From: Streptomyces caniferus
GTDB lineage: Bacteria; Actinomycetota; Actinomycetes; Streptomycetales; Streptomycetaceae
DNA length: 64,000 nt
Reading direction: 5' to 3'
NCBI RefSeq assembly: GCF_009811555.1
Contig: NZ_BLIN01000005.1
Span: 3,295,501 to 3,359,500, forward strand
The notes under the pieces were generated by a model. That model had not been told where the DNA came from and searched no databases. It was given only the letters and a program-made list of their open reading frames with translations. Of this stretch, positions 1-64,000 are shown piece by piece. How positions within the stretch are numbered: the first letter of the stretch is position 1; every line of letters starts with the position of its first letter. Position numbers and translations under genes: made by a program.

Positions 1-1008
<1,008 letters not shown>

Positions 1009-1142
1009 GGAGTGCTCCTGTGGGAGTGCGGGGCGGGGGCTGTACGTCCCGGGGCACGGCGTACGGCGCGCCGGGAGGCGTCGGGTGACGCGGGAAGTGC
1101 GGGGTGCCGGAGGCGGGCGCCGGGCGCCCGGGGCAGGCCGGG

Positions 1143-1313
1143 TCAGGCGGCGCAGCGCGGACAGATGGCGCTGGAAAGGCGGCACAGATCCACGTGCAGC
1201 CGTGCGGCTCCGCAGCCGAACGCGCCCAGCAGGGCGGATGCGGAGCGACGCGTGGCGAGTGGAGCGCGCAGCAGCATGCCCGGCCTCTTCTCGCTCACGT
1301 CGTGGTCAACCAT
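1143..1313 (-). CDS. Cys-containing putative leader peptide upstream of cysO-cysM
   Basis: 56-codon ORF whose end reads RLHVDLCRLSSAICPRCAA, with four Cys residues, three of them in the last 15 positions. It resembles the short 'putative leader peptides' with an RxHVDLxR...C tail often annotated before Streptomyces sulfur genes. By analogy with polycysteine uORFs in mycobacteria, slow translation at Cys codons could control the downstream genes; this is inference. The ATG at 1313 has no clear ribosome-binding site, but TACGAT ends six bases before it, which fits leaderless translation. A 134-base GC-rich, hairpin-capable spacer separates it from cysO. Confidence 0.6.
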   Translation of the reverse strand: MVDHDVSEKRPGMLLRAPLATRRSASALLGAFGCGAARLHVDLCRLSSAICPRCAA

Positions 1314-1328
1314 GCGGTCATCGTATCG

Positions 1329-1345
1329 ATTCCCGGTCCGGGTAT
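1329..1345. promoter_or_regulatory. Inverted repeat in the leader/cysO promoter
   Basis: ATTCCCGG-T-CCGGGTAT is an inverted repeat with seven of eight arm pairs matching. On the minus strand it lies just upstream of TACGAT (-12 to -7 relative to the leader ATG), in the spacer between the -10 and a weak TTCCAA -35. That placement suits a repressor operator. No regulator can be named from sequence. Confidence 0.4.
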
Positions 1346-1397
1346 TGGAACCTCGTCCCATGATGCGGACGATCGGTGTACACCAGGTGGGACGGCC

Positions 1398-1823
1398 TCA
1401 GGAGTAGGCCGCCACGACCTCGACCTCTTCCTCGGTGACCTCGCCGTCCACGATCCGGTACGAGCGGAACTGGAAGGGCCCGGCGTCGTCGGTGTCGGCG
1501 GTCGATACCAGGACGTAGTGGGCGCCGGGCTCGTTCGCGTAGGAGAGGTCGGTGCGCGAGGGGTAGGCCTCGGTCGCGGTGTGCGAGTGGTAGATGATCA
1601 CCGGTTCCTCGTCCCGGTCGTCCATCTCGCGGTAGAGCTTGAGCAGGTCGGCGGAGTCGAATTCGTAGAACGTGGGCGACCGGGCGGCGTTCAGCATCGG
1701 GATGAAGCGCTCGGGGCGGCCACTGCCCGCCGGTCCCGCGACCACGCCGCAGGCCTCGTCGGGGTGGTCCTGGCGGGCGTGCTCGACGATCTGGTCGAAG
1801 AGCGCCTTGGTGAGGGTCAGCAT
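1398..1823 (-). CDS. mec: Mec-type JAMM/MPN+ metalloprotease (M67)
   Basis: 141-residue zinc protease. The JAMM motif is complete: Glu24, then HSH at 79-81, Ser89 and Asp92. In Mycobacterium the orthologue Mec releases cysteine from the C-terminus of CysO-cysteine. Its position directly before the leader-cysO-cysM unit supports the same role here, and it could also trim the two-residue tail of this CysO (inference). Start is ATG 1823; TATTCT at about -13 to -8 suggests a promoter almost on top of the start and a possibly leaderless mRNA. Confidence 0.9.
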   Translation of the reverse strand: MLTLTKALFDQIVEHARQDHPDEACGVVAGPAGSGRPERFIPMLNAARSPTFYEFDSADLLKLYREMDDRDEEPVIIYHSHTATEAYPSRTDLSYANEPGAHYVLVSTADTDDAGPFQFRSYRIVDGEVTEEEVEVVAAYS

Positions 1824-1840
1824 GGCGCCAAGAATAGACA

Positions 1841-1881
1841 GCGGGCCCGCACGTACCGAAGAGTGGTACGCACGGGCCCGC
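1841..1881 (-). terminator. Stem-loop terminator after the amino acid permease
   Basis: Arms 1841-1857 and 1865-1881 pair at 15 of 17 positions around a 7-base loop. It follows the permease stop (1928) on the minus strand. Only 17 bases separate it from the mec start, so the hairpin overlaps where the mec -35 region would be. Confidence 0.75.
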
Positions 1882-1927
1882 ATGCTGGACGGTCGGGCGA
1901 TTCGCCCCGGTCCGCCCGAAAGGCGCC

Positions 1928-3394
1928 TCAGTCCTTGGAGCCCTTGGCGGAGGCGTCCTGCGGCGTCGTGCCGGCCGTCAGGCCGTTCGCCGCGTCCCGC
2001 CGCTTGATGCAGAGGTAGCCGACGCCCAGGATGAGCGCCCACACGGGAGCCGCGTAGAGCGAGATCCGCGCGTCCGGGTCGACGCCCATCATCACGATCA
2101 CCATGGCGATGAAGGCCAGCGCGAAGACCGAGGTGTAGGGGCTGCCGGGGGCCTTGAACTCGGACTGCGGCAGCTCGCCGCGGTTCGCCTTGGCGCGGTA
2201 GCGCAGCTGCGAGGCCAGGATGACGATCCACGCCCACATACCGGAGATGGTGGCGAAGGAGACGACGTAGTTGAACGCCTCACCGGGCCACTGGTAGTTG
2301 ATGTAGACGCCGAACAGCATCATCGCGACCGAGACGCCGGTGCCCCAGGTGGGCAGGCCGTTCTTGCTGAGCTTGGTGAAGAACTTCGGGCCCTGGCCGT
2401 TGAGCGCGAGGTCGCGCAGCATCCGGCCGGTGGAGTACATACCGGAGTTGGCCGAGGACAGCGCGGCGGTCAGCACGACGAAGTTGACGATGCCGGCGCC
2501 GGCGGGCAGACCGATCTGCTGGAAGGCGGCGACGAAGGGGCTGACGCCCGGCTTGAAGACCGTCCAGCTGACGACGGACAGGATGATGATCAGCGCGCCG
2601 ATGTAGAAGAGGCCGATCCGCCACGGCACGGTGTTGATCGCCTTGGGCAGGACCTTCTTCGGGTTGGTCGCCTCGCCCGCGGTGACGCCGACGAGTTCGA
2701 CGGCGAGGAAGGCGAACATCACGATCTGCAGCGTCATCAGCGTGCCGCCGATGCCCTTGGGGAAGAAGCCGCCGTGGGACCACAGGTTGGTGAAGGAGGC
2801 GGTGTCACCGGCGTCGGAGAAGCCGAGCGTGATCACGCCGAGGCCGATCAGGATCATGCCGATGATCGCGGTGACCTTGACCATCGAGAACCAGAATTCC
2901 AGCTCACCGAAGATCTTCACGGAGATCAGGTTGATACCGAAGAGCGCGACGGTGAAGACCAGCGCCGCCGCCCATTGCGGTATGCCCTTGTTCCAGTACT
3001 GAACATAAGTGGCCGCGGCGGTCACTTCGGTAATTCCGGTGACGACCCAGAACAGCCAGTAGGTCCAGCCGGTCACAAAGCCGACGAAGGGACCGAGGAA
3101 TTCTCGCGCGTACTCCGAGAAGGAGCCGGAGACGGGCCGGTACATGAGCAGTTCGCCCAGGGCCCGCATGATGAAGAAGATGACCAGACCGACGATGGCG
3201 TAGGCGAGGATGATGCTCGGCCCGGCCATCGAGATCGCCTTACCGGCTCCGAGGAAGAGACCGGTACCGATGGCGCCACCAATGGCGATCATCTGGATCT
3301 GACGGTTTCCCAGACCTCGCTGATAGCCCTCTTCGGGGGCCTGCTCAGCTGCCTCGTTGCCGTCGTGTTGCTTGTCGACCTGCACAGAGGTCAT
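1928..3394 (-). CDS. APC-superfamily amino acid permease (AnsP/CycA/GabP type)
   Basis: 488-residue, about 12-TM secondary transporter. The TM1 motif IGGAIGTGLFLGAGKAI and the later RPVSGSFSEYAREFLG segment are typical of AAT-type amino acid permeases that import amino acids by proton symport. The start chosen is ATG 3394, which has GGAGAAAGG upstream; the ATG at 3415 lies 5' of that site and encodes a meaningless extension. The hydrophilic N-terminus (about 30 residues) is cytoplasmic. Substrate cannot be told from sequence; asparagine, D-serine/alanine and lysine are all plausible. Confidence 0.88.
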   Translation of the reverse strand: MTSVQVDKQHDGNEAAEQAPEEGYQRGLGNRQIQMIAIGGAIGTGLFLGAGKAISMAGPSIILAYAIVGLVIFFIMRALGELLMYRPVSGSFSEYAREFLGPFVGFVTGWTYWLFWVVTGITEVTAAATYVQYWNKGIPQWAAALVFTVALFGINLISVKIFGELEFWFSMVKVTAIIGMILIGLGVITLGFSDAGDTASFTNLWSHGGFFPKGIGGTLMTLQIVMFAFLAVELVGVTAGEATNPKKVLPKAINTVPWRIGLFYIGALIIILSVVSWTVFKPGVSPFVAAFQQIGLPAGAGIVNFVVLTAALSSANSGMYSTGRMLRDLALNGQGPKFFTKLSKNGLPTWGTGVSVAMMLFGVYINYQWPGEAFNYVVSFATISGMWAWIVILASQLRYRAKANRGELPQSEFKAPGSPYTSVFALAFIAMVIVMMGVDPDARISLYAAPVWALILGVGYLCIKRRDAANGLTAGTTPQDASAKGSKD

Positions 3395-3715
3395 GTGTGG
3401 TGCGCCTTTCTCCATACCGACCCGGTCTGTCCGGATCGGGTCCCGATCCCCCCGGATGGAGTTCCTGCACGCCGACGGTCGGCCGGCACAGCGCTCCCGC
3501 GGCGACAGGGGTGGCGTCGCTCACGGCAGGTCGTGAACATGTATCACGGCGTCTCGCGGATCGCCTAGGGATGGCGCAAAGCAAACCACACGGAAAAGGG
3601 GACAAGGCCCATGAAGTGCCGCAATTCACATGGCGGCAGTGACGCGATCGTTATCCGGATTTGAGCCTCCGCTGAGCGGACATCGCGGAAACAACCGGAG
3701 TGGTACGCCCGGATT
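3395..3715. other. Intergenic, permease promoter side
   Basis: Stretch between the permease start and the DUF2017 stop. It should hold the permease promoter. A plus-strand 17-codon ORF at 3611-3664 with an upstream AAGG exists but has no other support. Short CCGCTGAGCGG palindrome at about 3668-3678. Nothing else seen. Confidence 0.5.
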
Positions 3716-4309
3716 TCAGCCCATTAGAGACTCGACAAGAGTCTCCTGGAGCCCGCCGAGCCACAGATATGCCATCACCATCGGCTTGCGCGGATCGCTG
3801 TCCGGGAGCCGCAGCAGCTCGCCGCCGTCCTCTTCATCGGTCACTTCAAGCCGTGTTCCGATGGCCAGCCTGAGGTCGTTGAGCGCCCCCAGCCACTGAC
3901 GGCACTCACGGGGGTCGAGGCGGAGCATCGCGCTGTCGCCGGCGGGCGCCAGGGTGTCCAGCGCGCGGATCAGCGCCAGGGCGTCCTCGCGCTTGCGCGA
4001 GCGCAGGTCGTTCTCGGTGTAGCGGCGGAATTCGGCGGAGGCGGCGCGCACATCGTCGTCGGGGACGAGGTCGGGCCCGCCGTAGGCGTCGGGGAAGAGG
4101 CGGGCCAGCACCGGGTCGGCGGGCGGCTCGCTGGGGCCGTCGTTGAAGATCGACGCCAGCAGGTCGTCGCTCTCGTCCTCGCCGGTCTCCTCGCCCGGAC
4201 CGATCAGCTCCATCAGCTGGACGGCGAGGCTGCGCAGGATGGAGATCTCGACCTCGTCGAGGGGTACGGCGGCGCCGCCGCCCGGCTGCGGCTCGAAGTG
4301 CCCGGTCAT
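3716..4309 (-). CDS. DUF2017 protein, coupled to ClpS
   Basis: 197-residue soluble, acidic protein of the actinobacterial DUF2017 family. It is found next to clpS in Streptomyces and Mycobacterium. The ATG at 4309 overlaps the clpS TGA (ATGA), so translation is coupled, which suggests a role in ClpS/Clp-protease adaptor function, though none is established. It has no membrane segment. The ending ([16 protein letters not shown]) is typical of the family. Confidence 0.85.
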
Positions 4310-4668
4310 CGGCGGTCCTGCTGAAGCGTCGCCCACAGGCCGTAGCCGTGCATGGCCTGCACGTCGCGCTCCATTTCCTCGCGGCTGCCGCTGGAGACCA
4401 CCGCGCGTCCCTTGTGATGGACGTCGAGCATCAACTGGTGCGCCTTGTCCTTGGAGTAGCCGAAGTACGACTGGAAGACATAGGAGACATAGCTCATGAG
4501 GTTGACCGGGTCGTTGTGGACGATCGTGACCCACGGGACGTCGGGTTCGGGGACCTCGAAGGGTGCCTCGCTCGACTCGGGGCGCTCGATCTCGACCGGG
4601 ACACTGAGGGTGCAGCGATACGGCCGGAGCGTAATCGTGGGTGACGGGTGGGCGCTCACAGGCCCCAT
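4306..4668 (-). CDS. clpS: ATP-dependent Clp protease adaptor ClpS
   Basis: 120-residue N-degron adaptor that delivers substrates with N-terminal Leu/Phe/Trp/Tyr to ClpAP/ClpCP. The family core is present: [15 protein letters not shown], then a helix with [22 protein letters not shown] 35-residue N-terminal tail precedes the fold. Start ATG 4668 is preferred over GTG 4659, which has no spacing for a ribosome-binding site. Stop overlaps the DUF2017 start. Divergent from pncB. Confidence 0.92.
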
Positions 4669-4811
4669 GCTGCCACCCGAGGGCGGGCGACGCACAAATG
4701 CCCCTTGCGCGGGCCGCGTCGGCGAGCCGCGCACGGCGGCCGCGGGCGCCCTTTTGTCGCTCCCGGAGCACTATCGTCAATGTGACGAGTACGAGAGGTA
4801 GCATCTCCCCC

Positions 4812-6140
4812 ATGAACACAGCAGACCTGGGGCTGCCGGTGGCCGTGCCGTCGACTGCGCTCTTCACCGACCAGTACGAACTCACCATGCTGCAGGCAGC
4901 GTTGCGGTCCGGGACCGCGGAACGGCGCTCGGTCTTCGAGGTCTTCACCCGCCGGCTCCCCGAGGGCCGGCGCTACGGCGTGGTGGGCGGCACCGGCCGG
5001 GTGCTGGACGCGGTGGAGAACTTCCGCTTCGACGAGACGATCCTCGGCTTCCTGCGCGAACGCGCCATCCTCGACGAGCCGACGCTCCGGTGGCTGGCCG
5101 ACTTCCGCTTCCGCGGCGACATCTGGGGCTACCCGGAGGGCGAGGTCTACTTCCCCGGCTCCCCGATCATGCGGGTCGAGGGCACCTTCGCCGAGGCGGT
5201 CCTCCTGGAGACGGTGATCCTCTCGATCCTCAACCACGACTCCGCGGTGGCGGCGGCCGCCTCCCGGATGTCGGTGGCGGCCGGCGCCCGCCCGCTGATG
5301 GAGATGGGCGCCCGGCGCACCCACGAGCTGTCGGCGGTGGCCGCGTCCCGCGCCGCCTACGTCGGCGGCTTCCACACCACGTCCGACCTGGCGGCCGGCT
5401 TCCGCTACAACATCCCCACCGTCGGCACCAGCGCCCACGCCTTCACCCTGCTGCACGACACCGAGCGGGACGCCTTCACCGCGCAGGTCGACAGCCTCGG
5501 CAGCGGCACCACCCTGCTCGTGGACACCTTCGACGTCACCGAGGCGGTGCGCACCGCCGTGGAGGTGGCCGGCCCCGGTCTCGGCGCCGTCCGGATCGAC
5601 TCCGGCGATCTGCTGCTGATCGCCCACCGGGTGCGCCAGCAGCTGGACGAGCTGGGCGCCACCAAGACCAAGATCGTGGTGACCAGCGATCTCGACGAGT
5701 ACGCCATCGCCTCGCTGGCCGCCGCGCCGGTGGACGCGTACGGCGTCGGCACCCAGCTGGTGACCGGCAGCGGGCACCCGACCTGCTCGATGGTCTACAA
5801 GCTGGTCGCCCGCGCCGACAGCGAGGAGCCCGGCGCCCCGCTGCGGCCGGTCGCGAAGAAGTCGATGGGCGCCAAGACCTCGATCGGCGGCCGCAAGTGG
5901 GCCGCGCGCCGGCTCGACGAGGACGGGGTGGCCGTGGCCGAGGTCATCGGCACCGGGCCGGTCCCGGCGGAGCTGGCCGACCGGCAGCTGGCGGTGCCGC
6001 TGGTGAGCGCCGGCGAGGTGGTGGCCCGGGAGCCGCTGGACGCCGCCCGCGAGCGGCACATCGCCGCCCGCGCCCGGCTGCCGCTGTCGGCGACCCAGCT
6101 CTCCCGCGGCGAGCCCGTCCTGTCGACCGAGTACGTCTGA
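4812..6140 (+). CDS. pncB: Nicotinate phosphoribosyltransferase
   Basis: 442-residue enzyme that makes nicotinate mononucleotide from nicotinate and PRPP (Preiss-Handler salvage). The N-terminus FTDQYELTMLQAAL is diagnostic of PncB. The barrel core has VGGFHTTSDLAA, a GTSAHAF segment and VRIDSGDLL. ATG 4812 is chosen because the reading frame upstream lies in the clpS promoter side and is not conserved in type. A terminator hairpin and then pncA follow, giving two consecutive steps of NAD salvage. Confidence 0.95.
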   Translation: MNTADLGLPVAVPSTALFTDQYELTMLQAALRSGTAERRSVFEVFTRRLPEGRRYGVVGGTGRVLDAVENFRFDETILGFLRERAILDEPTLRWLADFRFRGDIWGYPEGEVYFPGSPIMRVEGTFAEAVLLETVILSILNHDSAVAAAASRMSVAAGARPLMEMGARRTHELSAVAASRAAYVGGFHTTSDLAAGFRYNIPTVGTSAHAFTLLHDTERDAFTAQVDSLGSGTTLLVDTFDVTEAVRTAVEVAGPGLGAVRIDSGDLLLIAHRVRQQLDELGATKTKIVVTSDLDEYAIASLAAAPVDAYGVGTQLVTGSGHPTCSMVYKLVARADSEEPGAPLRPVAKKSMGAKTSIGGRKWAARRLDEDGVAVAEVIGTGPVPAELADRQLAVPLVSAGEVVAREPLDAARERHIAARARLPLSATQLSRGEPVLSTEYV

Positions 6141-6187
6141 GCGTCCACCGCGTACGTCCGGCCCGGCGCCACGGCCCGTGAGCGGGG

Positions 6188-6220
6188 TGCCGGGCGGCGG
6201 CCGGGGCGGGCCGCCCGGCA
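6188..6220 (+). terminator. Hairpin after pncB
   Basis: TGCCGGGCGGC (6188-6198) pairs perfectly with GCCGCCCGGCA (6210-6220), an 11-bp stem with an 11-base loop, about 50 bases after the pncB stop. No U-run, as is usual in Streptomyces. Confidence 0.6.
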
Positions 6221-6334
6221 TCCACCGCGCTGCCGGGCTCCGCACCACTCCCGCAATCCCCCTCCAGTGGCTACCCTCGGTCACACCACCGTTCCGCGCC
6301 CCTCCCCTCGATTCCCAGCCGGAAGGCACGCACC

Positions 6335-6931
6335 ATGCACCGGGCATTGATCGTCGTTGATGTGCAGAACGACTTCTGCGAGGGCGGCAGCCTCGCGGTG
6401 GCGGGGGGTGCGGATGTCGCGGCGGCCATCACCGATCTGATCGGCCAGGCGGCCGGCGGCTGCTACCGATACGTCGTGGCCACCCGCGACCACCACATCG
6501 ATCCCGGTGACCACTTCTCCGACGCCCCGGACTACGAGCACTCCTGGCCGGTGCACTGCGTGGCCGGCACGGAAGGCAGCGGCTTCCACCCCAATTTCGC
6601 GCCGGCGATCGCCTCCGGCGCCATCGACGCCGTCTTCGACAAGGGCTCCCACACCGGTGCCTACAGCGGTTTCGAGGGCGCGGACGAGAACGGCACCCCG
6701 CTCGAGGACTGGCTGCGCGCGCACCGCGTCAGCGAGGTCGACGTGGTGGGCATCGCCACCGACCACTGCGTACGCGCCACCGCCCTGGACGCGGTCCGCG
6801 CCGGGCTGCGCACCCATGTCCTGCTGGACCTGACCGCCGGTGTGGCCGCGCACACCACCGAGCGGGCGCTGGAGGAGCTGCGGGCGGCCGGCGCCGAGCT
6901 GACCGGCAAGCCGGTGGTCCTCGGCGGCTAG
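6335..6931 (+). CDS. pncA: Nicotinamidase (isochorismatase-like)
   Basis: 198-residue cysteine hydrolase converting nicotinamide to nicotinate. VVDVQNDFCEGGSL carries the catalytic Asp, TRDHHIDPGDHFS holds the metal-binding region, and IATDHCVRATALDA contains the nucleophilic Cys. Length is as usual for PncA. It follows pncB on the same strand, consistent with a salvage pair. Start ATG 6335 has GGAAGG upstream. Confidence 0.93.
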   Translation: MHRALIVVDVQNDFCEGGSLAVAGGADVAAAITDLIGQAAGGCYRYVVATRDHHIDPGDHFSDAPDYEHSWPVHCVAGTEGSGFHPNFAPAIASGAIDAVFDKGSHTGAYSGFEGADENGTPLEDWLRAHRVSEVDVVGIATDHCVRATALDAVRAGLRTHVLLDLTAGVAAHTTERALEELRAAGAELTGKPVVLGG

Positions 6932-6933
6932 GA

Positions 6934-6974
6934 CGTGTCCTGTGGATCGGGCCGGGGCCGATCCGAAGGACACG
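6934..6974. terminator. Bidirectional hairpin between convergent genes
   Basis: CGTGTCCT (6934-6941) pairs with AGGACACG (6967-6974), and inner GGATCGG pairs with CCGATCC, separated by a two-base internal mismatch. It sits between the pncA stop and the stop of the convergent minus-strand gene at 6998. Confidence 0.75.
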
Positions 6975-6997
6975 CCCTGGAGCCGCCCGCGGGGCCC

Positions 6998-7387
6998 TCA
7001 GGCGGCCGATGCGGGGCGTTCGTCGTCCCCGTCCGGGTCCTCCCCGCCGACCGGGAACGCCGGATTGCGCAGCAGCGCCCGTATCGGATGCCACGACTCG
7101 GTGTCGTCCTCCGGGGCCTCGCGCCAGACCAGGCCGTCCGGATGGTGCAGCACGGCCGTGATCTCGTCGGGTGTGGGCGGCTCGGAGTTGCCGCGCAGGT
7201 AGACGGCCCGCAGCCCGAGATTGCGCAGCCTGGTCAGGGCGCGCTGGCGGTTCACGGCATGGACCAGGACCCGCACCCGGCAACCGCAGTCGTACAGGCC
7301 GGCCGGCGCCCCGTGGGGCGGTCTGGGCAGCGAGAGGGCGACCACCACGCTTCCGCCAGGAAGCCTGATGAAACCGCCACCGGACAT
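6998..7387 (-). CDS. Conserved hypothetical protein
   Basis: 129-residue soluble protein, function unknown. Features: a Gly-rich start (MSGGGFIRLPGGS), a CGCRVRVLVHAVNRQRAL segment and a disordered acidic tail. ATG 7387 is chosen because GGGAG lies about eight bases upstream; ATG 7393 is too close to it. It reads like a small Streptomyces-specific protein. No domain recognised. Confidence 0.65.
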   Translation of the reverse strand: MSGGGFIRLPGGSVVVALSLPRPPHGAPAGLYDCGCRVRVLVHAVNRQRALTRLRNLGLRAVYLRGNSEPPTPDEITAVLHHPDGLVWREAPEDDTESWHPIRALLRNPAFPVGGEDPDGDDERPASAA

Positions 7388-7450
7388 CGTCATATCTCCC
7401 CCGTGAGACTTCGCGTCAACAAGGAACTGTAGAACGCATCTAAACGCGAA

Positions 7451-7482
7451 TCGGCCGCCGCCCGCTAGGGGGCGACGGCCGA
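7451..7482 (-). terminator. Terminator of the M6 protease gene
   Basis: TCGGCCGCCGCCC (7451-7463) pairs with GGGCGACGGCCGA (7470-7482) with one mismatch and a six-base loop, starting 28 bases after the protease stop on the minus strand. Flanked by T/A-rich sequence. Confidence 0.8.
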
Positions 7483-7509
7483 ATAGCCTCTGACCTGCGA
7501 TTTTACCTT

Positions 7510-9900
7510 TTACTTACCGGCGCGGCCGACCCGGAGCGTCACCGTGGAGCCGTCGCGGGCCTCCTTGGTGATCTTGATCTGGGTGTTGGTGTCAGGGACG
7601 ATCACACCACCGGTCGGGTTCGTCTTGTCGTAGTAGACGCCGTGCCGGTCGTCGAAGAGCGTGACGCCCTTCTTCGAGGTGATCTTGACCTGCTTGCCGT
7701 CCCGGTGGAGGGTCAGCGCGTCGGTCGGGAACCGCGTGAAGGTCGAGTCGTAGGACTGGAAGCGGTTGCGCATCAGCTTGCCGTCGGCCCAGTGCTCGGC
7801 CTTGGGGTGCGCGTCGACCGGCAGGATCTGCCCGTAGCCGGGGTGCTGGCCGACGTTGTTGTCCGGCTGCGAGGTGTCCCACAGCCAGATCAGCACGCCG
7901 TTCTGGTACGGGAAGTGCTCCACCCAGCTCGGCTTGGCGGTGGTCCAGCCGAAGTTGTACGGGCCGACCTTGAGGGTCTTGTCGTACGACACGTACTGGC
8001 GGTTCTCGGCGATGTAGTACTGCGGGTAGTCCTTGGTGAAGGACGCGCCGATGCGCGAGAAGCCCTTGCTGGTCCAGCCGTTGTCGCCGCCCTCGGCGTT
8101 GTCGCTGAACAGCGCCTGGCCATCGGCGGTGACGCCGATGCTGTCGGCCGCGAAGCCCTTCTGCGCCGCGCCGCCGTCGGTCTGGTAGCGGAAGCGGAGG
8201 TCGATCTTCTTGCCCGCGTAGGCGTCCAGCGGGTAGACGAGGTCCTGGTAGGAGGCGACGGTGCCGGTCAGGGCGGGCTTGTCGCTGCCGTCGCGCGGAA
8301 TGGCCTTGCCGCCCGCGGTGCCGTCCAGGGCCGTCCAGTTGTTGCCACCGTCGGTCGAGACCTCGGCGTAGAGGTAGTCGTAGTCCTTCTCGATGTCCCA
8401 CCAGCCCTTGAGGCCCAGGGACGCCTTGGACTTGCCGGTGAGGTCCACCTGCCGGGACAGGGTGTTCTTCAGGTCGTTGCCCATGTCGCTCCACCACTGG
8501 TGGGAGCCCTCCGCGGGCGCGACGATGTCGGTCTTGACCTGCTTGGCGGGCAGCTCGACGACCACTGCCTGCTTGTTCTTGGTGTTGTACTCGGCGACGC
8601 CCAGCTTGTGGGTGGACTTCTTCGCGGCCTTCGCCTTGCCGTAGTTGAGCCAGCCCAGCTGCAGCTTGTCCCAGGCGCTCATGTCGCCGGGCAGGTTGCC
8701 GATGTCGTCCTTGCCGGTGCCGAGCCAGGAGCCGCCCGACATCAACGACCAGAAGTCCACCGAGGATTCGCCGGTGCCGCTGGTGTCGTACTCGTCCGGC
8801 AGGCCCAGGTCATGGCCGTACTCGTGGGCGAAGACGCCGAGCCCGCCGTTCTCCGGCTGCATGGTGTAGTCGCCGACCCAGATGCCGGTGTCGCCGATCT
8901 GGGTGCCGCCCGCCTTGTTGGCGCCCGGACCGGTCTTGCCGGCGTCGGTGCCGTAGGCGTACCAGCGGTGCGCCCAGATGGCATTGGTCTTCTGGACACC
9001 GCCGCCCGCGGACTCGTCCTCGCCGGCGTGCACGATCTGGAAGTGGTCGATGTAGCCGTCGGGCTCGTTGAAGTTGCCGTCGCCGTCGTGGTCGTAGCGG
9101 TCCCACTGGTCGTACTTGGCGAGGTCGGCCTTGATCTGGGCGTCGGTGCGGCCCTTGGCCTTCTGGTCCTTGGCCCACTGGTTCACGCCGTCGCGGATCA
9201 GGTCCCAGGCGCTGGCGCAGTTGGTCTGGCCGCAGTAGTTGGAGCCGTACCGGGCCTCGTTGTAGTCGACCTTGACCCAGTCGGAGACCTCGCCCTGGAC
9301 CGAGTAGCGGCCCGAGGACTGCTTCTCGTAGTACTTGGCCAGCGACTGCTTCTTCTTGTCGTGCGAGAAGTAGAGGTCCTGGAAGTGCTTCTGGTTGAAG
9401 TCCTTCTGCCAGGCCGTGCTGTTGTCCTTGGCACGGTCCGGCTCGGCTATCTTGTTGTGCGCCGGGCCGGGGTCGCCGCCGAACTTCTTCACCGGCGGCT
9501 TGGGGCCGTCGCCGTCCGGGTCGTACATCGTGGTGTCGTCGACCTTGTCGCCGAAGTCCACGAGGACGGTGAAGATCTTGTCGGTCTTCTGCCGGGCGAG
9601 CTCGACGTACTTGCTCCTGCCGAGCTTGACGACCTTGGAGCCGTCCCGGTCGGTCGCCTTGGCGTCACCGGAGATGACCTGCTGGAGCGCTTCCTTGCGC
9701 TCGGCCGCCTGCTGGTCGCTGTAGGGGCCCTTGAGGTCGTGGTCCACGGTCCGCTCGGGGGCCGGGTCATGGCGCCTGGCAACGGGCGACGGTCCCTGGG
9801 CGTCGGCCGCGGCCACCCCCGAAGACAAAGCGGCCGCCCCGATCGCGGCAATCGCCGTGGCCAGGGCGGCCGATCTGAACACCGTTCTGTTGTCTCTCAC
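7510..9900 (-). CDS. Secreted M6 metalloprotease, immune inhibitor A type
   Basis: 796-residue secreted zinc endopeptidase. A signal peptide occupies about residues 1-33 (Arg near the start, AALATAIAAIGAAALSSG, AAADA cleavage region). The zinc site HEYGHDLGLPDEYD with a downstream Met turn (FWSLMSGGSW) identifies family M6. The C-terminal half has beta-sandwich segments typical of InhA-like proteases. GTG 9900 is chosen with GGGGAGGA nine bases upstream. Monocistronic, bounded by a strong terminator. Likely an exoprotease; the substrate is unknown. Confidence 0.93.
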   Translation of the reverse strand: MRDNRTVFRSAALATAIAAIGAAALSSGVAAADAQGPSPVARRHDPAPERTVDHDLKGPYSDQQAAERKEALQQVISGDAKATDRDGSKVVKLGRSKYVELARQKTDKIFTVLVDFGDKVDDTTMYDPDGDGPKPPVKKFGGDPGPAHNKIAEPDRAKDNSTAWQKDFNQKHFQDLYFSHDKKKQSLAKYYEKQSSGRYSVQGEVSDWVKVDYNEARYGSNYCGQTNCASAWDLIRDGVNQWAKDQKAKGRTDAQIKADLAKYDQWDRYDHDGDGNFNEPDGYIDHFQIVHAGEDESAGGGVQKTNAIWAHRWYAYGTDAGKTGPGANKAGGTQIGDTGIWVGDYTMQPENGGLGVFAHEYGHDLGLPDEYDTSGTGESSVDFWSLMSGGSWLGTGKDDIGNLPGDMSAWDKLQLGWLNYGKAKAAKKSTHKLGVAEYNTKNKQAVVVELPAKQVKTDIVAPAEGSHQWWSDMGNDLKNTLSRQVDLTGKSKASLGLKGWWDIEKDYDYLYAEVSTDGGNNWTALDGTAGGKAIPRDGSDKPALTGTVASYQDLVYPLDAYAGKKIDLRFRYQTDGGAAQKGFAADSIGVTADGQALFSDNAEGGDNGWTSKGFSRIGASFTKDYPQYYIAENRQYVSYDKTLKVGPYNFGWTTAKPSWVEHFPYQNGVLIWLWDTSQPDNNVGQHPGYGQILPVDAHPKAEHWADGKLMRNRFQSYDSTFTRFPTDALTLHRDGKQVKITSKKGVTLFDDRHGVYYDKTNPTGGVIVPDTNTQIKITKEARDGSTVTLRVGRAGK

Positions 9901-10377
9901 TTGGCGCTGTCCTCCCCTTCGAACCGGTCACTGTTCGACGGCATTCGACCGGAAGTACGGGGAAAAAGACAGATCTTGACTTGGGCACGTCACCGAAGTA
10001 CGTTTCTCGGTCCGCGAGTTACGGGTATCGGACGCCGCGGCGGACTGCACACGGGAGAGCGCGCCGGGCACGGCGGCAGGCCCGGCCGGGCGCCGCGGGG
10101 AGACCGCACGGGGCGCCGCGGGGGGAGCGTCATCCGGGCCGGCACGCGCCGGGCAGAGACCCGGTGTATATGCCCGGCGGGCATGCGCCCCCGCCCCCAA
10201 CAGCCATGACGGCAGGGGGTGGTGGAACGGCGGCGGCGTTGTGCGCCCCCTGTGCTCCGGAACCGTGGGTTAGGTCACGCTTACTTGGCGTTCCGTTCGG
10301 GCAGTAACGACCGTAGGCTCGTTTGATGGCGCGCCCTTGACCGCCCCCCTGCCGACCCTCCGAGGACGGATTCCGCC
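9901..10377. other. Intergenic between divergent protease and membrane-protein genes
   Basis: 477-base divergent control region. TTGACT occurs at about 9975 and could be a -35 for the plus strand. At 10270-10288 TTAGGTCACGCTTACTTGG loosely resembles the IdeR/DmdR iron box. No convincing ORF on either strand. Confidence 0.4.
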
Positions 10378-10734
10378 ATGCCTCGTCCGACTGCCGCACA
10401 GCTCGCCTACGGTTCGGCCACCGTCTTTCTCTCCACCCTCGCGATGCTGCTGCTCTCGCAGACGCAGACCGGGATCGGGATCGCGGTCATCGCCATCGCC
10501 GGGCTCGGGCTCGGGCTGCTGGTCGCCATGACGGTCCCGATGCCGGGGGTGCCGCGGGTGGTCCGCCGCCGTCTCGTACGCGCCGAGGAGCCCGCCGCGC
10601 CCGCGCCGTTGCGGGCCGTACCCGCCCCGCCCGAGCGCTTCCGGCCCGTGGCGGCGCCCGGCCGCACCCGCTGGAGCAGCCTCACCGGCCCGGCCGCCGC
10701 CACGGACGCCCGGGTCGGCGAGCACTCACGCTGA
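10378..10734 (+). CDS. Small membrane protein, unknown function
   Basis: 118 residues. Two membrane spans are visible at about residues 9-26 and 31-54 (FLSTLAMLLL; IAVIAIAGLGLGLLVAM), followed by a basic, Pro/Ala-rich cytoplasmic tail. Its last nine bases overlap the end of the convergent RDD gene. No family recognised. Confidence 0.7.
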   Translation: MPRPTAAQLAYGSATVFLSTLAMLLLSQTQTGIGIAVIAIAGLGLGLLVAMTVPMPGVPRVVRRRLVRAEEPAAPAPLRAVPAPPERFRPVAAPGRTRWSSLTGPAAATDARVGEHSR

Positions 10735-11532
10735 GCGGTCGCCGCCCGTCTCCGTGGACACCACCACGGTCTTCGCCGCCTTGTCGTGCAGACACTGGTG
10801 ATACGGCTGGTCCCAGGTACACCACAGGACGTTGACCAGCCAGAAGATGAAGCCGCAGCACGGCACGATCTCCGGCAGCGTATAGACCGCCGCCCGGATC
10901 CAGCCCGCCTGGGGGGTCGGGCTCGAGCCGTTCGAGAGCATCGCCACCCGGATCTTCATCGCCATCTTGCCGAGGGTCTGACCGCGGCTGGAGAGCATCA
11001 GCCCTTCGTAGATGAGATACGCCAGCATGGTGACGCCCGATACCGTCGACTGCCTACCGGCCTCCACGCTGTCGGTGCTGAAGTAGTCCACCCCGCCCAC
11101 GATCAACGTCATGATCACCGAGACCGGCACCCCGATGATGATGGCGTCGATGATGCGCGCCACGAGCCGGCGGCCGCGGTTCGCCAGCGGCGGCATCCCG
11201 GCCAGCGGGTCGGCCGGACCGGGCTGCCCGCCGTAGGGGTCGCCGGCGTACGGGCCGCTGCTGTACGGGGTCCCCGCGTAGGGCGGCGGGGTACCGCCCG
11301 GAGGCGGCGGGCCTCCCGGGGGCGGCGCGCCGCCGTCGCCGGTGCCCGCACCACCGCCCGTACCGTTGCCGCCCGTACCGTTGGCGCGCGGAGCGTGGTT
11401 GCGGGGGGCGCCGTTCTCACGGGGCGCGCTGTTACGGGGAGCGCCGCCCGCCGGGGGCTCCTGCGGCTTCTTCAGGAACGGGTCGTCCTCCGGCGGCTCA
11501 CCGGAACCGGGACGGGGCTGGTCGGTACTCAT
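10726..11532 (-). CDS. RDD-family membrane protein
   Basis: 268 residues. The first 120 are a Pro/Gly/Asn-rich disordered region with a repeated APRNxAPRxNG pattern. An RDD domain follows, beginning GRRLVARIIDAIIIGVPVSVIM with the characteristic Arg and Asp in TM1, and a GQTLGKMAMKIRV segment before the last spans. RDD proteins are multi-TM proteins of ill-defined transport or envelope role. A second RDD gene follows upstream on the same strand. Confidence 0.88.
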   Translation of the reverse strand: MSTDQPRPGSGEPPEDDPFLKKPQEPPAGGAPRNSAPRENGAPRNHAPRANGTGGNGTGGGAGTGDGGAPPPGGPPPPGGTPPPYAGTPYSSGPYAGDPYGGQPGPADPLAGMPPLANRGRRLVARIIDAIIIGVPVSVIMTLIVGGVDYFSTDSVEAGRQSTVSGVTMLAYLIYEGLMLSSRGQTLGKMAMKIRVAMLSNGSSPTPQAGWIRAAVYTLPEIVPCCGFIFWLVNVLWCTWDQPYHQCLHDKAAKTVVVSTETGGDRSA

Positions 11533-11688
11533 GGCCCGAGTCGACCCTCTGTCGCGGCCCGCCGCATCCGGCGAAGTCCGTTCGGGGGACGGGCACCGGC
11601 CCGTCGGGGACGCGGTGCGCCGCGGCGGCGCCGGGCCACCGCGGCGGGGCGCGGAACGGACGGCGGGCGCCCGTCCCGGTGAGGAACC

Positions 11689-13254
11689 TCAGCCGGCGGC
11701 GACGAAGGTCCGCGCGGCCTTGTCGTGCCAGCACTGGCGCCACGGCTGGTCGAACACGCACCAGACGACGTTCACCACACCGACGACGAGCACGCCGAGC
11801 ACGCTGTAGACGAACCAGCGCCGCAGCGCCGCGCCGAGGGTCGGGGTGTCGTGGCCCTCGATGTCGAGGACCCGTACGCCGCACAGCTTCTTGCCCAGGG
11901 TGCGGCCCCACTTGACGGTCGGCAGCGCCTCGTAGAGCGCACCGCCGATCAGCAGGACGGCCAGGATCGTGGCGAAGACCGGGATGGTGGTGCTGTCGAT
12001 CAGATAGACCGTGACCTGGCGGCCGGACTGCTTGGCCGCCTCGACCTTGGCGTCGATGTGGTCGGTGACGGTGCCCCACATGGGGACGGCCACCGCGGCG
12101 GTGATCCCGCCCAGCACCAGCGTGTCGATCAGCCGGGCCGCCAGCCTGCGGCCGAGGCCCGCCGGGTGGCCCTGCGCGGCCTGGGCGGCGGCGAAGAAGG
12201 GGTCGGCGGCGGCCGGCGGCTTCCAGGGGATGACGCCGTCGGCGTCGGCGCCCGGAGCGCCGGAGGCGGCCGGTGCGGCACCGCCCTGCGGCGGGAAGCC
12301 GGCCGAGGGGGCGGACGCCTGCGGACCGGGGGTCTGCGGCGCGGGACTCGGAGGAGCCTGGTGCTGCGGGGCCTGCTGCTGCGGCGCCGGGCTCGGGGTC
12401 TGCTGCGGCGCCGGGGCCTGCTGGGGCGCCGGGTGGCCCTGCTGCCGGTCGCCGACGGACGGCAGCGACTGCGGGGAGCCGCTGTCGGGCGCGGCGGACG
12501 GGGCGCGGCCGCCGCCCGCGACGCGGATCGCCATCGTCTCGCCGCCCTTGGCGGGCTTGCCGGCGTCGGGGCGCACCGCACGGATCGCGGTGGTGCCCTG
12601 GTCGCCGGAGTTTTGGCCGCGGCGCGCGGCCGGGTTCACGGCCCGGATGGCGACCGTCCCGTCGGTGGGGCCCTCCTGGCGCGCGGCGGGCGCTGCCTCG
12701 CCGGCCGGTGCCTCGGCCGCGCCCTGCTCCTCGCGCTGCGGCGGCACCGCACCCCAGGAAGCGGCGCCCGACGGCGTTCCGGCGGGCGCCTGGTCCGGCG
12801 AGCCCCAGGAGATCCGGCGGTCGGTCTCGGCGCCGTAGCCGCCCTGCCGGGAGGCGTCGGCCTGCCAGGAGGCCGCCGGTTCGGGGCTGTTGCCGTGCAG
12901 CCGGGCCGGATCGTCCCAGCCGACGGCGGGCCGGGTCCCGACCTCGCCGCTGCGGCGTACGGCGGGCAGCGCGGAGCCGCCGGCCGCCTCCTCCTCGTCG
13001 AAGAAGACCGGGCCGGTCTCCTCGACCGATGGGGGTCCCCCCTGCTCGAGCGGAGCCGAGAGCTCGGGGGAGGGCGACGGGGCCGCACCGGGCGGCGGCG
13101 CGGGCATCGCCTCCCCCTCGGCGGGGGCGGGCCGGCTGGTGCCCGGCACCCATGCGGCACCGTTCCAGTACCGGATGTAGCCGGGGATGGACGGGTCCGG
13201 GTAGAAGCCTGGCGTGGGGCTACCGCCGGCGGATCCTGAGGTAGGGGCGCTCAT
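11689..13254 (-). CDS. DUF2510 + RDD-family membrane protein
   Basis: 521 residues. A DUF2510 motif opens the protein (GFYPDPSIPGYIRYWNGAAW, about residues 15-35). A long Pro/Ala/Gln-rich linker follows with three copies of an AIRAV/AIRVA motif. The RDD domain (GLGRRLAARLIDTLVLG...) and about three TM spans make up the last 170 residues. The linker includes 15 residues encoded by a dispersed palindromic DNA element at 13030-13072. Likely an envelope protein paralogous to its neighbour; function unknown. Confidence 0.88.
   Translation of the reverse strand: MSAPTSGSAGGSPTPGFYPDPSIPGYIRYWNGAAWVPGTSRPAPAEGEAMPAPPPGAAPSPSPELSAPLEQGGPPSVEETGPVFFDEEEAAGGSALPAVRRSGEVGTRPAVGWDDPARLHGNSPEPAASWQADASRQGGYGAETDRRISWGSPDQAPAGTPSGAASWGAVPPQREEQGAAEAPAGEAAPAARQEGPTDGTVAIRAVNPAARRGQNSGDQGTTAIRAVRPDAGKPAKGGETMAIRVAGGGRAPSAAPDSGSPQSLPSVGDRQQGHPAPQQAPAPQQTPSPAPQQQAPQHQAPPSPAPQTPGPQASAPSAGFPPQGGAAPAASGAPGADADGVIPWKPPAAADPFFAAAQAAQGHPAGLGRRLAARLIDTLVLGGITAAVAVPMWGTVTDHIDAKVEAAKQSGRQVTVYLIDSTTIPVFATILAVLLIGGALYEALPTVKWGRTLGKKLCGVRVLDIEGHDTPTLGAALRRWFVYSVLGVLVVGVVNVVWCVFDQPWRQCWHDKAARTFVAAG
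13030..13072. repeat. Dispersed Streptomyces palindromic repeat inside an RDD gene
   Basis: The sequence TGGGGGTCCCCCC followed by CTCGAGCGGAGCCGAGAG and CTCGGGGGA matches a dispersed repeat I know from many Streptomyces intergenic regions. GGGGG/CCCCC and CTCGG/CCGAG arms let it fold. Here it lies in the coding frame and is translated as SPELSAPLEQGGPPS. Confidence 0.65.
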
Positions 13255-13490
13255 GTCCGAAGTCCCGTATCTGTACTCGGCCTGGTGGGTGTGGGGTGCA
13301 GTCTGCCGCAACGCGGCGTCCACATCTATCAGACCCCGGTTGCCACAGTGTCCATGCCCGCCCACGACCACCTGGAAGAGGCGCGGGAAAAAAGTTGTAC
13401 GAAGTCGTGTAATGGTTCGCCGCCCGGCGCCTCTCCCTCTGTGCGGGCCCGGTACCGGGTGTCCGCGGGGAGCGAGGAGAGGCGGACGTC

Positions 13491-13967
13491 ATGCACACCG
13501 TGGTGGAGCGAGAGCTGGAGCTGGGCCTGGTCCTGTCACCGGAGCGGAACGTTCCGGTGCCGGCCCGGCTGACGTACCGGACGGACGACCCGTACGCCGT
13601 CCATGTCACCTTCCACATCGGTTCCGACACCCCGGTCCAGTGGACCTTCGCCCGCGAACTGCTCGTCGAGGGAGTCTTCCGGCCGTGCGGCGACGGCGAT
13701 GTGCGGGTGTGGCCGACCAAGTTCGACGGCCGCAGCCTGGTCTGCGTCGAGCTGGACTCGCCGGACGGCCGGGCGCTGCTGGAGGCGCCGGCCGCCGCGG
13801 TCTCCGCCTGGCTGGAGCGCACCCTGCGGGTGGTCCCGCCGGGGTCCGAGCAGGGGCTCCTGGGCCTCGACAAAGGGCTGAGCGACCTGCTCGCCATGGC
13901 GTCGACGGACGATCTGCTGCCGGGCGGTCCCCGGCCCTCGGACGAGGCTCCCGAGGCCGGGGCGTAG
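13491..13967 (+). CDS. ssgG: SsgA-like sporulation protein, probably SsgG
   Basis: 158-residue SALP (SsgA-like) protein. These control septum placement and peptidoglycan remodelling in sporulating actinomycetes. The family core is clear: VPARLTYRTDDPYAVHVTFH, VQWTFARELLVEG, GDGDVRVWP, then a long helix with LERTLRVVPPGSE. A GGAGAGG ribosome-binding site precedes ATG 13491. The symbol rests on synteny (between the pncB/RDD block and hppD, as ssgG in S. coelicolor), not on a search; other SALPs are possible. Confidence 0.75.
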   Translation: MHTVVERELELGLVLSPERNVPVPARLTYRTDDPYAVHVTFHIGSDTPVQWTFARELLVEGVFRPCGDGDVRVWPTKFDGRSLVCVELDSPDGRALLEAPAAAVSAWLERTLRVVPPGSEQGLLGLDKGLSDLLAMASTDDLLPGGPRPSDEAPEAGA

Positions 13968-14051
13968 GGGGCGGGAACGGGGCGCGCCGGGGCCGGGCCG
14001 GGGGCGTCCCGGCCGCCGCGCCCCAGCCGGGGCCGTCCCGGCCCCCGTTGC

Positions 14052-15497
14052 TCAGCCGCGGTACGCCTCCAGCAGCCGCAGCCACACCTCGCTGATCGTC
14101 GGGTAGGAGGGCACCGCGTGCCACAACCGCTCGAGGGGGACCTCGCCGGCCACCGCGACCGTCGCGGAGTGCAGCAGCTCCGCGATCCCGGAGCCGACGA
14201 AGGTGACGCCGAGCAGCACCTCGCGGTCCAGGTCGACGACCATCCGGGCCCGGCCGCGGTAGCCGTCCGCATACAGGGAGGCCCCGGCGACGGCCCCGAG
14301 GTCCTGGTCGATCACCCGGGTGCGGTACCCGGCCCGCTCCGCCGCGGCGGCGGTCAGGCCCACCGAGGCGGCCTCGGGGTCGGTGAAGACGACCTGCGGG
14401 ACGGCGAGGTGGTCCGCGGTGGCGGCGTGCGCGCCCCAGCGGTCGGACTCCAGGATCGGGACGCCCCGGGCGCGCGCGGAGATCGCCGCGCCGGCGATCC
14501 TGGCCTGGTACTTGCCCTGATGGGTCAGCAGCGCGCGGTGGTTGACATCACCGACGCCGTAGAGCCAGCCGCCGGTCACGCCCGTCACCCGGAGGCTGTC
14601 GTCGACGTCCAGCCAGGAGCCGGCGGTCAGGCCGACGGTGTCCAGGCCGATGTCCTCGGTGCGCGGGGCCCGGCCGGTGGCGATCAGCAGTTCGTCGGCG
14701 ACGATCTCGTCGTCGGAGTCCAGCCGGACGGTGACCGGGCCGCCCGGGGCCTCCCGGCGCACCTCGCGCACCTCGACGCCGGTCCGCAGGAAGACGCCGG
14801 CCTCGGCGAGCGACTCCGCGACCAGGTGGCCGGCGAAGGGCTCCATTCGGGGCAGCAGCCCGTCGCCGCGCACCAGCAGCGTCACGGAGGAGCCCAGGGC
14901 CCGCCAGGCGGTGGCCATCTCCACGCCCACCACGCCGCCGCCGACCACCACCAGGCGGCCCGGTACGGCCTTGGCGCTGGTGGCCTCGCGGCTGGTCCAG
15001 GGCCTGGCCTCGGCGAGCCCGGGGACGGGCGGCAGGACCGCGCGGCTGCCGGTGCACACCGCGACCGCATGCCGCGCGGTGAGCACCCGGCCGCCGTCGA
15101 CGACCACCCGCCGGGGCCCGGCCAGCCGGCCGTGGCCGCGCACCAGGTCGATGCCGGACGAGTCCAGCCAGCGGACCTGGCCGTCGTCCTTCCAGTAGGA
15201 GGTGAACGCGTCGCGGTGGGCGAGCACCGCGGGCACGTCCAGGGGTACGTCCGCGGCGTCCTTGAGGCCGGGGACCCGGCGCCCTTCGGCACGGGCGGCG
15301 ACCGGGCGCAGCAGGGCCTTGCTGGGCATACACGCCCAGTAGGAGCATTCGCCGCCGACGAGTTCGCTCTCCACGACCACCGCGCTCAGCCCGGCGGCGT
15401 GCGCCCGGTCGGCGACGTTCTCGCCGGTCGGCCCCGCCCCCAGCACGATGACGTCGTACGCCTCATCGGCGGCTCTGGTCGCATCGGTCGCTGCCAT
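14052..15497 (-). CDS. FAD/NAD(P)-dependent disulfide-reductase-family flavoprotein
   Basis: 481 residues. The N-terminal FAD fold (VIVLGAGPTGENVADRA) is followed by a redox pair Cys51/Cys56 (GGECSYWACMPSK), an NAD(P) fold (LVVVGGGVVGVEMA) and a C-terminal dimer domain. The usual catalytic HPTxxE is YPTISE (Tyr465), as in mercuric-reductase-like or quinone-reducing relatives rather than lipoamide dehydrogenase. The substrate is unknown. It stands alone with no pyruvate dehydrogenase genes nearby. Confidence 0.85.
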   Translation of the reverse strand: MAATDATRAADEAYDVIVLGAGPTGENVADRAHAAGLSAVVVESELVGGECSYWACMPSKALLRPVAARAEGRRVPGLKDAADVPLDVPAVLAHRDAFTSYWKDDGQVRWLDSSGIDLVRGHGRLAGPRRVVVDGGRVLTARHAVAVCTGSRAVLPPVPGLAEARPWTSREATSAKAVPGRLVVVGGGVVGVEMATAWRALGSSVTLLVRGDGLLPRMEPFAGHLVAESLAEAGVFLRTGVEVREVRREAPGGPVTVRLDSDDEIVADELLIATGRAPRTEDIGLDTVGLTAGSWLDVDDSLRVTGVTGGWLYGVGDVNHRALLTHQGKYQARIAGAAISARARGVPILESDRWGAHAATADHLAVPQVVFTDPEAASVGLTAAAAERAGYRTRVIDQDLGAVAGASLYADGYRGRARMVVDLDREVLLGVTFVGSGIAELLHSATVAVAGEVPLERLWHAVPSYPTISEVWLRLLEAYRG

Positions 15498-15574
15498 CGG
15501 CTCTCGCTTCCTGCGTGGGCATGGGGTGGCGGGGCCCGGTGGGTCCTCCTGGCCATCCTCTGCCCAACGGGCCG

Positions 15575-15868
15575 TCAGCGCATCCGGCGTTCGACCGCTT
15601 CCTTGGCCTCGGCGAGTCCGGAACCGGTCGTCTCGCGGTGCACCTTGATCGCCTGGATCTTCTTGCCCTGCGCGAGCAGGCTGTCGATCTCGGCCGTCCC
15701 GGGCCCCTCCGGCTCGGCGATCCCGGCGTGCGCGAGCAGCAGGTCCACCTTGCCCTCCAGCCGCTGGAGCCGGCGCTCCAGCGTCCTGGCCCGGCGGTCG
15801 GTCGCGGAGATCAACATGACGGCGGCCAGCGCGAGGAGGGTGATGACCACGGGGAGAACGGAATCCAT
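15575..15868 (-). CDS. Membrane-anchored protein with L7/L12-like C-terminal domain
   Basis: 97 residues. One TM at about residues 5-22, a short coiled coil (RRARTLERRLQRLEGKVDLL), and a C-terminal segment KIQAIKVHRETTGSGLAEAKEAV that matches the ribosomal L7/L12 C-terminal helix pattern. It is not L7/L12 itself. Related actinobacterial proteins exist with no assigned function. It shares a strand with both neighbours, with short gaps. Confidence 0.72.
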   Translation of the reverse strand: MDSVLPVVITLLALAAVMLISATDRRARTLERRLQRLEGKVDLLLAHAGIAEPEGPGTAEIDSLLAQGKKIQAIKVHRETTGSGLAEAKEAVERRMR

Positions 15869-15877
15869 GGCGGCACT

Positions 15878-16201
15878 CTACGAGGCGGCGGCACGTGCCA
15901 TGAACACGGCAGTCGCGGCCGGGCCGTGCACGGTGCCGCGGACGGCCGGTGCGCCGTCCGTGAGGATCTCGCATTCGGCGTAGGCGTCCGGCCCTTCGAG
16001 GGTCAGGGTGAGCATCGGCATGGCGCCCACACCCCGCGCGTCGGTCACCACGAACCACGGCAACTCCGGCCGGACGACCTGCTGTTCGCCCCCGGAGTCG
16101 CCCGGCGCCTGGACGGCGTAGGTGAGGTCGTCGACGCCCTGGCCGGTGACGCGGAAGGTCACCATTCCCTCGCCGGGTCTGTGCGGATCGTTGATCGTCA
16201 T
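15878..16201 (-). CDS. Hypothetical small beta-rich protein
   Basis: 107 residues, no signal peptide or TM. The sequence alternates short strands (MVTFRVTGQGV, LTYAVQAP, LPWFVVTDARG, MLTLTLEGPDA) and resembles a small secreted-type beta sandwich, but no export signal is present. Start ATG 16201 is chosen; a TTG at 16213 is an alternative. The stop lies nine bases before the next gene. Function unknown. Confidence 0.65.
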   Translation of the reverse strand: MTINDPHRPGEGMVTFRVTGQGVDDLTYAVQAPGDSGGEQQVVRPELPWFVVTDARGVGAMPMLTLTLEGPDAYAECEILTDGAPAVRGTVHGPAATAVFMARAAAS

Positions 16202-16277
16202 GGGGGCAGTCAACCGCCCTTCCCCCTGCCGTGTACATCCGGCCCGGGGCCGTGCGGCGGCATACGGGGCAGCCGGG

Positions 16278-17249
16278 TCAGGGCAGATGCCAGATCACGG
16301 TGGTCACGAGGTAGAAGACCGCGGCCCAGAACACCATCACGGCGGTGACGAGGCCGAGGCCCAGGAGGCGGGTCCTCGTCACCGGTGCGTCAGGGCGCGG
16401 CCGCAGCCACCGCTTGAGCAGCGGGTTCACATAGAAGGGCATCGTCACGAAGCTCATGATGAAGCTCGACAGCAGGTTGCCCACGAGCAGCCCGAGCCAG
16501 AGCGGCAGCTTCGCCGGTGACAGGGCGAGCGTCAGCAGCACCACGGTCGGGTAGAGGCCGACCCAGACCGCGACGGAGGTCTTGGTCTCCGAGGGCGGCG
16601 GCACTTCCCTGCCGTTCTCCTCGAAGGCGAACCAGCTGCCGAACGAGTTGTCGATCGTGCGCATGCGGAAGTCGTGGAACTTCTCGCCCTCGGCGAGGGC
16701 TTCCTTGCGCTCGGCCGAGGTCAGCCAGGCATCGAGGTGCTCGGCGCTGTCGAAGCGGTACAGCGTGGTCCATTCGTCCTGGAGCCCCTCGACCGGACGG
16801 AAGAGCTCGGTCCCGCGAAAGCCCTCGAAGGCGCTCTCCTTCTGGGTCATACGGCGCTGCCAGGCGAGGAAGGCGTCGACGTGGTCGGGGTGGACGCGGT
16901 GGGTGACCACGACGGTCACCAGCGGGTCCGGTGGCTGGGTGCCGCCGCTGACGACCTGCTGGGTCGCGGGGCCGTCGAGGTATCCGGCACCCCTGTCGAG
17001 AAAGCTCTGCCGGGTGGCGCTGTTGATCCACACCTGCAGATGCGCGATCGAGTCGAACCGGTAGACCACCACCCAGTCGGGCTGCACGGGCGTCGGCCGG
17101 GAGATCTCGGCGCCCAGGAATCCGGTGTAGCGGGCGGCCGCGGCGTTGACGTCCTCCTGCCATGCCTCGAACTCCCGCTCCAGGCCGGGCCGGACCTTCT
17201 GGCCGATGATGACCGTCGCCTCGGCGCCCGTCGGCCTTTCGGCGGTCAT
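16278..17249 (-). CDS. Tandem ABM-domain protein with C-terminal membrane spans
   Basis: 323 residues. Two antibiotic-biosynthesis-monooxygenase-type (dimeric alpha/beta barrel) domains lie in tandem, about residues 12-100 and 110-210; each has the VVYRFDS/TLYRFDS strand and W-helix. Three hydrophobic spans follow. The ATG overlaps the stop of the molybdenum-hydroxylase gene (ATGA), so it belongs to that operon. ABM folds act as small oxygenases or sensors; none of this tells the substrate. Unlike the genes before it, it is intact. Confidence 0.8.
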   Translation of the reverse strand: MTAERPTGAEATVIIGQKVRPGLEREFEAWQEDVNAAAARYTGFLGAEISRPTPVQPDWVVVYRFDSIAHLQVWINSATRQSFLDRGAGYLDGPATQQVVSGGTQPPDPLVTVVVTHRVHPDHVDAFLAWQRRMTQKESAFEGFRGTELFRPVEGLQDEWTTLYRFDSAEHLDAWLTSAERKEALAEGEKFHDFRMRTIDNSFGSWFAFEENGREVPPPSETKTSVAVWVGLYPTVVLLTLALSPAKLPLWLGLLVGNLLSSFIMSFVTMPFYVNPLLKRWLRPRPDAPVTRTRLLGLGLVTAVMVFWAAVFYLVTTVIWHLP

Positions 17250-19237
17250 GTGCGCGGGCCCGTCGTCATCGACGCGCTCTCGGCGAGCCGTCGGTAGATG
17301 CGTTCCGGTGTCAGGGGCAGCGCGCGGAAGCGGACGCCGGTGGCGTCGTGGAGCGCGTTCGCCAGCGCCGGGGCCACCGGGTTGATACAGGTCACCCAGG
17401 CCTCGGAGAGGTGCTCGGTCGGCGGCGCGGTCTCGTGCAGGGAGCTCGCGACACCGGACCCGACGAGCCACCCGGGGCCGGGCGGCGGCTCACCGGCGTC
17501 CCGGGCCATGGCCTCGGCCACCCGGTCGAGACACGTGCCGAGCCCGTCCTCGGTGAACACCACGTCGTCGGGGCCCTCGTCCAGGGAGAGCAGCGGATCG
17601 CCCGGCCGCACGATATTGCGCCGTCGCAGTTCGAGCGGATCCATGTGCAGGGCGACGGCGAGTTCGTCCATCGCCGATTCCACGGCGAACGCCGGCTGCG
17701 TCATTCCGTAACCGCGCAGGGCCCCGCTCGGCACGGTGTTGGTGTAGACGGAGAACGCGTCGTACTTCTTGTGGGGGCAGCGGTAGAGCATGACGGCGGC
17801 GCCCGCGTACAGCGTCTCGCCGGCGTGGTTGCCATAGGCGCCGGTGTTCGACACATTGCGGACCTGGAGCGCCGTGAGCGTGCCGTCGGCCTTCGCGCCG
17901 AGCTTGACCGTCAGCGTCATCGGATGCCGTGGCGAAGCGGTGGTGAACTCCTCTTCCCGGGTGCATTCGAAGGAGACCGGCCGCCCGGTGTCCAGGGCGG
18001 CGAGCGCCGCCAGGTCCTCCGAGATCACTTCCTGTTTGCCGCCGAAGCCGCCGCCCACACGCCTGCAGAACACCCGGAGCTCGTCCGGGCGCAGCGCGAA
18101 CAGATGGGCCAGTTTGACCTTCGCGATCGACGGCGCCTGCGAACTGGTGCGGACGCTCAGGCGGCCGTCCTCCCTCCAGGCGATCGAGCCGTGGGTTTCG
18201 AGATGCGCGTGCTGCACCCGCGGGGAGAAGTACGTGCCCTCGTGGATCACCTCGGCCTCGGCGAAGCCCGCGTCGATATCGCCGATCTGCGCATGGATCT
18301 CCACCAGGGTGTTGTGGACGGGGTCGAGGACGAAGGGATCCACCGCGCCGTGCAGCTGTGGCGCCCCCTCGGCCATGGCCTCCTCGGGGTCGAACACCGC
18401 CGGCAGCACCTCGTACTCCACGACGACCCGCCGGCAGCCCTCTTCGGCCGCCCCGACGGTGTCGGCCAGGACCGCGACGACGCGCTGGCCGACGAAGCGG
18501 ACGGTGTCGTCGAGGAGGCGGGTGTCGTCCGGATCCACGAGATGGTCGGTGTGGATCGCCGTGGTGAAGCGCCTGCGCGGTACGTCCTCCCAGGTGTAGA
18601 CCCGATGGACGCCGGGAACCGCGAGGGCGGCGGTCTTGTCGATCGAGACGATCCTGGCGTGCGCGTGCGGGGAGTGCAGGACCTTCAGGTGCAGCATGCC
18701 GTCGAGGTGGGTGTCCATCGTGAACTCGACGCGGCCGGTCACCACGTCCTCGGCCGCCGGCGCGGCTACGCTCGTCCCGACGGCCTTCCCCGGCGCCGCC
18801 TCCGCCACGCCGACGACGCCCTTCACGGCATCCTCGATCGCCCGGTAGCCGGTGCAGCGGCACAGGTTGCCCTTCAACGCCCGTGGCAGGTCCGCCTTCT
18901 GGGCCTCGGTGAACGTCGCCGACGTCATGATCATGCCTGCGGTGCAGAAACCGCACTGGAACCCCGGGGCGTCGCGGAACTGCCGCTGCACCGGATGCAG
19001 GTTCCCGGGCGCTCCGTTCCCCTCGATCGTCGTCACCTCATGGCCGTCGGCCCGGAAGGCGGGGGTGATGCAGCTGTGCACCGGAGCGCCGTCCAGCCAT
19101 ACCGTGCAGGCGCCGCAATCGCCCGCGTCGCAGCCCTTTTTGACGCCGAAGTGGCCGAGCGCGCGGAGGAAGGTGCGCAGGCACTGGCCGGGGGCGGGTT
19201 CTTCGTCGAAGCGCTTGCCGTACACGAGGTAGCTCAT
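17246..19237 (-). pseudogene. Fused [2Fe-2S]/molybdopterin dehydrogenase subunit, internally deleted
   Basis: 663 residues where about 900-950 are expected. The N-terminal [2Fe-2S] domains are complete (GCDAGDCGACTV; QCGFCTAGM; GNLCRCTGYRAIEDAV). The first molybdopterin domain is good (RRVGGGFGGKQE, SGALRGYGMTQPA). At about 17389 the reading jumps from SEAWVT straight to CINPVAPALANAL, the last 50 residues of the family, so the GQG motif and the GEP catalytic Glu are missing. The frame is open, so a truncated protein could be made, but it should be inactive. It follows the damaged FAD subunit by an ATGA overlap. Confidence 0.8.
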
Positions 19238-20059
19238 TCCGCGCCCCCGGCCAGGAGTTCGCGGCGGATCTCCTCCGCGAAGTGCTGTGTCAGATGGCGG
19301 CGGTGGCCGGGGGTCCCGTTGGGATCGTCGAACCAGATGCCGGCGGGAAGGGCGTCGATGCTCTCCCGCAGCGTCCGGGCATCGGGCATGGCGTCGAAGG
19401 CGAGGCGCACCGGCCGGGTGGTGCCCGCGGTGACGGTGAGCAGCAGATCGCCGGTGCCCGGCGTGTGCGTACCGATCAGGAAGACCGTCGAACGGCCGAG
19501 GCGGGTCAGCGAGAAACGGCGATGCGCGGTGCGTTTCCGCAGGGCGTGCACCGGAATGTCGATGCGCCGCAGAATTTCCCCGGGGGCCGGAATGTTCCGG
19601 TGGTCGCCGGTCACGAAGTCGAGGGCATCGACGGTGCGTGTGGACCCGTCGGGAGCCCACAATTCGTACCGCGCCTCCAGTGCGACCGTCAGCGTGATTG
19701 GGCCCGGCCGGCAAGGACATACAGATGTTTCCGCCGACGGTCGCCGAGCTCCAGACCTTGAACGAGGACAGGAACGCCTCACAGCTTTTCGCGAAAAGGC
19801 CGCCCGCGCTCCACTCCTTCGGCGGCGCATACGCATACAGGTCGCGGATGGTGCACGTGGCGCCGATTCCCAGGCCCGTCCAGCTCGGTACGAGGGGCTC
19901 CCAGCGCAACGCCGTCAGGTCGATCAGGCGGCGCAGGTCCGGCTGCTCCACGGAGAACAGCCAGGTTCCGCCGGCGAGCCAGGCATCGCCGGACCGCCAG
20001 TCCGCGTCCGGCCGGCCGGACGGCCGCCGGACGACTTCGGTGATGGTGTTGAGGTCCAG
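19234..20059 (-). pseudogene. FAD-binding subunit of molybdenum hydroxylase, frameshifted
   Basis: CoxM/XdhB-type FAD subunit. Residues LDLNTITEVVRRP...AGGTW...GATCTIRDL...ATVGGNICMSLPAGP are read in one frame, then from ITLTVALEARYELWAPDG to the stop in another; the switch is at about 19700, where a two-base loss (or one-base gain) breaks the gene. The codon in the start position, after GGGAGG, is CTG (20059) with an in-frame stop upstream, which looks like a mutated ATG. Sequencing error could explain the indel but not all lesions in this operon. Confidence 0.8.
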
Positions 20060-20315
20060 GGGAATCGACCTCCCTCACGGCGAAAAGCGCGGGGAACGGC
20101 GCAGTCCCGAGCGACGGAATTCCTGTTATGGCCGCCGCGGTCGGACTCCTCACCGAAGGACCGGCGGGCGCAGATATTCGTGTTCAGGATAGGCAGAAAG
20201 GTCCGCCCGCGCCACGCCACGATCTCGGCGGCAATTCCCCTTTTCTGCGCGTGCGCGCACCCACCGGTAAAATGCGCCACCGCATCGCGGGGAACAACTC
20301 CGGGGCCGTATCCCG

Positions 20316-21680
20316 TCAGAAGAGCTTTCCGGGGTTGAGGATGCCCAACGGGTCGAAGACGTCCTTGATGCCCCGCTGCAACTCCACGCCCACCGGCCCC
20401 AGTTCGCGCGCCAGCCACTCCTTCTTCAGCACGCCCACACCGTGCTCACCGGTGATGGTGCCGCCCAGCTGCAGGCCGAGCGCCATGATGTCGTCGAAGG
20501 ACTCACGGGCCCGGCGGGACTCGTCGGGGTCGGCGGCGTCGAAGCAGACCGTGGGATGGGTGTTGCCGTCGCCCGCATGGGCGCAGACGCCGATGGTCAG
20601 GCCGTACTTCTCGGCGATCGCGGCGGTGCCGTCGAGCATCTCGGCGAGCCGGGAGCGCGGGACGCAGACGTCGTCGATCATGGTGGCGGATTTGACCCGT
20701 TCCAGCGCGGTCAGGGTCAGCCGGCGGGCCTGCAGCAGCAGATCGGACTCGGCGGCGGTCTCGGCGGGCACGACCTCGGTGGCGCCCGCCGCGGTGCACA
20801 GCTCCCCGACGGCGGCCAGGTCGGCGGCCGGTTCGGGGGTGTCGAAGGCGGCCAGCAGCAGCGCCTCGGTGCTGTCCGGGAGGCCCATCTGCGCCATGTC
20901 GTTGACCGCGCGGATGCTCGTACGGTCCATCAGCTCCAGCAGCGAGGGGGCGTGACCGCGGGCCATGATCTCGCAGACGGCCCGGCAGGCGGCCTCGGTG
21001 GAGGGGAACTCGGCGGCCAGCGCGAGCTGCTGCGGCGGTTCCGGCTTGAGCGCGAGGACCGCGCGGACGACGATGCCCAGGCTGCCCTCGGAGCCGACGA
21101 ACAGCCGCGTGAGGTCGTAGCCCGCGACGCCCTTGGCGGTGCGCCGGCCGGTCGTCAGCAGCCGCCCGTCGGCGAGCACGACGTCCAGGCCGAGGACGTA
21201 CTCGGCGGTGACCCCGTATTTGACGCAGCACAGGCCGCCGGAGGCGGTGCCGATGTTGCCGCCGATCGAGCACTGCTCCCAACTGGACGGGTCGGGCGGG
21301 TAGTAGAGGCCGTGTTCGTTGACCGCGCGGGAGAGCACGGCGTTGATGACACCGGGTTCGACCACCGCGATCCGGTCGACGGGATTGATCTCGATGATCC
21401 GGTCCATCTTGACCAGCGAGAGCACGATGCAGCCGTCGGAGGCATTGGCAGCGCCCGACAGCCCCGTACGCGCCCCCTGCGGGACGACCGGCACCCGCAG
21501 CTCGGAGGCCGTCCGCATGACGTGCTGAACCTGCTCGACGGTACGCGGCAGGACGACCACGGCGGGCGTCCCGGCCTCGCAGAAGCTCGCCATGTCGTTG
21601 GCGTACGAGCCGGTGACATCGGGGTCGGTGAGAATCGCTTCCCCCGGGAGCCCGGCGCGCAGACGTGCGATGAGGTCCAT
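20316..21680 (-). CDS. FAD-linked oxidase, glycolate oxidase GlcD type
   Basis: 454 residues. The FAD_binding_4 domain has VVLPRTVEQVQ, VVPQGARTGLSG and SIGGNIGTASGG. The C-terminal FAD-oxidase domain has HAGDGNTHP and the final GEHGVGVLKKEWL and DPLGILNPGKLF. Such enzymes oxidise D-2-hydroxy acids (glycolate, D-lactate). No glcE/glcF subunits lie nearby, so a single-subunit D-2-hydroxyacid dehydrogenase is likely. It lies downstream of hppD on the same strand but a long hairpin separates them. Confidence 0.88.
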   Translation of the reverse strand: MDLIARLRAGLPGEAILTDPDVTGSYANDMASFCEAGTPAVVVLPRTVEQVQHVMRTASELRVPVVPQGARTGLSGAANASDGCIVLSLVKMDRIIEINPVDRIAVVEPGVINAVLSRAVNEHGLYYPPDPSSWEQCSIGGNIGTASGGLCCVKYGVTAEYVLGLDVVLADGRLLTTGRRTAKGVAGYDLTRLFVGSEGSLGIVVRAVLALKPEPPQQLALAAEFPSTEAACRAVCEIMARGHAPSLLELMDRTSIRAVNDMAQMGLPDSTEALLLAAFDTPEPAADLAAVGELCTAAGATEVVPAETAAESDLLLQARRLTLTALERVKSATMIDDVCVPRSRLAEMLDGTAAIAEKYGLTIGVCAHAGDGNTHPTVCFDAADPDESRRARESFDDIMALGLQLGGTITGEHGVGVLKKEWLARELGPVGVELQRGIKDVFDPLGILNPGKLF

Positions 21681-21783
21681 AGCGTCCAGCCTCGCACCCC
21701 CGGCCCCCACACGGAAGATCACCGCCCCCCGGAACACCCCCCCAGACGGACAGCCGCCCACCCGCAGGAGGGCGCGGGCCGGA

Positions 21784-21832
21784 GGGGCCGGGTGCGGGGA
21801 CGTAGAGCGAAGCAGTCCCCGCACCCGGCCCC
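21784..21832. repeat. Long hairpin with conserved 13-nt loop (copy A)
   Basis: GGGGCCGGGTGCGGGGAC (21784-21801) pairs perfectly with 21815-21832. The loop is GTAGAGCGAAGCA. It lies between the hppD stop and the glcD-type gene start, so it may also act as the hppD terminator. The same loop occurs in the hairpins at 31.5 and 31.7 kb, on stems of different sequence. Confidence 0.85.
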
Positions 21833-21889
21833 GGAGGCCCACGCCCGGCAGCCACCACCGGCAGCGGGCACACCGCCCCGCCGCAAGGC

Positions 21890-23170
<1,281 letters not shown>

Positions 23171-23647
23171 ATGCGCGCGATGGCGATCGATCATTTGGAC
23201 GGGGCGCTGCTGGAGCTGCTCGCCGAGGAGCCGCGGATCGGCGTGCTGGAGGCGTCCCGGCGGCTGGGGGTGGCGCGCGGCACGGTCCAGGCCAGGCTCG
23301 ACCGCCTTCAGTCGAATGGAGTGATCCGGGGCTTCGGACCGGACGTGGACCCGGCGGCGCTCGGCTACCCCGTGACCGCTTTCGCGACGCTGGAGATCAA
23401 ACAAGGCCAAGGCAATGACGTACGTGCCCACTTGACGACCGTTCCCGAGGTGTTGGAACTGCATACAACGACGGGACATGGGGACATGCTCTGCAGGCTC
23501 GTCGCCCGGTCCAACGCCGATCTACAGCGGGTGATCGACCGGGTTGTGGGCTTTGATGGGATCGTGCGGGCCTCAACGGCAATCGTCATGGAAAATCCGG
23601 TTCCGTTGCGGATCGTCCCGCTGGTGAAACAGGCATCGGGAGACTGA
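23171..23647 (+). CDS. Lrp/AsnC-family regulator, probably of hppD
   Basis: 158 residues. An N-terminal winged helix-turn-helix (LEASRRLGVARGTVQARLDRL) is followed by an AsnC ligand-binding (RAM) domain with LELHTTTGHGDMLCRLVARS. Its divergent placement points to tyrosine-catabolism control. ATG 23171 and ATG 23180 are both possible starts; AAAGG is close to the first. It is followed 13 bases later by the osmoprotectant transporter, but a functional link is unlikely. Confidence 0.88.
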   Translation: MRAMAIDHLDGALLELLAEEPRIGVLEASRRLGVARGTVQARLDRLQSNGVIRGFGPDVDPAALGYPVTAFATLEIKQGQGNDVRAHLTTVPEVLELHTTTGHGDMLCRLVARSNADLQRVIDRVVGFDGIVRASTAIVMENPVPLRIVPLVKQASGD

Positions 23648-23660
23648 CCGAGGAGACCGA

Positions 23661-24300
23661 GTGAGCTTCTGGGAGTACGTCGGCACCCGGCACACCCAAC
23701 TGCTGACGGATACGTATCAGCACGCCAGCGCCGTCTTCCAGTGCATGGTGCTGGCCACCCTGCTGGGGGTCTTCATCGCCGTGGTGACCTACCGCAGCGA
23801 ATGGGCGGGCAACCTCGCCACCACCTCGACCGCGACCATCCTGACCATCCCCTCCCTGGCCCTGATCGGTCTGCTGATCCCGATCGTCGGCCTGGGCGTG
23901 CCCCCGACGGTCATCGCGCTGACCCTGTACGGGCTGCTGCCGGTGGTCCGCAACGCCATCGTGGGGCTGCGCGGGGTGGACCCGGACCTGGTCGACGCGG
24001 CCACCGGCATCGGGATGTCCCGCACCGCCCGGCTCTTCCGCGTCGAACTGCCGCTGGCCTGGCCGCCCATCCTCACCGGCATCCGGGTCGCCACCCAGAT
24101 GCTGATGGGCATCGCCGCCATCGCCGCCTTCGCCTCCGGCCCGGGCCTGGGCAACGAGATCTTCCGCGGGATCGCCTCGCTGGGCAGCGCCAACTCCCTC
24201 AACCAGGTGCTCTCCGGCACGCTCGGGATCGCCGTCCTCGCCCTTCTCTTCGACGCCGCCTACGTCCTGATCGGACGCCTGACCATCTCCAGGGGGATCC

Positions 24301-24308
<8 letters not shown>
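23661..24308 (+). CDS. ABC permease of osmoprotectant/quaternary amine importer (OpuBB type)
   Basis: 215 residues with about six membrane spans. The conserved cytoplasmic loop LRGVDPDLVDAATGIGMSRTARLFRVELPLAWP is the EAA motif that contacts the ATPase. Start GTG 23661. Its last eight bases overlap the ATPase gene, so the operon is translationally coupled. First of four genes of one importer for glycine betaine, choline or similar. Confidence 0.92.
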
Positions 24309-25559
<1,251 letters not shown>

Positions 25560-25563
<4 letters not shown>

Positions 25564-26444
25564 GCCCCCACGACGGGAGCAGCCCGCGGCACGGCGAGCG
25601 CCCGACGGGCGACCACGAGGCCTTCGCCTTCCGCGACGACGTCGAGATGCAGGAGCGGGAGGGGGCGGCCGGCGAGGCGCCCGTCCGGTCCGCCGCCCGG
25701 GGCCGGCGCCGGATCAGCTGGCAGAAGTGGACCTTCATGCCGGCCTTCCTGGTCCTGGCGCTGCTCGCCACCTGGCTGTGGTTCCGCGGCGCCCGCCTGG
25801 ACTCCATCGCCCACCAGGCGGTCGACAACGGGAAGGTGTGGCTGGCACTGAAGCAGCACATCTACCTCACCGCAGTCTCCACCTTCTTCGTACTGATCAT
25901 CGCGATCCCGCTGGGTATCGCGCTGACCCGGTCCAAGCTGCGCCGGGCCACCCCGGTCGCCATGGCCTTCGCCAACCTCGGGCAGGCCGTGCCCGCCCTG
26001 GGTCTGCTGATCCTGCTGGTCATCTGGCTGGGCATCGGGGCCCGCTCGGCGATCGTCGGCATGGTCATCTACGCCGTGCTGCCGGTCCTCGCCAACACCA
26101 TCGCCGGGCTGCGCGGTATCGAGCCGACCCTGACCGAGGCCGCCCGCGGCATCGGCATGTCCCCCACCGGCGTGCTGACCAAGGTCGAACTCCCCCTGGC
26201 CGTACCGCTGATCCTGGCCGGCGTCCGCACCGCGCTGGTCCTGAACGTCGGCACCGCGACGCTGGCGACCTTCGGCGGGGGCGGCGGCCTCGGCGACCTG
26301 ATCTCGGCGGGCATCGTCACCCAGCGCATGCCCGTCCTGATCCTCGGGTCGGTGCTCACCGTGGCGCTCGCCCTGCTGGTCGAATGGCTGGCGTCGCTGG
26401 CCGAACTGCTGCTGCGGCCGCGCGGACTGGAGGCGACGGTATGA
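25560..26444 (+). CDS. ABC permease of osmoprotectant importer (OpuBD type)
   Basis: 294 residues. A hydrophilic N-terminal extension of about 60 residues precedes six TM spans. The EAA loop reads LRGIEPTLTEAARGIGMSPTGVLTKVELPLAVP. ATG 25560 overlaps the ATPase stop (ATGA). It is the second permease of the pair, usual in the Opu/Osm family. Confidence 0.92.
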
Positions 26445-27451
26445 GGACCCATCCGCGTCGGGACCCGCGCCACCCCGGAAGACGCCGGGGCGCCCGCTTC
26501 CTCATCACCCTGCTCGCGACCGTGCTCAGCGGATGCGGCCTGGTCAGCGGCAGTGCGATGAGCGACAACGTGCTGCCGGGGCCGAAGGCCGGCTACCCGG
26601 GCCGGCCGCTCACCGGTGCGCAGCTGACGGTGACCTCGAAGGAGTTCACCGAGCAGATCGTCCTCGGCCAGATGATGGGCATCATCTTCGAGGCGGCGGG
26701 CGCCAAGGTCATCGACAAGACCAGCATCCAGGGCTCGATCGGCGCCCGGGAGGCGGTCAAATCCGGCACTGCGGACGCCGCGTACGAGTACACCGGCACC
26801 GGCTGGATCACCTACCTCGGCCACACCAAGCCGATCGTCGACCCGCAGAAGCAGTGGAAGGCGGTCCGCGACGAGGACCGGAAGAACGGCATCGTCTGGC
26901 TCCCGGCCTCTACCCTGAACAACACCTACGCGCTGGCGCTGAACACCGCGAACTGGAAGAAACTGGACGTGCGCAACCTCTCGCAGGTGGCGGCGCTGTC
27001 CCACAAGAATCCCGGCGCCGTGACGATGTGCGTGGAGAACGAGTTCGCCACCCGCAACGACGGGCTGCCGGGCATGGCGCGGGCGTACGGCATGAACGTG
27101 CCCTCCGCCAACATCCGCAAGATGACCGGCGGCGTCGTCTACACCGAGACGCAGAAGGGCACCTGTGCGTTCGGCGAGGTCTTCACCACCGACGGCCGGA
27201 TCAAGGCGATGCATCTGCACGTCCTCGCCGACGACAAGCACTTCTTCCCCAACTACAACGTCGCCCCCGAGATCAATGCCGCGGCCCTGAAGAAGTACCC
27301 GGCGATGGCCGAGGTCCTGGCCCCGGTCACCAAGGCCCTCAACAACACCGTCGCCCAGGAGCTCAACCGCAAGGTCGACGTGGACGGCGAGGACCCGCAC
27401 GAGGTCGCGAAGGACTGGCTGATCCGGGAGGGGTTCATCAAGGAGGGGTGA
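26441..27451 (+). CDS. Substrate-binding lipoprotein of osmoprotectant importer
   Basis: 336 residues. Basic N-terminus, hydrophobic stretch and lipobox LSGC (about residues 29-32) make it a lipoprotein. The OpuAC-type domain begins LTVTSKEFTEQIVLGQMMG and includes DAAYEYTGTGWITYLG, typical of glycine betaine/choline binding proteins. The start overlaps the preceding stop by ATGA, so all four genes are one operon. Confidence 0.92.
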   Translation: MRTHPRRDPRHPGRRRGARFLITLLATVLSGCGLVSGSAMSDNVLPGPKAGYPGRPLTGAQLTVTSKEFTEQIVLGQMMGIIFEAAGAKVIDKTSIQGSIGAREAVKSGTADAAYEYTGTGWITYLGHTKPIVDPQKQWKAVRDEDRKNGIVWLPASTLNNTYALALNTANWKKLDVRNLSQVAALSHKNPGAVTMCVENEFATRNDGLPGMARAYGMNVPSANIRKMTGGVVYTETQKGTCAFGEVFTTDGRIKAMHLHVLADDKHFFPNYNVAPEINAAALKKYPAMAEVLAPVTKALNNTVAQELNRKVDVDGEDPHEVAKDWLIREGFIKEG

Positions 27452-27491
27452 GGCACGGCCGCGGGAGGGCCGGGGCCGGCAGCGGGCCCGC

Positions 27492-28271
27492 TCAGCAGTG
27501 GGGAACCGGGCCCCCGGTCCGCAGGGCCTTCAGGGCGTCCACCGCGCCGTCGAGCGTGGTGACCGGAATCAGCCGCATCCCCTTCGGCAGCTCCGCCCGC
27601 GCGTCCGTGCACTCCTTGCGCGGGACCAGGAAGACCGAGGCGCCGTCCCGGTGCGCGGCCTGCGTCTTCAGCGGGACCCCGCCCACCGCGCCGACCTTCC
27701 CGCCGGCGGTGATGGTCCCCGTACCGGCGATGGTGCGCCCGGCGGTCAGGTCGTGGCCCGCGCCGTCACCGTCCAGCTTGTCGACGATGCCGAGGGCGAA
27801 CATCAGCCCGGCGCTGGGACCGCCGACGTCCGCGAGGCTCAGCTTGACCTTGATGTCCTTGGTGGACCTGCCGAGCTGCCCGAGCGCGGCGCTGGTGGCG
27901 CTGTCCTGGGACTCCGCCATCTGCTTCGCGTTGTGCTCGGCGATCTCCTCGGTGTTGTTGCCCACCGGGTAGACCGCCTCGCGCGGCATCACGGCCTCGT
28001 CCTTGCGGAACCAGCCCTCGATGATGTCCGGCAGATGGACGGAGGCGTCCGGGCCGGTGGCGACGATCGAGGTCATCCGCAGCTGCCCGCTCGTCTTGCG
28101 GGTCCCGGCGCCGGTGATGGTGATCACCGGCTTGCCCTTGTCGTTGCCGAGGACGTTCGCCGTCATGCCCGGATAGGCGACAGCGAAGGGCAGCGGGGCG
28201 AGGACCGCCGCGAGCAGGAGGGCCAGGACGAGGGCGGAGCAGACCGCCAGGGCGCGGGTGCGTGAGGACAC
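27492..28271 (-). CDS. Membrane-anchored Lon-like S16 protease
   Basis: 259 residues. One N-terminal TM (about 8-30), then a middle region, then a C-terminal S16 domain with the catalytic Ser in VGGPSAGLMFALGI and Lys in GGVPLKTQAA. This is the YlbL-type (Lon/PDZ) architecture, though a PDZ domain is not obvious. Start is GTG 28271 with no strong ribosome-binding site. Role in extracytoplasmic quality control is inferred from family. Confidence 0.85.
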   Translation of the reverse strand: MSSRTRALAVCSALVLALLLAAVLAPLPFAVAYPGMTANVLGNDKGKPVITITGAGTRKTSGQLRMTSIVATGPDASVHLPDIIEGWFRKDEAVMPREAVYPVGNNTEEIAEHNAKQMAESQDSATSAALGQLGRSTKDIKVKLSLADVGGPSAGLMFALGIVDKLDGDGAGHDLTAGRTIAGTGTITAGGKVGAVGGVPLKTQAAHRDGASVFLVPRKECTDARAELPKGMRLIPVTTLDGAVDALKALRTGGPVPHC

Positions 28272-28378
28272 TCCGCCAGCCTAATTGACCCCCACCCCAC
28301 CAGGGCCTCAAGGCGCCACGGCCTCACCACACGGCCACCGCCCCTTCACACCCCGTGGCCCCGGCCGCACCCTCGGCC

Positions 28379-29020
28379 TCAGCGCAGCGCCTCCGACACC
28401 TCCCGTGCCGCGTCGACCACCCGCGGCCCGATCCGCTCGGAGACGGTGTCCGCGAGCATCACCACGCCCACGCTCCCCTCGATGCCGCTCACCCCGAGCA
28501 GCGGTGCCGCCGCGCCACTCGCGCCGGCCTCCAACTCCCCGTGGGTCAGGGCGAGTCCGGCGTCCTGGATGCGGCCCTGCCGGGCCTTGAGGATCGCCCG
28601 GCCGGCCGCCCCCCGGTCCAGCGGATGACGGAATCCGGCCCGGTAGGCCACGTGGTAATCGGTCCAGGTCGGCTCCACCACGGCGACGGCCAGGGCTTCC
28701 GTGCCGTCGACGAGGGTGAGGTGCGCGGTGGCCCCCACGTCCTCGGCGAGCGACCGCAGCGCGGGCAGCGCGGCCTCCCTGACCAGCGGATGTACCTGAC
28801 GGCCCAGGCGCAGCACGCCCAGACCGACCCGGGCCCGGCCGCCTATGTCACGGCGTACCAGGGCGTGCTGCTCCAGCGTGGCCAGCAGACGGTAGACCAC
28901 GGTGCGGTTGACGCCGAGCTTGTTGGAGAGCTCGGTGACGGTCAGCCCGTGGTCGGTGTCGGCGAGCAGTTTGAGGACGCGCAGCCCTCGGTCGAGGGTC
29001 TGGGAGGTCTCTGCGGTCAC
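28379..29020 (-). CDS. IclR-family transcriptional regulator
   Basis: 213 residues. N-terminal helix-turn-helix (LTVTELSNKLGVNRTVVYRLLATLE) and a C-terminal GAF-like IclR effector domain (LRSLAEDVGATAHLTLVDG...HPLDRGAAGRAIL). GTG 29020 follows AGGAGG by four bases. No catabolic genes adjoin it, so its target is unknown. Confidence 0.88.
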   Translation of the reverse strand: MTAETSQTLDRGLRVLKLLADTDHGLTVTELSNKLGVNRTVVYRLLATLEQHALVRRDIGGRARVGLGVLRLGRQVHPLVREAALPALRSLAEDVGATAHLTLVDGTEALAVAVVEPTWTDYHVAYRAGFRHPLDRGAAGRAILKARQGRIQDAGLALTHGELEAGASGAAAPLLGVSGIEGSVGVVMLADTVSERIGPRVVDAAREVSEALR

Positions 29021-29468
29021 GACGCCTCCTGGGTGAGTGGCGGCACTCGGACGCGACGCGCTGCGAGTCCCGGAGCAGCGCGCGCTAGAGGCCGCCGGCC
29101 GCATGGCACCGGCTGCGCTCCGCGGCGGCGCTGCCACGGGGCGTGTGCGTGACCGGGACAGTAGCGAGCCAGTCCGGTGAGCGGAAGAGTCCGTCCAGAA
29201 TCCGGGCTCCCCCGCCCGGAATATCCCCGTAGGTCCGCCCAGAAGGTCCCGTTGTGTTTCAGGTAGGGCTACAGGGGTGGTGGGGCGATATGGGGGACGC
29301 CGGAAGGCGGGGACGAGCGGGAGGGGTGGGGGCGCGCCCGGATACGGAGCGGGAGAGGCACGGCCCCGTCGCCACACCGCGCCGGAGACGACCGTGGGGG
29401 CGGCGCGCCGTATCACCGGCACACCGCCCCCACGGGCCACAGGCCACGACCACGGGCTGCGGGCGGAC
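29021..29468. other. Intergenic, no gene seen
   Basis: 448 bases between the IclR regulator start and the helicase stop. It should contain the regulator's promoter. Reading frames present lack family-like sequence. No repeat or strong hairpin noted. Confidence 0.4.
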
Positions 29469-31265
29469 TCACCGCATCCGCGTGGCCCACTCCCGTACCT
29501 TCTTGATCCGCTCACCCAGCTGCCCGGCGGTGGCCTCGGCGCTCGGCGGTCCGCCGCACACCCGCCGCAGCTCGGTGTGGATCACCCCGTGCGGCTTCCC
29601 GCTCTGGTGCACATACGCACCGACCAGCGTGTTCAGCTGCTTCCTGAGCTCCAGCAGCTCCTTGTGCGTGACCACCGGCCGCCGCTCGGCCGGCAGCTCC
29701 AGCAGATCGGCCTCCTCGTCCGGCCGCTTCTTGCTGTGGGCGATCTGCCGGGCCTGCCGCTTCTGCAGCAGCATCTGCACCTGGTCGGGCTCCAGCAGCC
29801 CCGGGATGCCGAGGTAGTCCTGCTCCTCCTCGCTGCCCGCATGGGCCTGCATCCCGAACTCGGCACCGTCGTAGAGCACCCGGTCGAAGACCGCCTCCGA
29901 CTCCAGCGCCTCGAACGAGAACTGCTCCTGCTCGCCGGTGTCCTCGTCCTGCTCCTTGTTCGCCTCGTCCATCTCCTTCTCGGACTCGGCGTAGGGGTCT
30001 TCCTCCCCGTCCTTCTTCGGCTTGTCGAGCACATGATCGCGCTCGACCTCCATCTCATTGGCGAAGCCGAGCAGGTTCGGGACGGTGGGCAGGAAGACCG
30101 AGGCGGTCTCACCGCGCTTACGGGACCGCACGAAACGCCCCACGGCCTGCGCGAAGAACAGCGGCGTCGAGATCGTGGTGGCGTACACCCCGACCGCCAG
30201 CCGCGGCACGTCGACGCCCTCGGACACCATCCGGACCGCGACCATCCAGCGGTCCTGCGAATGCGCGAAGTCATCGATACGCTGCGAGGCCCCGGAGTCG
30301 TCGGACAGCACCAGGGTGGCGCCCTCCCCGGTGATCTCCCGGATCAGCTTCGCGTACGCCCGCGCCTGCTCCTGGTCGGTGGCGATCACCAGCGCCCCGG
30401 CATCCGGAATCGACTTACGGACCTCGCTCAGCCGGCGGTCGGCGGCGCGCAGCACATTGGGCATCCACTCGCCGCGCGGGTCCAGCGCGGTGCGCCAGGC
30501 CTGCGAGACCGCGTCCTTGGTCATCGGCTCGCCGAGCCGGGCCGCGATCTCGTCGCCCGCCTTCGTCCGCCAGCGCATGTTGCCGCTGTAGGAGAGGAAG
30601 ATGACCGGCCGGACGACGCCGTCGCCGAGCGCATTGCCGTAGCCGTAGGTGTAGTCGGCGGAAGAACGCCGGATGCCGTCGTTCCCCTCCTCGTACGTCA
30701 CGAACGGAATCGGGTTGGTGTCGGACCGGAAGGGCGTACCGGTCAGCGCCAGCCGCCGGGTGGCGGGCTCGAACGCCTCCAGGCACGCCTCGCCCCACGA
30801 CTTCGAGTCACCGGCGTGGTGGATCTCGTCGAGGATCACCAGCGTCTTGCGCTGCTCGATGCGGTTGCGGTGCAGCATCGGCCGCACGCCCACGCCGGCA
30901 TAGGTGATCGCGACGCCGTGGTACTCGCGGCCCAGCGGCCCCGCGCTGTACTCCGGGTCGAGCTTGATGCCTATCCGGGCCGCCGCCTCCGCCCACTGCT
31001 TCTTCAGGTGCTCGGTCGGTGCGACGACCGTCACCTGCTGCACGACGTGGTGGTGCAGCAGCCACGAGGCGAGCGTGAGCGCGAACGTCGTCTTGCCGGC
31101 TCCCGGCGTCGCGACGGCGAGGAAGTCTCTCGGCTGCGTCTGGATGTAGCGGTCCATGGCCGCCTGCTGCCAGGCACGCAGCTTGTTCGCGGTACCCCAA
31201 GGGGCCCGTCCCGGAAAGGCCGGGGACAGGTGATGGTTATTGGTGGCGCTGGTGGTGGTAGTCAC
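29469..31265 (-). CDS. SF2 DEAD/DEAH-type helicase
   Basis: 598 residues. Motif I is ATPGAGKTT, motif II DEIH (ILDEIHHAGD), motif III LTGTPFRSD, and motif VI QAVGRFVRSRKR. The second RecA-like domain is followed by a highly acidic stretch (about 425-455) and a C-terminal helical region. The order resembles restriction-type and XPB-like helicases. No methylase or nuclease neighbour is present, so a general repair/RNA role or an orphan is likely. Confidence 0.88.
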   Translation of the reverse strand: MTTTTSATNNHHLSPAFPGRAPWGTANKLRAWQQAAMDRYIQTQPRDFLAVATPGAGKTTFALTLASWLLHHHVVQQVTVVAPTEHLKKQWAEAAARIGIKLDPEYSAGPLGREYHGVAITYAGVGVRPMLHRNRIEQRKTLVILDEIHHAGDSKSWGEACLEAFEPATRRLALTGTPFRSDTNPIPFVTYEEGNDGIRRSSADYTYGYGNALGDGVVRPVIFLSYSGNMRWRTKAGDEIAARLGEPMTKDAVSQAWRTALDPRGEWMPNVLRAADRRLSEVRKSIPDAGALVIATDQEQARAYAKLIREITGEGATLVLSDDSGASQRIDDFAHSQDRWMVAVRMVSEGVDVPRLAVGVYATTISTPLFFAQAVGRFVRSRKRGETASVFLPTVPNLLGFANEMEVERDHVLDKPKKDGEEDPYAESEKEMDEANKEQDEDTGEQEQFSFEALESEAVFDRVLYDGAEFGMQAHAGSEEEQDYLGIPGLLEPDQVQMLLQKRQARQIAHSKKRPDEEADLLELPAERRPVVTHKELLELRKQLNTLVGAYVHQSGKPHGVIHTELRRVCGGPPSAEATAGQLGERIKKVREWATRMR

Positions 31266-31541
31266 GGTCTCCGTCGGCTGAACTCGGCGATCGGCAACCG
31301 CGCCACCCTACCGCTGTCGCTCGGACGGCTTCCCACGTGTCCGTCTTTCCCGCCGTGGTTGTTGCTCGCCGTCTCCCGCCCGCTGCGCGGTGCGCCCGTC
31401 GTTGCGCCTGCGGCGGGCCCGTCCGCTGCGCTTTGCCTGTCCGCTGCGCTTTGCCTGTCCCGCCGTGGTGGTTGTTCGCCGTTGCGCCTGCGGCGGGCGG
31501 GGCCGCTGCGCGGGGCTGTCGGGGTGCGGTGACGGGCCTGC

Positions 31542-31594
31542 GCGGGTGGGGGTGTCCGGACTGCTTCGCTTTACGTCCGGACACCCCCACCCGC
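31542..31594. repeat. Long hairpin with conserved 13-nt loop (copy B)
   Basis: Perfect 20-bp stem (31542-31561 with 31575-31594). The loop TGCTTCGCTTTAC is the reverse complement of GTAAAGCGAAGCA found in copy C, so this copy lies in opposite orientation. Confidence 0.88.
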
Positions 31595-31747
31595 TCCGAC
31601 CCGTCCCCTCCCGTTGAAGGGTGGGAAAAGCCAGGCGGGGTGCAGGCAAGTGGTCCGGTGCGCCTCGCGGGTCGTACCGAAACGCCTGTCGGCGGCCCGC
31701 CCCCACCGGCCTTCACTTAACTCCCCCACGGGAGGGGACGGGTCGGA

Positions 31748-31796
31748 GGGGCAGGGGTGTGGGACGTAAAGCGAAGCAGTCCCACACCCCTGCCCC
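31748..31796. repeat. Long hairpin with conserved 13-nt loop (copy C)
   Basis: Perfect 18-bp stem, GGGGCAGGGGTGTGGGAC (31748-31765) with 31779-31796, and loop GTAAAGCGAAGCA. Located about 190 bases beyond the stop of the MFS gene on the minus strand. Confidence 0.88.
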
Positions 31797-31980
31797 GCAG
31801 GCCCGTCACCGCACCCACAGCCCCGCGCAGCGGACCCCGCCCGCCGCAGGCGCAACGGCGAGCGCACCGCGCAGCGGGCGGGCAACGGCGAGCAACCACC
31901 ACGACGGGACAGCCGACAACGTGGGAAGCCGCCACCAGGCGCAACCCCCACGGCGGGAAAGCCAAAAACGCGGGAAGCCT

Positions 31981-33678
31981 TCAAAGACGTCGGGCCGCCG
32001 CCGCCCCCGCCAACGCGACCAGCGCCATCGTCGCGAACACGGCCACGAACGCCGCCGGATGGCTCGCTACGCCGGAGGCGGCGGTTACCGCGGGGGCATG
32101 CGCAGCAATCTCGCCACCGCCGAACGCGACGAACAACACACCGCTGATCCCCACGAACGTGACGTTGCCCAGCGCGTCCGACATCTGCAGGGAGGCGGAG
32201 TTGCTGCCCGCCTCCTCGGGGCGGGACAGCTTCAGCAGCAGTACGCCGCCGCTGGAGATGTTCAGGCCCATGCCGAACCCGCCCACCGTCCAGGCGGCCG
32301 CCACGATCGCGACGGGCACGCCGTCGAGCAGAGCCAGCGGCACCGTCACGATGGCCGCCGCCAGGAGAACCAGGCCCAGGCCCATCAGCCGCTCCCGGTA
32401 CGGCTCCAGTCGCGGCCGGCTCTGGACGTACGAACCGAGCGCCCAGGTCACTCCGCCGCCGGTGAGGGAGAGGCCGGCGAGGGTGGGGGACAGTCCGCGC
32501 TGGGTGACCAGCATCAGCGGGATGAAGCTCTCGGCGGCGACCAGTGCCCCGGCGGCCAGACCGCGCATCAGCACGATGCTCGGCAGGCCGCGCGCCGCGC
32601 GGAACGTACCGCGGGGCAGCAGGCGCACGATGCCCGGCACCAGCAGGGCCAGTCCGGCGGCCGCGGGCAGCAGTGCGAACCAGTCCGGCTGCTGTCCCGC
32701 GTACTGCAGAAGGCAGGCGCCCACAGCGACGCCCAGGGCGAGCAGACAGCGCCGGTTGCCCAGCACCTGCCGTACGCCGCCGCGCGGGCCCGGCCGCGTA
32801 CGGGGCAGCTTGCGCAGCGCGGGCAGCATCACCGCGAGCGGCAGCAGTATCAGTAGGGGGATGGCGAGGAAGACCCAGCGCCAGCCGAGGTGTTCGGTGA
32901 CGGTCCCGGCGACCAGCGGGCCGACGATCACCGGCACCACCCAGGCCGCCGAGAACGACGCCATGATCGACGGGCGCAGCCGCTCCGGGTAGGCGCGGCC
33001 GACGACCACATACAGCGCGACCACCACCAGCCCGCCGCCGATGCCCTGCACCCCGCGGCCCACGACGAACATCCCCATGCTCTGGGCACCGCCCGCGACC
33101 AGCAGCCCCGCCCCGAAGGCGACGATCCCGCCGAACAGCGGCGCGAGCGGACCGTGCCGGTCGCTCCACTCGCCCGAGAGCGCCATCGCGAACAGGCTCG
33201 CCGTGAAGTAGGCGGAGAACGCGAAGGCGTACAGACCGATGCCGTCCAGGGCACGGGCCGCGACCGGCATCGCGGTGTTCACGGCACTCGCCTCGAACGC
33301 GACGACCGAGACGACCGAGATGATGCCGAAGGTCAGCGCACGGTGCTCCCGGCCGAGGATGCCGCCGACGGCGGGCGCGGACGGGGCGGGCTCGGCGGAC
33401 CCGGTGGATTCGGCGGACCCGGTGGGCTCGGCGGCTCCGGCAGGATGGTCCGCGGTCGCGACGGTGGTGGCCGTGGCGACGCCGATGCCGGGGCCGCTGC
33501 CAGGGCCGGAGTGGGCCTCGGCCTGGGCGTCGGCCTCCCTTTCGGCCTCGGGGCCGGAACTGGCGTGCGTACCAAGGTCCGTGTGCGCATCAAAGTCCGT
33601 GGGCGTACCAAGGTCTGTGGGCGTACCGACGTCTGCGTGCGTGCCGGGGTCGGTCCCGCGGGGGCGGTCAGCGCTCAT
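31981..33678 (-). CDS. MFS transporter with long acidic N-terminal extension
   Basis: 565 residues. About 105 disordered N-terminal residues contain a repeated GTxTDxGTxTD pattern, then about 14 TM spans of a DHA2-type drug/H+ antiporter or related exporter (SGEWSDRHGPLAPLFGG loop; GRGVQGIGGGLVVVALYVVVGRAYPERLRP). Substrate is unknown. ATG 33678; divergent from the hydrolase gene. Confidence 0.85.
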   Translation of the reverse strand: MSADRPRGTDPGTHADVGTPTDLGTPTDFDAHTDLGTHASSGPEAEREADAQAEAHSGPGSGPGIGVATATTVATADHPAGAAEPTGSAESTGSAEPAPSAPAVGGILGREHRALTFGIISVVSVVAFEASAVNTAMPVAARALDGIGLYAFAFSAYFTASLFAMALSGEWSDRHGPLAPLFGGIVAFGAGLLVAGGAQSMGMFVVGRGVQGIGGGLVVVALYVVVGRAYPERLRPSIMASFSAAWVVPVIVGPLVAGTVTEHLGWRWVFLAIPLLILLPLAVMLPALRKLPRTRPGPRGGVRQVLGNRRCLLALGVAVGACLLQYAGQQPDWFALLPAAAGLALLVPGIVRLLPRGTFRAARGLPSIVLMRGLAAGALVAAESFIPLMLVTQRGLSPTLAGLSLTGGGVTWALGSYVQSRPRLEPYRERLMGLGLVLLAAAIVTVPLALLDGVPVAIVAAAWTVGGFGMGLNISSGGVLLLKLSRPEEAGSNSASLQMSDALGNVTFVGISGVLFVAFGGGEIAAHAPAVTAASGVASHPAAFVAVFATMALVALAGAAAARRL

Positions 33679-33914
33679 CGGGCCAGCGTAAGGGCCGTAA
33701 GGCGGTGGTGCCCCTGTCGGAAGACGGGGATCGGGTCGGTCGTCGGTCCTACGCCACCGGGCGGCGGGAGGTATGCCGCGAGCATCGGCCGGCACTGCGC
33801 GGGGAGGCCGCCCCGACACGGCCGCCCCGTGCGAAGCGGCCCGCCCCGCGCCTCGTCGCCACACCGCCCCACGCCACCGCGCGTCTCCTCTCCCTCGTCG
33901 GGCAAGCTGTCCGT

Positions 33915-34778
33915 ATGCCGCACTTCCGTACGTACGACGACGCCGAGCTCCACTACCGCGTGCTCGGCCCGGCCGATTCGCCCCGGCCGCCCCTGGTGTG
34001 CCTGGCCGGCGGCCCCGGGCGGGACGCCGCGTATCTGGGCGACCTCGGCGGGCTGGCCGCAGACCGGCAGCTGATCCTCCCCGACAGCCGCGGCACCGGC
34101 GACTCCCCGGCGGCCGCCGACCCGGCCCGTTACGCCTTCTGGCAGCTCGCCGAGGACCTCGAGGCACTCCGCGCGCACCTGGGCCTGGAGCGGTTCGCGC
34201 TGCTCGCGCACGACGCGGGGGCCGCGGTCGCGCAGGCCTACGCGGCGGGGTACGCACAGCGGCTGACCCGGCTGGTCCTGGTCTGCCCCGGCTCCCGGCT
34301 GCAGGGCGAACTCCCCGACGACGCACAGGAGATCTTCGCCTCGCGGGAGCACGAGGAGTGGTGGCCGAAGGCTTCGGCGGCGGTGCAGCAGCTGGCCGAG
34401 GCGTCCGATATGAGCGAGGTGCGGGAGCTGCTGTTCGCCGCGGCGCCGCTCGCCTACGGACGGTGGGAGGAGCCGCAGCAGGCCCATGCCGCGACGGAGG
34501 GCGAGCAGTTGGGGCCGGTACCGCGGGCCGGGTTCTGGCAGGGCGTGGACGAGCAACTGCGGATGGCGCTGCTGGCCGGGCTGCGCGAGGCGGCCTGCCC
34601 GGTGCTGGTGGTGACCGGCGACCGGGACGGGGTGACGGGCATGCGAGCGGGCGAGCTGGTGGCCGAATCATTCCCCGACGCACGGGTCAGGCCGCTGCAC
34701 GAGGTGGGCCACTACCCGTGGGTCGACGCACCGGAGCTCTTCGCACCACTGGTGGAGGAGTTCCTGCACTCCGCCTGA
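33915..34778 (+). CDS. Alpha/beta hydrolase with Asp at the nucleophile elbow
   Basis: 287 residues. Overall it resembles proline iminopeptidase-like hydrolases: AGGPG oxyanion segment (31-35), DSRGTGDS (57-64) and His266 in EVGHYPWVDAP. The nucleophile elbow reads LLAHDAGAAVA with Asp100 where Ser is usual. Asp nucleophiles occur in haloalkane dehalogenases and epoxide hydrolases. A GDRDG loop near residue 235 supplies the acid. Function is open. Confidence 0.82.
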   Translation: MPHFRTYDDAELHYRVLGPADSPRPPLVCLAGGPGRDAAYLGDLGGLAADRQLILPDSRGTGDSPAAADPARYAFWQLAEDLEALRAHLGLERFALLAHDAGAAVAQAYAAGYAQRLTRLVLVCPGSRLQGELPDDAQEIFASREHEEWWPKASAAVQQLAEASDMSEVRELLFAAAPLAYGRWEEPQQAHAATEGEQLGPVPRAGFWQGVDEQLRMALLAGLREAACPVLVVTGDRDGVTGMRAGELVAESFPDARVRPLHEVGHYPWVDAPELFAPLVEEFLHSA

Positions 34779-34860
34779 GCCCTCCCCCTCCCCGGCCGCC
34801 CGCCGGAGCACTGCCCCACCGACAGCACCAGGCTCCATGAGCACCACTGGATGAACGCCA

Positions 34861-34898
34861 TGTTGCCCCGTGTTGCCCCACGTTGCTCCCTGTTGCAG
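34861..34898. repeat. Short TGTTGC repeats upstream of tRNA-Cys
   Basis: Four spaced copies of [TC]GTTGC (TGTTGCCCC, TGTTGCCCC, CGTTGCTCC, TGTTGCAG) at about 10-base intervals. Just upstream of the tRNA; could be promoter-proximal or chance. Confidence 0.5.
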
Positions 34899-34974
34899 CT
34901 TCATGACACCCCGCCCCGCACCCTTGCCGGGCCCCCCGCCACGCGGCCTACAGTCGGGATCAGCACACCAACCC

Positions 34975-35046
34975 GGCCGTGTGCCCGAGTGGTTCAGGGG
35001 CTCGCCTGCAAAGCGAGTTACGTGGGTTCGAATCCCGCCACGGCCT
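34975..35046 (+). tRNA. tRNA-Cys (anticodon GCA)
   Basis: Complete cloverleaf: acceptor GGCCGTG/CACGGCC (7 bp), anticodon stem CTCGC/GCGAG with loop CTGCAAA (anticodon GCA), T arm GTGGG-TTCGAAT-CCCGC with one G-U pair. The discriminator base is T, as required for tRNA-Cys. CCA is not encoded. Confidence 0.93.
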
Positions 35047-35293
35047 CGATGCGCCGCATGAGCGCCCGCCGCGTGCGAGCCATGCGGAGGCGCACGGGAA
35101 CCGCGTGCTCCGTCCGGAGGCGGCACCCACACCCATGGGGGCCGCCTCCGGGTGCGTGGGGCGCCCGCCCCTCGGCCGGGCGGAGTACTCGCCCGCCCAC
35201 CGGCTGCTCCGCACTCTCGGCCGCGGTGCCGCTCTCCCGAACCGTCCGCCGCAGCGCTCCCCCGCGCCCAGCCGCCATGCCGCTCCCCCTCCC

Positions 35294-36823
35294 TCACCGG
35301 CCGGTGTGCAGCGCGGCCACGAAGCGGTAGGTGTCGTCGGCCTCGCCCTTGTCCGTCGGGCGGCGCAGTTCCACCAGTGCCAGGGGGCGGTCCACCGGCT
35401 CGCCCGTGTCCGGGTCGAAGGCTATGTAGCCGCTGATGCCACGGACCCGGGATCTGCCGTTGGTCTGCTCCAGCATGGCCAGCACCATCCGGGCGGTGAC
35501 CTGGCGGGTGCCGTAGACGCCGACGGCGTTCCGGGCGGCCTTGCCGATGGTGTAGGTGGCGTCATGGCCGAGCATCGCCTGGCCGCTGGCGAGGGCGGAG
35601 GGCGGGCCGCCGACCTCGTCGCGGTAGGCACGCGCGAAGTCCGCGAACGGGCCGTTCCTGGCGGCGCCGTAGACCTCCTCGGATATCCGGGGATGGGTGA
35701 AGGCGGTGTAGTAGACCGTCAGGCGGCTGTACTTCCAGCGTTCGGCGAGGGTGGAGAGCTCGGTGCGGTGCCGGTCGCCGCCGGTGTCGAAGTAGACGCC
35801 CAGCGCACTGGAGCCGGAGAGCACCGTCGTGGGGCAGTGCCGGCCTCCCTCACCGGCCGCCTCGATGAACCGGCGCAGCTCCCGCCCCCGGCCGGCGAAA
35901 TACACCACGTCCGGTGGCTTCGGGTCACCGCAGACCTTGTCGGCGACCAGGGACAGCGCATTGCCCGCCGTCTCCTCCTCGCCCTCCCCGGAGCGGAACG
36001 GGATGACCTCGTCGTCCACCTTCAGGCCCGCACGCCGGGCCGCCGCGGAGAAGTCCTCGTAGAGGGAGGTGTTGTAGTCGTCCTTCTCGTTGCCGTCACG
36101 GATCACCTGGACGCGGTAGCCGGGGTGCTTTTGCTGCTGCTCCTTGAGGTAACCGGCGGCGGCCGCGGTCTGGTCGCGGTTGGGGAAGGAGACCCGGTAG
36201 AACCCGGCCGTACGGGAACTCAGCCCGTCGGCGGCCACGGTCGCGCCGACCATCGGCAGCCCGGCGGCCCGCAGCCGCTTCACGGCGCTCATCGTGCGGT
36301 CGTTGCTCTGTCCGAAGCCCGCCACGGCGACGAGGTGTTCCTTGTCCTTCATCGCGACGAGCTGGTCGACGACCCGTTTCCAATGCCGGTCGCCGCTGCC
36401 GGTGTTGGCGAGCAGCAGCCGGATCTTGGGCAGTGTCGCGCGCTCGGCGTTCAGCGCGCGCTGGGCGAGGTAGGCGCCGCTGACGGCCTGCCGGGTGGCC
36501 TCCGGCCCACGGTCGGCGGAGCCGCCCGACATGGCCTCGATATAGGCGACGGCGACCGACCGCTGCCCGGACTTGGCGACCTTCTCGTTCTCGTCGCGGA
36601 TCTTGGCGCTCAGCCGCTGCATGTTCCCGAAGGCGTAGGCACCGTCCGTGACGCCCACGCACTCACCGCCGGCCATCTGGCGGACGCCGTCGCCGCAGCG
36701 GCCGGCCCGGTCGACGATCTGCAGTGCGGCGGCGACCGCGACCGCCGCCACCACCAGCGCCGAGGCGATCCACAGCCCCCAGCGCCGCGGGGGTCGGGGC
36801 GGTTCGAAGATACGGGTGCTCAC
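35294..36823 (-). CDS. Membrane-anchored ligand-binding (receptor family) protein
   Basis: 509 residues. An N-terminal TM (about 15-35) anchors a periplasmic-binding-protein type I fold like branched-chain amino acid receptors: IRLLLANTGSGD, LVAVAGFGQSND, GLPMVGATVAADGLSS, YRVSFPNRDQ, then YFAGRGRELRRFIE. No transporter permease is adjacent. GTG 36823 overlaps the stop of the NTPase gene (GTGA), so the two are made together. Inference: an extracellular sensor partner of the NTPase. Confidence 0.78.
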   Translation of the reverse strand: MSTRIFEPPRPPRRWGLWIASALVVAAVAVAAALQIVDRAGRCGDGVRQMAGGECVGVTDGAYAFGNMQRLSAKIRDENEKVAKSGQRSVAVAYIEAMSGGSADRGPEATRQAVSGAYLAQRALNAERATLPKIRLLLANTGSGDRHWKRVVDQLVAMKDKEHLVAVAGFGQSNDRTMSAVKRLRAAGLPMVGATVAADGLSSRTAGFYRVSFPNRDQTAAAAGYLKEQQQKHPGYRVQVIRDGNEKDDYNTSLYEDFSAAARRAGLKVDDEVIPFRSGEGEEETAGNALSLVADKVCGDPKPPDVVYFAGRGRELRRFIEAAGEGGRHCPTTVLSGSSALGVYFDTGGDRHRTELSTLAERWKYSRLTVYYTAFTHPRISEEVYGAARNGPFADFARAYRDEVGGPPSALASGQAMLGHDATYTIGKAARNAVGVYGTRQVTARMVLAMLEQTNGRSRVRGISGYIAFDPDTGEPVDRPLALVELRRPTDKGEADDTYRFVAALHTGR

Positions 36824-38904
36824 AGCCACGGCTCCTTTCCGTACTGCTTCGCCTTCCGCAGCAGCGCCGAGGTCCAGGGCACGCTGTCGGCGTGCACCGC
36901 GAGGGTGTGGAAGCGGGCCTGGATCTCGCCGTACAGCTCGGCTGCGGGATCGCCGAGCGGATCGCGGTACGGGTCGCCTATCCGGTCCGTACGGGGGTCG
37001 TCCGGCGGCTCGGGGCCGATCCACACCGCCGCGAGCAGCCGGGTGATGGTCCGCAGCCGCTGCTCCACCGCACCGTCGCCGAGGTGGTCGACCAGCCGTT
37101 CGTAGCGTTCCCACAGCGGCCGGTCGAGGGCGCCGCCGGCCGGGGGGAGCGGGGCGCGCCGCAGTCGGCACAGCTCCGCGCACCAGTCCTCCGGGGCGAG
37201 ACGGTCGAAAGCCTCGTCCAGATAGGCCGCCGCCGCGGCGAGATCACCGCTCGCCAGCGCGTGATACGCCGCGGTGGCCTGCTCCCCCGAGGCGGCCGCC
37301 CGCTCCCGCAGGGCGGCATGCACGGCACGCCACCCGCGCATGCCGGATGCCCCGTCGGTGGTTCCGCCGTCCCCTCCCGTCCCCACATCGGGCTCCGGGA
37401 CCGCGGCGAGCCGGCACAGCAGCAGAAGGCGCAGCAGCGGATGGGGAGTTTCCGAAGGGCCGTCAAAACCCTCGTCGCCGCTGTCGAGGTGCATGGTGCG
37501 CAGCACGTCCGTGCAGAAGTCGGCGAACTCCTCCTGGACGCGGGCGCTCGACTCGTCCCACAGCACCCGGCCCGCCTGTGTCTGGGCCAGATCGACGGCA
37601 GCCGCGGCACGGGCCAGTGCCTGCGCCAGCTCACCGCTCGCCTCGATCGGCAACAGCCGCTCCAGCAGGGCGTCGACGAGGCCCGAGGAGGGCTGCAGGA
37701 CCTGCCGCAGCCGGGCCTCCCAAGCGGCCTCCCCCGGGCATTCGAGCAGGGCTTCCAGCAGCTGCGCGGTGCCCGCCGGATGACCGCGGGTGAGTTCATG
37801 CACCACCCAGCCCAGCCATTGCACACCGTTGTCGGCAGCCGGCACCGGCACCCGGCGTCCTGCCGACCGCAGCACCTCCTTCGCCTGCTGCTCGACCTCG
37901 TGCCGCGCCAGATCGCGCAGCCGGCCCACCACCAGCCCCGTGACGATCGGTTCCGGAACGAACTTCTCCTCCTGCGCGGGCCACCGGCCGGGCAGCGCAC
38001 CGGTCCGCCGCGGCCCGCCGAACGCGAAGCCCTCCAGCGCCGCCGGATAGCTGCCCGCGGTGGCCAGCACCAGCAGCGGGTCGGGCGCCCCCGCCTTGCG
38101 CCGGGCGTCCAACAGCGCTTTCAGGAAGTCGTTGCCCAGGGGACTGTCGACGTTGTCCAGCAGCACCAGGCACTGCGTCGTACGCCGCTTGTCGCCGCCG
38201 CGCGAGCCGTACGACCGGCGCAGATCGTCCAGGAAGGCGTCGAAGAGCACCGCCTCGGCCCGCTGCCGCTCGGCCTCCTCGCGGTCGCCGTAGCGCTGAT
38301 TGAGGTCGATCAGAAAGCCGTCCACGGAGCCGGCGCCCCGGCTGCGACGACGGATGCGCGCCAGTTGCCAGCGCACCCGCAGGCGCGCCCAGTGACGCCG
38401 CCACTCCGGCAGCAGCGGCAGCGCGGCGGTCACCGCCGTCGGGGCGCCGAGGACCGTTGCGGCATAGGTGGCGAGCTGGTTGATCACGTCCGAGCGACTG
38501 CTCGGCGGCCCGACCAGCGCCGCCTCCATCTGCCGTACGGCGGCGTCCCGGTCAGCCGCCTCCATCTGTGCCGCGACGGCGATGGTCAGCAGCCCGAACG
38601 CCGGAAACCGCAGCCGGGTGAAGTCCTTCTTCTTCTCGTTGAGCTGGAAGACCAACGCGGCCAGCACATCGAGCGGCTTGCGGCCCTCCTGCCCCAGCGC
38701 CGCCAGATCGAGACGGGCCACCGGCGCCCGCCGGGCCCAGTCCGCCAGATGCCGCAACACGGTCGTCTTGCCACTGCCGCGCGGCCCCAGCAGCAGCGTG
38801 GCAGGCAGCTCGGGCCGGCTGCCCGGCCTGCGCACCAACAGCTCCTGGACGTACCGTTCCACAGCCCGGTCCCGCCCGGACTCCCCCGCCCACTCCTGTG
38901 GCAT
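36820..38904 (-). CDS. Large P-loop NTPase (STAND/AAA-like)
   Basis: 694 residues. Walker A GPRGSGKTT at about 40-48 and Walker B CLVLLDNVD at about 245-253. The C-terminal 400 residues are helical and repeat-like, as in signal-transducing STAND ATPases. A hydrophobic stretch (about 101-112) and another near 145-165 may touch the membrane. It is coupled to a ligand-binding protein gene. GGGGAG precedes ATG 38904. No precise family named. Confidence 0.72.
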   Translation of the reverse strand: MPQEWAGESGRDRAVERYVQELLVRRPGSRPELPATLLLGPRGSGKTTVLRHLADWARRAPVARLDLAALGQEGRKPLDVLAALVFQLNEKKKDFTRLRFPAFGLLTIAVAAQMEAADRDAAVRQMEAALVGPPSSRSDVINQLATYAATVLGAPTAVTAALPLLPEWRRHWARLRVRWQLARIRRRSRGAGSVDGFLIDLNQRYGDREEAERQRAEAVLFDAFLDDLRRSYGSRGGDKRRTTQCLVLLDNVDSPLGNDFLKALLDARRKAGAPDPLLVLATAGSYPAALEGFAFGGPRRTGALPGRWPAQEEKFVPEPIVTGLVVGRLRDLARHEVEQQAKEVLRSAGRRVPVPAADNGVQWLGWVVHELTRGHPAGTAQLLEALLECPGEAAWEARLRQVLQPSSGLVDALLERLLPIEASGELAQALARAAAAVDLAQTQAGRVLWDESSARVQEEFADFCTDVLRTMHLDSGDEGFDGPSETPHPLLRLLLLCRLAAVPEPDVGTGGDGGTTDGASGMRGWRAVHAALRERAAASGEQATAAYHALASGDLAAAAAYLDEAFDRLAPEDWCAELCRLRRAPLPPAGGALDRPLWERYERLVDHLGDGAVEQRLRTITRLLAAVWIGPEPPDDPRTDRIGDPYRDPLGDPAAELYGEIQARFHTLAVHADSVPWTSALLRKAKQYGKEPWL

Positions 38905-39381
38905 CCCGCTCCCCTCGGCGTCGCGTTCCCCGTGATCCCCGCGATCCCCATGGCCGGTCGGCGCTCACTCCGGCCGCCCTAGGATCCTCCAATTCCCCTG
39001 CGTCGCAAGCACTTTGACTCCCTCTGGCCGCTTCTCCTCCCCCTCGTTCGATGCTGCCCCACGCACCAGAAATCACTCTAAGTGACGCCACTGACAATCT
39101 CGTGACGGAGGGTGAAAGCGCAGGTCGGCGACCGACGCCGCACGGACGCCGCGCCACGCCGCACGCACGCCCCCGCCACGCCGGCCCGCGGACCGGCCAC
39201 ACGCCAACTCCCCCCGCAACACGCCCACGCGCGGACACGGCCACCCGCCAACTCCCCCGCACCAAGCCCACGCACGCGCCTTGGCCGCCCCCGCGTCGGC
39301 ACACCGCACACCGCGTCCGGCACACGGCCCGCCACCGCCACCGCCACAAGCTGACACACATACACCCGCCCACCCCCCGAA

Positions 39382-39590
39382 GGGGGGTGGGCGGCGGGGA
39401 AAAAACCAGGAGGGGGTGGGCGGCGGGGAACGCAAGAGGGGTGGGCGACGGGGAAACCCAGAGGGGGTGGGCGACAGGTTGAACCCCAGGGGGAGGTGGG
39501 CGATAGGGAAAGCCCCAACGGAAGGTGGGCAACGGGGGAACCCCCAGGGGCAGTTCTGACGGCAGCGAACCCCAGGGGGGGCACAACCAG
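39382..39590. repeat. Tandem array of 26-30 bp imperfect repeats
   Basis: About seven degenerate units with consensus GGGGGTGGGCGACGGGGAAA plus CCCCAG. Preceded by CACCCCCCGAAGGGGGGTG, a strong small hairpin. Units differ in length by a few bases, so frame is not kept. Confidence 0.75.
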
Positions 39591-39617
39591 CACCCGCCAA
39601 CCCCACCTCACCCCCCT

Positions 39618-39778
39618 CGGCGGGACAACCCACGGGCCACCCGCCGAGCAACCTCACACCTCGGCGGAAGGCCCCACAGAACACCCACCGAGCAACCTCA
39701 GCCCCTCAGCGGAAGGCCCCACAGAACACCCACCGAGCAACCTCAGCCCCTCAGCGGAAGGCCCCACGGGGCACCCAC
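39618..39778. repeat. Tandem array of 45-bp repeats
   Basis: Two near-identical 45-bp units start at 39662 and 39707, a partial third at 39752, and a degenerate unit at 39618. Core GCGGAAGGCCCCACAG and CACCGAGCAACCTCA. It ends about 45 bases beyond the stop of the large subunit gene. Confidence 0.85.
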
Positions 39779-39822
39779 TACGGCAGCCCCTCCGGCCCCA
39801 TTACCCCCGCCAACCGCCCCTC

Positions 39823-42153
39823 CTACTGCTGCACCACCTGTGCCACCGCCGCCTGCGGGCGGATCGGGAGGCGGCCGATGGGGCGGCCGGTGGCGGCGCG
39901 GACCGCGGAGGCCACGGCGGCCGGTGAGGTGACGACCGGGACGGCGCTGGCGGGCTTGGCGCCGAAGGGGGCGATCACGTCCCGCTCCTCGACGAGCTTG
40001 ACGATGCGGATGTCCGGGGCGTCCAGGGCGGTCGGCAGCGCATAGCCGGTCAGATCGGGGTGGCGGACCTGACCGCGGGTGGTGCGCAGGTTCTCCATCA
40101 GGGCGGCCCCCAGGCCCTGGGTGACACCGGCCTCGATACGGGCCCGCAGCTGGCGGGGGTTGAGCACCCGGCCCACGTCCTGGGCGACGGTCATCTCCAC
40201 GACGCGGATGGTGCCGAGCTCGATGTCGACGTCCGCGACGCAGCGGATCGCGCAGAACGCGAGGCCGACGAACGCGTCGCCCTGGCCGCTCTCGTCCAGC
40301 GGCTCCGTCGGATGCGGCCGGCACTGGGCGGTGGCCCACAGTTCCTTGCCGTCCAGCGCCTCGGCGACGGTGGTGCTGAGCACCCCGTCGTAGGAGGTGA
40401 TCTTGCCGTCGTTGATCTGCAGCAGCTCGGTGGACATCCCGAACTTGTGGGCCAGCGGCTGCAGCAGTTGCGTACGGACCATCTTGGCGGCGCGCTCGAC
40501 GGCGCCGCCGGAGACCCAGGTGTGCCGCCCGTGGCAGGCCGCGCCGGCCGGCGGCTGGTCGGTGTCGACGCCCGCGATGTGCACCTCGTCGACGCCGAGC
40601 GTCTCCTGCACGATCTGCCGCGCCAGGGTGGAGAACCCCGACCCGGTCTCGACGGCGGCGCAGATGACCGTGGCCACCGAGCCGCTGACCTTGACGGTGG
40701 CGGTGGAGACCTCGTCGGTGCCCTCCGCTCCGAGCATGTGCACCATGCCCAGCGCGTAGCCGACGCCCCGGCGCACCGCACCCGGTTCGCCCGCCCCCTC
40801 GGGGCCGCCCGGCAGCAGCCACTCCGCTTCGGGCGCGTCCTTGGGCAGCTCGGGAAGCGGCGCTTCCTTGACGGCGTCCAGGAGTTCGGCCACCGGGGCG
40901 GGGCAGGTCACCGTCTGCCCCGTGGGCAGCAGATCGCCGGTGGCCATGACGTTGCGCAGCCGGATCTCGTCGGGCTCCAGGCCCAGCCGGGCGGCCAGCT
41001 TGTCCATCTGGCCCTCGTAGGCGGCACAGACCTGCAACGCGCCCTCGCCGCGCACATGGCCGGACGGCGGGTTGTTGGTGCGCACCGCCCACCCGTCGAC
41101 GACGGCATGCGGGACGACGTACGGGCCGCAGGAGAAGGAGACCGCGGCGGCCAGCGCGTCGGCGGAGGTGTCCGCGTAGGCGCCGGCGTCCATCAGGATC
41201 TGGGCCTCCACCTTGACCAGCTTGCCCTCGGCGTCCGCATGGTGGCGGTAGCGCAGCAGCGTGGGGTGGCGGTGGGCGTGCGCGAGGAAGGACTCCTCGC
41301 GGGTCGCCGCGAGCTTGACCGGGCAGCCCGTACGCAGGGCCAGCAGGCCGAGCGGCAGTTGGATGCCGGGGTCCTCGCGGTCGGCGGTGGCGCCGGGCAC
41401 GCCGGTCACCACGACCTTGACCTGGTCCGGTTCAAGGCCGAAGGAGGCGGCGGCCAGATCACGGTCGGTGTGCGGGTCCGTGGAGGCGGTGTAGATCTCC
41501 ACGCCGCCATCGGGGCGCGGCACCGCGAGCCCGGCCTCGGCCCCGATGGGCGCCGGGTCCTGGCGGCCGATCCGGTAGAGCCCCTCGACCATCACCTCGC
41601 CCACGACATCCGGGTCGCCGAAGCGGAGCGGGATGTGCCGGATGAGGTTGCCGTCCGGGTGCAACGGCTCCGCTTCGAAGGCCAGTTGGGGGTCGGTGAC
41701 CGCTTCCTGGATCTCGTACTCGACGTCGATGGCGGCGGCGGCCAGCCGTGCCGTGTCGGGGTGGTCGGCGGCCACCGCGGCGATCGGCTCGCCGTGGTGG
41801 CGGACCTCGTCCTTGGCGAAGACCGGGCGGTCGGCGGTGCCCCGGCCGTGGCCCGCGTCACCGGGGACGTCCTCGTGCGTGACGACGACGCGCACGCCCG
41901 GCATCTCCACGGCGTGCTTGGTGTCGATCGACAGGATCCGCGCCCGCGGGTGCGGTGAGCGCAGCACCGCGGCCCACAACAGCCCCTCGGCCCACAGGTC
42001 GGCGGCGTACGGGAAGGTGCCCTCCGCCTTGGCCGGTGCGTCGGCGGACGGCAGGGACACGCCCAGGCCGTGCGCCGGCTCCTCGACGGGGATCGGAGTG
42101 CCCGCCGCCGGGGTCGCGGTGACGGCACCTGCGCCGTCGGACGTGCCACTCAT
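39823..42153 (-). CDS. Xanthine-dehydrogenase-like large subunit lacking active-site residues
   Basis: 776 residues, full length, with recognisable aldehyde oxidase/xanthine dehydrogenase hammerhead and two molybdopterin-type domains (TNNPPSGHVRGEG at 360-370; AQDVGRVLNPRQL; GVTQGLGAALMENL). Key motifs are changed: GGGFGGK is GVPGATADRED (251-261), the GQG motif is TGSG (503-506), and the catalytic Glu of GAKGxGEP is Ala (GAKPASAVP, about 731-739). It follows the micro-ORF by ATGA overlap. Either a pseudo-enzyme or a divergent cofactor-binding branch. Confidence 0.85.
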   Translation of the reverse strand: MSGTSDGAGAVTATPAAGTPIPVEEPAHGLGVSLPSADAPAKAEGTFPYAADLWAEGLLWAAVLRSPHPRARILSIDTKHAVEMPGVRVVVTHEDVPGDAGHGRGTADRPVFAKDEVRHHGEPIAAVAADHPDTARLAAAAIDVEYEIQEAVTDPQLAFEAEPLHPDGNLIRHIPLRFGDPDVVGEVMVEGLYRIGRQDPAPIGAEAGLAVPRPDGGVEIYTASTDPHTDRDLAAASFGLEPDQVKVVVTGVPGATADREDPGIQLPLGLLALRTGCPVKLAATREESFLAHAHRHPTLLRYRHHADAEGKLVKVEAQILMDAGAYADTSADALAAAVSFSCGPYVVPHAVVDGWAVRTNNPPSGHVRGEGALQVCAAYEGQMDKLAARLGLEPDEIRLRNVMATGDLLPTGQTVTCPAPVAELLDAVKEAPLPELPKDAPEAEWLLPGGPEGAGEPGAVRRGVGYALGMVHMLGAEGTDEVSTATVKVSGSVATVICAAVETGSGFSTLARQIVQETLGVDEVHIAGVDTDQPPAGAACHGRHTWVSGGAVERAAKMVRTQLLQPLAHKFGMSTELLQINDGKITSYDGVLSTTVAEALDGKELWATAQCRPHPTEPLDESGQGDAFVGLAFCAIRCVADVDIELGTIRVVEMTVAQDVGRVLNPRQLRARIEAGVTQGLGAALMENLRTTRGQVRHPDLTGYALPTALDAPDIRIVKLVEERDVIAPFGAKPASAVPVVTSPAAVASAVRAATGRPIGRLPIRPQAAVAQVVQQ

Positions 42154-42257
42154 GCCGAAACCTCGCTTCGCCCGGCCTCGCATTCGCTCGGCGCGCGCCT
42201 CGCTGTGATGCTTCCCCGGTGTCCGGCCGGGGGGACCCCCATGCTGCGCTCGCTCAT
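42150..42257 (-). CDS. Bridging micro-ORF (MSERS...), 35 codons
   Basis: Its ATG overlaps the TGA of the [2Fe-2S] gene (ATGA), and its own TGA overlaps the ATG of the large-subunit gene (ATGA). It begins MSERSMGVPP and ends GRSEVSA. The last bases carry GCGAAGCGAGG about seven bases before the next ATG, a workable ribosome-binding site. It contains TGGGGGTCCCCCC, also present in the repeat at 13030. Probably a translational relay made of repeat DNA rather than a functional peptide. Confidence 0.55.
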   Translation of the reverse strand: MSERSMGVPPAGHRGSITARRAPSECEAGRSEVSA

Positions 42258-44659
42258 GCGGAGCCTCCCGTGTGCGGATCCTGGTCGTGCGGGGCGTGGC
42301 CCGTGGGGTCGGCGGGGCCCGCCTGGTGCGGGATACGGGCGGTGTCCGTCGGCGCCGGCCTGTCGGTCTCGTCCGTGTCGTCGGCCGGGCCGTAGGCGGC
42401 CTCAGCGGCCTCCGCACGGCCCTTGACGACCTCGTCGACGGCGTCCAGCACGCCCCGGTAGCCGGAACAGCGGCAGAGGTTGCCGCACAGCGCCTTACGG
42501 GTCTCCAGCTCGCTGGGGGCGTGGTTGCCCTCCAGGAGGTCGTGGACGGTCATCGCCATCCCCGGTACGCAGAAGCCGCACTGCACCGCACCGGACGCGG
42601 TGAGCGCGCGCTGCACGTCGGAGGGCACACCGTTCTCCGCGAGCCCCTCGACCGTGCGGACCTCGCTGCCCGCCGTGGTGGCCGCGGGCACCAGGCAGGA
42701 CGCCACCAGCCGCCCGTCCACCTGGACGGAGCAGGCCCCGCACTCGCCCTGCGAGCAGCCGTCCTTGGCGCCGGCCAGTCCGAGCCGCTCGCGCAGCACG
42801 TAGAGCAGCGACTCGCCGATCCAGGCGTCGGTGACCGGCCGGTCGATGCCGTTCACCCGCAGGACGTAGGACGCGGCGGGGTGTTCGTCGAAGTCATCGG
42901 CGCCGGGTTCGCCCGCGGCGCCGAGGCCGTCCCCGGCGTCGGGGCCGTCTTCGTGGCCGGTGGCGGGAGCGGGCGGGGAGGCCATGGACGTGGCGTCGGA
43001 CTCGGACTCCGTGGGGGCCCCGGTGCCGACGGCGTGATCGGTGCCGACGGCGCCCGAGGGATCGCCGGAGTCCTCGGTGTCGCCGAGCGGAGCCCCGGTA
43101 CCGGTGGACTCGGCGCCGCCAACGGACCGCGGGCCGCCGGGAGTGCCGGCACCGCCGGTGCCGTCCTCGTCGCCGCTCTCGCCCGTCCCCGTGCCCTCAC
43201 CGGCGTGCCCGGAACCCCTCGGGTCCGCGAGGCCGTCGAGGTTCGTGAGGCCGCCGAGCTCCGTGAGGCCGTGGTGCTCGCCGTGCTCCGGCGGGGCGTC
43301 CGCACCGTCGTCGGGACCCGACACGGCGGACGTCACGGGCCCGGCCGCGTCGGTGACCGCGAACTCGCCGGAATCCTCCTGCCGTTCGCCTTCGGCACCC
43401 GGGACCGCCCAGCCGTCCGTCCCCGGGGCGTCCGCCGCCCCGTCGGGCCGGTCCGCCGCCTCGTGCTGATGCGGCGCTTCGTGCTGATGCGGCGCCTCGT
43501 CGTGCGGCGGCTGCGCCGTCTCCGCGGCGGGCGGCCACTGGGCCAGCGCGTCGGCCGGCAACGACCAGTGCCCGGTCGCCGCACCGGCCGCGCCGTTCCC
43601 GGCACCCGCGCCCGCACCGTACGGGTCGCCGCCCGACGGGCCGCCGTCGCCGCGCTGTTCGGCGTCCGGCCCGGCGCCATGGGCCGGGAGGCCGCGCTCG
43701 TGCGCATACGGGTCGTCCGCGGCGCCGCCGAAGTGCTCGTGCGCCGCCCCGCCGTGCGCGGTGTCCTGCGGCGCGGCAGGGGCTGCCTCCGCCCCGCTGG
43801 TGGCGGTCAGCCCGGTGGTGAAGTTCCAGTGCCCGGTAGCAGTGGCCTCGCCGGTGTCCGTCGCGTGCCCGGCGCCGTCGTACGCACCCGCGCCCGGGTA
43901 CCCGCCGCCCTGGTAACCGTCGGCACCATTGGACCCCGCGAGGCCGGGATGCCCGGGATGGCCCGAATGGCCATGGTGATCCGAATGACCATGGTGATCC
44001 GAATGACCGGGGTGGCCCGATTGACCGTGGTGGCCCGAGTGGTCGTGGTGATCCTGATGGCCCTGATGGCCCTGATGACCACCCGTGAGTGGCGAATACC
44101 CCGTCAGTCCGTCGTCGCCGACCAGGTATTCGCCGGATTCCTCCAGACCGTCGTCGGCCGCCGCGGGAACCGACCAGGTTCCGGCGCCGCCCGCCTCCGG
44201 GCTGCCCGCGACGGGCCAGTCCACCGGGTCGGCGTGCCACGGCCGGGCCGCCTCGGGGGCGTCGCCGTGGTAGCCGTCGGCGGCGCCGTGGTGGGCCGCG
44301 TACTCCGCCTGGGCCGGGTATCCGGCGGACGGGTCGGCGTACCCGGCCGAGGGGTCCGCGAACGGCATCGTCCACTGGCCGGTGGCCGCCGGGTCGGTGC
44401 CGGCGCCCGCGACCGGCGGCGCGGGGTCGTGCGGGGTGAAGGAGGACGGCGGGGTGTAGCCGTGACCGGGTGCGGCGAGCGGCTCCGCGCCCGGGGTGCC
44501 GTACCGGGGCGATCCGCCTCCGTACACCCCGGTGGTGAAGCCCTCCGGGAGCTGCACGAAGGCCGTCGCCTCCGACTCGTACTCGCCGCCCTGCGGCAGC
44601 GGCTGCCAGCCCTGCTCGGGGTGCGGCTGGTACGGATGGCGGTTGTCTGCGTCGCTCAT
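42254..44659 (-). CDS. [2Fe-2S] subunit with about 595-residue disordered N-terminus
   Basis: 801 residues. The C-terminal 205 are a normal molybdenum-hydroxylase small subunit: Cys635, 640, 643, 655 for the plant-type cluster and Cys694, 697, 729, 731 for the second cluster. The N-terminal part is low-complexity Gly/Pro/Ala/His. It holds a His-rich block (about 194-238, GHSDHHGHS repeats), five spaced Trp motifs (TGQWTMP, GTWSVP, TGHWNF, TGHWSLP, DGWAVP; Trp96, 162, 279, 365, 417), and two SGE[YF]xV motifs. ATG 44659 is fixed by the overlap with the upstream micro-ORF. Confidence 0.85.
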   Translation of the reverse strand: MSDADNRHPYQPHPEQGWQPLPQGGEYESEATAFVQLPEGFTTGVYGGGSPRYGTPGAEPLAAPGHGYTPPSSFTPHDPAPPVAGAGTDPAATGQWTMPFADPSAGYADPSAGYPAQAEYAAHHGAADGYHGDAPEAARPWHADPVDWPVAGSPEAGGAGTWSVPAAADDGLEESGEYLVGDDGLTGYSPLTGGHQGHQGHQDHHDHSGHHGQSGHPGHSDHHGHSDHHGHSGHPGHPGLAGSNGADGYQGGGYPGAGAYDGAGHATDTGEATATGHWNFTTGLTATSGAEAAPAAPQDTAHGGAAHEHFGGAADDPYAHERGLPAHGAGPDAEQRGDGGPSGGDPYGAGAGAGNGAAGAATGHWSLPADALAQWPPAAETAQPPHDEAPHQHEAPHQHEAADRPDGAADAPGTDGWAVPGAEGERQEDSGEFAVTDAAGPVTSAVSGPDDGADAPPEHGEHHGLTELGGLTNLDGLADPRGSGHAGEGTGTGESGDEDGTGGAGTPGGPRSVGGAESTGTGAPLGDTEDSGDPSGAVGTDHAVGTGAPTESESDATSMASPPAPATGHEDGPDAGDGLGAAGEPGADDFDEHPAASYVLRVNGIDRPVTDAWIGESLLYVLRERLGLAGAKDGCSQGECGACSVQVDGRLVASCLVPAATTAGSEVRTVEGLAENGVPSDVQRALTASGAVQCGFCVPGMAMTVHDLLEGNHAPSELETRKALCGNLCRCSGYRGVLDAVDEVVKGRAEAAEAAYGPADDTDETDRPAPTDTARIPHQAGPADPTGHAPHDQDPHTGGSA

Positions 44660-44736
44660 GCCGAGCCCTCGCTTCGCTCGGCCTCGCCTGCGCGAGGCGC
44701 GCACCTCCTGATGGTCTGCTCACTGCGCTCGCTCAT
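44656..44736 (-). CDS. Bridging micro-ORF (MSERS...), 26 codons
   Basis: Its ATG overlaps the TGA of the FAD-subunit gene, and its TGA overlaps the ATG of the [2Fe-2S] gene. The peptide begins MSERSEQTIRR and ends ERSEGSA, like the other bridging ORF. GCGAAGCGAGG lies seven bases before the next ATG. AGGAGG occurs inside. Same interpretation as the 42150 ORF. Confidence 0.55.
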   Translation of the reverse strand: MSERSEQTIRRCAPRAGEAERSEGSA

Positions 44737-45629
44737 GAGAGCGCCCTCCCCAGTGCGCGGCGGGCCAAGGCTGCCACCGTACGGCGCAGGTGGAGTGCGG
44801 CGGGCGGCAGGGCGGCCGGTTCCGAACCGTCCTCGGGCGGCGCCGGGTCCGGGATGCAGGCGGCGGCGACATAGTCGCCGAAGGCCGTCAGCGCCTCGGG
44901 AACCAGGCCGCGTTCGCCGTCCCAGTCGATCAGGGAGGCCACCCACTGCTCGGCCTCCAGCGGGCGCAGCGGCATGGCGGCGACCGCGCCCACCGCGCAG
45001 CGCACGCCGCGCCTGGCCGGGTCCAGGACGAGCGAGACGGAGGCGGTGGCCCGGCCGGGGCCGGTGCGGCCGGTGGCCTTGAGGAAGGTCTGCGGGGCGT
45101 GCAGCAGCGGCACCCGTACGAAGCCGACGAGTTCGCCGGGGCTCAGCATCTCCCGGCCGGCCAGGAGGTGGCTGACCGGGATCTCGCGACGGGCGCCCCC
45201 GGGGCCGGCGATGATCACCGTGGCTTCGAGGGCGGCGAGCACCGGGAGGGTGTCGCCCGTGGGCGCGGAGGTCACGATGTTGCCGCCGAGGGTGCCGGCG
45301 TTGCGGACCTGCGGCGGGCCGGCCGCGCGGGCGGCGGCGGCGAGACCCGGGATCAGGGCGGCGAAGTCGGGGCGCCCCATACGGGCGAGGGTGAGGCCGG
45401 CGCCGAGCAGCGCATGGCCGTCCAGGTACTGCCAGCCGCGGATCTCGCTGATCCGGCCGAGGCCCACCAGGGCTGCGGGTCTGAGGAGTCCGGCGTTGAC
45501 CGCCGCCATGAGATCGGTGCCGCCCGCGACGGGCACGGCGGCGGGCATGGCGGTGAGCGCCGCCACCGCCTCGTCGAGCGAGGCCGGCAACGTCACCGTG
45601 TGCGACGCGTGCGGTGCGTGCGTGGTCAA
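44733..45629 (-). CDS. FAD-binding subunit of molybdenum-hydroxylase-like complex
   Basis: 298 residues, CoxM/XdhB type. FAD motifs VPVAGGTDLMAAVNAG and AGTLGGNIVTSAPTGD are intact, and a C-terminal CO-dehydrogenase flavoprotein domain follows. The start is TTG 45629, with GGAAGGGG eight bases upstream; longer readings add unrelated sequence. It is first in the operon FAD - micro-ORF - FeS - micro-ORF - large subunit. Confidence 0.85.
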   Translation of the reverse strand: MTTHAPHASHTVTLPASLDEAVAALTAMPAAVPVAGGTDLMAAVNAGLLRPAALVGLGRISEIRGWQYLDGHALLGAGLTLARMGRPDFAALIPGLAAAARAAGPPQVRNAGTLGGNIVTSAPTGDTLPVLAALEATVIIAGPGGARREIPVSHLLAGREMLSPGELVGFVRVPLLHAPQTFLKATGRTGPGRATASVSLVLDPARRGVRCAVGAVAAMPLRPLEAEQWVASLIDWDGERGLVPEALTAFGDYVAAACIPDPAPPEDGSEPAALPPAALHLRRTVAALARRALGRALS

Positions 45630-45962
45630 GCCAGCTGCCCCTTCCCCGGTGTCCCGGCAGTTCCGCTCCGCCGTACGGTACGTGCTCACAGCCCGGACGT
45701 GGCAACTCTGGCACATCTTCCCGGGCCCCCGGCGCGAGGGTCCGCGAACCGGCGTTCCGTCCCCGAACAGGGCGCTGGTCCGGTTTCGTCCGCCGCCGGA
45801 CGTGCGGGAACTGCGGTGTGGCGCATCGGCGGAGGCGTCCCGCGCCGCGCACACCGTCGGTACGGCGAGGCCCGGTACGGCGGTGCCGCGGTACGAGGTG
45901 ACCGCCGTACCGCACCACCGTCCCAGGGTCCGGCCGCACGAGCGCCCTCCTTGCACCGGGGC
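45630..45962. other. Promoter region of the second molybdenum-hydroxylase-like operon
   Basis: 333 bases between the GH20 stop and the FAD-subunit start. No ORF with family character. Repeated TACGGCGG/CGGTACGG words are present. Expected to hold the operon promoter. Confidence 0.4.
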
Positions 45963-47618
45963 TCACACGTTTGGGGGCGCCCCGTCGATCGGGCGTCCGA
46001 GCACTCCGGGCCGTTTCTGCCAGGGGCGGGGGCCGCCGGGCGGGCGGTAGTCGACGCCGAGGGCGTCGAGGCGGGCGTAGTGGACAGCCATCCGCCGGGT
46101 GAACTCCTGATAGTCGCGGTCGGCCGGTGCGGGCAGCCGCGACCAGGCGACCTCGGCGAAGGCGGCCAGCCGGGGAAACACCTGGTAGTCGAGGCGCTGT
46201 TGACTGTCCATGACCTCGGTCCAGGCATTGGCCTGGGTGCCCAGGATGTGCGCGGCCTGGTCGGCGGTCAGCTCCGGCGGTACCGGCTCGAAGCGGAAGA
46301 CGTCCTCCAGGGTCCGTACGAAGCCGATCGGCACCGGCTCGTCCGGGGAGTGATGCTGACGGTGGTCCAAGTACACCTGCTGTTCCGGGCACATCACGAC
46401 GTCATGGCCGGATTTCGCGGCAGCGATACCGCCCGCACAGCCGCGCCAGGAGGAGACCGCGGCACGCTCGGCCAGTCCGCCTTCGAGGATCTCGTCCCAG
46501 CCGATCAGCCGCCGCCCGCGGTCGGCGAGCCAGCGGTCGAAGTGCCGGATGAACCAGCTCTGCAGCTCCTCCTCGCCCGCCAGCGACAGCTCGGCGATCC
46601 GCTCCTGGGCGGCGGCGGACGCCTTCCACTGGTCCTTGGGGCATTCGTCGCCCCCGATGTGCACGAACGGCGAGGGGAAGAGCGCGAGGACCTCGTCGAG
46701 CACCTGCTCGTAGAACCGCAGGGTGTTGTCGGTGGGCGCCAGTACGTTGGGGTTGACGCCCCAGGTGTCCCAGACCTTCAGGGAGGTGGTGTCGATGACG
46801 TCGGTGTTGCCGAGCTCCGGGTACGCGGCGATGGCGGCCTGCGAATGCCCGGGAATGTCGATCTCCGGGACGACGGTGATATGCCGCTGGGCGGCATAGG
46901 CGACGATCTCGCGGATGTCGTCCTGGGTGTAGTAGCCGCCGTGCGGGCGCTCGTCCCAGAGAGGGGAGGCCCGGTGGCCGATTTTGGTGCGTTCCCGCCA
47001 GCCGCCGGTCCCGGTCAGCTCCGGGTAGCGCGCGATCTCGATCCGCCAGCCCTGGTCGTCGGTGAGGTGGAGGTGCAGGACGTTGAGCTTGTGGGCGGCG
47101 AGCAGATCGAGGTAGCGCAGCACCCCGTCCTTGGGCAGGAAGTGCCGTGCGACATCGAGCAGCATGCCGCGCCAGGCGAAACGGGGTCCGTCCTCGATGG
47201 TCTGCTGCGGCAGGACGGCCGCGCGCCCGGGTGCGAGCGGCGCGCGGCGGAAGGCGTGCGGGCCGAGGAGCTGACGCAGCGTCTGCGCTCCCCAGAAGAC
47301 CCCGGCCGGGCCGCCGCCGGTGATCCGTACGCCCCAACGGGGTTCGGCCTCCAGCCGGTAGCCCTCCGCGGGAAGGGCGGGGTCGAGGGCGAGCGCGAGG
47401 GTGTCCGTGGCCTCGCCGGAGCCGGGCGGCAGCGGCAGGCCGAAGGCCGCGCCGAGGGTGGCGCGCAGCCACTGCGCGGTGTCCTCGGTGCCCGGCGCGG
47501 CCGCCAGTGCGGTGTGCTCGCCGAGATGGACCGCGCTGCGGTAGGGCCCGTCGATGCTCAGCGGCGCCGGAACCAGGCCGCCGCCCGCCGCCGTGGGGGT
47601 GATGTCTGTGTCCGGCAT
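45963..47618 (-). CDS. Beta-N-acetylhexosaminidase (GH20)
   Basis: 551 residues. An N-terminal GH20b domain and then the TIM barrel beginning FAWRGMLLDVARHFLP. The catalytic pair Asp-Glu is in FVHIGGDECP; LHLHLTDDQGWRIEI and PEIDIPGHSQAAI are hallmark segments. No signal peptide, so it acts on chitobiose or muropeptide fragments inside the cell, or leaves by another route. Nothing nearby is chitin related. Confidence 0.95.
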   Translation of the reverse strand: MPDTDITPTAAGGGLVPAPLSIDGPYRSAVHLGEHTALAAAPGTEDTAQWLRATLGAAFGLPLPPGSGEATDTLALALDPALPAEGYRLEAEPRWGVRITGGGPAGVFWGAQTLRQLLGPHAFRRAPLAPGRAAVLPQQTIEDGPRFAWRGMLLDVARHFLPKDGVLRYLDLLAAHKLNVLHLHLTDDQGWRIEIARYPELTGTGGWRERTKIGHRASPLWDERPHGGYYTQDDIREIVAYAAQRHITVVPEIDIPGHSQAAIAAYPELGNTDVIDTTSLKVWDTWGVNPNVLAPTDNTLRFYEQVLDEVLALFPSPFVHIGGDECPKDQWKASAAAQERIAELSLAGEEELQSWFIRHFDRWLADRGRRLIGWDEILEGGLAERAAVSSWRGCAGGIAAAKSGHDVVMCPEQQVYLDHRQHHSPDEPVPIGFVRTLEDVFRFEPVPPELTADQAAHILGTQANAWTEVMDSQQRLDYQVFPRLAAFAEVAWSRLPAPADRDYQEFTRRMAVHYARLDALGVDYRPPGGPRPWQKRPGVLGRPIDGAPPNV

Positions 47619-48168
47619 GCCGTCCGTCCTTCACCGCGCCGCCCGGCCCAGGACCGGTCGGCCCGCACGAGTACGAAGAAGAGAAGAAGACCAGCACGGG
47701 GATGCTCGTCACGGCCGATGCTGCCATGCCCCGCGCCGCCGTGATCGCGCCTCGGCCGTTCCCGTCCGGCAAAGCGGTGAACGAGCGGGCCGATCGCCTG
47801 GGGCAATATCCGGGAGGTCGGGGGCCGTTGTGCGCCCGGCGAGAGGCGGCGCCCGAGGCGGGCAGGGACCGGCGTGGACGGCGGCCGCCTCCCCCGGGTG
47901 AGGGAGGGCACTCGCTTCCCTCGCACCCGGCACCCCGCACCCCGCGTCCGGGAATGCCGGACGGGCCCGGTCGACGAAGACCCGGACCCGTACTCAAGAC
48001 CGCCGAGGCGGGACACCGCCACCGCAGGACGGCGGCTGCGTCCCGAGGGAAGCTACGTCCCCGCGGACGCCTGCGCCCCGAAGGGTGGCCACGTCCTGCG
48101 GCTCCTCGGCCCTGCCGCGTTCACGCGCCGGCAACCGGCCGTGACCGGCCCGGCGTCACAGCCGACGG
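47619..48168. other. Intergenic, no gene seen
   Basis: 550 bases between the GH20 start and the DUF3039 stop. It should hold the GH20 promoter. A GGCCG/CGGCC hairpin at about 48138-48150 could end DUF3039 transcription. Reading frames here show no domain. Confidence 0.45.
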
Positions 48169-48462
48169 CTACTTCTTGCCGCCGTCCTTGCCGCCCTTGT
48201 CCTTGTCCCCACCGGCGCCCATGGACTCGAAGATCTCCTTGCACATGGGGCAGACCGGGTACTTCTTCGGGTCGCGACCCGGGACCCAGACCTTGCCGCA
48301 CAGCGCCACGACGGGGGTGCCGTCGAGCGCGCTCGCCATGATCTTGTCCTTCTGGACATAGTGGGCGAAGCGCTCGTGGTCGCCGTCGCCGTGCGACACC
48401 TGCGGTGTCGGCTCTACGAGGGTCCCCGTACCTGCCCCGCGCTCGGGCTCAAGAGTGCTCAT
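48169..48462 (-). CDS. DUF3039 protein (small Cys-pair protein)
   Basis: 97 residues. The actinobacterial DUF3039 core HYVQKDKIMASALDG...ALCGKVWVPGRDPKKYPVCPMCKEI is complete. The four-Cys spacing (C...CPMC) suggests a zinc ribbon. The tail is a Gly/Lys repeat. ATG 48462 is chosen; a TTG three codons upstream is possible. Function unknown. Confidence 0.88.
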   Translation of the reverse strand: MSTLEPERGAGTGTLVEPTPQVSHGDGDHERFAHYVQKDKIMASALDGTPVVALCGKVWVPGRDPKKYPVCPMCKEIFESMGAGGDKDKGGKDGGKK

Positions 48463-48589
48463 AACAGCCAAGGGTACTCACGCCCGAGGCAACCCGGGAG
48501 CGTCGGTCCGCCGCCAGGGGGAGCGCACGACCCGCCTCCGCCGCCCTGGGCCCCGGGCCGTGGAACGGGGCGGGGCCTTGCGGCACGCC

Positions 48590-49270
48590 CTAGGAAGCCA
48601 CCGCCACCCCGCCCCGGGAACCGGCCGTCAGGCCCAGCTCCGTGGCGAAGGCCAGTGCGGCGTCCGGCCGGACCTCGTACCAGCAGTCCTGGCCGCAGAC
48701 CGCGTCCAGGAGTGTGGTGATGTCCTCCGCGCCGACCCTGCGGGCCTCGGCGGCGGCCAGGAAGGCGCGGACCGCCGCCATGGCGTCGACCTCCGTCTCC
48801 GCGCGGGCCACGAGGTCCTCGGCGATGTCCCTGGCCGCGTCGTCGCCGGGCGCGACCCAGCCCATGGCCATCTCCAGGCCGTCGTCCGGCAGCTTCTCGG
48901 GGTACGGGGCGCGCGCCCAGGCGCCGTCCTGCCACCAGTAGACGAACCCGAAGAGATTACCCTCGGCGTCCTCGCGCAACTGCTCCCAGGGCAGCCATGC
49001 GGGGCCGCCGTCCAGGAAGTCGATCTGGCGGCCGCCGCTGTGCGTATGACTGCCGTCCGAGTCCTGGCCGCAGAGGAGGGCCCGGCCGTCCTCGAACAAC
49101 TTCAGCCGCCACCAGTAGCTGCCGCCGTCGTTCCAGCACTGCAATCCCTGGCCGCTCCAGGAGAATTCGTCCCAGTCGTCGATGGCGGCCGCCACTACCG
49201 CCAGCGTCGCGGCGCGCGCCCACAGGCGCTCCGGGTGATCCAGGTCTTCGGGCACGCTCGGCCTGTGCAT
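48590..49270 (-). CDS. Hypothetical protein, Trp-rich
   Basis: 226 residues, soluble, acidic. Many Trp (DEFSWSGQGLQCWNDGG, YWWRLKLFEDGRALLCGQD, FVYWWQDGAW). It resembles SMI1/KNR4- or SUKH-like small actinobacterial proteins in length and composition, but I cannot assign a family. The region upstream (49271-49461) is AT-rich and promoter-like. Confidence 0.72.
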   Translation of the reverse strand: MHRPSVPEDLDHPERLWARAATLAVVAAAIDDWDEFSWSGQGLQCWNDGGSYWWRLKLFEDGRALLCGQDSDGSHTHSGGRQIDFLDGGPAWLPWEQLREDAEGNLFGFVYWWQDGAWARAPYPEKLPDDGLEMAMGWVAPGDDAARDIAEDLVARAETEVDAMAAVRAFLAAAEARRVGAEDITTLLDAVCGQDCWYEVRPDAALAFATELGLTAGSRGGVAVAS

Positions 49271-49461
49271 GGCGCTCTCCCCCGCTTGTCCAGCGCGGCC
49301 CCGCCGACGCGACCACGCACCGTCCCCTGTCATCTCGAACCATAGCGACGGGGTCTGACAATTCCGCATGACGAAGCCGTCACAATAATCAAGTCGTCAA
49401 CAAAATTCGGCCCACCGCGCAACGCCACCGGCGAGGGCCGGTTCGGCGACGGATCGGCGCG

Positions 49462-50133
49462 TCAGTTCAGCGAGGGGTCGTCCGGATACGTGGCCACCAT
49501 CGCCAGCTCGTTGCGCTGCCGCCGCAGCACCGCGCGCCACAACTGCTCCGGGTCGGGCGAGGAGACATCGCCGGGCTCGGACTCGACGACGTACCAGGCA
49601 CCCTCGACCAGTTCGTCCTCCAGCTGGCCCGGACCCCAGCCCGCGTACCCGGCGAAGATCCGCAGGCTGCCGAGGACCGCCGCGAGGAGTTCCGGAGGGG
49701 CCTCCAGATCGACCAGACCGATCGCGCCGTGCACTCTGCGCCAGCCCAGCGGCTCGTCACCCGACTGCACGCCCGCCCGGTCCGCGGCCGGTGCGCCGGC
49801 GGTCTCCGCGCCCTCGCCGTTGGCCAGGGCGCCGCTGTCCACGGACGGGATCCCGCCCTCGCCGGACAGCCCGCCGGGCACCACGGCCACCCCGAGGGCC
49901 GAGTCCAGCGACACCGGGCCGCCCTGGAAGACGACCCCCGGCTCACCGGCCAGCGCGGCCCAGGGCGCGAGGATGTCCGCGACACCGACCGGCGTGGGAC
50001 GGTTGAGGACCACGCCGAGGGAGCCCTCCTCGTCGTGGTCGAGGAGCAGCACCACCGCGCGGTCGAAATTCGGATCGGCGAGCGCGGGCGTCGCGACAAG
50101 AAGCCGCCCTGTGAGCGAGGACACCTCGGTCAT
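49462..50133 (-). CDS. YqgE/AlgH family protein (UPF0301)
   Basis: 223 residues. LTGRLLVATPALADPNFDRAVVLLLDHDEEGSLGVVLNRPT is the family signature, and IFAGYAGWGPGQLEDEL is the second conserved block. An Ala/Gly-rich insertion (about 105-130) is longer than usual. Function is unresolved in the family. Divergent from murA. Confidence 0.9.
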   Translation of the reverse strand: MTEVSSLTGRLLVATPALADPNFDRAVVLLLDHDEEGSLGVVLNRPTPVGVADILAPWAALAGEPGVVFQGGPVSLDSALGVAVVPGGLSGEGGIPSVDSGALANGEGAETAGAPAADRAGVQSGDEPLGWRRVHGAIGLVDLEAPPELLAAVLGSLRIFAGYAGWGPGQLEDELVEGAWYVVESEPGDVSSPDPEQLWRAVLRRQRNELAMVATYPDDPSLN

Positions 50134-50430
50134 GGCCACATGATCCCGCACTTCTGCCCGAAGCGGGGAGTCAACGCCCGGACCCGGCCGAGAGCAGGGC
50201 AGGGCGTACGGCGGCAACACCGGCGCACACCCTCGGCGTCGGATAGGCCATTCAAGACATTCCCTGGCAATTTCAGTCAAAGGGTGATTACAGATCAAAG
50301 GCGGATCGTAGCGGAGCGTGTTGTGGCAAAGCCATTACATGCTCAGAACGTGCACGGGCCTACGGACTCACCCTCGACCGCCCTTACCATTTCAGCTTGG
50401 CCCCTGCCCGTCTCCAGGAACGCGAGATCC

Positions 50431-51777
50431 ATGACCGTCTCTACTGACGACGTACTGCTTGTCCACGGCGGCACCCCGCTCGAGGGCGAGATCCGGGTTC
50501 GCGGCGCGAAGAACCTTGTGCCGAAGGCCATGGTCGCCGCCCTCCTCGGCAGCGGTCCCAGCCGACTGCGCAACGTGCCCGATATCCGTGACGTACGTGT
50601 GGTGCGCGGGCTGCTGCAGCTGCACGGCGTCACGGTGCGCCCCGGTGACGAGCCGGGCGAACTGGTCCTCGACCCGTCCCACGTGGAGAGCGCAAACGTC
50701 GCGGACATCGATGCGCACGCGGGCTCCTCACGGATCCCGATCCTGTTCTGCGGCCCGCTGCTGCACCGCCTCGGCCACGCCTTCATCCCCGGCCTGGGCG
50801 GCTGCGACATCGGCGGCCGGCCGGTCGACTTCCACTTCGACGTGCTGCGCCAGTTCGGCGCGACGATCGAGAAGCGCGCCGACGGCCAGTACCTGGAGGC
50901 CCCGCAGCGACTGCGCGGCACCAAGATCCGGCTGCCGTACCCGTCGGTCGGCTCGACCGAGCAGGTGCTGCTGACGGCCGTCCTGGCCGAGGGCGTCACC
51001 GAGCTTTCGAACGCCGCCGTGGAGCCGGAGATCGAGGACCTCATCTGCGTACTGCAGAAGATGGGCGCGATCATCTCCATGGACACCGACCGGACGATCC
51101 GGATCACCGGTGTCGACAAACTCGACGGCTACACCCACCGCGCCCTCCCGGACCGCCTGGAGGCGGCCTCCTGGGCGTCCGCGGCGCTGGCCACCGAGGG
51201 CAACATCTACGTCCGCGGCGCGCAGCAGCGGTCGATGATGACCTTCCTCAACACCTTCCGCAAGGTCGGCGGCGCGTTCCAGATCGAGGACGAGGGCATC
51301 CGCTTCTGGCACCCGGGCGGCCTGCTCAACGCCATCGCCCTGGAGACCGACGTCCACCCCGGTTTCCAGACCGACTGGCAGCAGCCGCTGGTCGTCGCGC
51401 TGACCCAGGCGTCGGGCCTGTCGATCGTGCACGAGACGGTCTACGAGTCCCGGCTCGGCTTCACGTCCGCGCTCAACCAGATGGGCGCGCACATCCAGCT
51501 CTACCGGGAGTGCCTGGGCGGCTCCGCCTGCCGCTTCGGACAGCGCAACTTCCTGCACTCCGCGGTCGTCTCCGGCCCGACCAAGCTGCAGGGTTCCGAC
51601 CTGGTCATCCCCGACCTGCGCGGCGGCTTCTCGTATCTGATCGCGGCGCTGGCGGCGCAGGGCACCTCCCGGGTGCACGGCATCGACCTGATCAACCGCG
51701 GCTACGAGAACTTCATGGAGAAGCTCGTGGAGCTGGGCGCCGACGTCGAGCTGCCGAACGGCGCACTGCCCAACTGA
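50431..51777 (+). CDS. murA: UDP-N-acetylglucosamine 1-carboxyvinyltransferase
   Basis: 448 residues, first committed step of peptidoglycan synthesis. The N-terminal RGAKNLVPKAMVAALLG, the catalytic loop GGCDIGGRPVDFH with the nucleophilic Cys, and the C-terminal DLRGGFSYLIAALAAQG are all present. The Cys means fosfomycin could bind. Start ATG 50431 has CAGGAA upstream. The preceding 297 bases are unusually AT-rich with repeated CAAAGG words. Confidence 0.95.
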   Translation: MTVSTDDVLLVHGGTPLEGEIRVRGAKNLVPKAMVAALLGSGPSRLRNVPDIRDVRVVRGLLQLHGVTVRPGDEPGELVLDPSHVESANVADIDAHAGSSRIPILFCGPLLHRLGHAFIPGLGGCDIGGRPVDFHFDVLRQFGATIEKRADGQYLEAPQRLRGTKIRLPYPSVGSTEQVLLTAVLAEGVTELSNAAVEPEIEDLICVLQKMGAIISMDTDRTIRITGVDKLDGYTHRALPDRLEAASWASAALATEGNIYVRGAQQRSMMTFLNTFRKVGGAFQIEDEGIRFWHPGGLLNAIALETDVHPGFQTDWQQPLVVALTQASGLSIVHETVYESRLGFTSALNQMGAHIQLYRECLGGSACRFGQRNFLHSAVVSGPTKLQGSDLVIPDLRGGFSYLIAALAAQGTSRVHGIDLINRGYENFMEKLVELGADVELPNGALPN

Positions 51778-51980
51778 GGGCTGGGTACTGTCCCGGCTGG
51801 GGACTGGCCACCGCCCCGACTGAGGGCTGGGGCGCTGGCCAACTGAGGGCCGAGGGGGCGGGTTTCCACCGCTCCCCCGGCCCTGCGCCGTATCCGGGGC
51901 CTGCGCCGTATCCGGGCCCGCGCCGCCCCCCGGGCCTCGCGCCGTAACCCGACCTCGCGCCGCGCGCCGTACCCGGGGCA
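51778..51980. repeat. Short degenerate repeats downstream of murA
   Basis: CTGAGGGCTGGG-type words recur after the murA stop. From 51882 an 18-bp unit (CCTGCGCCGTATCCGGGG) is duplicated exactly once, and looser copies (GCGCCGTA...) follow to about 51975. Non-coding. Confidence 0.6.
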
Positions 51981-52025
51981 CGCGCCGCCGCGAGTTCGCC
52001 CGGTTCACCGAGTTCGCCGACGTCG

Positions 52026-52198
52026 AGCATGCTGCGACGGATTTCCTCGCTCTCGTCGTGGAGACCGACCGGCCCCTCGGCGTCGAGCACCAACAGCGGC
52101 TCGTCCAGGAGGAGTACGCGCGGTCGGACGGCAAGCGGGTGGCCGCGGGCGAGGTGCTGCTGCCGAACGCCGGGGAGTCGGCGCGGAGTGGCCCTCAC
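52026..52198 (-). pseudogene. Fossil of an ABC-transporter ATPase
   Basis: The minus strand reads [35 protein letters not shown]. This aligns with the signature/Walker B core [32 protein letters not shown] of ABC ATPases, with a broken signature. No Walker A or the rest of the domain is nearby in frame. A decayed remnant is the simplest reading. Confidence 0.5.
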
Positions 52199-53017
52199 GC
52201 CCCAACAGGCCCGGCAGGCCCGGCAGGTCCAACGAGCAGCAGTCTCAGGTCCCGGCCGTCGGCCGCGTCATGGCCACAGCAACTGACGCCGGACAGCAGG
52301 GTCCTGAGGGCGCTGCGGATTCAGCCCCCCGCAGCGAACGGCGAGCCCGCGCATGCCCACGCACCGACGGGGCACCGACGGACCTCGCCGGTACCCCGGT
52401 GGACGACCCCGCCGGGCGCCTGGTGCGCGTCCACGGCGTGCGCTGAGACGTCACCCGGACGGCTGCCCGGCTGGACCAGGACTTCACCACCAGGGTGGCG
52501 GTCGGCGTCGCCGTCCGGCCCGGGTGCGCTGCGGCTCACGGTCGGCGTCGCCTCCGGCGGGTGCGCTACGGCTGCCGGACAGGGCGCAAGGCGCTGGCCA
52601 TACGGGGAAGCGCCTCATGGGACCGTCCGGCTGCCGAGAACCACCCCCAGGGGTGCCATGGCGGCGCGCGCCGCCTGCGGACCGCCGGCTGCCGACGGCC
52701 GGGAGCCTGCCACCAGCAACCCACCGTCCCCGCCCACCACCAACCATCAACCACCCCGCCCCACCCCCACACAAGCCCCCAACAGCCCTCAACGGCCCCC
52801 TCAACGCCCCACACCCGCCCGACTCCCCGTCGGCCCCTCCACCCCGCCCCCGGCAGCCACAGACCGCCCCACACGCCCGCACACGCCCCCCTGCCCCCTC
52901 CGCCCGTCCACATAGCCCCCGGGCCACCCCCGCTACCGGGCACACCCGCCCCGAGACACACGAAGAGGCGGCCATCCCTGGAAGGGATGACCGCCTCTTA
53001 TGCCGTGCTAGGGGGTG
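52199..53017. other. Degenerate intergenic sequence
   Basis: About 800 bases with no supported gene. The first part may contain more decayed transporter sequence; the last 300 are C-rich, A/C-biased low-complexity DNA. Ends in the HU terminator. Confidence 0.45.
52963..52999 (-). terminator. Terminator of the HU gene
   Basis: AAGAGGCGGCCATCCC (52963-52978) pairs with GGGATGACCGCCTCTT (52984-52999) with one mismatch and a five-base loop, 18 bases after the HU stop. Confidence 0.88.
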
Positions 53018-53299
53018 TTACTTACCCTTGGCGGCTTCCTTGAGCTTGGAGCCCGCGGAGACCTTCACGCTGTAGCCGGCCGGGATCTGGATCGGGTCGC
53101 CGGTCTGCGGGTTGCGCGCGGTGCGAGCGGCACGGTGGGTGCGCTCGAAGGTCAGGAAGCCGGGGATGGTGACCTTCTCGTCGCCCTTGGCGACGACCTC
53201 GCCGGTCACCTCGGCGAGGGCGGCCAGAACGGCGTCGGCGTCCTTGCGGGTCACCTCGGCACGATCGGCCAGAGCGGCCACCAGCTCACTGCGGTTCAT
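53018..53299 (-). CDS. hup: HU-family nucleoid DNA-binding protein
   Basis: 93 residues. MNRSELVAALADRAEVTRKDADAVLAAL and the arm region FLTFERTHRAARTARNPQTGDPIQIPA are the HU signature. It has a short Lys tail and lacks the long Lys/Ala tail of the second Streptomyces HU paralogue. Single gene with its own terminator. Confidence 0.95.
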   Translation of the reverse strand: MNRSELVAALADRAEVTRKDADAVLAALAEVTGEVVAKGDEKVTIPGFLTFERTHRAARTARNPQTGDPIQIPAGYSVKVSAGSKLKEAAKGK

Positions 53300-53605
53300 G
53301 TTTGTACTCCCGTGTTCTTCTTGCCAATGAGGCGTGAGATCGAAGCCGATGCTGCCAGGGTCCTCGGACAGTCCCCGGACCCGGGTCTGGTGCCAGACCC
53401 TCGCGCCCGATTACGCATCCTGCCCCCACCTGCGGCGGTAAAGCCAATCCGGCACCCAGGAGGGTCACACGAAAAGCGCCACTGCCTCGTAGTGGTGACG
53501 CTCCGTATCATTCCCGCTCCGGGCCGGCCCCACAGGGCGGCGGTCGCTTGCTGCCCGCCACCCTATGGGGGCCCCAACGACGGCGTGTCCAGCGACGCGC
53601 CGTAC
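53300..53605. other. Intergenic with nested palindromes
   Basis: 306 bases between HU start and malic enzyme stop. A nested palindrome GGGTCC-TC-GGAC-A-GTCC-CC-GGACCC lies at 53358-53382, and GGGTCTGG/CCAGACCC at 53383-53400. These may terminate malic enzyme transcription or flank the HU promoter. Confidence 0.5.
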
Positions 53606-55039
53606 TCAGACCGTCGTGGTGGCCGTCACAGCCGGGTCGCCGCTCTTGGCCGCTTCCCGGACCGCACCGGCCACCGCGCCCGCGACCTTCTCGTTGAAGA
53701 CGCTGGGGATGATGTAGTTCGGGTTGACCTCGTCCTCCAGGACGACGTCCGCGAGGGCACCGGCCGCGGCCAGCATCATCTCGGTGTTCACCGTACGGGA
53801 GTGGGCGTCCAGCAGGCCGCGGAAGACTCCGGGGAACACCAGGACGTTGTTGATCTGGTTCGGGAAGTCGGAGCGGCCGGTGGCCACGACGGCGGAGGTC
53901 TGCCGGGCGATGGCCGGGTCGACCTCCGGGTCGGGGTTGGCGAGTGCGAACACGATCGCGCCCTCGGCCATCTTCGAGACGTCGTCGCCGTCCAGGACGT
54001 TGGGTGCGGAGACGCCGATGAAGACGTCCGCGCCGACCACGGCCTCCTTGAGGGTGCCGGTGACGCCCTCGGGGTTGGTGTTGTCGGCGATCCAGCGCAG
54101 CGGCGAGTCCGGGTCGGCGTCGACCAGGTCCGTACGGCCGGCGTGCACCACACCGTGGATGTCGGCGACGACGGCGTGCTGGACGCCGGCGGCCAGCAGC
54201 AGCTTGAGGATGGCGGTGCCGGCCGCGCCGGCGCCGGACATCACGACCCGGACGTTCTCGACCTTCTTGCCGACGACGCGCAGCGCGTTGGTGAGCGCGG
54301 CGAGCACCACGATGGCGGTGCCGTGCTGGTCATCGTGGAAGACCGGGATGTCCAGGGCCTCGCGCAGCCGTGCCTCGATCTCGAAGCAGCGGGGGGCGGA
54401 GATGTCCTCCAGGTTGATGCCCGCGAAGCCGGGGGCGATGGCCTTGACGATCTCCACGATGGCGTCGGTGTCCTGGGTGTCCAGGCACAGCGGCCAGGCG
54501 TCGATGCCGGCGAAGCGCTTGAAGAGGGCCGCCTTGCCCTCCATGACGGGCAGGGCGGCCTTGGGGCCGATGTTGCCGAGTCCGAGGACGGCGGAGCCGT
54601 CGGTGACGACCGCGACGCTGTTGCGCTTGATGGTCAGCCGGCGGGCGTCCTCGGGGTTGTCGGCGATGGCCTGGCAGACGCGGGCGACGCCGGGGGTGTA
54701 GATCATCGAGAGGTCGTCGCGGTTGCGGATGGGGTGCTTCGACGACATCTCGATCTTGCCGCCGAGGTGCATCAGGAACGTACGGTCGGAGACCTTGCCC
54801 AGGGAGACGCCCTCGATGGTGCGCAGCTGGGAGACGATCTCGTCCGCGTGCGCCGTGGAGCTCGCCGCGATGGTGACGTCGATCCGGAGCTTTTCATGTC
54901 CGGACGCGGTCACGTCGAGGCCGGTGACCGAGCCTCCGTGGGACTCGACGGCCGTGGTGAGCTGGGAGACCGCGGTTCCGCTCGCGGGCACCTCCAGCCG
55001 GACCGTCATCGAGTAGGAGACGCTGGGCGCCGTTGCCAT
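53606..55039 (-). CDS. NAD(P)-dependent malic enzyme with N-terminal ACT domain
   Basis: 477 residues. An ACT-type regulatory domain (about 5-80) precedes the malic N-domain: SSKHPIRNRDDLSMIYTPGVARVCQAIA with the catalytic Tyr, and GPKAALPVMEGKAALFKRFAG with the catalytic Lys. The NAD domain has VVMSGAGAAGTAI. It makes pyruvate from malate. Cofactor preference (NAD or NADP) cannot be settled by eye. Confidence 0.93.
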   Translation of the reverse strand: MATAPSVSYSMTVRLEVPASGTAVSQLTTAVESHGGSVTGLDVTASGHEKLRIDVTIAASSTAHADEIVSQLRTIEGVSLGKVSDRTFLMHLGGKIEMSSKHPIRNRDDLSMIYTPGVARVCQAIADNPEDARRLTIKRNSVAVVTDGSAVLGLGNIGPKAALPVMEGKAALFKRFAGIDAWPLCLDTQDTDAIVEIVKAIAPGFAGINLEDISAPRCFEIEARLREALDIPVFHDDQHGTAIVVLAALTNALRVVGKKVENVRVVMSGAGAAGTAILKLLLAAGVQHAVVADIHGVVHAGRTDLVDADPDSPLRWIADNTNPEGVTGTLKEAVVGADVFIGVSAPNVLDGDDVSKMAEGAIVFALANPDPEVDPAIARQTSAVVATGRSDFPNQINNVLVFPGVFRGLLDAHSRTVNTEMMLAAAGALADVVLEDEVNPNYIIPSVFNEKVAGAVAGAVREAAKSGDPAVTATTTV

Positions 55040-55485
55040 GGCCGACTTCCTCTGCTTTCACCGTTTCGCTGCGTTTCGCGGCGTGTCACTGCGTTGTGCC
55101 GTCCGATCGTCGCACCTACCCCTCGGTACGCGGTAGCCGCCGCGGATTGCGAACGTTGTGTTCACCAGCAGGCATCGACTTCGGAAAACGCATTCCACCA
55201 TACGAGAGTCACCCGGCCAAGCAAAGGGGCCCACGTCACGTGGTGACGTGGGCCCCTCGGAAGCTGAGACACCGACCCGCCATGCTCGCCTCGCGGCAAG
55301 TGGTCGCTCGTAGCGACGATGGTTGGGCCCGGGGGCTTGGATCGGGCCGGTGCCGTCACCCAGGCTAACAAACCATGCCCGGAAGCGAATCCCGTCCCGC
55401 GGGGCCGATTTCAAGACCCCTCGTACGGCGGCGCGCACCACCCGGCCGCGCCCGCCGTACGGGTGCCGGAGCGGCCCGCCGCCCG
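55040..55485. other. Intergenic between HelD and malic enzyme genes
   Basis: 446 bases. It holds the malic enzyme promoter and the helicase terminator. No gene seen. Confidence 0.5.
55226..55256 (-). terminator. Intrinsic-type terminator of the HelD gene
   Basis: GGGGCCCACGTCAC (55226-55239) pairs perfectly with GTGACGTGGGCCCC (55243-55256), loop of three. On the minus strand the stem is followed by TTTGC, a partial U-run. Confidence 0.88.
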
Positions 55486-57993
55486 TCAGTCCCGCAGCAG
55501 GTCGGGGACTCCGGCCGCGTCCGGCTCGTCCCGTTCGGCCGACAGTACGGTCAGCTGCCGGGTGGCCCGGGTCAGCGCCACGTACAGCACCCGCAGCCCG
55601 GCCGGGGACTCGTCGGCGATCTCGGCCGGCGAGACCACCAGGGTGGCGTCGTACTCCAGCCCCTTGGCCTCCAGGGAACCCAGTGCCACCACCCGGTCGC
55701 CCAGCGGGGCCAGCCAACGGCGGGCCTGCGCGCGGCGGTTCATGGCCACCACCACGCCGACCGTGCCGTCCACCTCGCCCAGCAGCCGCTCGGCCTCGGC
55801 CACCGTGGCCCGCGCCAGCACCGCATCGTCGGCGGACGGGGCCCCGCCGTCCCCCTCCGCGACGAGCGCGAAGCGCGGCTCCAGGCCCGTGGAGCGGACC
55901 GCCTTCGGCGACTGCATACCGGGCATCGCCAGCGCCAGCACCTTGGCCGCCAGTTCGGCGATCTCCGCGGGGTTGCGGTAGTTCACGGTGAGCGTGAAGC
56001 GGCGGCGCGGGCGGGTGCCGAGCGCCTCGTCGCGTGCGACGGCGGCCTCGTCCGGGTCGGACCACGAGGACTGCGCGGGGTCGCCGACGACCGTCCAGGT
56101 GGCGTGCCGGCCGCGGCGGCCGACCATCCGCCACTGCATGGGCGTCAGGTCCTGCGCCTCGTCGACGATGACGTGGGCGTAGTCGGTGCGCTCCTCGTCC
56201 AGCCGTTCGCGCCGGCTGCGGCCGCCGCCGTTGCGCTCCGTGTACGTCGAGAGCTCCTCCAGGCCGGTCAGGTGGTCCAGCGGGTCGGCCTCGCGCGGCC
56301 GGGGCGGGCGCATCGGGGCGCCGAGGACGGTCTGCAGCTCGTCCAGCAGCGCGACGTCGTGGACCGAGAGCGGACCGTGCCCCGTCGGCTCCACGCGCCG
56401 CAGGGAGCGGGCCAGTTGGCGTACCTCGCGCTGGTTGAGGGTGCGGCGCGCCCAGCGGCCGAGCAGGCGCTCGTCGGCCATCGCGGCGAGCACCCCGCGC
56501 GGGGTCAGCTCGGGCCACCAGGCGTCCAGGAACTCCTGGAAGTCGGGTTCGGTGGTGATGTCCTCGTCGAAGCCCTGGCGGGCCTCGGCGGCGAGTTCGG
56601 GGTCCGTGTAGCGGCGGGCGGCGCCGGACTTGGCCCACAGGGCGTCCAGGATCAGCCGGCGGGCCCGCGGGCGCAGCAGGTTGACCGGTGCGGTGCCGCC
56701 GAGCGCGGACTGCCGGATGGCGTGCAGCTCGTCGGCGTCCAGCTCCAGCCGGCCGCCGAAGGCGACGACCCGCAGCCGGGCGGGTGCGGAGGGAGCGGGG
56801 CGCGAGGGTCTGGAGCGGGTGCGGCGGCCGTGGCGTTCCCCGTTGTCGGCGCCGTTCCCGGCGGGCGCGGTGAAGAGGTCCTCCAGGGAGAGCTGGGCGT
56901 TCTCGCCCGCGGCCCCCTGTGCCTCCTGCGGCGCCGCGGCCGCGGGTCCGGCCAGCTCCAGCGCCCCGCGGGCCGCCTTGCGCAGCAGCTTCTGCATCCG
57001 CGACGAGCCCTTGATACGGGCCACCGCGGGCGGGTCGTACGCGGTGGCCTCGGCGCCGTCCACCAGCGAGCCGAGCGCCCGGATGGCGACCTGGCCCTCC
57101 TCGCCGAGGGAGGGCAGCACGCCCTCGGTGTAGGCGACCAGCAGCGGTGTCGGGGAGACGATCAGGATGCCGCCCGCGTAGCGGCGCCGGTCCTGGTAGA
57201 GGAGGTAGGCGGCGCGGTGCAGCGCGACCGCGGTCTTGCCCGTGCCGGGGCCGCCCTCGACCTCGGTGACGGAGGCGGCGGGGGCCCGGATGACCATGTC
57301 CTGCTCGGCCTGGATGGAGGCGACGATGTCCCGCATGGTGTGGCTGCGGGCCCGGCCCAGCGCGGCCATCAGCGCACCGTCGCCGATCGCCGGCAGCTCC
57401 TGGCCGTCCAGCGTCGCGGTGACCTCCGGGCGCATCAGATCGTCCTCGACGCCGAGGACCCTACGGCCCTTGGAGCGGATCACCCGCCGGCGCACGACCC
57501 GCCCGGGGGCGACCGGCGTGGCCCGGTAGAAGGGCGCGGCGGCCGGCGCCCGCCAGTCGATGACCAGCGGCGAGTAGTCCGCGTCGAGGACGCCGAGACG
57601 GCCGATGTGCAGCGTCTCGGCGATCGTGGCGCGGTTGTCCTCGATCGCACCGTCGGCGGGCTCGACGGAGGTGAAGGCGCCGTCCGGGCCCTTCTTGCCG
57701 TCCTTGCCGAGGAGCAGGTCGATCCGGCCGAAGAGGAAGTCCTCGTACTCGGAATTCAGGCGGTGGAGATGGACTCCGGCCTGGAAGACCTGGGCGTCGC
57801 GTTCGGCGAGCGCGCCGGGCGTGCCGACCTGGCCGCGCTTGGCGGCGTCGTCCATCAGGAACTCTGCCTCGTGGATCTTCTCCTCGAGGCGCCGGTAGAC
57901 GCGGTCCAGATGCGTCTGCTCGGATTCGATCTCACGGTCGCGTACGGAATCCGAAGCGTGATCCGGTGCGTGCGTGGCGTTGTGCGCGGCCAC
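55486..57993 (-). CDS. helD: HelD-type UvrD-like helicase (RNA polymerase recycling factor class)
   Basis: 835 residues. An N-terminal coiled-coil-prone region (about 15-70) and a distinct N-domain precede Walker A GGPGTGKTA (motif I). DEAQDLTPMQWRM is motif II, VTVNYRN-like LTVNYRNPAEI motif IV, and LYVALTRATRQL motif VI. A long insertion with basic low complexity (about 330-410) splits the ATPase. HelD proteins release stalled RNA polymerase; HelR relatives protect from rifamycins. GTG 57993 starts it. No rifamycin-associated element seen upstream. Confidence 0.88.
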   Translation of the reverse strand: MAAHNATHAPDHASDSVRDREIESEQTHLDRVYRRLEEKIHEAEFLMDDAAKRGQVGTPGALAERDAQVFQAGVHLHRLNSEYEDFLFGRIDLLLGKDGKKGPDGAFTSVEPADGAIEDNRATIAETLHIGRLGVLDADYSPLVIDWRAPAAAPFYRATPVAPGRVVRRRVIRSKGRRVLGVEDDLMRPEVTATLDGQELPAIGDGALMAALGRARSHTMRDIVASIQAEQDMVIRAPAASVTEVEGGPGTGKTAVALHRAAYLLYQDRRRYAGGILIVSPTPLLVAYTEGVLPSLGEEGQVAIRALGSLVDGAEATAYDPPAVARIKGSSRMQKLLRKAARGALELAGPAAAAPQEAQGAAGENAQLSLEDLFTAPAGNGADNGERHGRRTRSRPSRPAPSAPARLRVVAFGGRLELDADELHAIRQSALGGTAPVNLLRPRARRLILDALWAKSGAARRYTDPELAAEARQGFDEDITTEPDFQEFLDAWWPELTPRGVLAAMADERLLGRWARRTLNQREVRQLARSLRRVEPTGHGPLSVHDVALLDELQTVLGAPMRPPRPREADPLDHLTGLEELSTYTERNGGGRSRRERLDEERTDYAHVIVDEAQDLTPMQWRMVGRRGRHATWTVVGDPAQSSWSDPDEAAVARDEALGTRPRRRFTLTVNYRNPAEIAELAAKVLALAMPGMQSPKAVRSTGLEPRFALVAEGDGGAPSADDAVLARATVAEAERLLGEVDGTVGVVVAMNRRAQARRWLAPLGDRVVALGSLEAKGLEYDATLVVSPAEIADESPAGLRVLYVALTRATRQLTVLSAERDEPDAAGVPDLLRD

Positions 57994-58214
57994 CCAGGCC
58001 CCCTTCTGCTGTGCGTAGGGCAGCCGTCAACCGTACGCGAACCAGGCACCGCGCGCACCTGGTGAAAGGGACAAAATCGGGCGAGTTTGGTCGGATGTCG
58101 ACTCAAGCCTTTACGTCGGGCGTGACCCGGTCGAGGGGATTGCCGATCGACGGCATGGCGGTGCTTGACGGGCGCCCCGTGCCGTACCCGGCTCGGGGTG
58201 CCCGCCCGCGCCTC

Positions 58215-58958
58215 TCAGGCGTTCACCTTCGCCAGCCGCTTGCCGTCCGTCGTGGTCACCTCGAAGTGGTCGATGTCGCCGCGGTTGAAGCCCGCGCCGC
58301 CCGCCGCGTACAGGGGCTCGCGGTTCCACTTCGCGGCGCCGCCCGGGATGCCGTAGCCGCCCTCGGGGACCGCCCAGGTGGTCACGGTCTGCCGCTTGCC
58401 GTCCTTGCCGACGGCGACCAGGCCGCAGGTGAGCGGCCCCTTGACGTTGGCGAGTTCCAGGACGACCTGGGTGCCCCAGGGGCGGGCCGCCATGGACACG
58501 CCTGCCGAGACCTTGGTGTCCGGGTCGACCGAGCTCACCTTCTCGCCCGCCGCGTACTGGGCCCGGACCGCGTTCGCCAGCGGCGGTGCCGCCTTCTCGT
58601 CGGAGCCGTCGGGCTTCAGCTGCAGGGCGGCGAGCGGCCCGCCGACGATCAGCACGGCGGCCGCGGCGACCAGGAACAGCCGTCGGCGGGCGCGGCCGCG
58701 CCGGGTGACGGCGACCTCGTCGAGCAGTCCGTCCAGCAGCCGCGGTCCCGGGGTCGCCGTGATCGTCTCCGGGGTGGGGGCGGTCTGTTTGAACTCGGCC
58801 AGTACCGGCGACAGGCCCATCAGGTCCTCGAGTTCGGCCGCACACCGGTGACAGCCGACGAGATGCGCCTCGAACCGGTCGGCGTCGGCACCGTCCAGGA
58901 CGCCCAGCGCATACGCGCCGACGTCGGTGTGCCGGTCCGGCTCCGTGGGCGGGTTCAC
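58215..58958 (-). CDS. rsuA: Anti-sigma factor with zinc-binding ZAS motif
   Basis: 247 residues. N-terminal ZAS motif HLVGCHRC (HxxxCxxC, about residues 32-39), one TM (about 93-112; LFLVAAAAVLIVGGPLAAL) and an extracytoplasmic domain that resembles anti-sigma-K type folds (VVLELANVKGPLTCGLVAVG). GTG overlaps the sigma gene stop (GTGA), so the pair is coupled. Symbol by synteny with S. coelicolor SigU/RsuA. Confidence 0.8.
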   Translation of the reverse strand: MNPPTEPDRHTDVGAYALGVLDGADADRFEAHLVGCHRCAAELEDLMGLSPVLAEFKQTAPTPETITATPGPRLLDGLLDEVAVTRRGRARRRLFLVAAAAVLIVGGPLAALQLKPDGSDEKAAPPLANAVRAQYAAGEKVSSVDPDTKVSAGVSMAARPWGTQVVLELANVKGPLTCGLVAVGKDGKRQTVTTWAVPEGGYGIPGGAAKWNREPLYAAGGAGFNRGDIDHFEVTTTDGKRLAKVNA

Positions 58959-59476
58959 TCCGTCACTCCTCGTTCCTCGAGCGAGAGTCTCAGGGAGCGC
59001 AGCGCGTAGAACACCCGGGACCGCACGGTCCCGGCCGGTACGCGCAGCACCTCCGCTGCCTCGTTGACCGTACGTTCCTTGAAATACGTCTCGACGAGGG
59101 CCTCCCGATGGGCCTGGCTCAGGTCGCTCAGCGCCTCCGAGATCGTCATCATGCGCAACGCCCGGTCGATGACATCGGCGGCCGGCATCGTCTCCAGAGG
59201 GGTCGGATCGACCTCTTGGGGCCGCGCCTTGCGACTGCGGTGCCCGTCGATCACGATCCGCCGTGCGACGGTCACCAGCCAGGGTCGTATCGAGCCGGTC
59301 GCCCGTTGCAACTGGTCGGCGTTGCGCCAGGCGCGCACCAGCGTCTCCTGCACCACGTCCTCCGCGCGGTGCCGGTCGCCCGCCACCAATCGCAGGACGA
59401 AGGCGAGAAGCGGGCCCGCGTGATCGTCATAGAGGGCTCGCATGAGCTCCTCGTCAGGTGTCGTCCTGTCTGCCAC
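58955..59476 (-). CDS. sigU: ECF sigma factor, probably SigU
   Basis: 173 residues. Region 2 (AEDVVQETLVRAWRNADQL) and region 4 (LSQAHREALVETYFKERTVNEAAEVLRVPAGTVRSRVFYAL) are clear. GTG 59476 has TAAGGA seven bases upstream; GTG 59494 is weaker. The neighbours (malic enzyme, HelD, anti-sigma) match the sigU locus of S. coelicolor, where excess SigU blocks differentiation. Assignment by position only. Confidence 0.8.
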   Translation of the reverse strand: MADRTTPDEELMRALYDDHAGPLLAFVLRLVAGDRHRAEDVVQETLVRAWRNADQLQRATGSIRPWLVTVARRIVIDGHRSRKARPQEVDPTPLETMPAADVIDRALRMMTISEALSDLSQAHREALVETYFKERTVNEAAEVLRVPAGTVRSRVFYALRSLRLSLEERGVTE

Positions 59477-59595
59477 GACGGCATCCTTACGCACTCCAAC
59501 TCCCGGGTCGATAGCCCAGATCGCCCAAGATCGCCGGGGGACCCTGCCATGAATCGGACTTGCGGTGAGGAGTACGGACGGGACGGGCGGGTTAC

Positions 59596-60240
59596 TCAGA
59601 GTTCGGCCGAAAATTTTTCTCCGCTGCTCACCATGCCCTGACCAGGGCTTCCGACCTGCCCCCTGCGCACCGTCGTCCGCCGCCGGTGCCGGGCCACCCG
59701 CTCCCGGTTGCCGCACACCTCGCTGGAGCACCAACGGCGGCGCCGGCCGCGCGAGGTGTCCAGATACACCAGCGTGCAGCTCTCGCCCGCGCACTCCCGC
59801 AGCTGCTCCCGCGTCACCGCGTCGGTCAGCAGCCCGATCGCGTCGCGGGCCACGACGGCCAGCAGCCCGGCGCAGTCGGGCGGAACGGGCAGCGCGCCGG
59901 CCAGCGCGCCGTCGGCGGTGCGGACCGCGCACAGGGCGGGCGGCTGCCCGGACGCGGCCGCGGAGTTCAGCAGCGCCAGATCGGCGTCGGCCGCCCGGCC
60001 CCGCAGCTCCTCGTGCACCACGCGGCGCAGCAGCTCGCGCAGGGCGCGGAAGCGGCCGACCCAGCCGCCGTCGACACCGTCCAGCGGGGTGCCGCGCGGC
60101 ACTAGCCCCGCTCCGACCAGCCAGGCCCGCAACTGGTCGGGGCCGGTGAGCCGTTCGGCCGGGGCGTCGCCGCCCGACGTGGCCGCGAGGTCCAGGCAGA
60201 TCCGCCCGCAGTCGAACCGCAGGTCGCAAGGCGCCGCCAT
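59596..60240 (-). CDS. CGNR zinc-finger putative regulator
   Basis: 214 residues. An N-terminal ABATE-type domain (DLRFDCGRICLDLAAT) and a C-terminal zinc finger (CAGESCTLVYLD...RWCSSEVCGNRERVARHRRR) define CGNR proteins, thought to bind DNA. AAGGAG lies ten bases before ATG 60240. Divergent from the methyltransferase, and the shared region has a palindrome. Confidence 0.88.
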   Translation of the reverse strand: MAAPCDLRFDCGRICLDLAATSGGDAPAERLTGPDQLRAWLVGAGLVPRGTPLDGVDGGWVGRFRALRELLRRVVHEELRGRAADADLALLNSAAASGQPPALCAVRTADGALAGALPVPPDCAGLLAVVARDAIGLLTDAVTREQLRECAGESCTLVYLDTSRGRRRRWCSSEVCGNRERVARHRRRTTVRRGQVGSPGQGMVSSGEKFSAEL

Positions 60241-60359
60241 GTGCCTGTCACTCCTTAGGGACCAAACGTGTGTGCTCCCAGAGTGCCCCGGCCCATGGGC
60301 CCGCCGGAACCCTCCGGAAGCGGCCACTCCGCGGCGGAGTCGCACGTACACACAGCACG

Positions 60360-60391
60360 TAGACACTTCGCGTATACATCTCATGTATAGT
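60360..60391 (+). promoter_or_regulatory. Methyltransferase promoter with operator-like palindrome
   Basis: TATACAT-CTC-ATGTATA (60373-60389) is a perfect 7-bp inverted repeat. TATAGT (60386-60391) is a good -10, and TAGACA (60360-60365) a possible -35 with a long 20-base spacer. The palindrome overlaps the -10, fitting repression; the divergent CGNR protein is the obvious candidate. Confidence 0.55.
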
Positions 60392-60475
60392 CCGCGGCGA
60401 GGCGGCCGGTGAGCCCGCGCGCCCCGGCCCGCCGCATGCCGCAGCGCTCCTTGCCCCTCCAGGACGAAGGTCTCC

Positions 60476-61252
60476 ATGTCGCGCAATGCCCTGCTCACGA
60501 ACCGTGCCGGACTGACCCACAAGATCGGTTACGCGGTCCGCAACCCGGCCCGGATCGCCCCGTACGTCAAGCGCACCGCCCGCGACACGTGGCTCCGCCT
60601 CAAGCACCCCGACCATGTCGCGTACTACCGGGCGGTGATGGCCTCCGACGCCGGCCGCAATCCGGAGGCCGCGGTCGGCAGCCGCAGCCATGAACGGTGG
60701 CTGGCGCTGGGCGAGATGCAGTTCGACTACCTGACCGGACACGGCCTGAAGCCCGGCCACCGGATGCTGGACATCGGCTGCGGCAACCTGCGCGCCGGCT
60801 GGCGCTTCATCGCGCACCTGGACTGCGGCAACTACTACGGCATCGACATCTCGCCGGACATCCTGATATCCGCGAAGCAGACCCTGACGACCTACGAGCT
60901 CCAGGACAAGCTGCCGCACCTGACGATCACCCAGAACCTGACGCTGGACTTCCTGCCGTCCGGCCACTTCGACATCGTCCACGCGCACAGCGTCTTCTCG
61001 CACTCGCCCCTCGGCGTCATCGACGAATGCCTCGCCCACGTCGGCCGGATCCTGGCGCCCGGCGGCTTCTTCGACTTCACCTTCGACCGCACCGAGGGCA
61101 CCGAACACCAGGTGCTGCGCGAGGACTTCTACTACCGGACCGAGACCCTGCTGCGCCTGGCCCAGAAGCACGGCCTGGAGGCGCGCTTCATGGAGGACTG
61201 GGAGACCCGGCCGCACGGCCAGTCCAAGATCCGGGTGAACAACCCGGCATAG
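60476..61252 (+). CDS. SAM-dependent class I methyltransferase
   Basis: 258 residues. Motif I is MLDIGCGNLRAG (about residues 97-108), motif II YYGIDISPDIL, and motif IV FDIVHAHSVFSHSPLGVI. A 70-residue basic N-terminal region precedes the fold. The acceptor is unknown. Divergent from the CGNR regulator gene, which may control it. Confidence 0.85.
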   Translation: MSRNALLTNRAGLTHKIGYAVRNPARIAPYVKRTARDTWLRLKHPDHVAYYRAVMASDAGRNPEAAVGSRSHERWLALGEMQFDYLTGHGLKPGHRMLDIGCGNLRAGWRFIAHLDCGNYYGIDISPDILISAKQTLTTYELQDKLPHLTITQNLTLDFLPSGHFDIVHAHSVFSHSPLGVIDECLAHVGRILAPGGFFDFTFDRTEGTEHQVLREDFYYRTETLLRLAQKHGLEARFMEDWETRPHGQSKIRVNNPA

Positions 61253-61376
61253 GCGGTCCGGGCGGCGCACCGCGCAGGACGGCACCGGCAGCGCGCGGCG
61301 GAGGGAGCGGCGGCGAGGGCCGCCCCGGCACCGCACAAAGCCGCCGGGAGGCCACTGCGAAACCGCCGGGAGTCCG

Positions 61377-62567
61377 CTACTCCCCGCTGTACTTGTCCGT
61401 GTCCGCATGCGGGTCGAGCGACAGCCGGTAGCCGCGCTTGACGACCGTCTGGATCAGCTTCGGCGCGCCCAGTGCCCCCCGCAGCCGGGCCATCGCGGTC
61501 TCCACCGCATGCTCGTCCCGGCCCGCCCCCGGCAGCGCGCGCAACAGGTCCGCACGGGAGACCACCCAGCCGGGGCGCCGCGCCAGCGCACGCAGCAGCG
61601 CCATCCCGGCCGGCGGCACCGGCCGCAGCGCACCGTCCACCACGACGGCGTGCCCGCGGATCTCCAGCTGCCGCCCGGCCACCGGCAACGGCCGCACCCG
61701 GCCCGGGAGTTCACGGCACAGCAACTGCACCAGCGGCCCGAGCCGGAAACGCTCCGGCTGGAGCGTGGGGATGTCCTCCGCCTGGAGCGGCAGCGCGGTC
61801 ACCGGTCCCACGCACACCGACAGCACCTCCTGCCGCAGCGCCGCCAGCACCTCCGCACGGATCCCGCGCTCCTGGGCCCGGCGCAGCAGCGAGGCGGCCG
61901 CCGGCGCGCTGGTGAAGGTCACCGCGTCCACGGAGTGCGAGGCCACCGCGTCCAGCAGCCGGTCGACCGGACCGATGTCCTCCGGCGGCATCCACCGGTA
62001 CACGGGGACACCGACCACCTCCGCACCCCCGGCCCGCAACGCCTCGACGAAGCCCGGCAGCGGCTCCCCGTGCAGTTGCAGGGCCACCCGGCGCCCGGAG
62101 ACGCCCTCTTCCAGCAGCCGGTCCAGCACCTCGGCCATCGACTCGGAGGCCGGCGACCACTTCTCGGTCAGCCCGGCGGCCCGGATCGCACCGCGCACCT
62201 TGGGCCCGCGCGCCAGCAGCTCCACCCCGGCCAGCCGGTCCAGCAGCGCCTCGCCCAGCCCCCAGCCCTCCGCGGCCTCGACCCAGCCGCGGAAGCCGAT
62301 GGCGGTGGTGGCCACGACGACGTCGGGCGCCCGGTCGATCAGGTCCCGGGTCACCGCGAGCAGTTCGGTGTCGTCCGGCAGCGGGACGATGCGCAGCGCG
62401 GGCGCATGCGTCACCTGCGCGCCGCGCCTCTCCAGCAGGGCGCCCAGCTCCTCCGCCCGCCGGGCCGCGGTCACCCCGACGGTGAACCCGTCCAGCGGCC
62501 GCACGGTCGCCTCCGGTTCCGGTGCCGTGTGCTCCCGCTCGTCCTGCTCCTGCTGCTGATCGTGCAT
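61377..62567 (-). CDS. nnaR: NnaR: uroporphyrinogen-III-synthase-like domain + winged-helix regulator
   Basis: 396 residues. A HemD-like bilobed domain (about 28-270; GFTVGVTAARRAEELGALLERRGAQV, VDAVTFTSAPAAASLL) is fused to an OmpR/PhoB-type winged helix (about 295-385; GWVVSRADLLRALPG, HAVETAMARLRGAL, VVKRGYRL). S. coelicolor NnaR (SCO2958) has this layout and supports nitrate/nitrite assimilation with GlnR. Adjacent narK supports the call. Confidence 0.88.
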   Translation of the reverse strand: MHDQQQEQDEREHTAPEPEATVRPLDGFTVGVTAARRAEELGALLERRGAQVTHAPALRIVPLPDDTELLAVTRDLIDRAPDVVVATTAIGFRGWVEAAEGWGLGEALLDRLAGVELLARGPKVRGAIRAAGLTEKWSPASESMAEVLDRLLEEGVSGRRVALQLHGEPLPGFVEALRAGGAEVVGVPVYRWMPPEDIGPVDRLLDAVASHSVDAVTFTSAPAAASLLRRAQERGIRAEVLAALRQEVLSVCVGPVTALPLQAEDIPTLQPERFRLGPLVQLLCRELPGRVRPLPVAGRQLEIRGHAVVVDGALRPVPPAGMALLRALARRPGWVVSRADLLRALPGAGRDEHAVETAMARLRGALGAPKLIQTVVKRGYRLSLDPHADTDKYSGE

Positions 62568-62690
62568 GGTCGTCCCGCTCCGCCCAGAGTGGTGTACTGC
62601 CGTGTGCTGCCGTACCGCCGCGGCTCGGGCGGCACGGAGTGCCAGGTACCCACGGTGCCAACGGCACGTGACGGTCCCGGTCCTCCAGTA

Positions 62691-62706
62691 TTTCCCCGCG
62701 GTTACG
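62691..62706 (-). promoter_or_regulatory. GlnR-box-like site upstream of nnaR
   Basis: On the minus strand GTAAC-CGCGGG-GAAAT fits the GlnR half-site pattern GTnAC-n6-GAAAC in 9 of 10 positions. It lies about 125 bases before the nnaR start. Only one half-pair is obvious. Confidence 0.5.
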
Positions 62707-62823
62707 ACGGAGCGCCCCCGGCTACGCCGTACGCCCGGTACGCCACGGGCCCGGGGCTCCCGGGTGGGGCGGGCACGGCGGCCGGTTCCCCTCGCCCCAC
62801 CGCCCGCGCGCCCGCCCCACCGC

Positions 62824-64000
62824 TCACACCTCCGCGTACACCGGCCCCCGCTCCCCGTCCACGGCCGCCGCCTCCACACCGTCCGACCCGTCCGCCTCGT
62901 CCGACGCCTGCGAACGGCGCCGCCCGCGCACCGCAGGACGCAGGTAGACGCCCCAGGTCACCGCGCCGCACACCACGTACCAGACCAGGAACGACACGAA
63001 CGCCGGCGTGCCCGACCCGGCCACCAGGAACGACTGCCGGAAGGCCAGGTTGATGGCGAGCCCGCCGAGCGCCCCCACCGCCCCGATCAGCCCCATCGCC
63101 GCCCCCGACAGCCGCCGTCCGTATACCGCGGCCGCCTCCCCCACGAGCCCCCGCCGCAGCGCCTGGGCCTGGAAGATCCCCGGGATCATCTTGTACGTGG
63201 AGCCGTTGCCGAGCCCCGTCAGCACGAACAGCGCGATGAACCCGACGAGGAACACCGGCAGCGACCGCGTCCCCGACGCGTAGATCACCACTCCGGTGGC
63301 CAGGCCCATCGCCACGAAGTTCCCCAGCGTGATCCGCGCCCCGCCGAACCGGTCCGCCAGCCGCCCGCCGACCGGCCGCACCAGCGAACCCAGCAGCGGC
63401 CCGATGAACGTCAGCGACGCGGCCTGCAGGGGCGTGCGCGCGAACTGGTTCTGCAGCACCAGGCCGAAGGCGAAGCTGTAGCCGATGAACGACCCGAACG
63501 TGCCGATGTACAGCAGCGACATCACCCAGGTGTGCGGCTCCCTGGCCGCGTCGAGGGCCGCTCCGGTGTCGTTGGTCACCGGCGCGAGGTTGTCCATGAA
63601 CAGCGCCGCGAGCACCGCCGCGAGCACGATCAGCGGCACGTAGACGGCCAGCACGATCCGCGGATGCGCGGCCCCCGCCGTCCCGATCACCAGCAGCCCC
63701 AGCAACTGGATCACCGGCACCCCGATGTTGCCGCCGCCCGCGTTCAGCCCCAGCGCCCACCCCTTCTTCCGCAGCGGATAGAACGCGTTGATGTTGGTCA
63801 TCGACGAGGCGAAGTTCCCGCCGCCGACCCCCGCCACCGCCGCGACCAGCAAGAACGTGGTGTACGAGGTGCCCGGCTCCATCACCACCGCCGCCACCGC
63901 GGTCGGCACCAGCAGCATCGTCGCGCTGAGCACCGTCCAGTTGCGCCCGCCGAACCGCGCCACCGCGAAGGTGTACGGCACCCGCAGCACCCCGCCCACC
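62824..64000 (-). CDS. narK: NarK-type nitrate/nitrite MFS transporter, 5' end cut by window
   Basis: At least 391 residues, about 11 TM spans seen. The nitrate signature GVGGGNFASSMTNINAFYP and LNAGGGNIGVP mark the NNP family. An acidic, disordered tail closes the protein. It runs off the window's right edge, so the first part of the gene is missing. It lies upstream of nnaR on the same strand, a nitrate-assimilation unit. Confidence 0.92.
   Translation of the reverse strand, partial: VGGVLRVPYTFAVARFGGRNWTVLSATMLLVPTAVAAVVMEPGTSYTTFLLVAAVAGVGGGNFASSMTNINAFYPLRKKGWALGLNAGGGNIGVPVIQLLGLLVIGTAGAAHPRIVLAVYVPLIVLAAVLAALFMDNLAPVTNDTGAALDAAREPHTWVMSLLYIGTFGSFIGYSFAFGLVLQNQFARTPLQAASLTFIGPLLGSLVRPVGGRLADRFGGARITLGNFVAMGLATGVVIYASGTRSLPVFLVGFIALFVLTGLGNGSTYKMIPGIFQAQALRRGLVGEAAAVYGRRLSGAAMGLIGAVGALGGLAINLAFRQSFLVAGSGTPAFVSFLVWYVVCGAVTWGVYLRPAVRGRRRSQASDEADGSDGVEAAAVDGERGPVYAEV

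Follow-up and report, generated by a model that had tools for sequence, protein, structure and literature searches.

Xanthine dehydrogenases of the PucCDE/XdhABC type are assembled from an FAD subunit, a subunit carrying two [2Fe-2S] clusters, and a large subunit with the molybdenum-binding fold. As separate chains in the PDB, small iron-sulfur (FeS) subunits of this kind measure 158 to 229 amino acids, and those of 4-hydroxybenzoyl-CoA reductase (1rm6) and nicotinate dehydrogenase (3hrd), both of which are active enzymes, have 161 and 160 residues, respectively. XdhC is the chaperone that inserts the molybdenum cofactor (Moco) into the xanthine dehydrogenase of R. capsulatus, and its gene does not lie beside every operon of the family (PMC2997495). 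Enzymes with disordered N-termini are known among the cargos of family-2 encapsulins, such as cysteine desulfurase and 2-MIB synthase, and some of these N-termini carry short conserved motifs (PMC8346489). Here we describe an operon of Streptomyces caniferus, contained in a 64,000-nucleotide stretch of DNA (the window), that encodes three subunits of the PucCDE/XdhABC kind, with pucD as the best match of the large one, and shares with the xanthine oxidase family the eight cluster cysteines, the FAD motifs, and the domains of the molybdenum subunit. Unlike those enzymes, it has lost the catalytic base glutamate and the GGxFGG Moco loop, has no adjacent XdhC gene, and encodes an FeS subunit of 801 amino acids.

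The operon lies on the minus strand and consists of three genes, encoding an FAD-binding medium subunit of 288 amino acids (44733..45599; PF00941, AGGTD and TLGGN motifs retained), the [2Fe-2S] subunit, which is a single reading frame by open reading frame (ORF) analysis and Pfam and NCBIfam matches (42254..44659), and a molybdenum-hydroxylase-like large subunit of 776 amino acids with a degenerate active site (39823..42153; Pfam and NCBIfam matches plus alignments). We take it to correspond to SCO2940-2942. SCO2940 is listed as "putative oxidoreductase / xanthine dehydrogenase" in one table (PMC3770449); our literature search found SCO2940 named once, in a table, and SCO2941 unmentioned, and listed no description of this protein. 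A search on pseudoenzymes in connection with both xanthine dehydrogenase and the molybdenum cofactor listed only a paper on vitamin B6 in maize.

In all 17 relatives examined, the stop codon of the FAD gene overlaps the start codon of the FeS gene in the ATGA or GTGA manner, which fixes the FeS start codon and means that the arm described below is translated within the FeS subunit. Short minus-strand ORFs of 26 and 35 amino acids occupy the FAD-FeS junction (44656-44736) and the FeS-Mo junction (42150-42257), respectively; both begin with MSERS, end with SA, and are coupled to their neighbors by ATGA overlaps. The 14-mer at their start, ATGAGCGAGCGCAG, occurs just twice in 859.5 kb. The FAD-FeS junction ORF was seen in 0 of 17 relatives, and a short ORF of different sequence occupies the FeS-Mo junction in 4 of 17.

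The distribution of the operon was followed in 121 genomes of the family, from which 40 loci were picked to span genera rather than at random. The FAD, FeS, and Mo genes are adjacent at 40 of 40 loci, and GH20 and/or DUF3039 genes lie upstream of them at 39; within the fetched stretches, GH20 was found at 32 loci, DUF3039 at 31, and yqgE at 29, with GH20 absent from the fetched loci of groups g63, g66, and g71 and of genome G108. An orthologue of the large subunit at least 64% identical is present in 113 of the 121 genomes by hand count, and a 114th (G111) has a same-locus orthologue, 65.5% identical over the 409 amino acids of a partial stretch. The seven genomes of g63 and g66 encode a Mo subunit that is ~50% identical, and the five that were fetched all have it at the same locus. 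A genome search found no XdhC gene on the operon's contig; the two XdhC loci are on contigs 7 and 3, both near other Mo-hydroxylase genes, one of them ~1.8 kb past the canonical xanthine dehydrogenase. Elsewhere in the window, genes for an AAA-type NTPase (36820-38904, minus strand) and a periplasmic-binding-type protein (35294-36754, minus strand) lie downstream of the operon, and neither had a match at the 40 relative loci, where the stretches end a few kilobases past the Mo gene. A second molybdenum-hydroxylase-like ORF (17246-19951, minus strand) has Fer2, Fer2_2, Ald_Xan_dh_C, and MoCoBD_1 matches and a GGGFGGKQE sequence; MoCoBD_2 was not matched, so it looks truncated or broken.

The domains of the Mo subunit (PF02738, PF20256, and PF01315) all score above the Pfam cut-off, and the closest solved structures are 1rm6 (E = 1.6e-63) and 3hrd (E = 1.3e-60). 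Its best NCBIfam model, pucD, gives 626.9 bits against a cut-off of 783.65. We dropped this shortfall as a sign of difference, since two controls, the trimmed canonical xanthine dehydrogenase of the same genome (759) and the protein from another family discussed below (G213; 777.4), fall short too.

Ala737 (codon 39943..39945, minus strand) aligns with Glu869 of the D. gigas aldehyde oxidoreductase (1sij), which we take to be the catalytic base of the family, and GVPGATADRED (residues 251 to 261; 41371..41403, minus strand) stands in place of GVGGAFGGRED, whose GGAFGG loop presumably contacts Moco. Glutamate is retained at the catalytic position in 0 of 45 orthologues from Streptomycetaceae genomes (at least 62% identical, S. 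caniferus itself included), 44 having Ala and 1 Ser, and likewise in none of the best 120 of 2,979 database matches, which are close Streptomyces relatives (118 Ala, 2 Ser). Gly253 of the Moco loop has become Pro in all 45 orthologues, each of which reads GVPG[AS]; the same pattern holds in 110 of the best 120 of the 2,979 database homologues, with 10 unmatched by it. At position 370, presumably the substrate-stacking Phe of active enzymes, all 45 have Glu, a count that rests on the 45 genomes because the pattern for this site failed on the 120 database homologues. The site of Gln198, which we assume to be the Mo-contacting Gln, has changed to Ala in 3 of the 45. Among the canonical xanthine dehydrogenases compared, the second one encoded by the S. 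caniferus genome included, Glu, Gly, Phe, and Gln are retained in 15 of 15.

The equivalent glutamate mutation in mouse AOX1, E1265Q, gives an inactive enzyme that retains 60% Moco compared with 70% for the wild type (PMC2671166), so that loss of the glutamate alone need not abolish Moco binding. The substrate-side Arg295 is retained in 45 of 45 Streptomycetaceae orthologues and Glu260 in 43 (Asp in the other 2), and some ligand binding may therefore remain. From this pattern of substitutions, we infer that molybdenum hydroxylation has been lost in the complex, so that the sequence-only description of a redox subunit with an unusual tail, which took no account of the Mo subunit, falls short.

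Selection continues to act on the whole complex. In three comparisons, the dN/dS of the Mo subunit was 0.10, 0.22, and 0.18, indicating purifying selection, and that of the neighboring GH20 gene was 0.19, 0.29, and 0.37; judged from these ratios, the Mo-subunit gene is not a decaying pseudogene. Values for the FAD subunit (0.07 to 0.17) and the FeS core (0.11 to 0.15) are likewise low, and the FAD motifs TLGGN and AGGTD are found at 40 and, by a strict pattern, 37 of the 40 loci, respectively.

The clusters of the FeS subunit are confined to its C-terminal part. The two-[2Fe-2S] domain spans residues 599 to 745 (42425..42865, minus strand) on Pfam, NCBIfam, and PDB matches, with Fer2/Fer2_2 at residues 614 to 741 and the NCBIfam models of xanthine dehydrogenase small subunits at 598 to 746. 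Its eight cysteines (C635, C640, C643, C655, C694, C697, C729, and C731) are invariant in 28 chosen sequences, and a core with at least eight Cys is present at all 40 loci. A C-terminal tail of ~50 amino acids follows, with a conserved RIPHQ (residues 775 to 779; 42323..42337, minus strand); [IVL]PHQ occurs 116 times in the C-tails of 119 homologues compared with 0.17 expected.

Everything upstream of the core, residues 1 to 592 (42884..44659, minus strand), appears to be a disordered extension. The first Pfam match starts only at residue 614, and residues 1 to 598 have no PDB match (E ≤ 1) and no PHROG match (E ≤ 0.1). An AlphaFold model built with 28 sequences shows neither helix nor strand upstream of residue 598; it is a poor model (mean pLDDT, 44, compared with 42 for the Mo subunit) and was used only for the missing secondary structure in the arm. 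When the 197-amino-acid arm of a relative was searched against the S. caniferus genome (E ≤ 1), the matches were to this gene only, and so the arm was not found as a module of other proteins. The sequence-only reading had described a long disordered tail with repeated Trp motifs on a redox subunit; the region is real, at ~590 residues, but it sits at the other end of the protein, as an N-terminal extension.

The arm contains a series of short blocks that keep the same order across the 28 chosen homologues: GWQPLPQGGEYDxEATAFVQLP, PLAAPGxGYVPP, and DPAATGQWTMP, followed by TGxW with SGE[YF], then TG[QH]WNF, and finally RIPHQ close to the C-terminal end of the protein. In S. caniferus, where all coordinates refer to the minus strand, the first two correspond to GWQPLPQGGEYESEATAFVQLPEG (residues 17 to 40; 44540..44611), in which P20, T32, V35, L37, and P38 are invariant in the 28, and PLAAPGHGYTPP (residues 60 to 71; 44447..44482), with P60, L61, A63, G65, Y68, P70, and P71 invariant. 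The third includes TGQWTMP (residues 93 to 99; 44363..44383), with G94 and W96 invariant. Further along come TGHWNF (residues 275 to 280; 43820..43837), whose W278 is found in at least 90% of the 28, and TDGWAVP (residues 414 to 420; 43400..43420), with W417 in at least 90% and P420 invariant. A motif scan added AGTWSVP (residues 159 to 165; 44165..44185), SGEYLV (175 to 180; 44120..44137), TGHWSLP (362 to 368; 43556..43576), and SGEFAV (430 to 435; 43355..43372). The two SGE[YF] motifs noted in the sequence-only reading are at residues 175 and 430, and the five Trp motifs are all present as GxW, with one of them, TGHWNF at residue 275, lacking the proline ascribed to the set.

These motifs exceed chance. 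In 2,000 shuffles of residues 1 to 590, [ST]Gx[WYF] was expected 0.82 times and observed 6 times, TGxW was expected 0.11 times and observed 3 times, and [ST]GE[FY] was expected 0.04 times and observed twice. Among 557 ORFs in 859.5 kb of the same genome, this is the only one with more than one TGxW or with any SGE[YF]; it also has the highest count of [ST]Gx[WYF] (6) and ranks second by enrichment, behind an ORF of 381 amino acids (4 compared with 0.28 expected).

They also extend across Streptomyces and far beyond this strain. The FeS homologue set comprised the best 120 of 510 matches at 0.55 to 1.75 times the query length, of which 119 remained after exclusion of one (P0070) without a core match. 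Their arms contain [ST]Gx[WYF] 595 times compared with 50 expected from shuffles, TGxW 341 times compared with 9.6, and [ST]GE[FY] 142 times compared with 2.4, figures that overstate independence because the homologues are related. Since the length filter hides short orthologues, we used the 40 genome loci to assess the presence of the arm. An arm of about 150 amino acids or more, at either end of the protein, was found at 37 of them, with lengths, approximated from gene-to-gene gaps, that range from none to ~1,600 amino acids; the three armless loci belong to one genus (g66). [ST]Gx[WYF] occurs 106 times at the 40 loci compared with 12.6 expected, with at least two copies at 28 loci, one at 6, and none at 6. 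At ten loci from four genera (g64, g65, g72, and g75), little sequence precedes the FeS core and the arm instead follows it at the C-terminus; these arms have 27 copies compared with 2.4 expected, none of them with Trp and unevenly spread, from none (L063) to seven (L065). The arm of G108 has ten copies, mostly SGQWQVP alternating with SGEY, which represents a local amplification of this motif pair.

Relative to the nearest genome relative (L074), dN/dS was 0.10 in the motif segments and 0.73 in the remaining arm, a contrast that is partly circular because an alignment of relatives served to choose the segments. For two pairs that are less closely related, in which the arm is poorly alignable, the contrast was weak (0.55 versus 0.84 and 0.64 versus 0.71). 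Comparison among species, as the earlier reading had proposed, therefore bears out the arm and its repeated motifs at most loci and is consistent with the multivalent binding that it had suggested, with the exception of the three armless loci.

The His-rich block (residues 188 to 237; 43949..44098, minus strand) behaves differently. It has 18 His in 50 amino acids, whereas the best 50-amino-acid windows of the 119 homologues have a median of 6 and a maximum of 15, and it sits in an 18-bp/54-bp tandem repeat of the DNA. We rejected it as a conserved metal site, a role that had been raised for it, and regard it as a lineage-specific repeat expansion.

An orthologous operon from another family of the same order (G213), with DUF3039 and yqgE genes adjacent, gives an indication of the order of events. 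Its large subunit is 55% identical and retains GVGGAFG, QDQAFLGPE, and GAGE, departing from the canonical site in having RGD for RED and RGHG for RGFG. Its FeS subunit has a disordered arm of ~490 amino acids, with one [ST]Gx[WYF] and a start codon that is not fixed, compared with a total of 158 amino acids in the FeS subunit of a canonical xanthine dehydrogenase of the order (L138). Since G213 keeps both the Glu and the Moco loop alongside a long arm, this one genome suggests that the arm arose first and that loss of the Mo site followed in the lineage leading to Streptomycetaceae. In the two deeper genera g63 and g66, Asp replaces Glu at the four readable of five loci (the site in L054 was unreadable), Gly253 is retained, and Phe is lost, so that, from their residues, these proteins look like an intermediate state of active-site loss. 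The g66 loci are armless yet have an altered site, and the arm and the lost site are thus not strictly coupled.

Taken together, these results suggest that the complex probably serves a purpose different from the annotated chemistry. Retention of the FAD/[2Fe-2S] pair, the scaffold, and, mostly, the motif-bearing arm after loss of the hydroxylase residues points to a redox hub. The reading that we prefer, and to which we give about an even chance, is that of a pseudo-xanthine-dehydrogenase in which flavin/[2Fe-2S] redox activity and multivalent binding through the arm are what survives of its function; as in pseudoenzymes in general, fold and selection are retained and catalytic residues are lost. 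Hydroxylase chemistry would be gone, selection would now maintain the flavin/[2Fe-2S] complex as a redox-active hub, and the arms, of which a complex dimerizing like its relatives would have two, would bind a partner multivalently through their aromatic motifs. Candidate partners would be either another protein or, within the complex, the funnel left vacant at the active site of the large subunit; our analysis found no partner for the arm, and the operon contains no partner gene. More tentatively, we consider it possible that the hub is redox responsive, the flavin and two [2Fe-2S] clusters sensing or passing electrons, the funnel or a dedicated partner binding the [ST]Gx(W/Y/F) stickers, and the whole organizing other proteins, possibly as a condensate.

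The complex might instead be an NAD(P)H or electron-carrier oxidoreductase running from FAD to [2Fe-2S], with the large subunit a mere scaffold and the arm tethering a redox partner. Intact FAD and cluster motifs, the constraint on the FeS core, and a vanished Mo site would all fit, but the operon supplies no gene for such a partner, and we find this doubtful. That the arm is functionless drift, of the low-complexity kind common in actinobacterial genomes of high GC content, is unlikely: its variable length, the high dN/dS outside the motifs, the weak contrast in the distant pairs, the expansion of the His block, and the 12 of 40 loci with one motif or none are what drift would give, but drift would not account for ordered invariant positions in 28 homologues, for the motif excess in the 119 related arms, for the low motif dN/dS in the close pair, or for the uniqueness of SGE[YF] and repeated TGxW among the 557 ORFs. 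It is very unlikely that the annotation is right and the protein is active as a xanthine or aldehyde dehydrogenase, the arm being unusual but incidental, since the base Glu, the Moco-loop Gly, and the stacking Phe are gone from 45 of 45 orthologues, and the Glu from the best 120 homologues as well, whereas the separate canonical enzyme of the same genome (L053) has these residues intact; the match to pucD (627 bits), the database name "xanthine dehydrogenase family protein," and the retained Arg295 and, mostly, Glu260 speak for activity. Finally, the likeness to disordered cargo N-termini, the four SrpI-like shell genes in this genome, and the presence of at least one in 59 of 61 family genomes notwithstanding, it is very unlikely that the arm loads the enzyme into a family-2 encapsulin shell, and we rejected this as a general mechanism because no shell gene is linked to the operon within the 64-kb window and because two genomes without a shell gene, G106 (a draft genome, 93% complete) and G108 (a single contig; ten motifs), have the operon with an arm of ~600 amino acids. 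The four SrpI-like genes of S. caniferus, two of them adjacent, are on contig 3 (1132559-1134867 and 211379) and contig 5 (806641), and no Linocin-type shell was found in this genome.

The "xanthine dehydrogenase" proteins of these antibiotic producers are probably incapable of that reaction, which bears on models of their purine metabolism. The orthologue in a sister family that still has the base Glu (G213) offers a before-and-after comparison. A pseudo-molybdoenzyme that is conserved, has intact motifs for electron transfer, and bears stickers on a disordered arm would represent a testable example of a complex kept for a role other than its chemistry.
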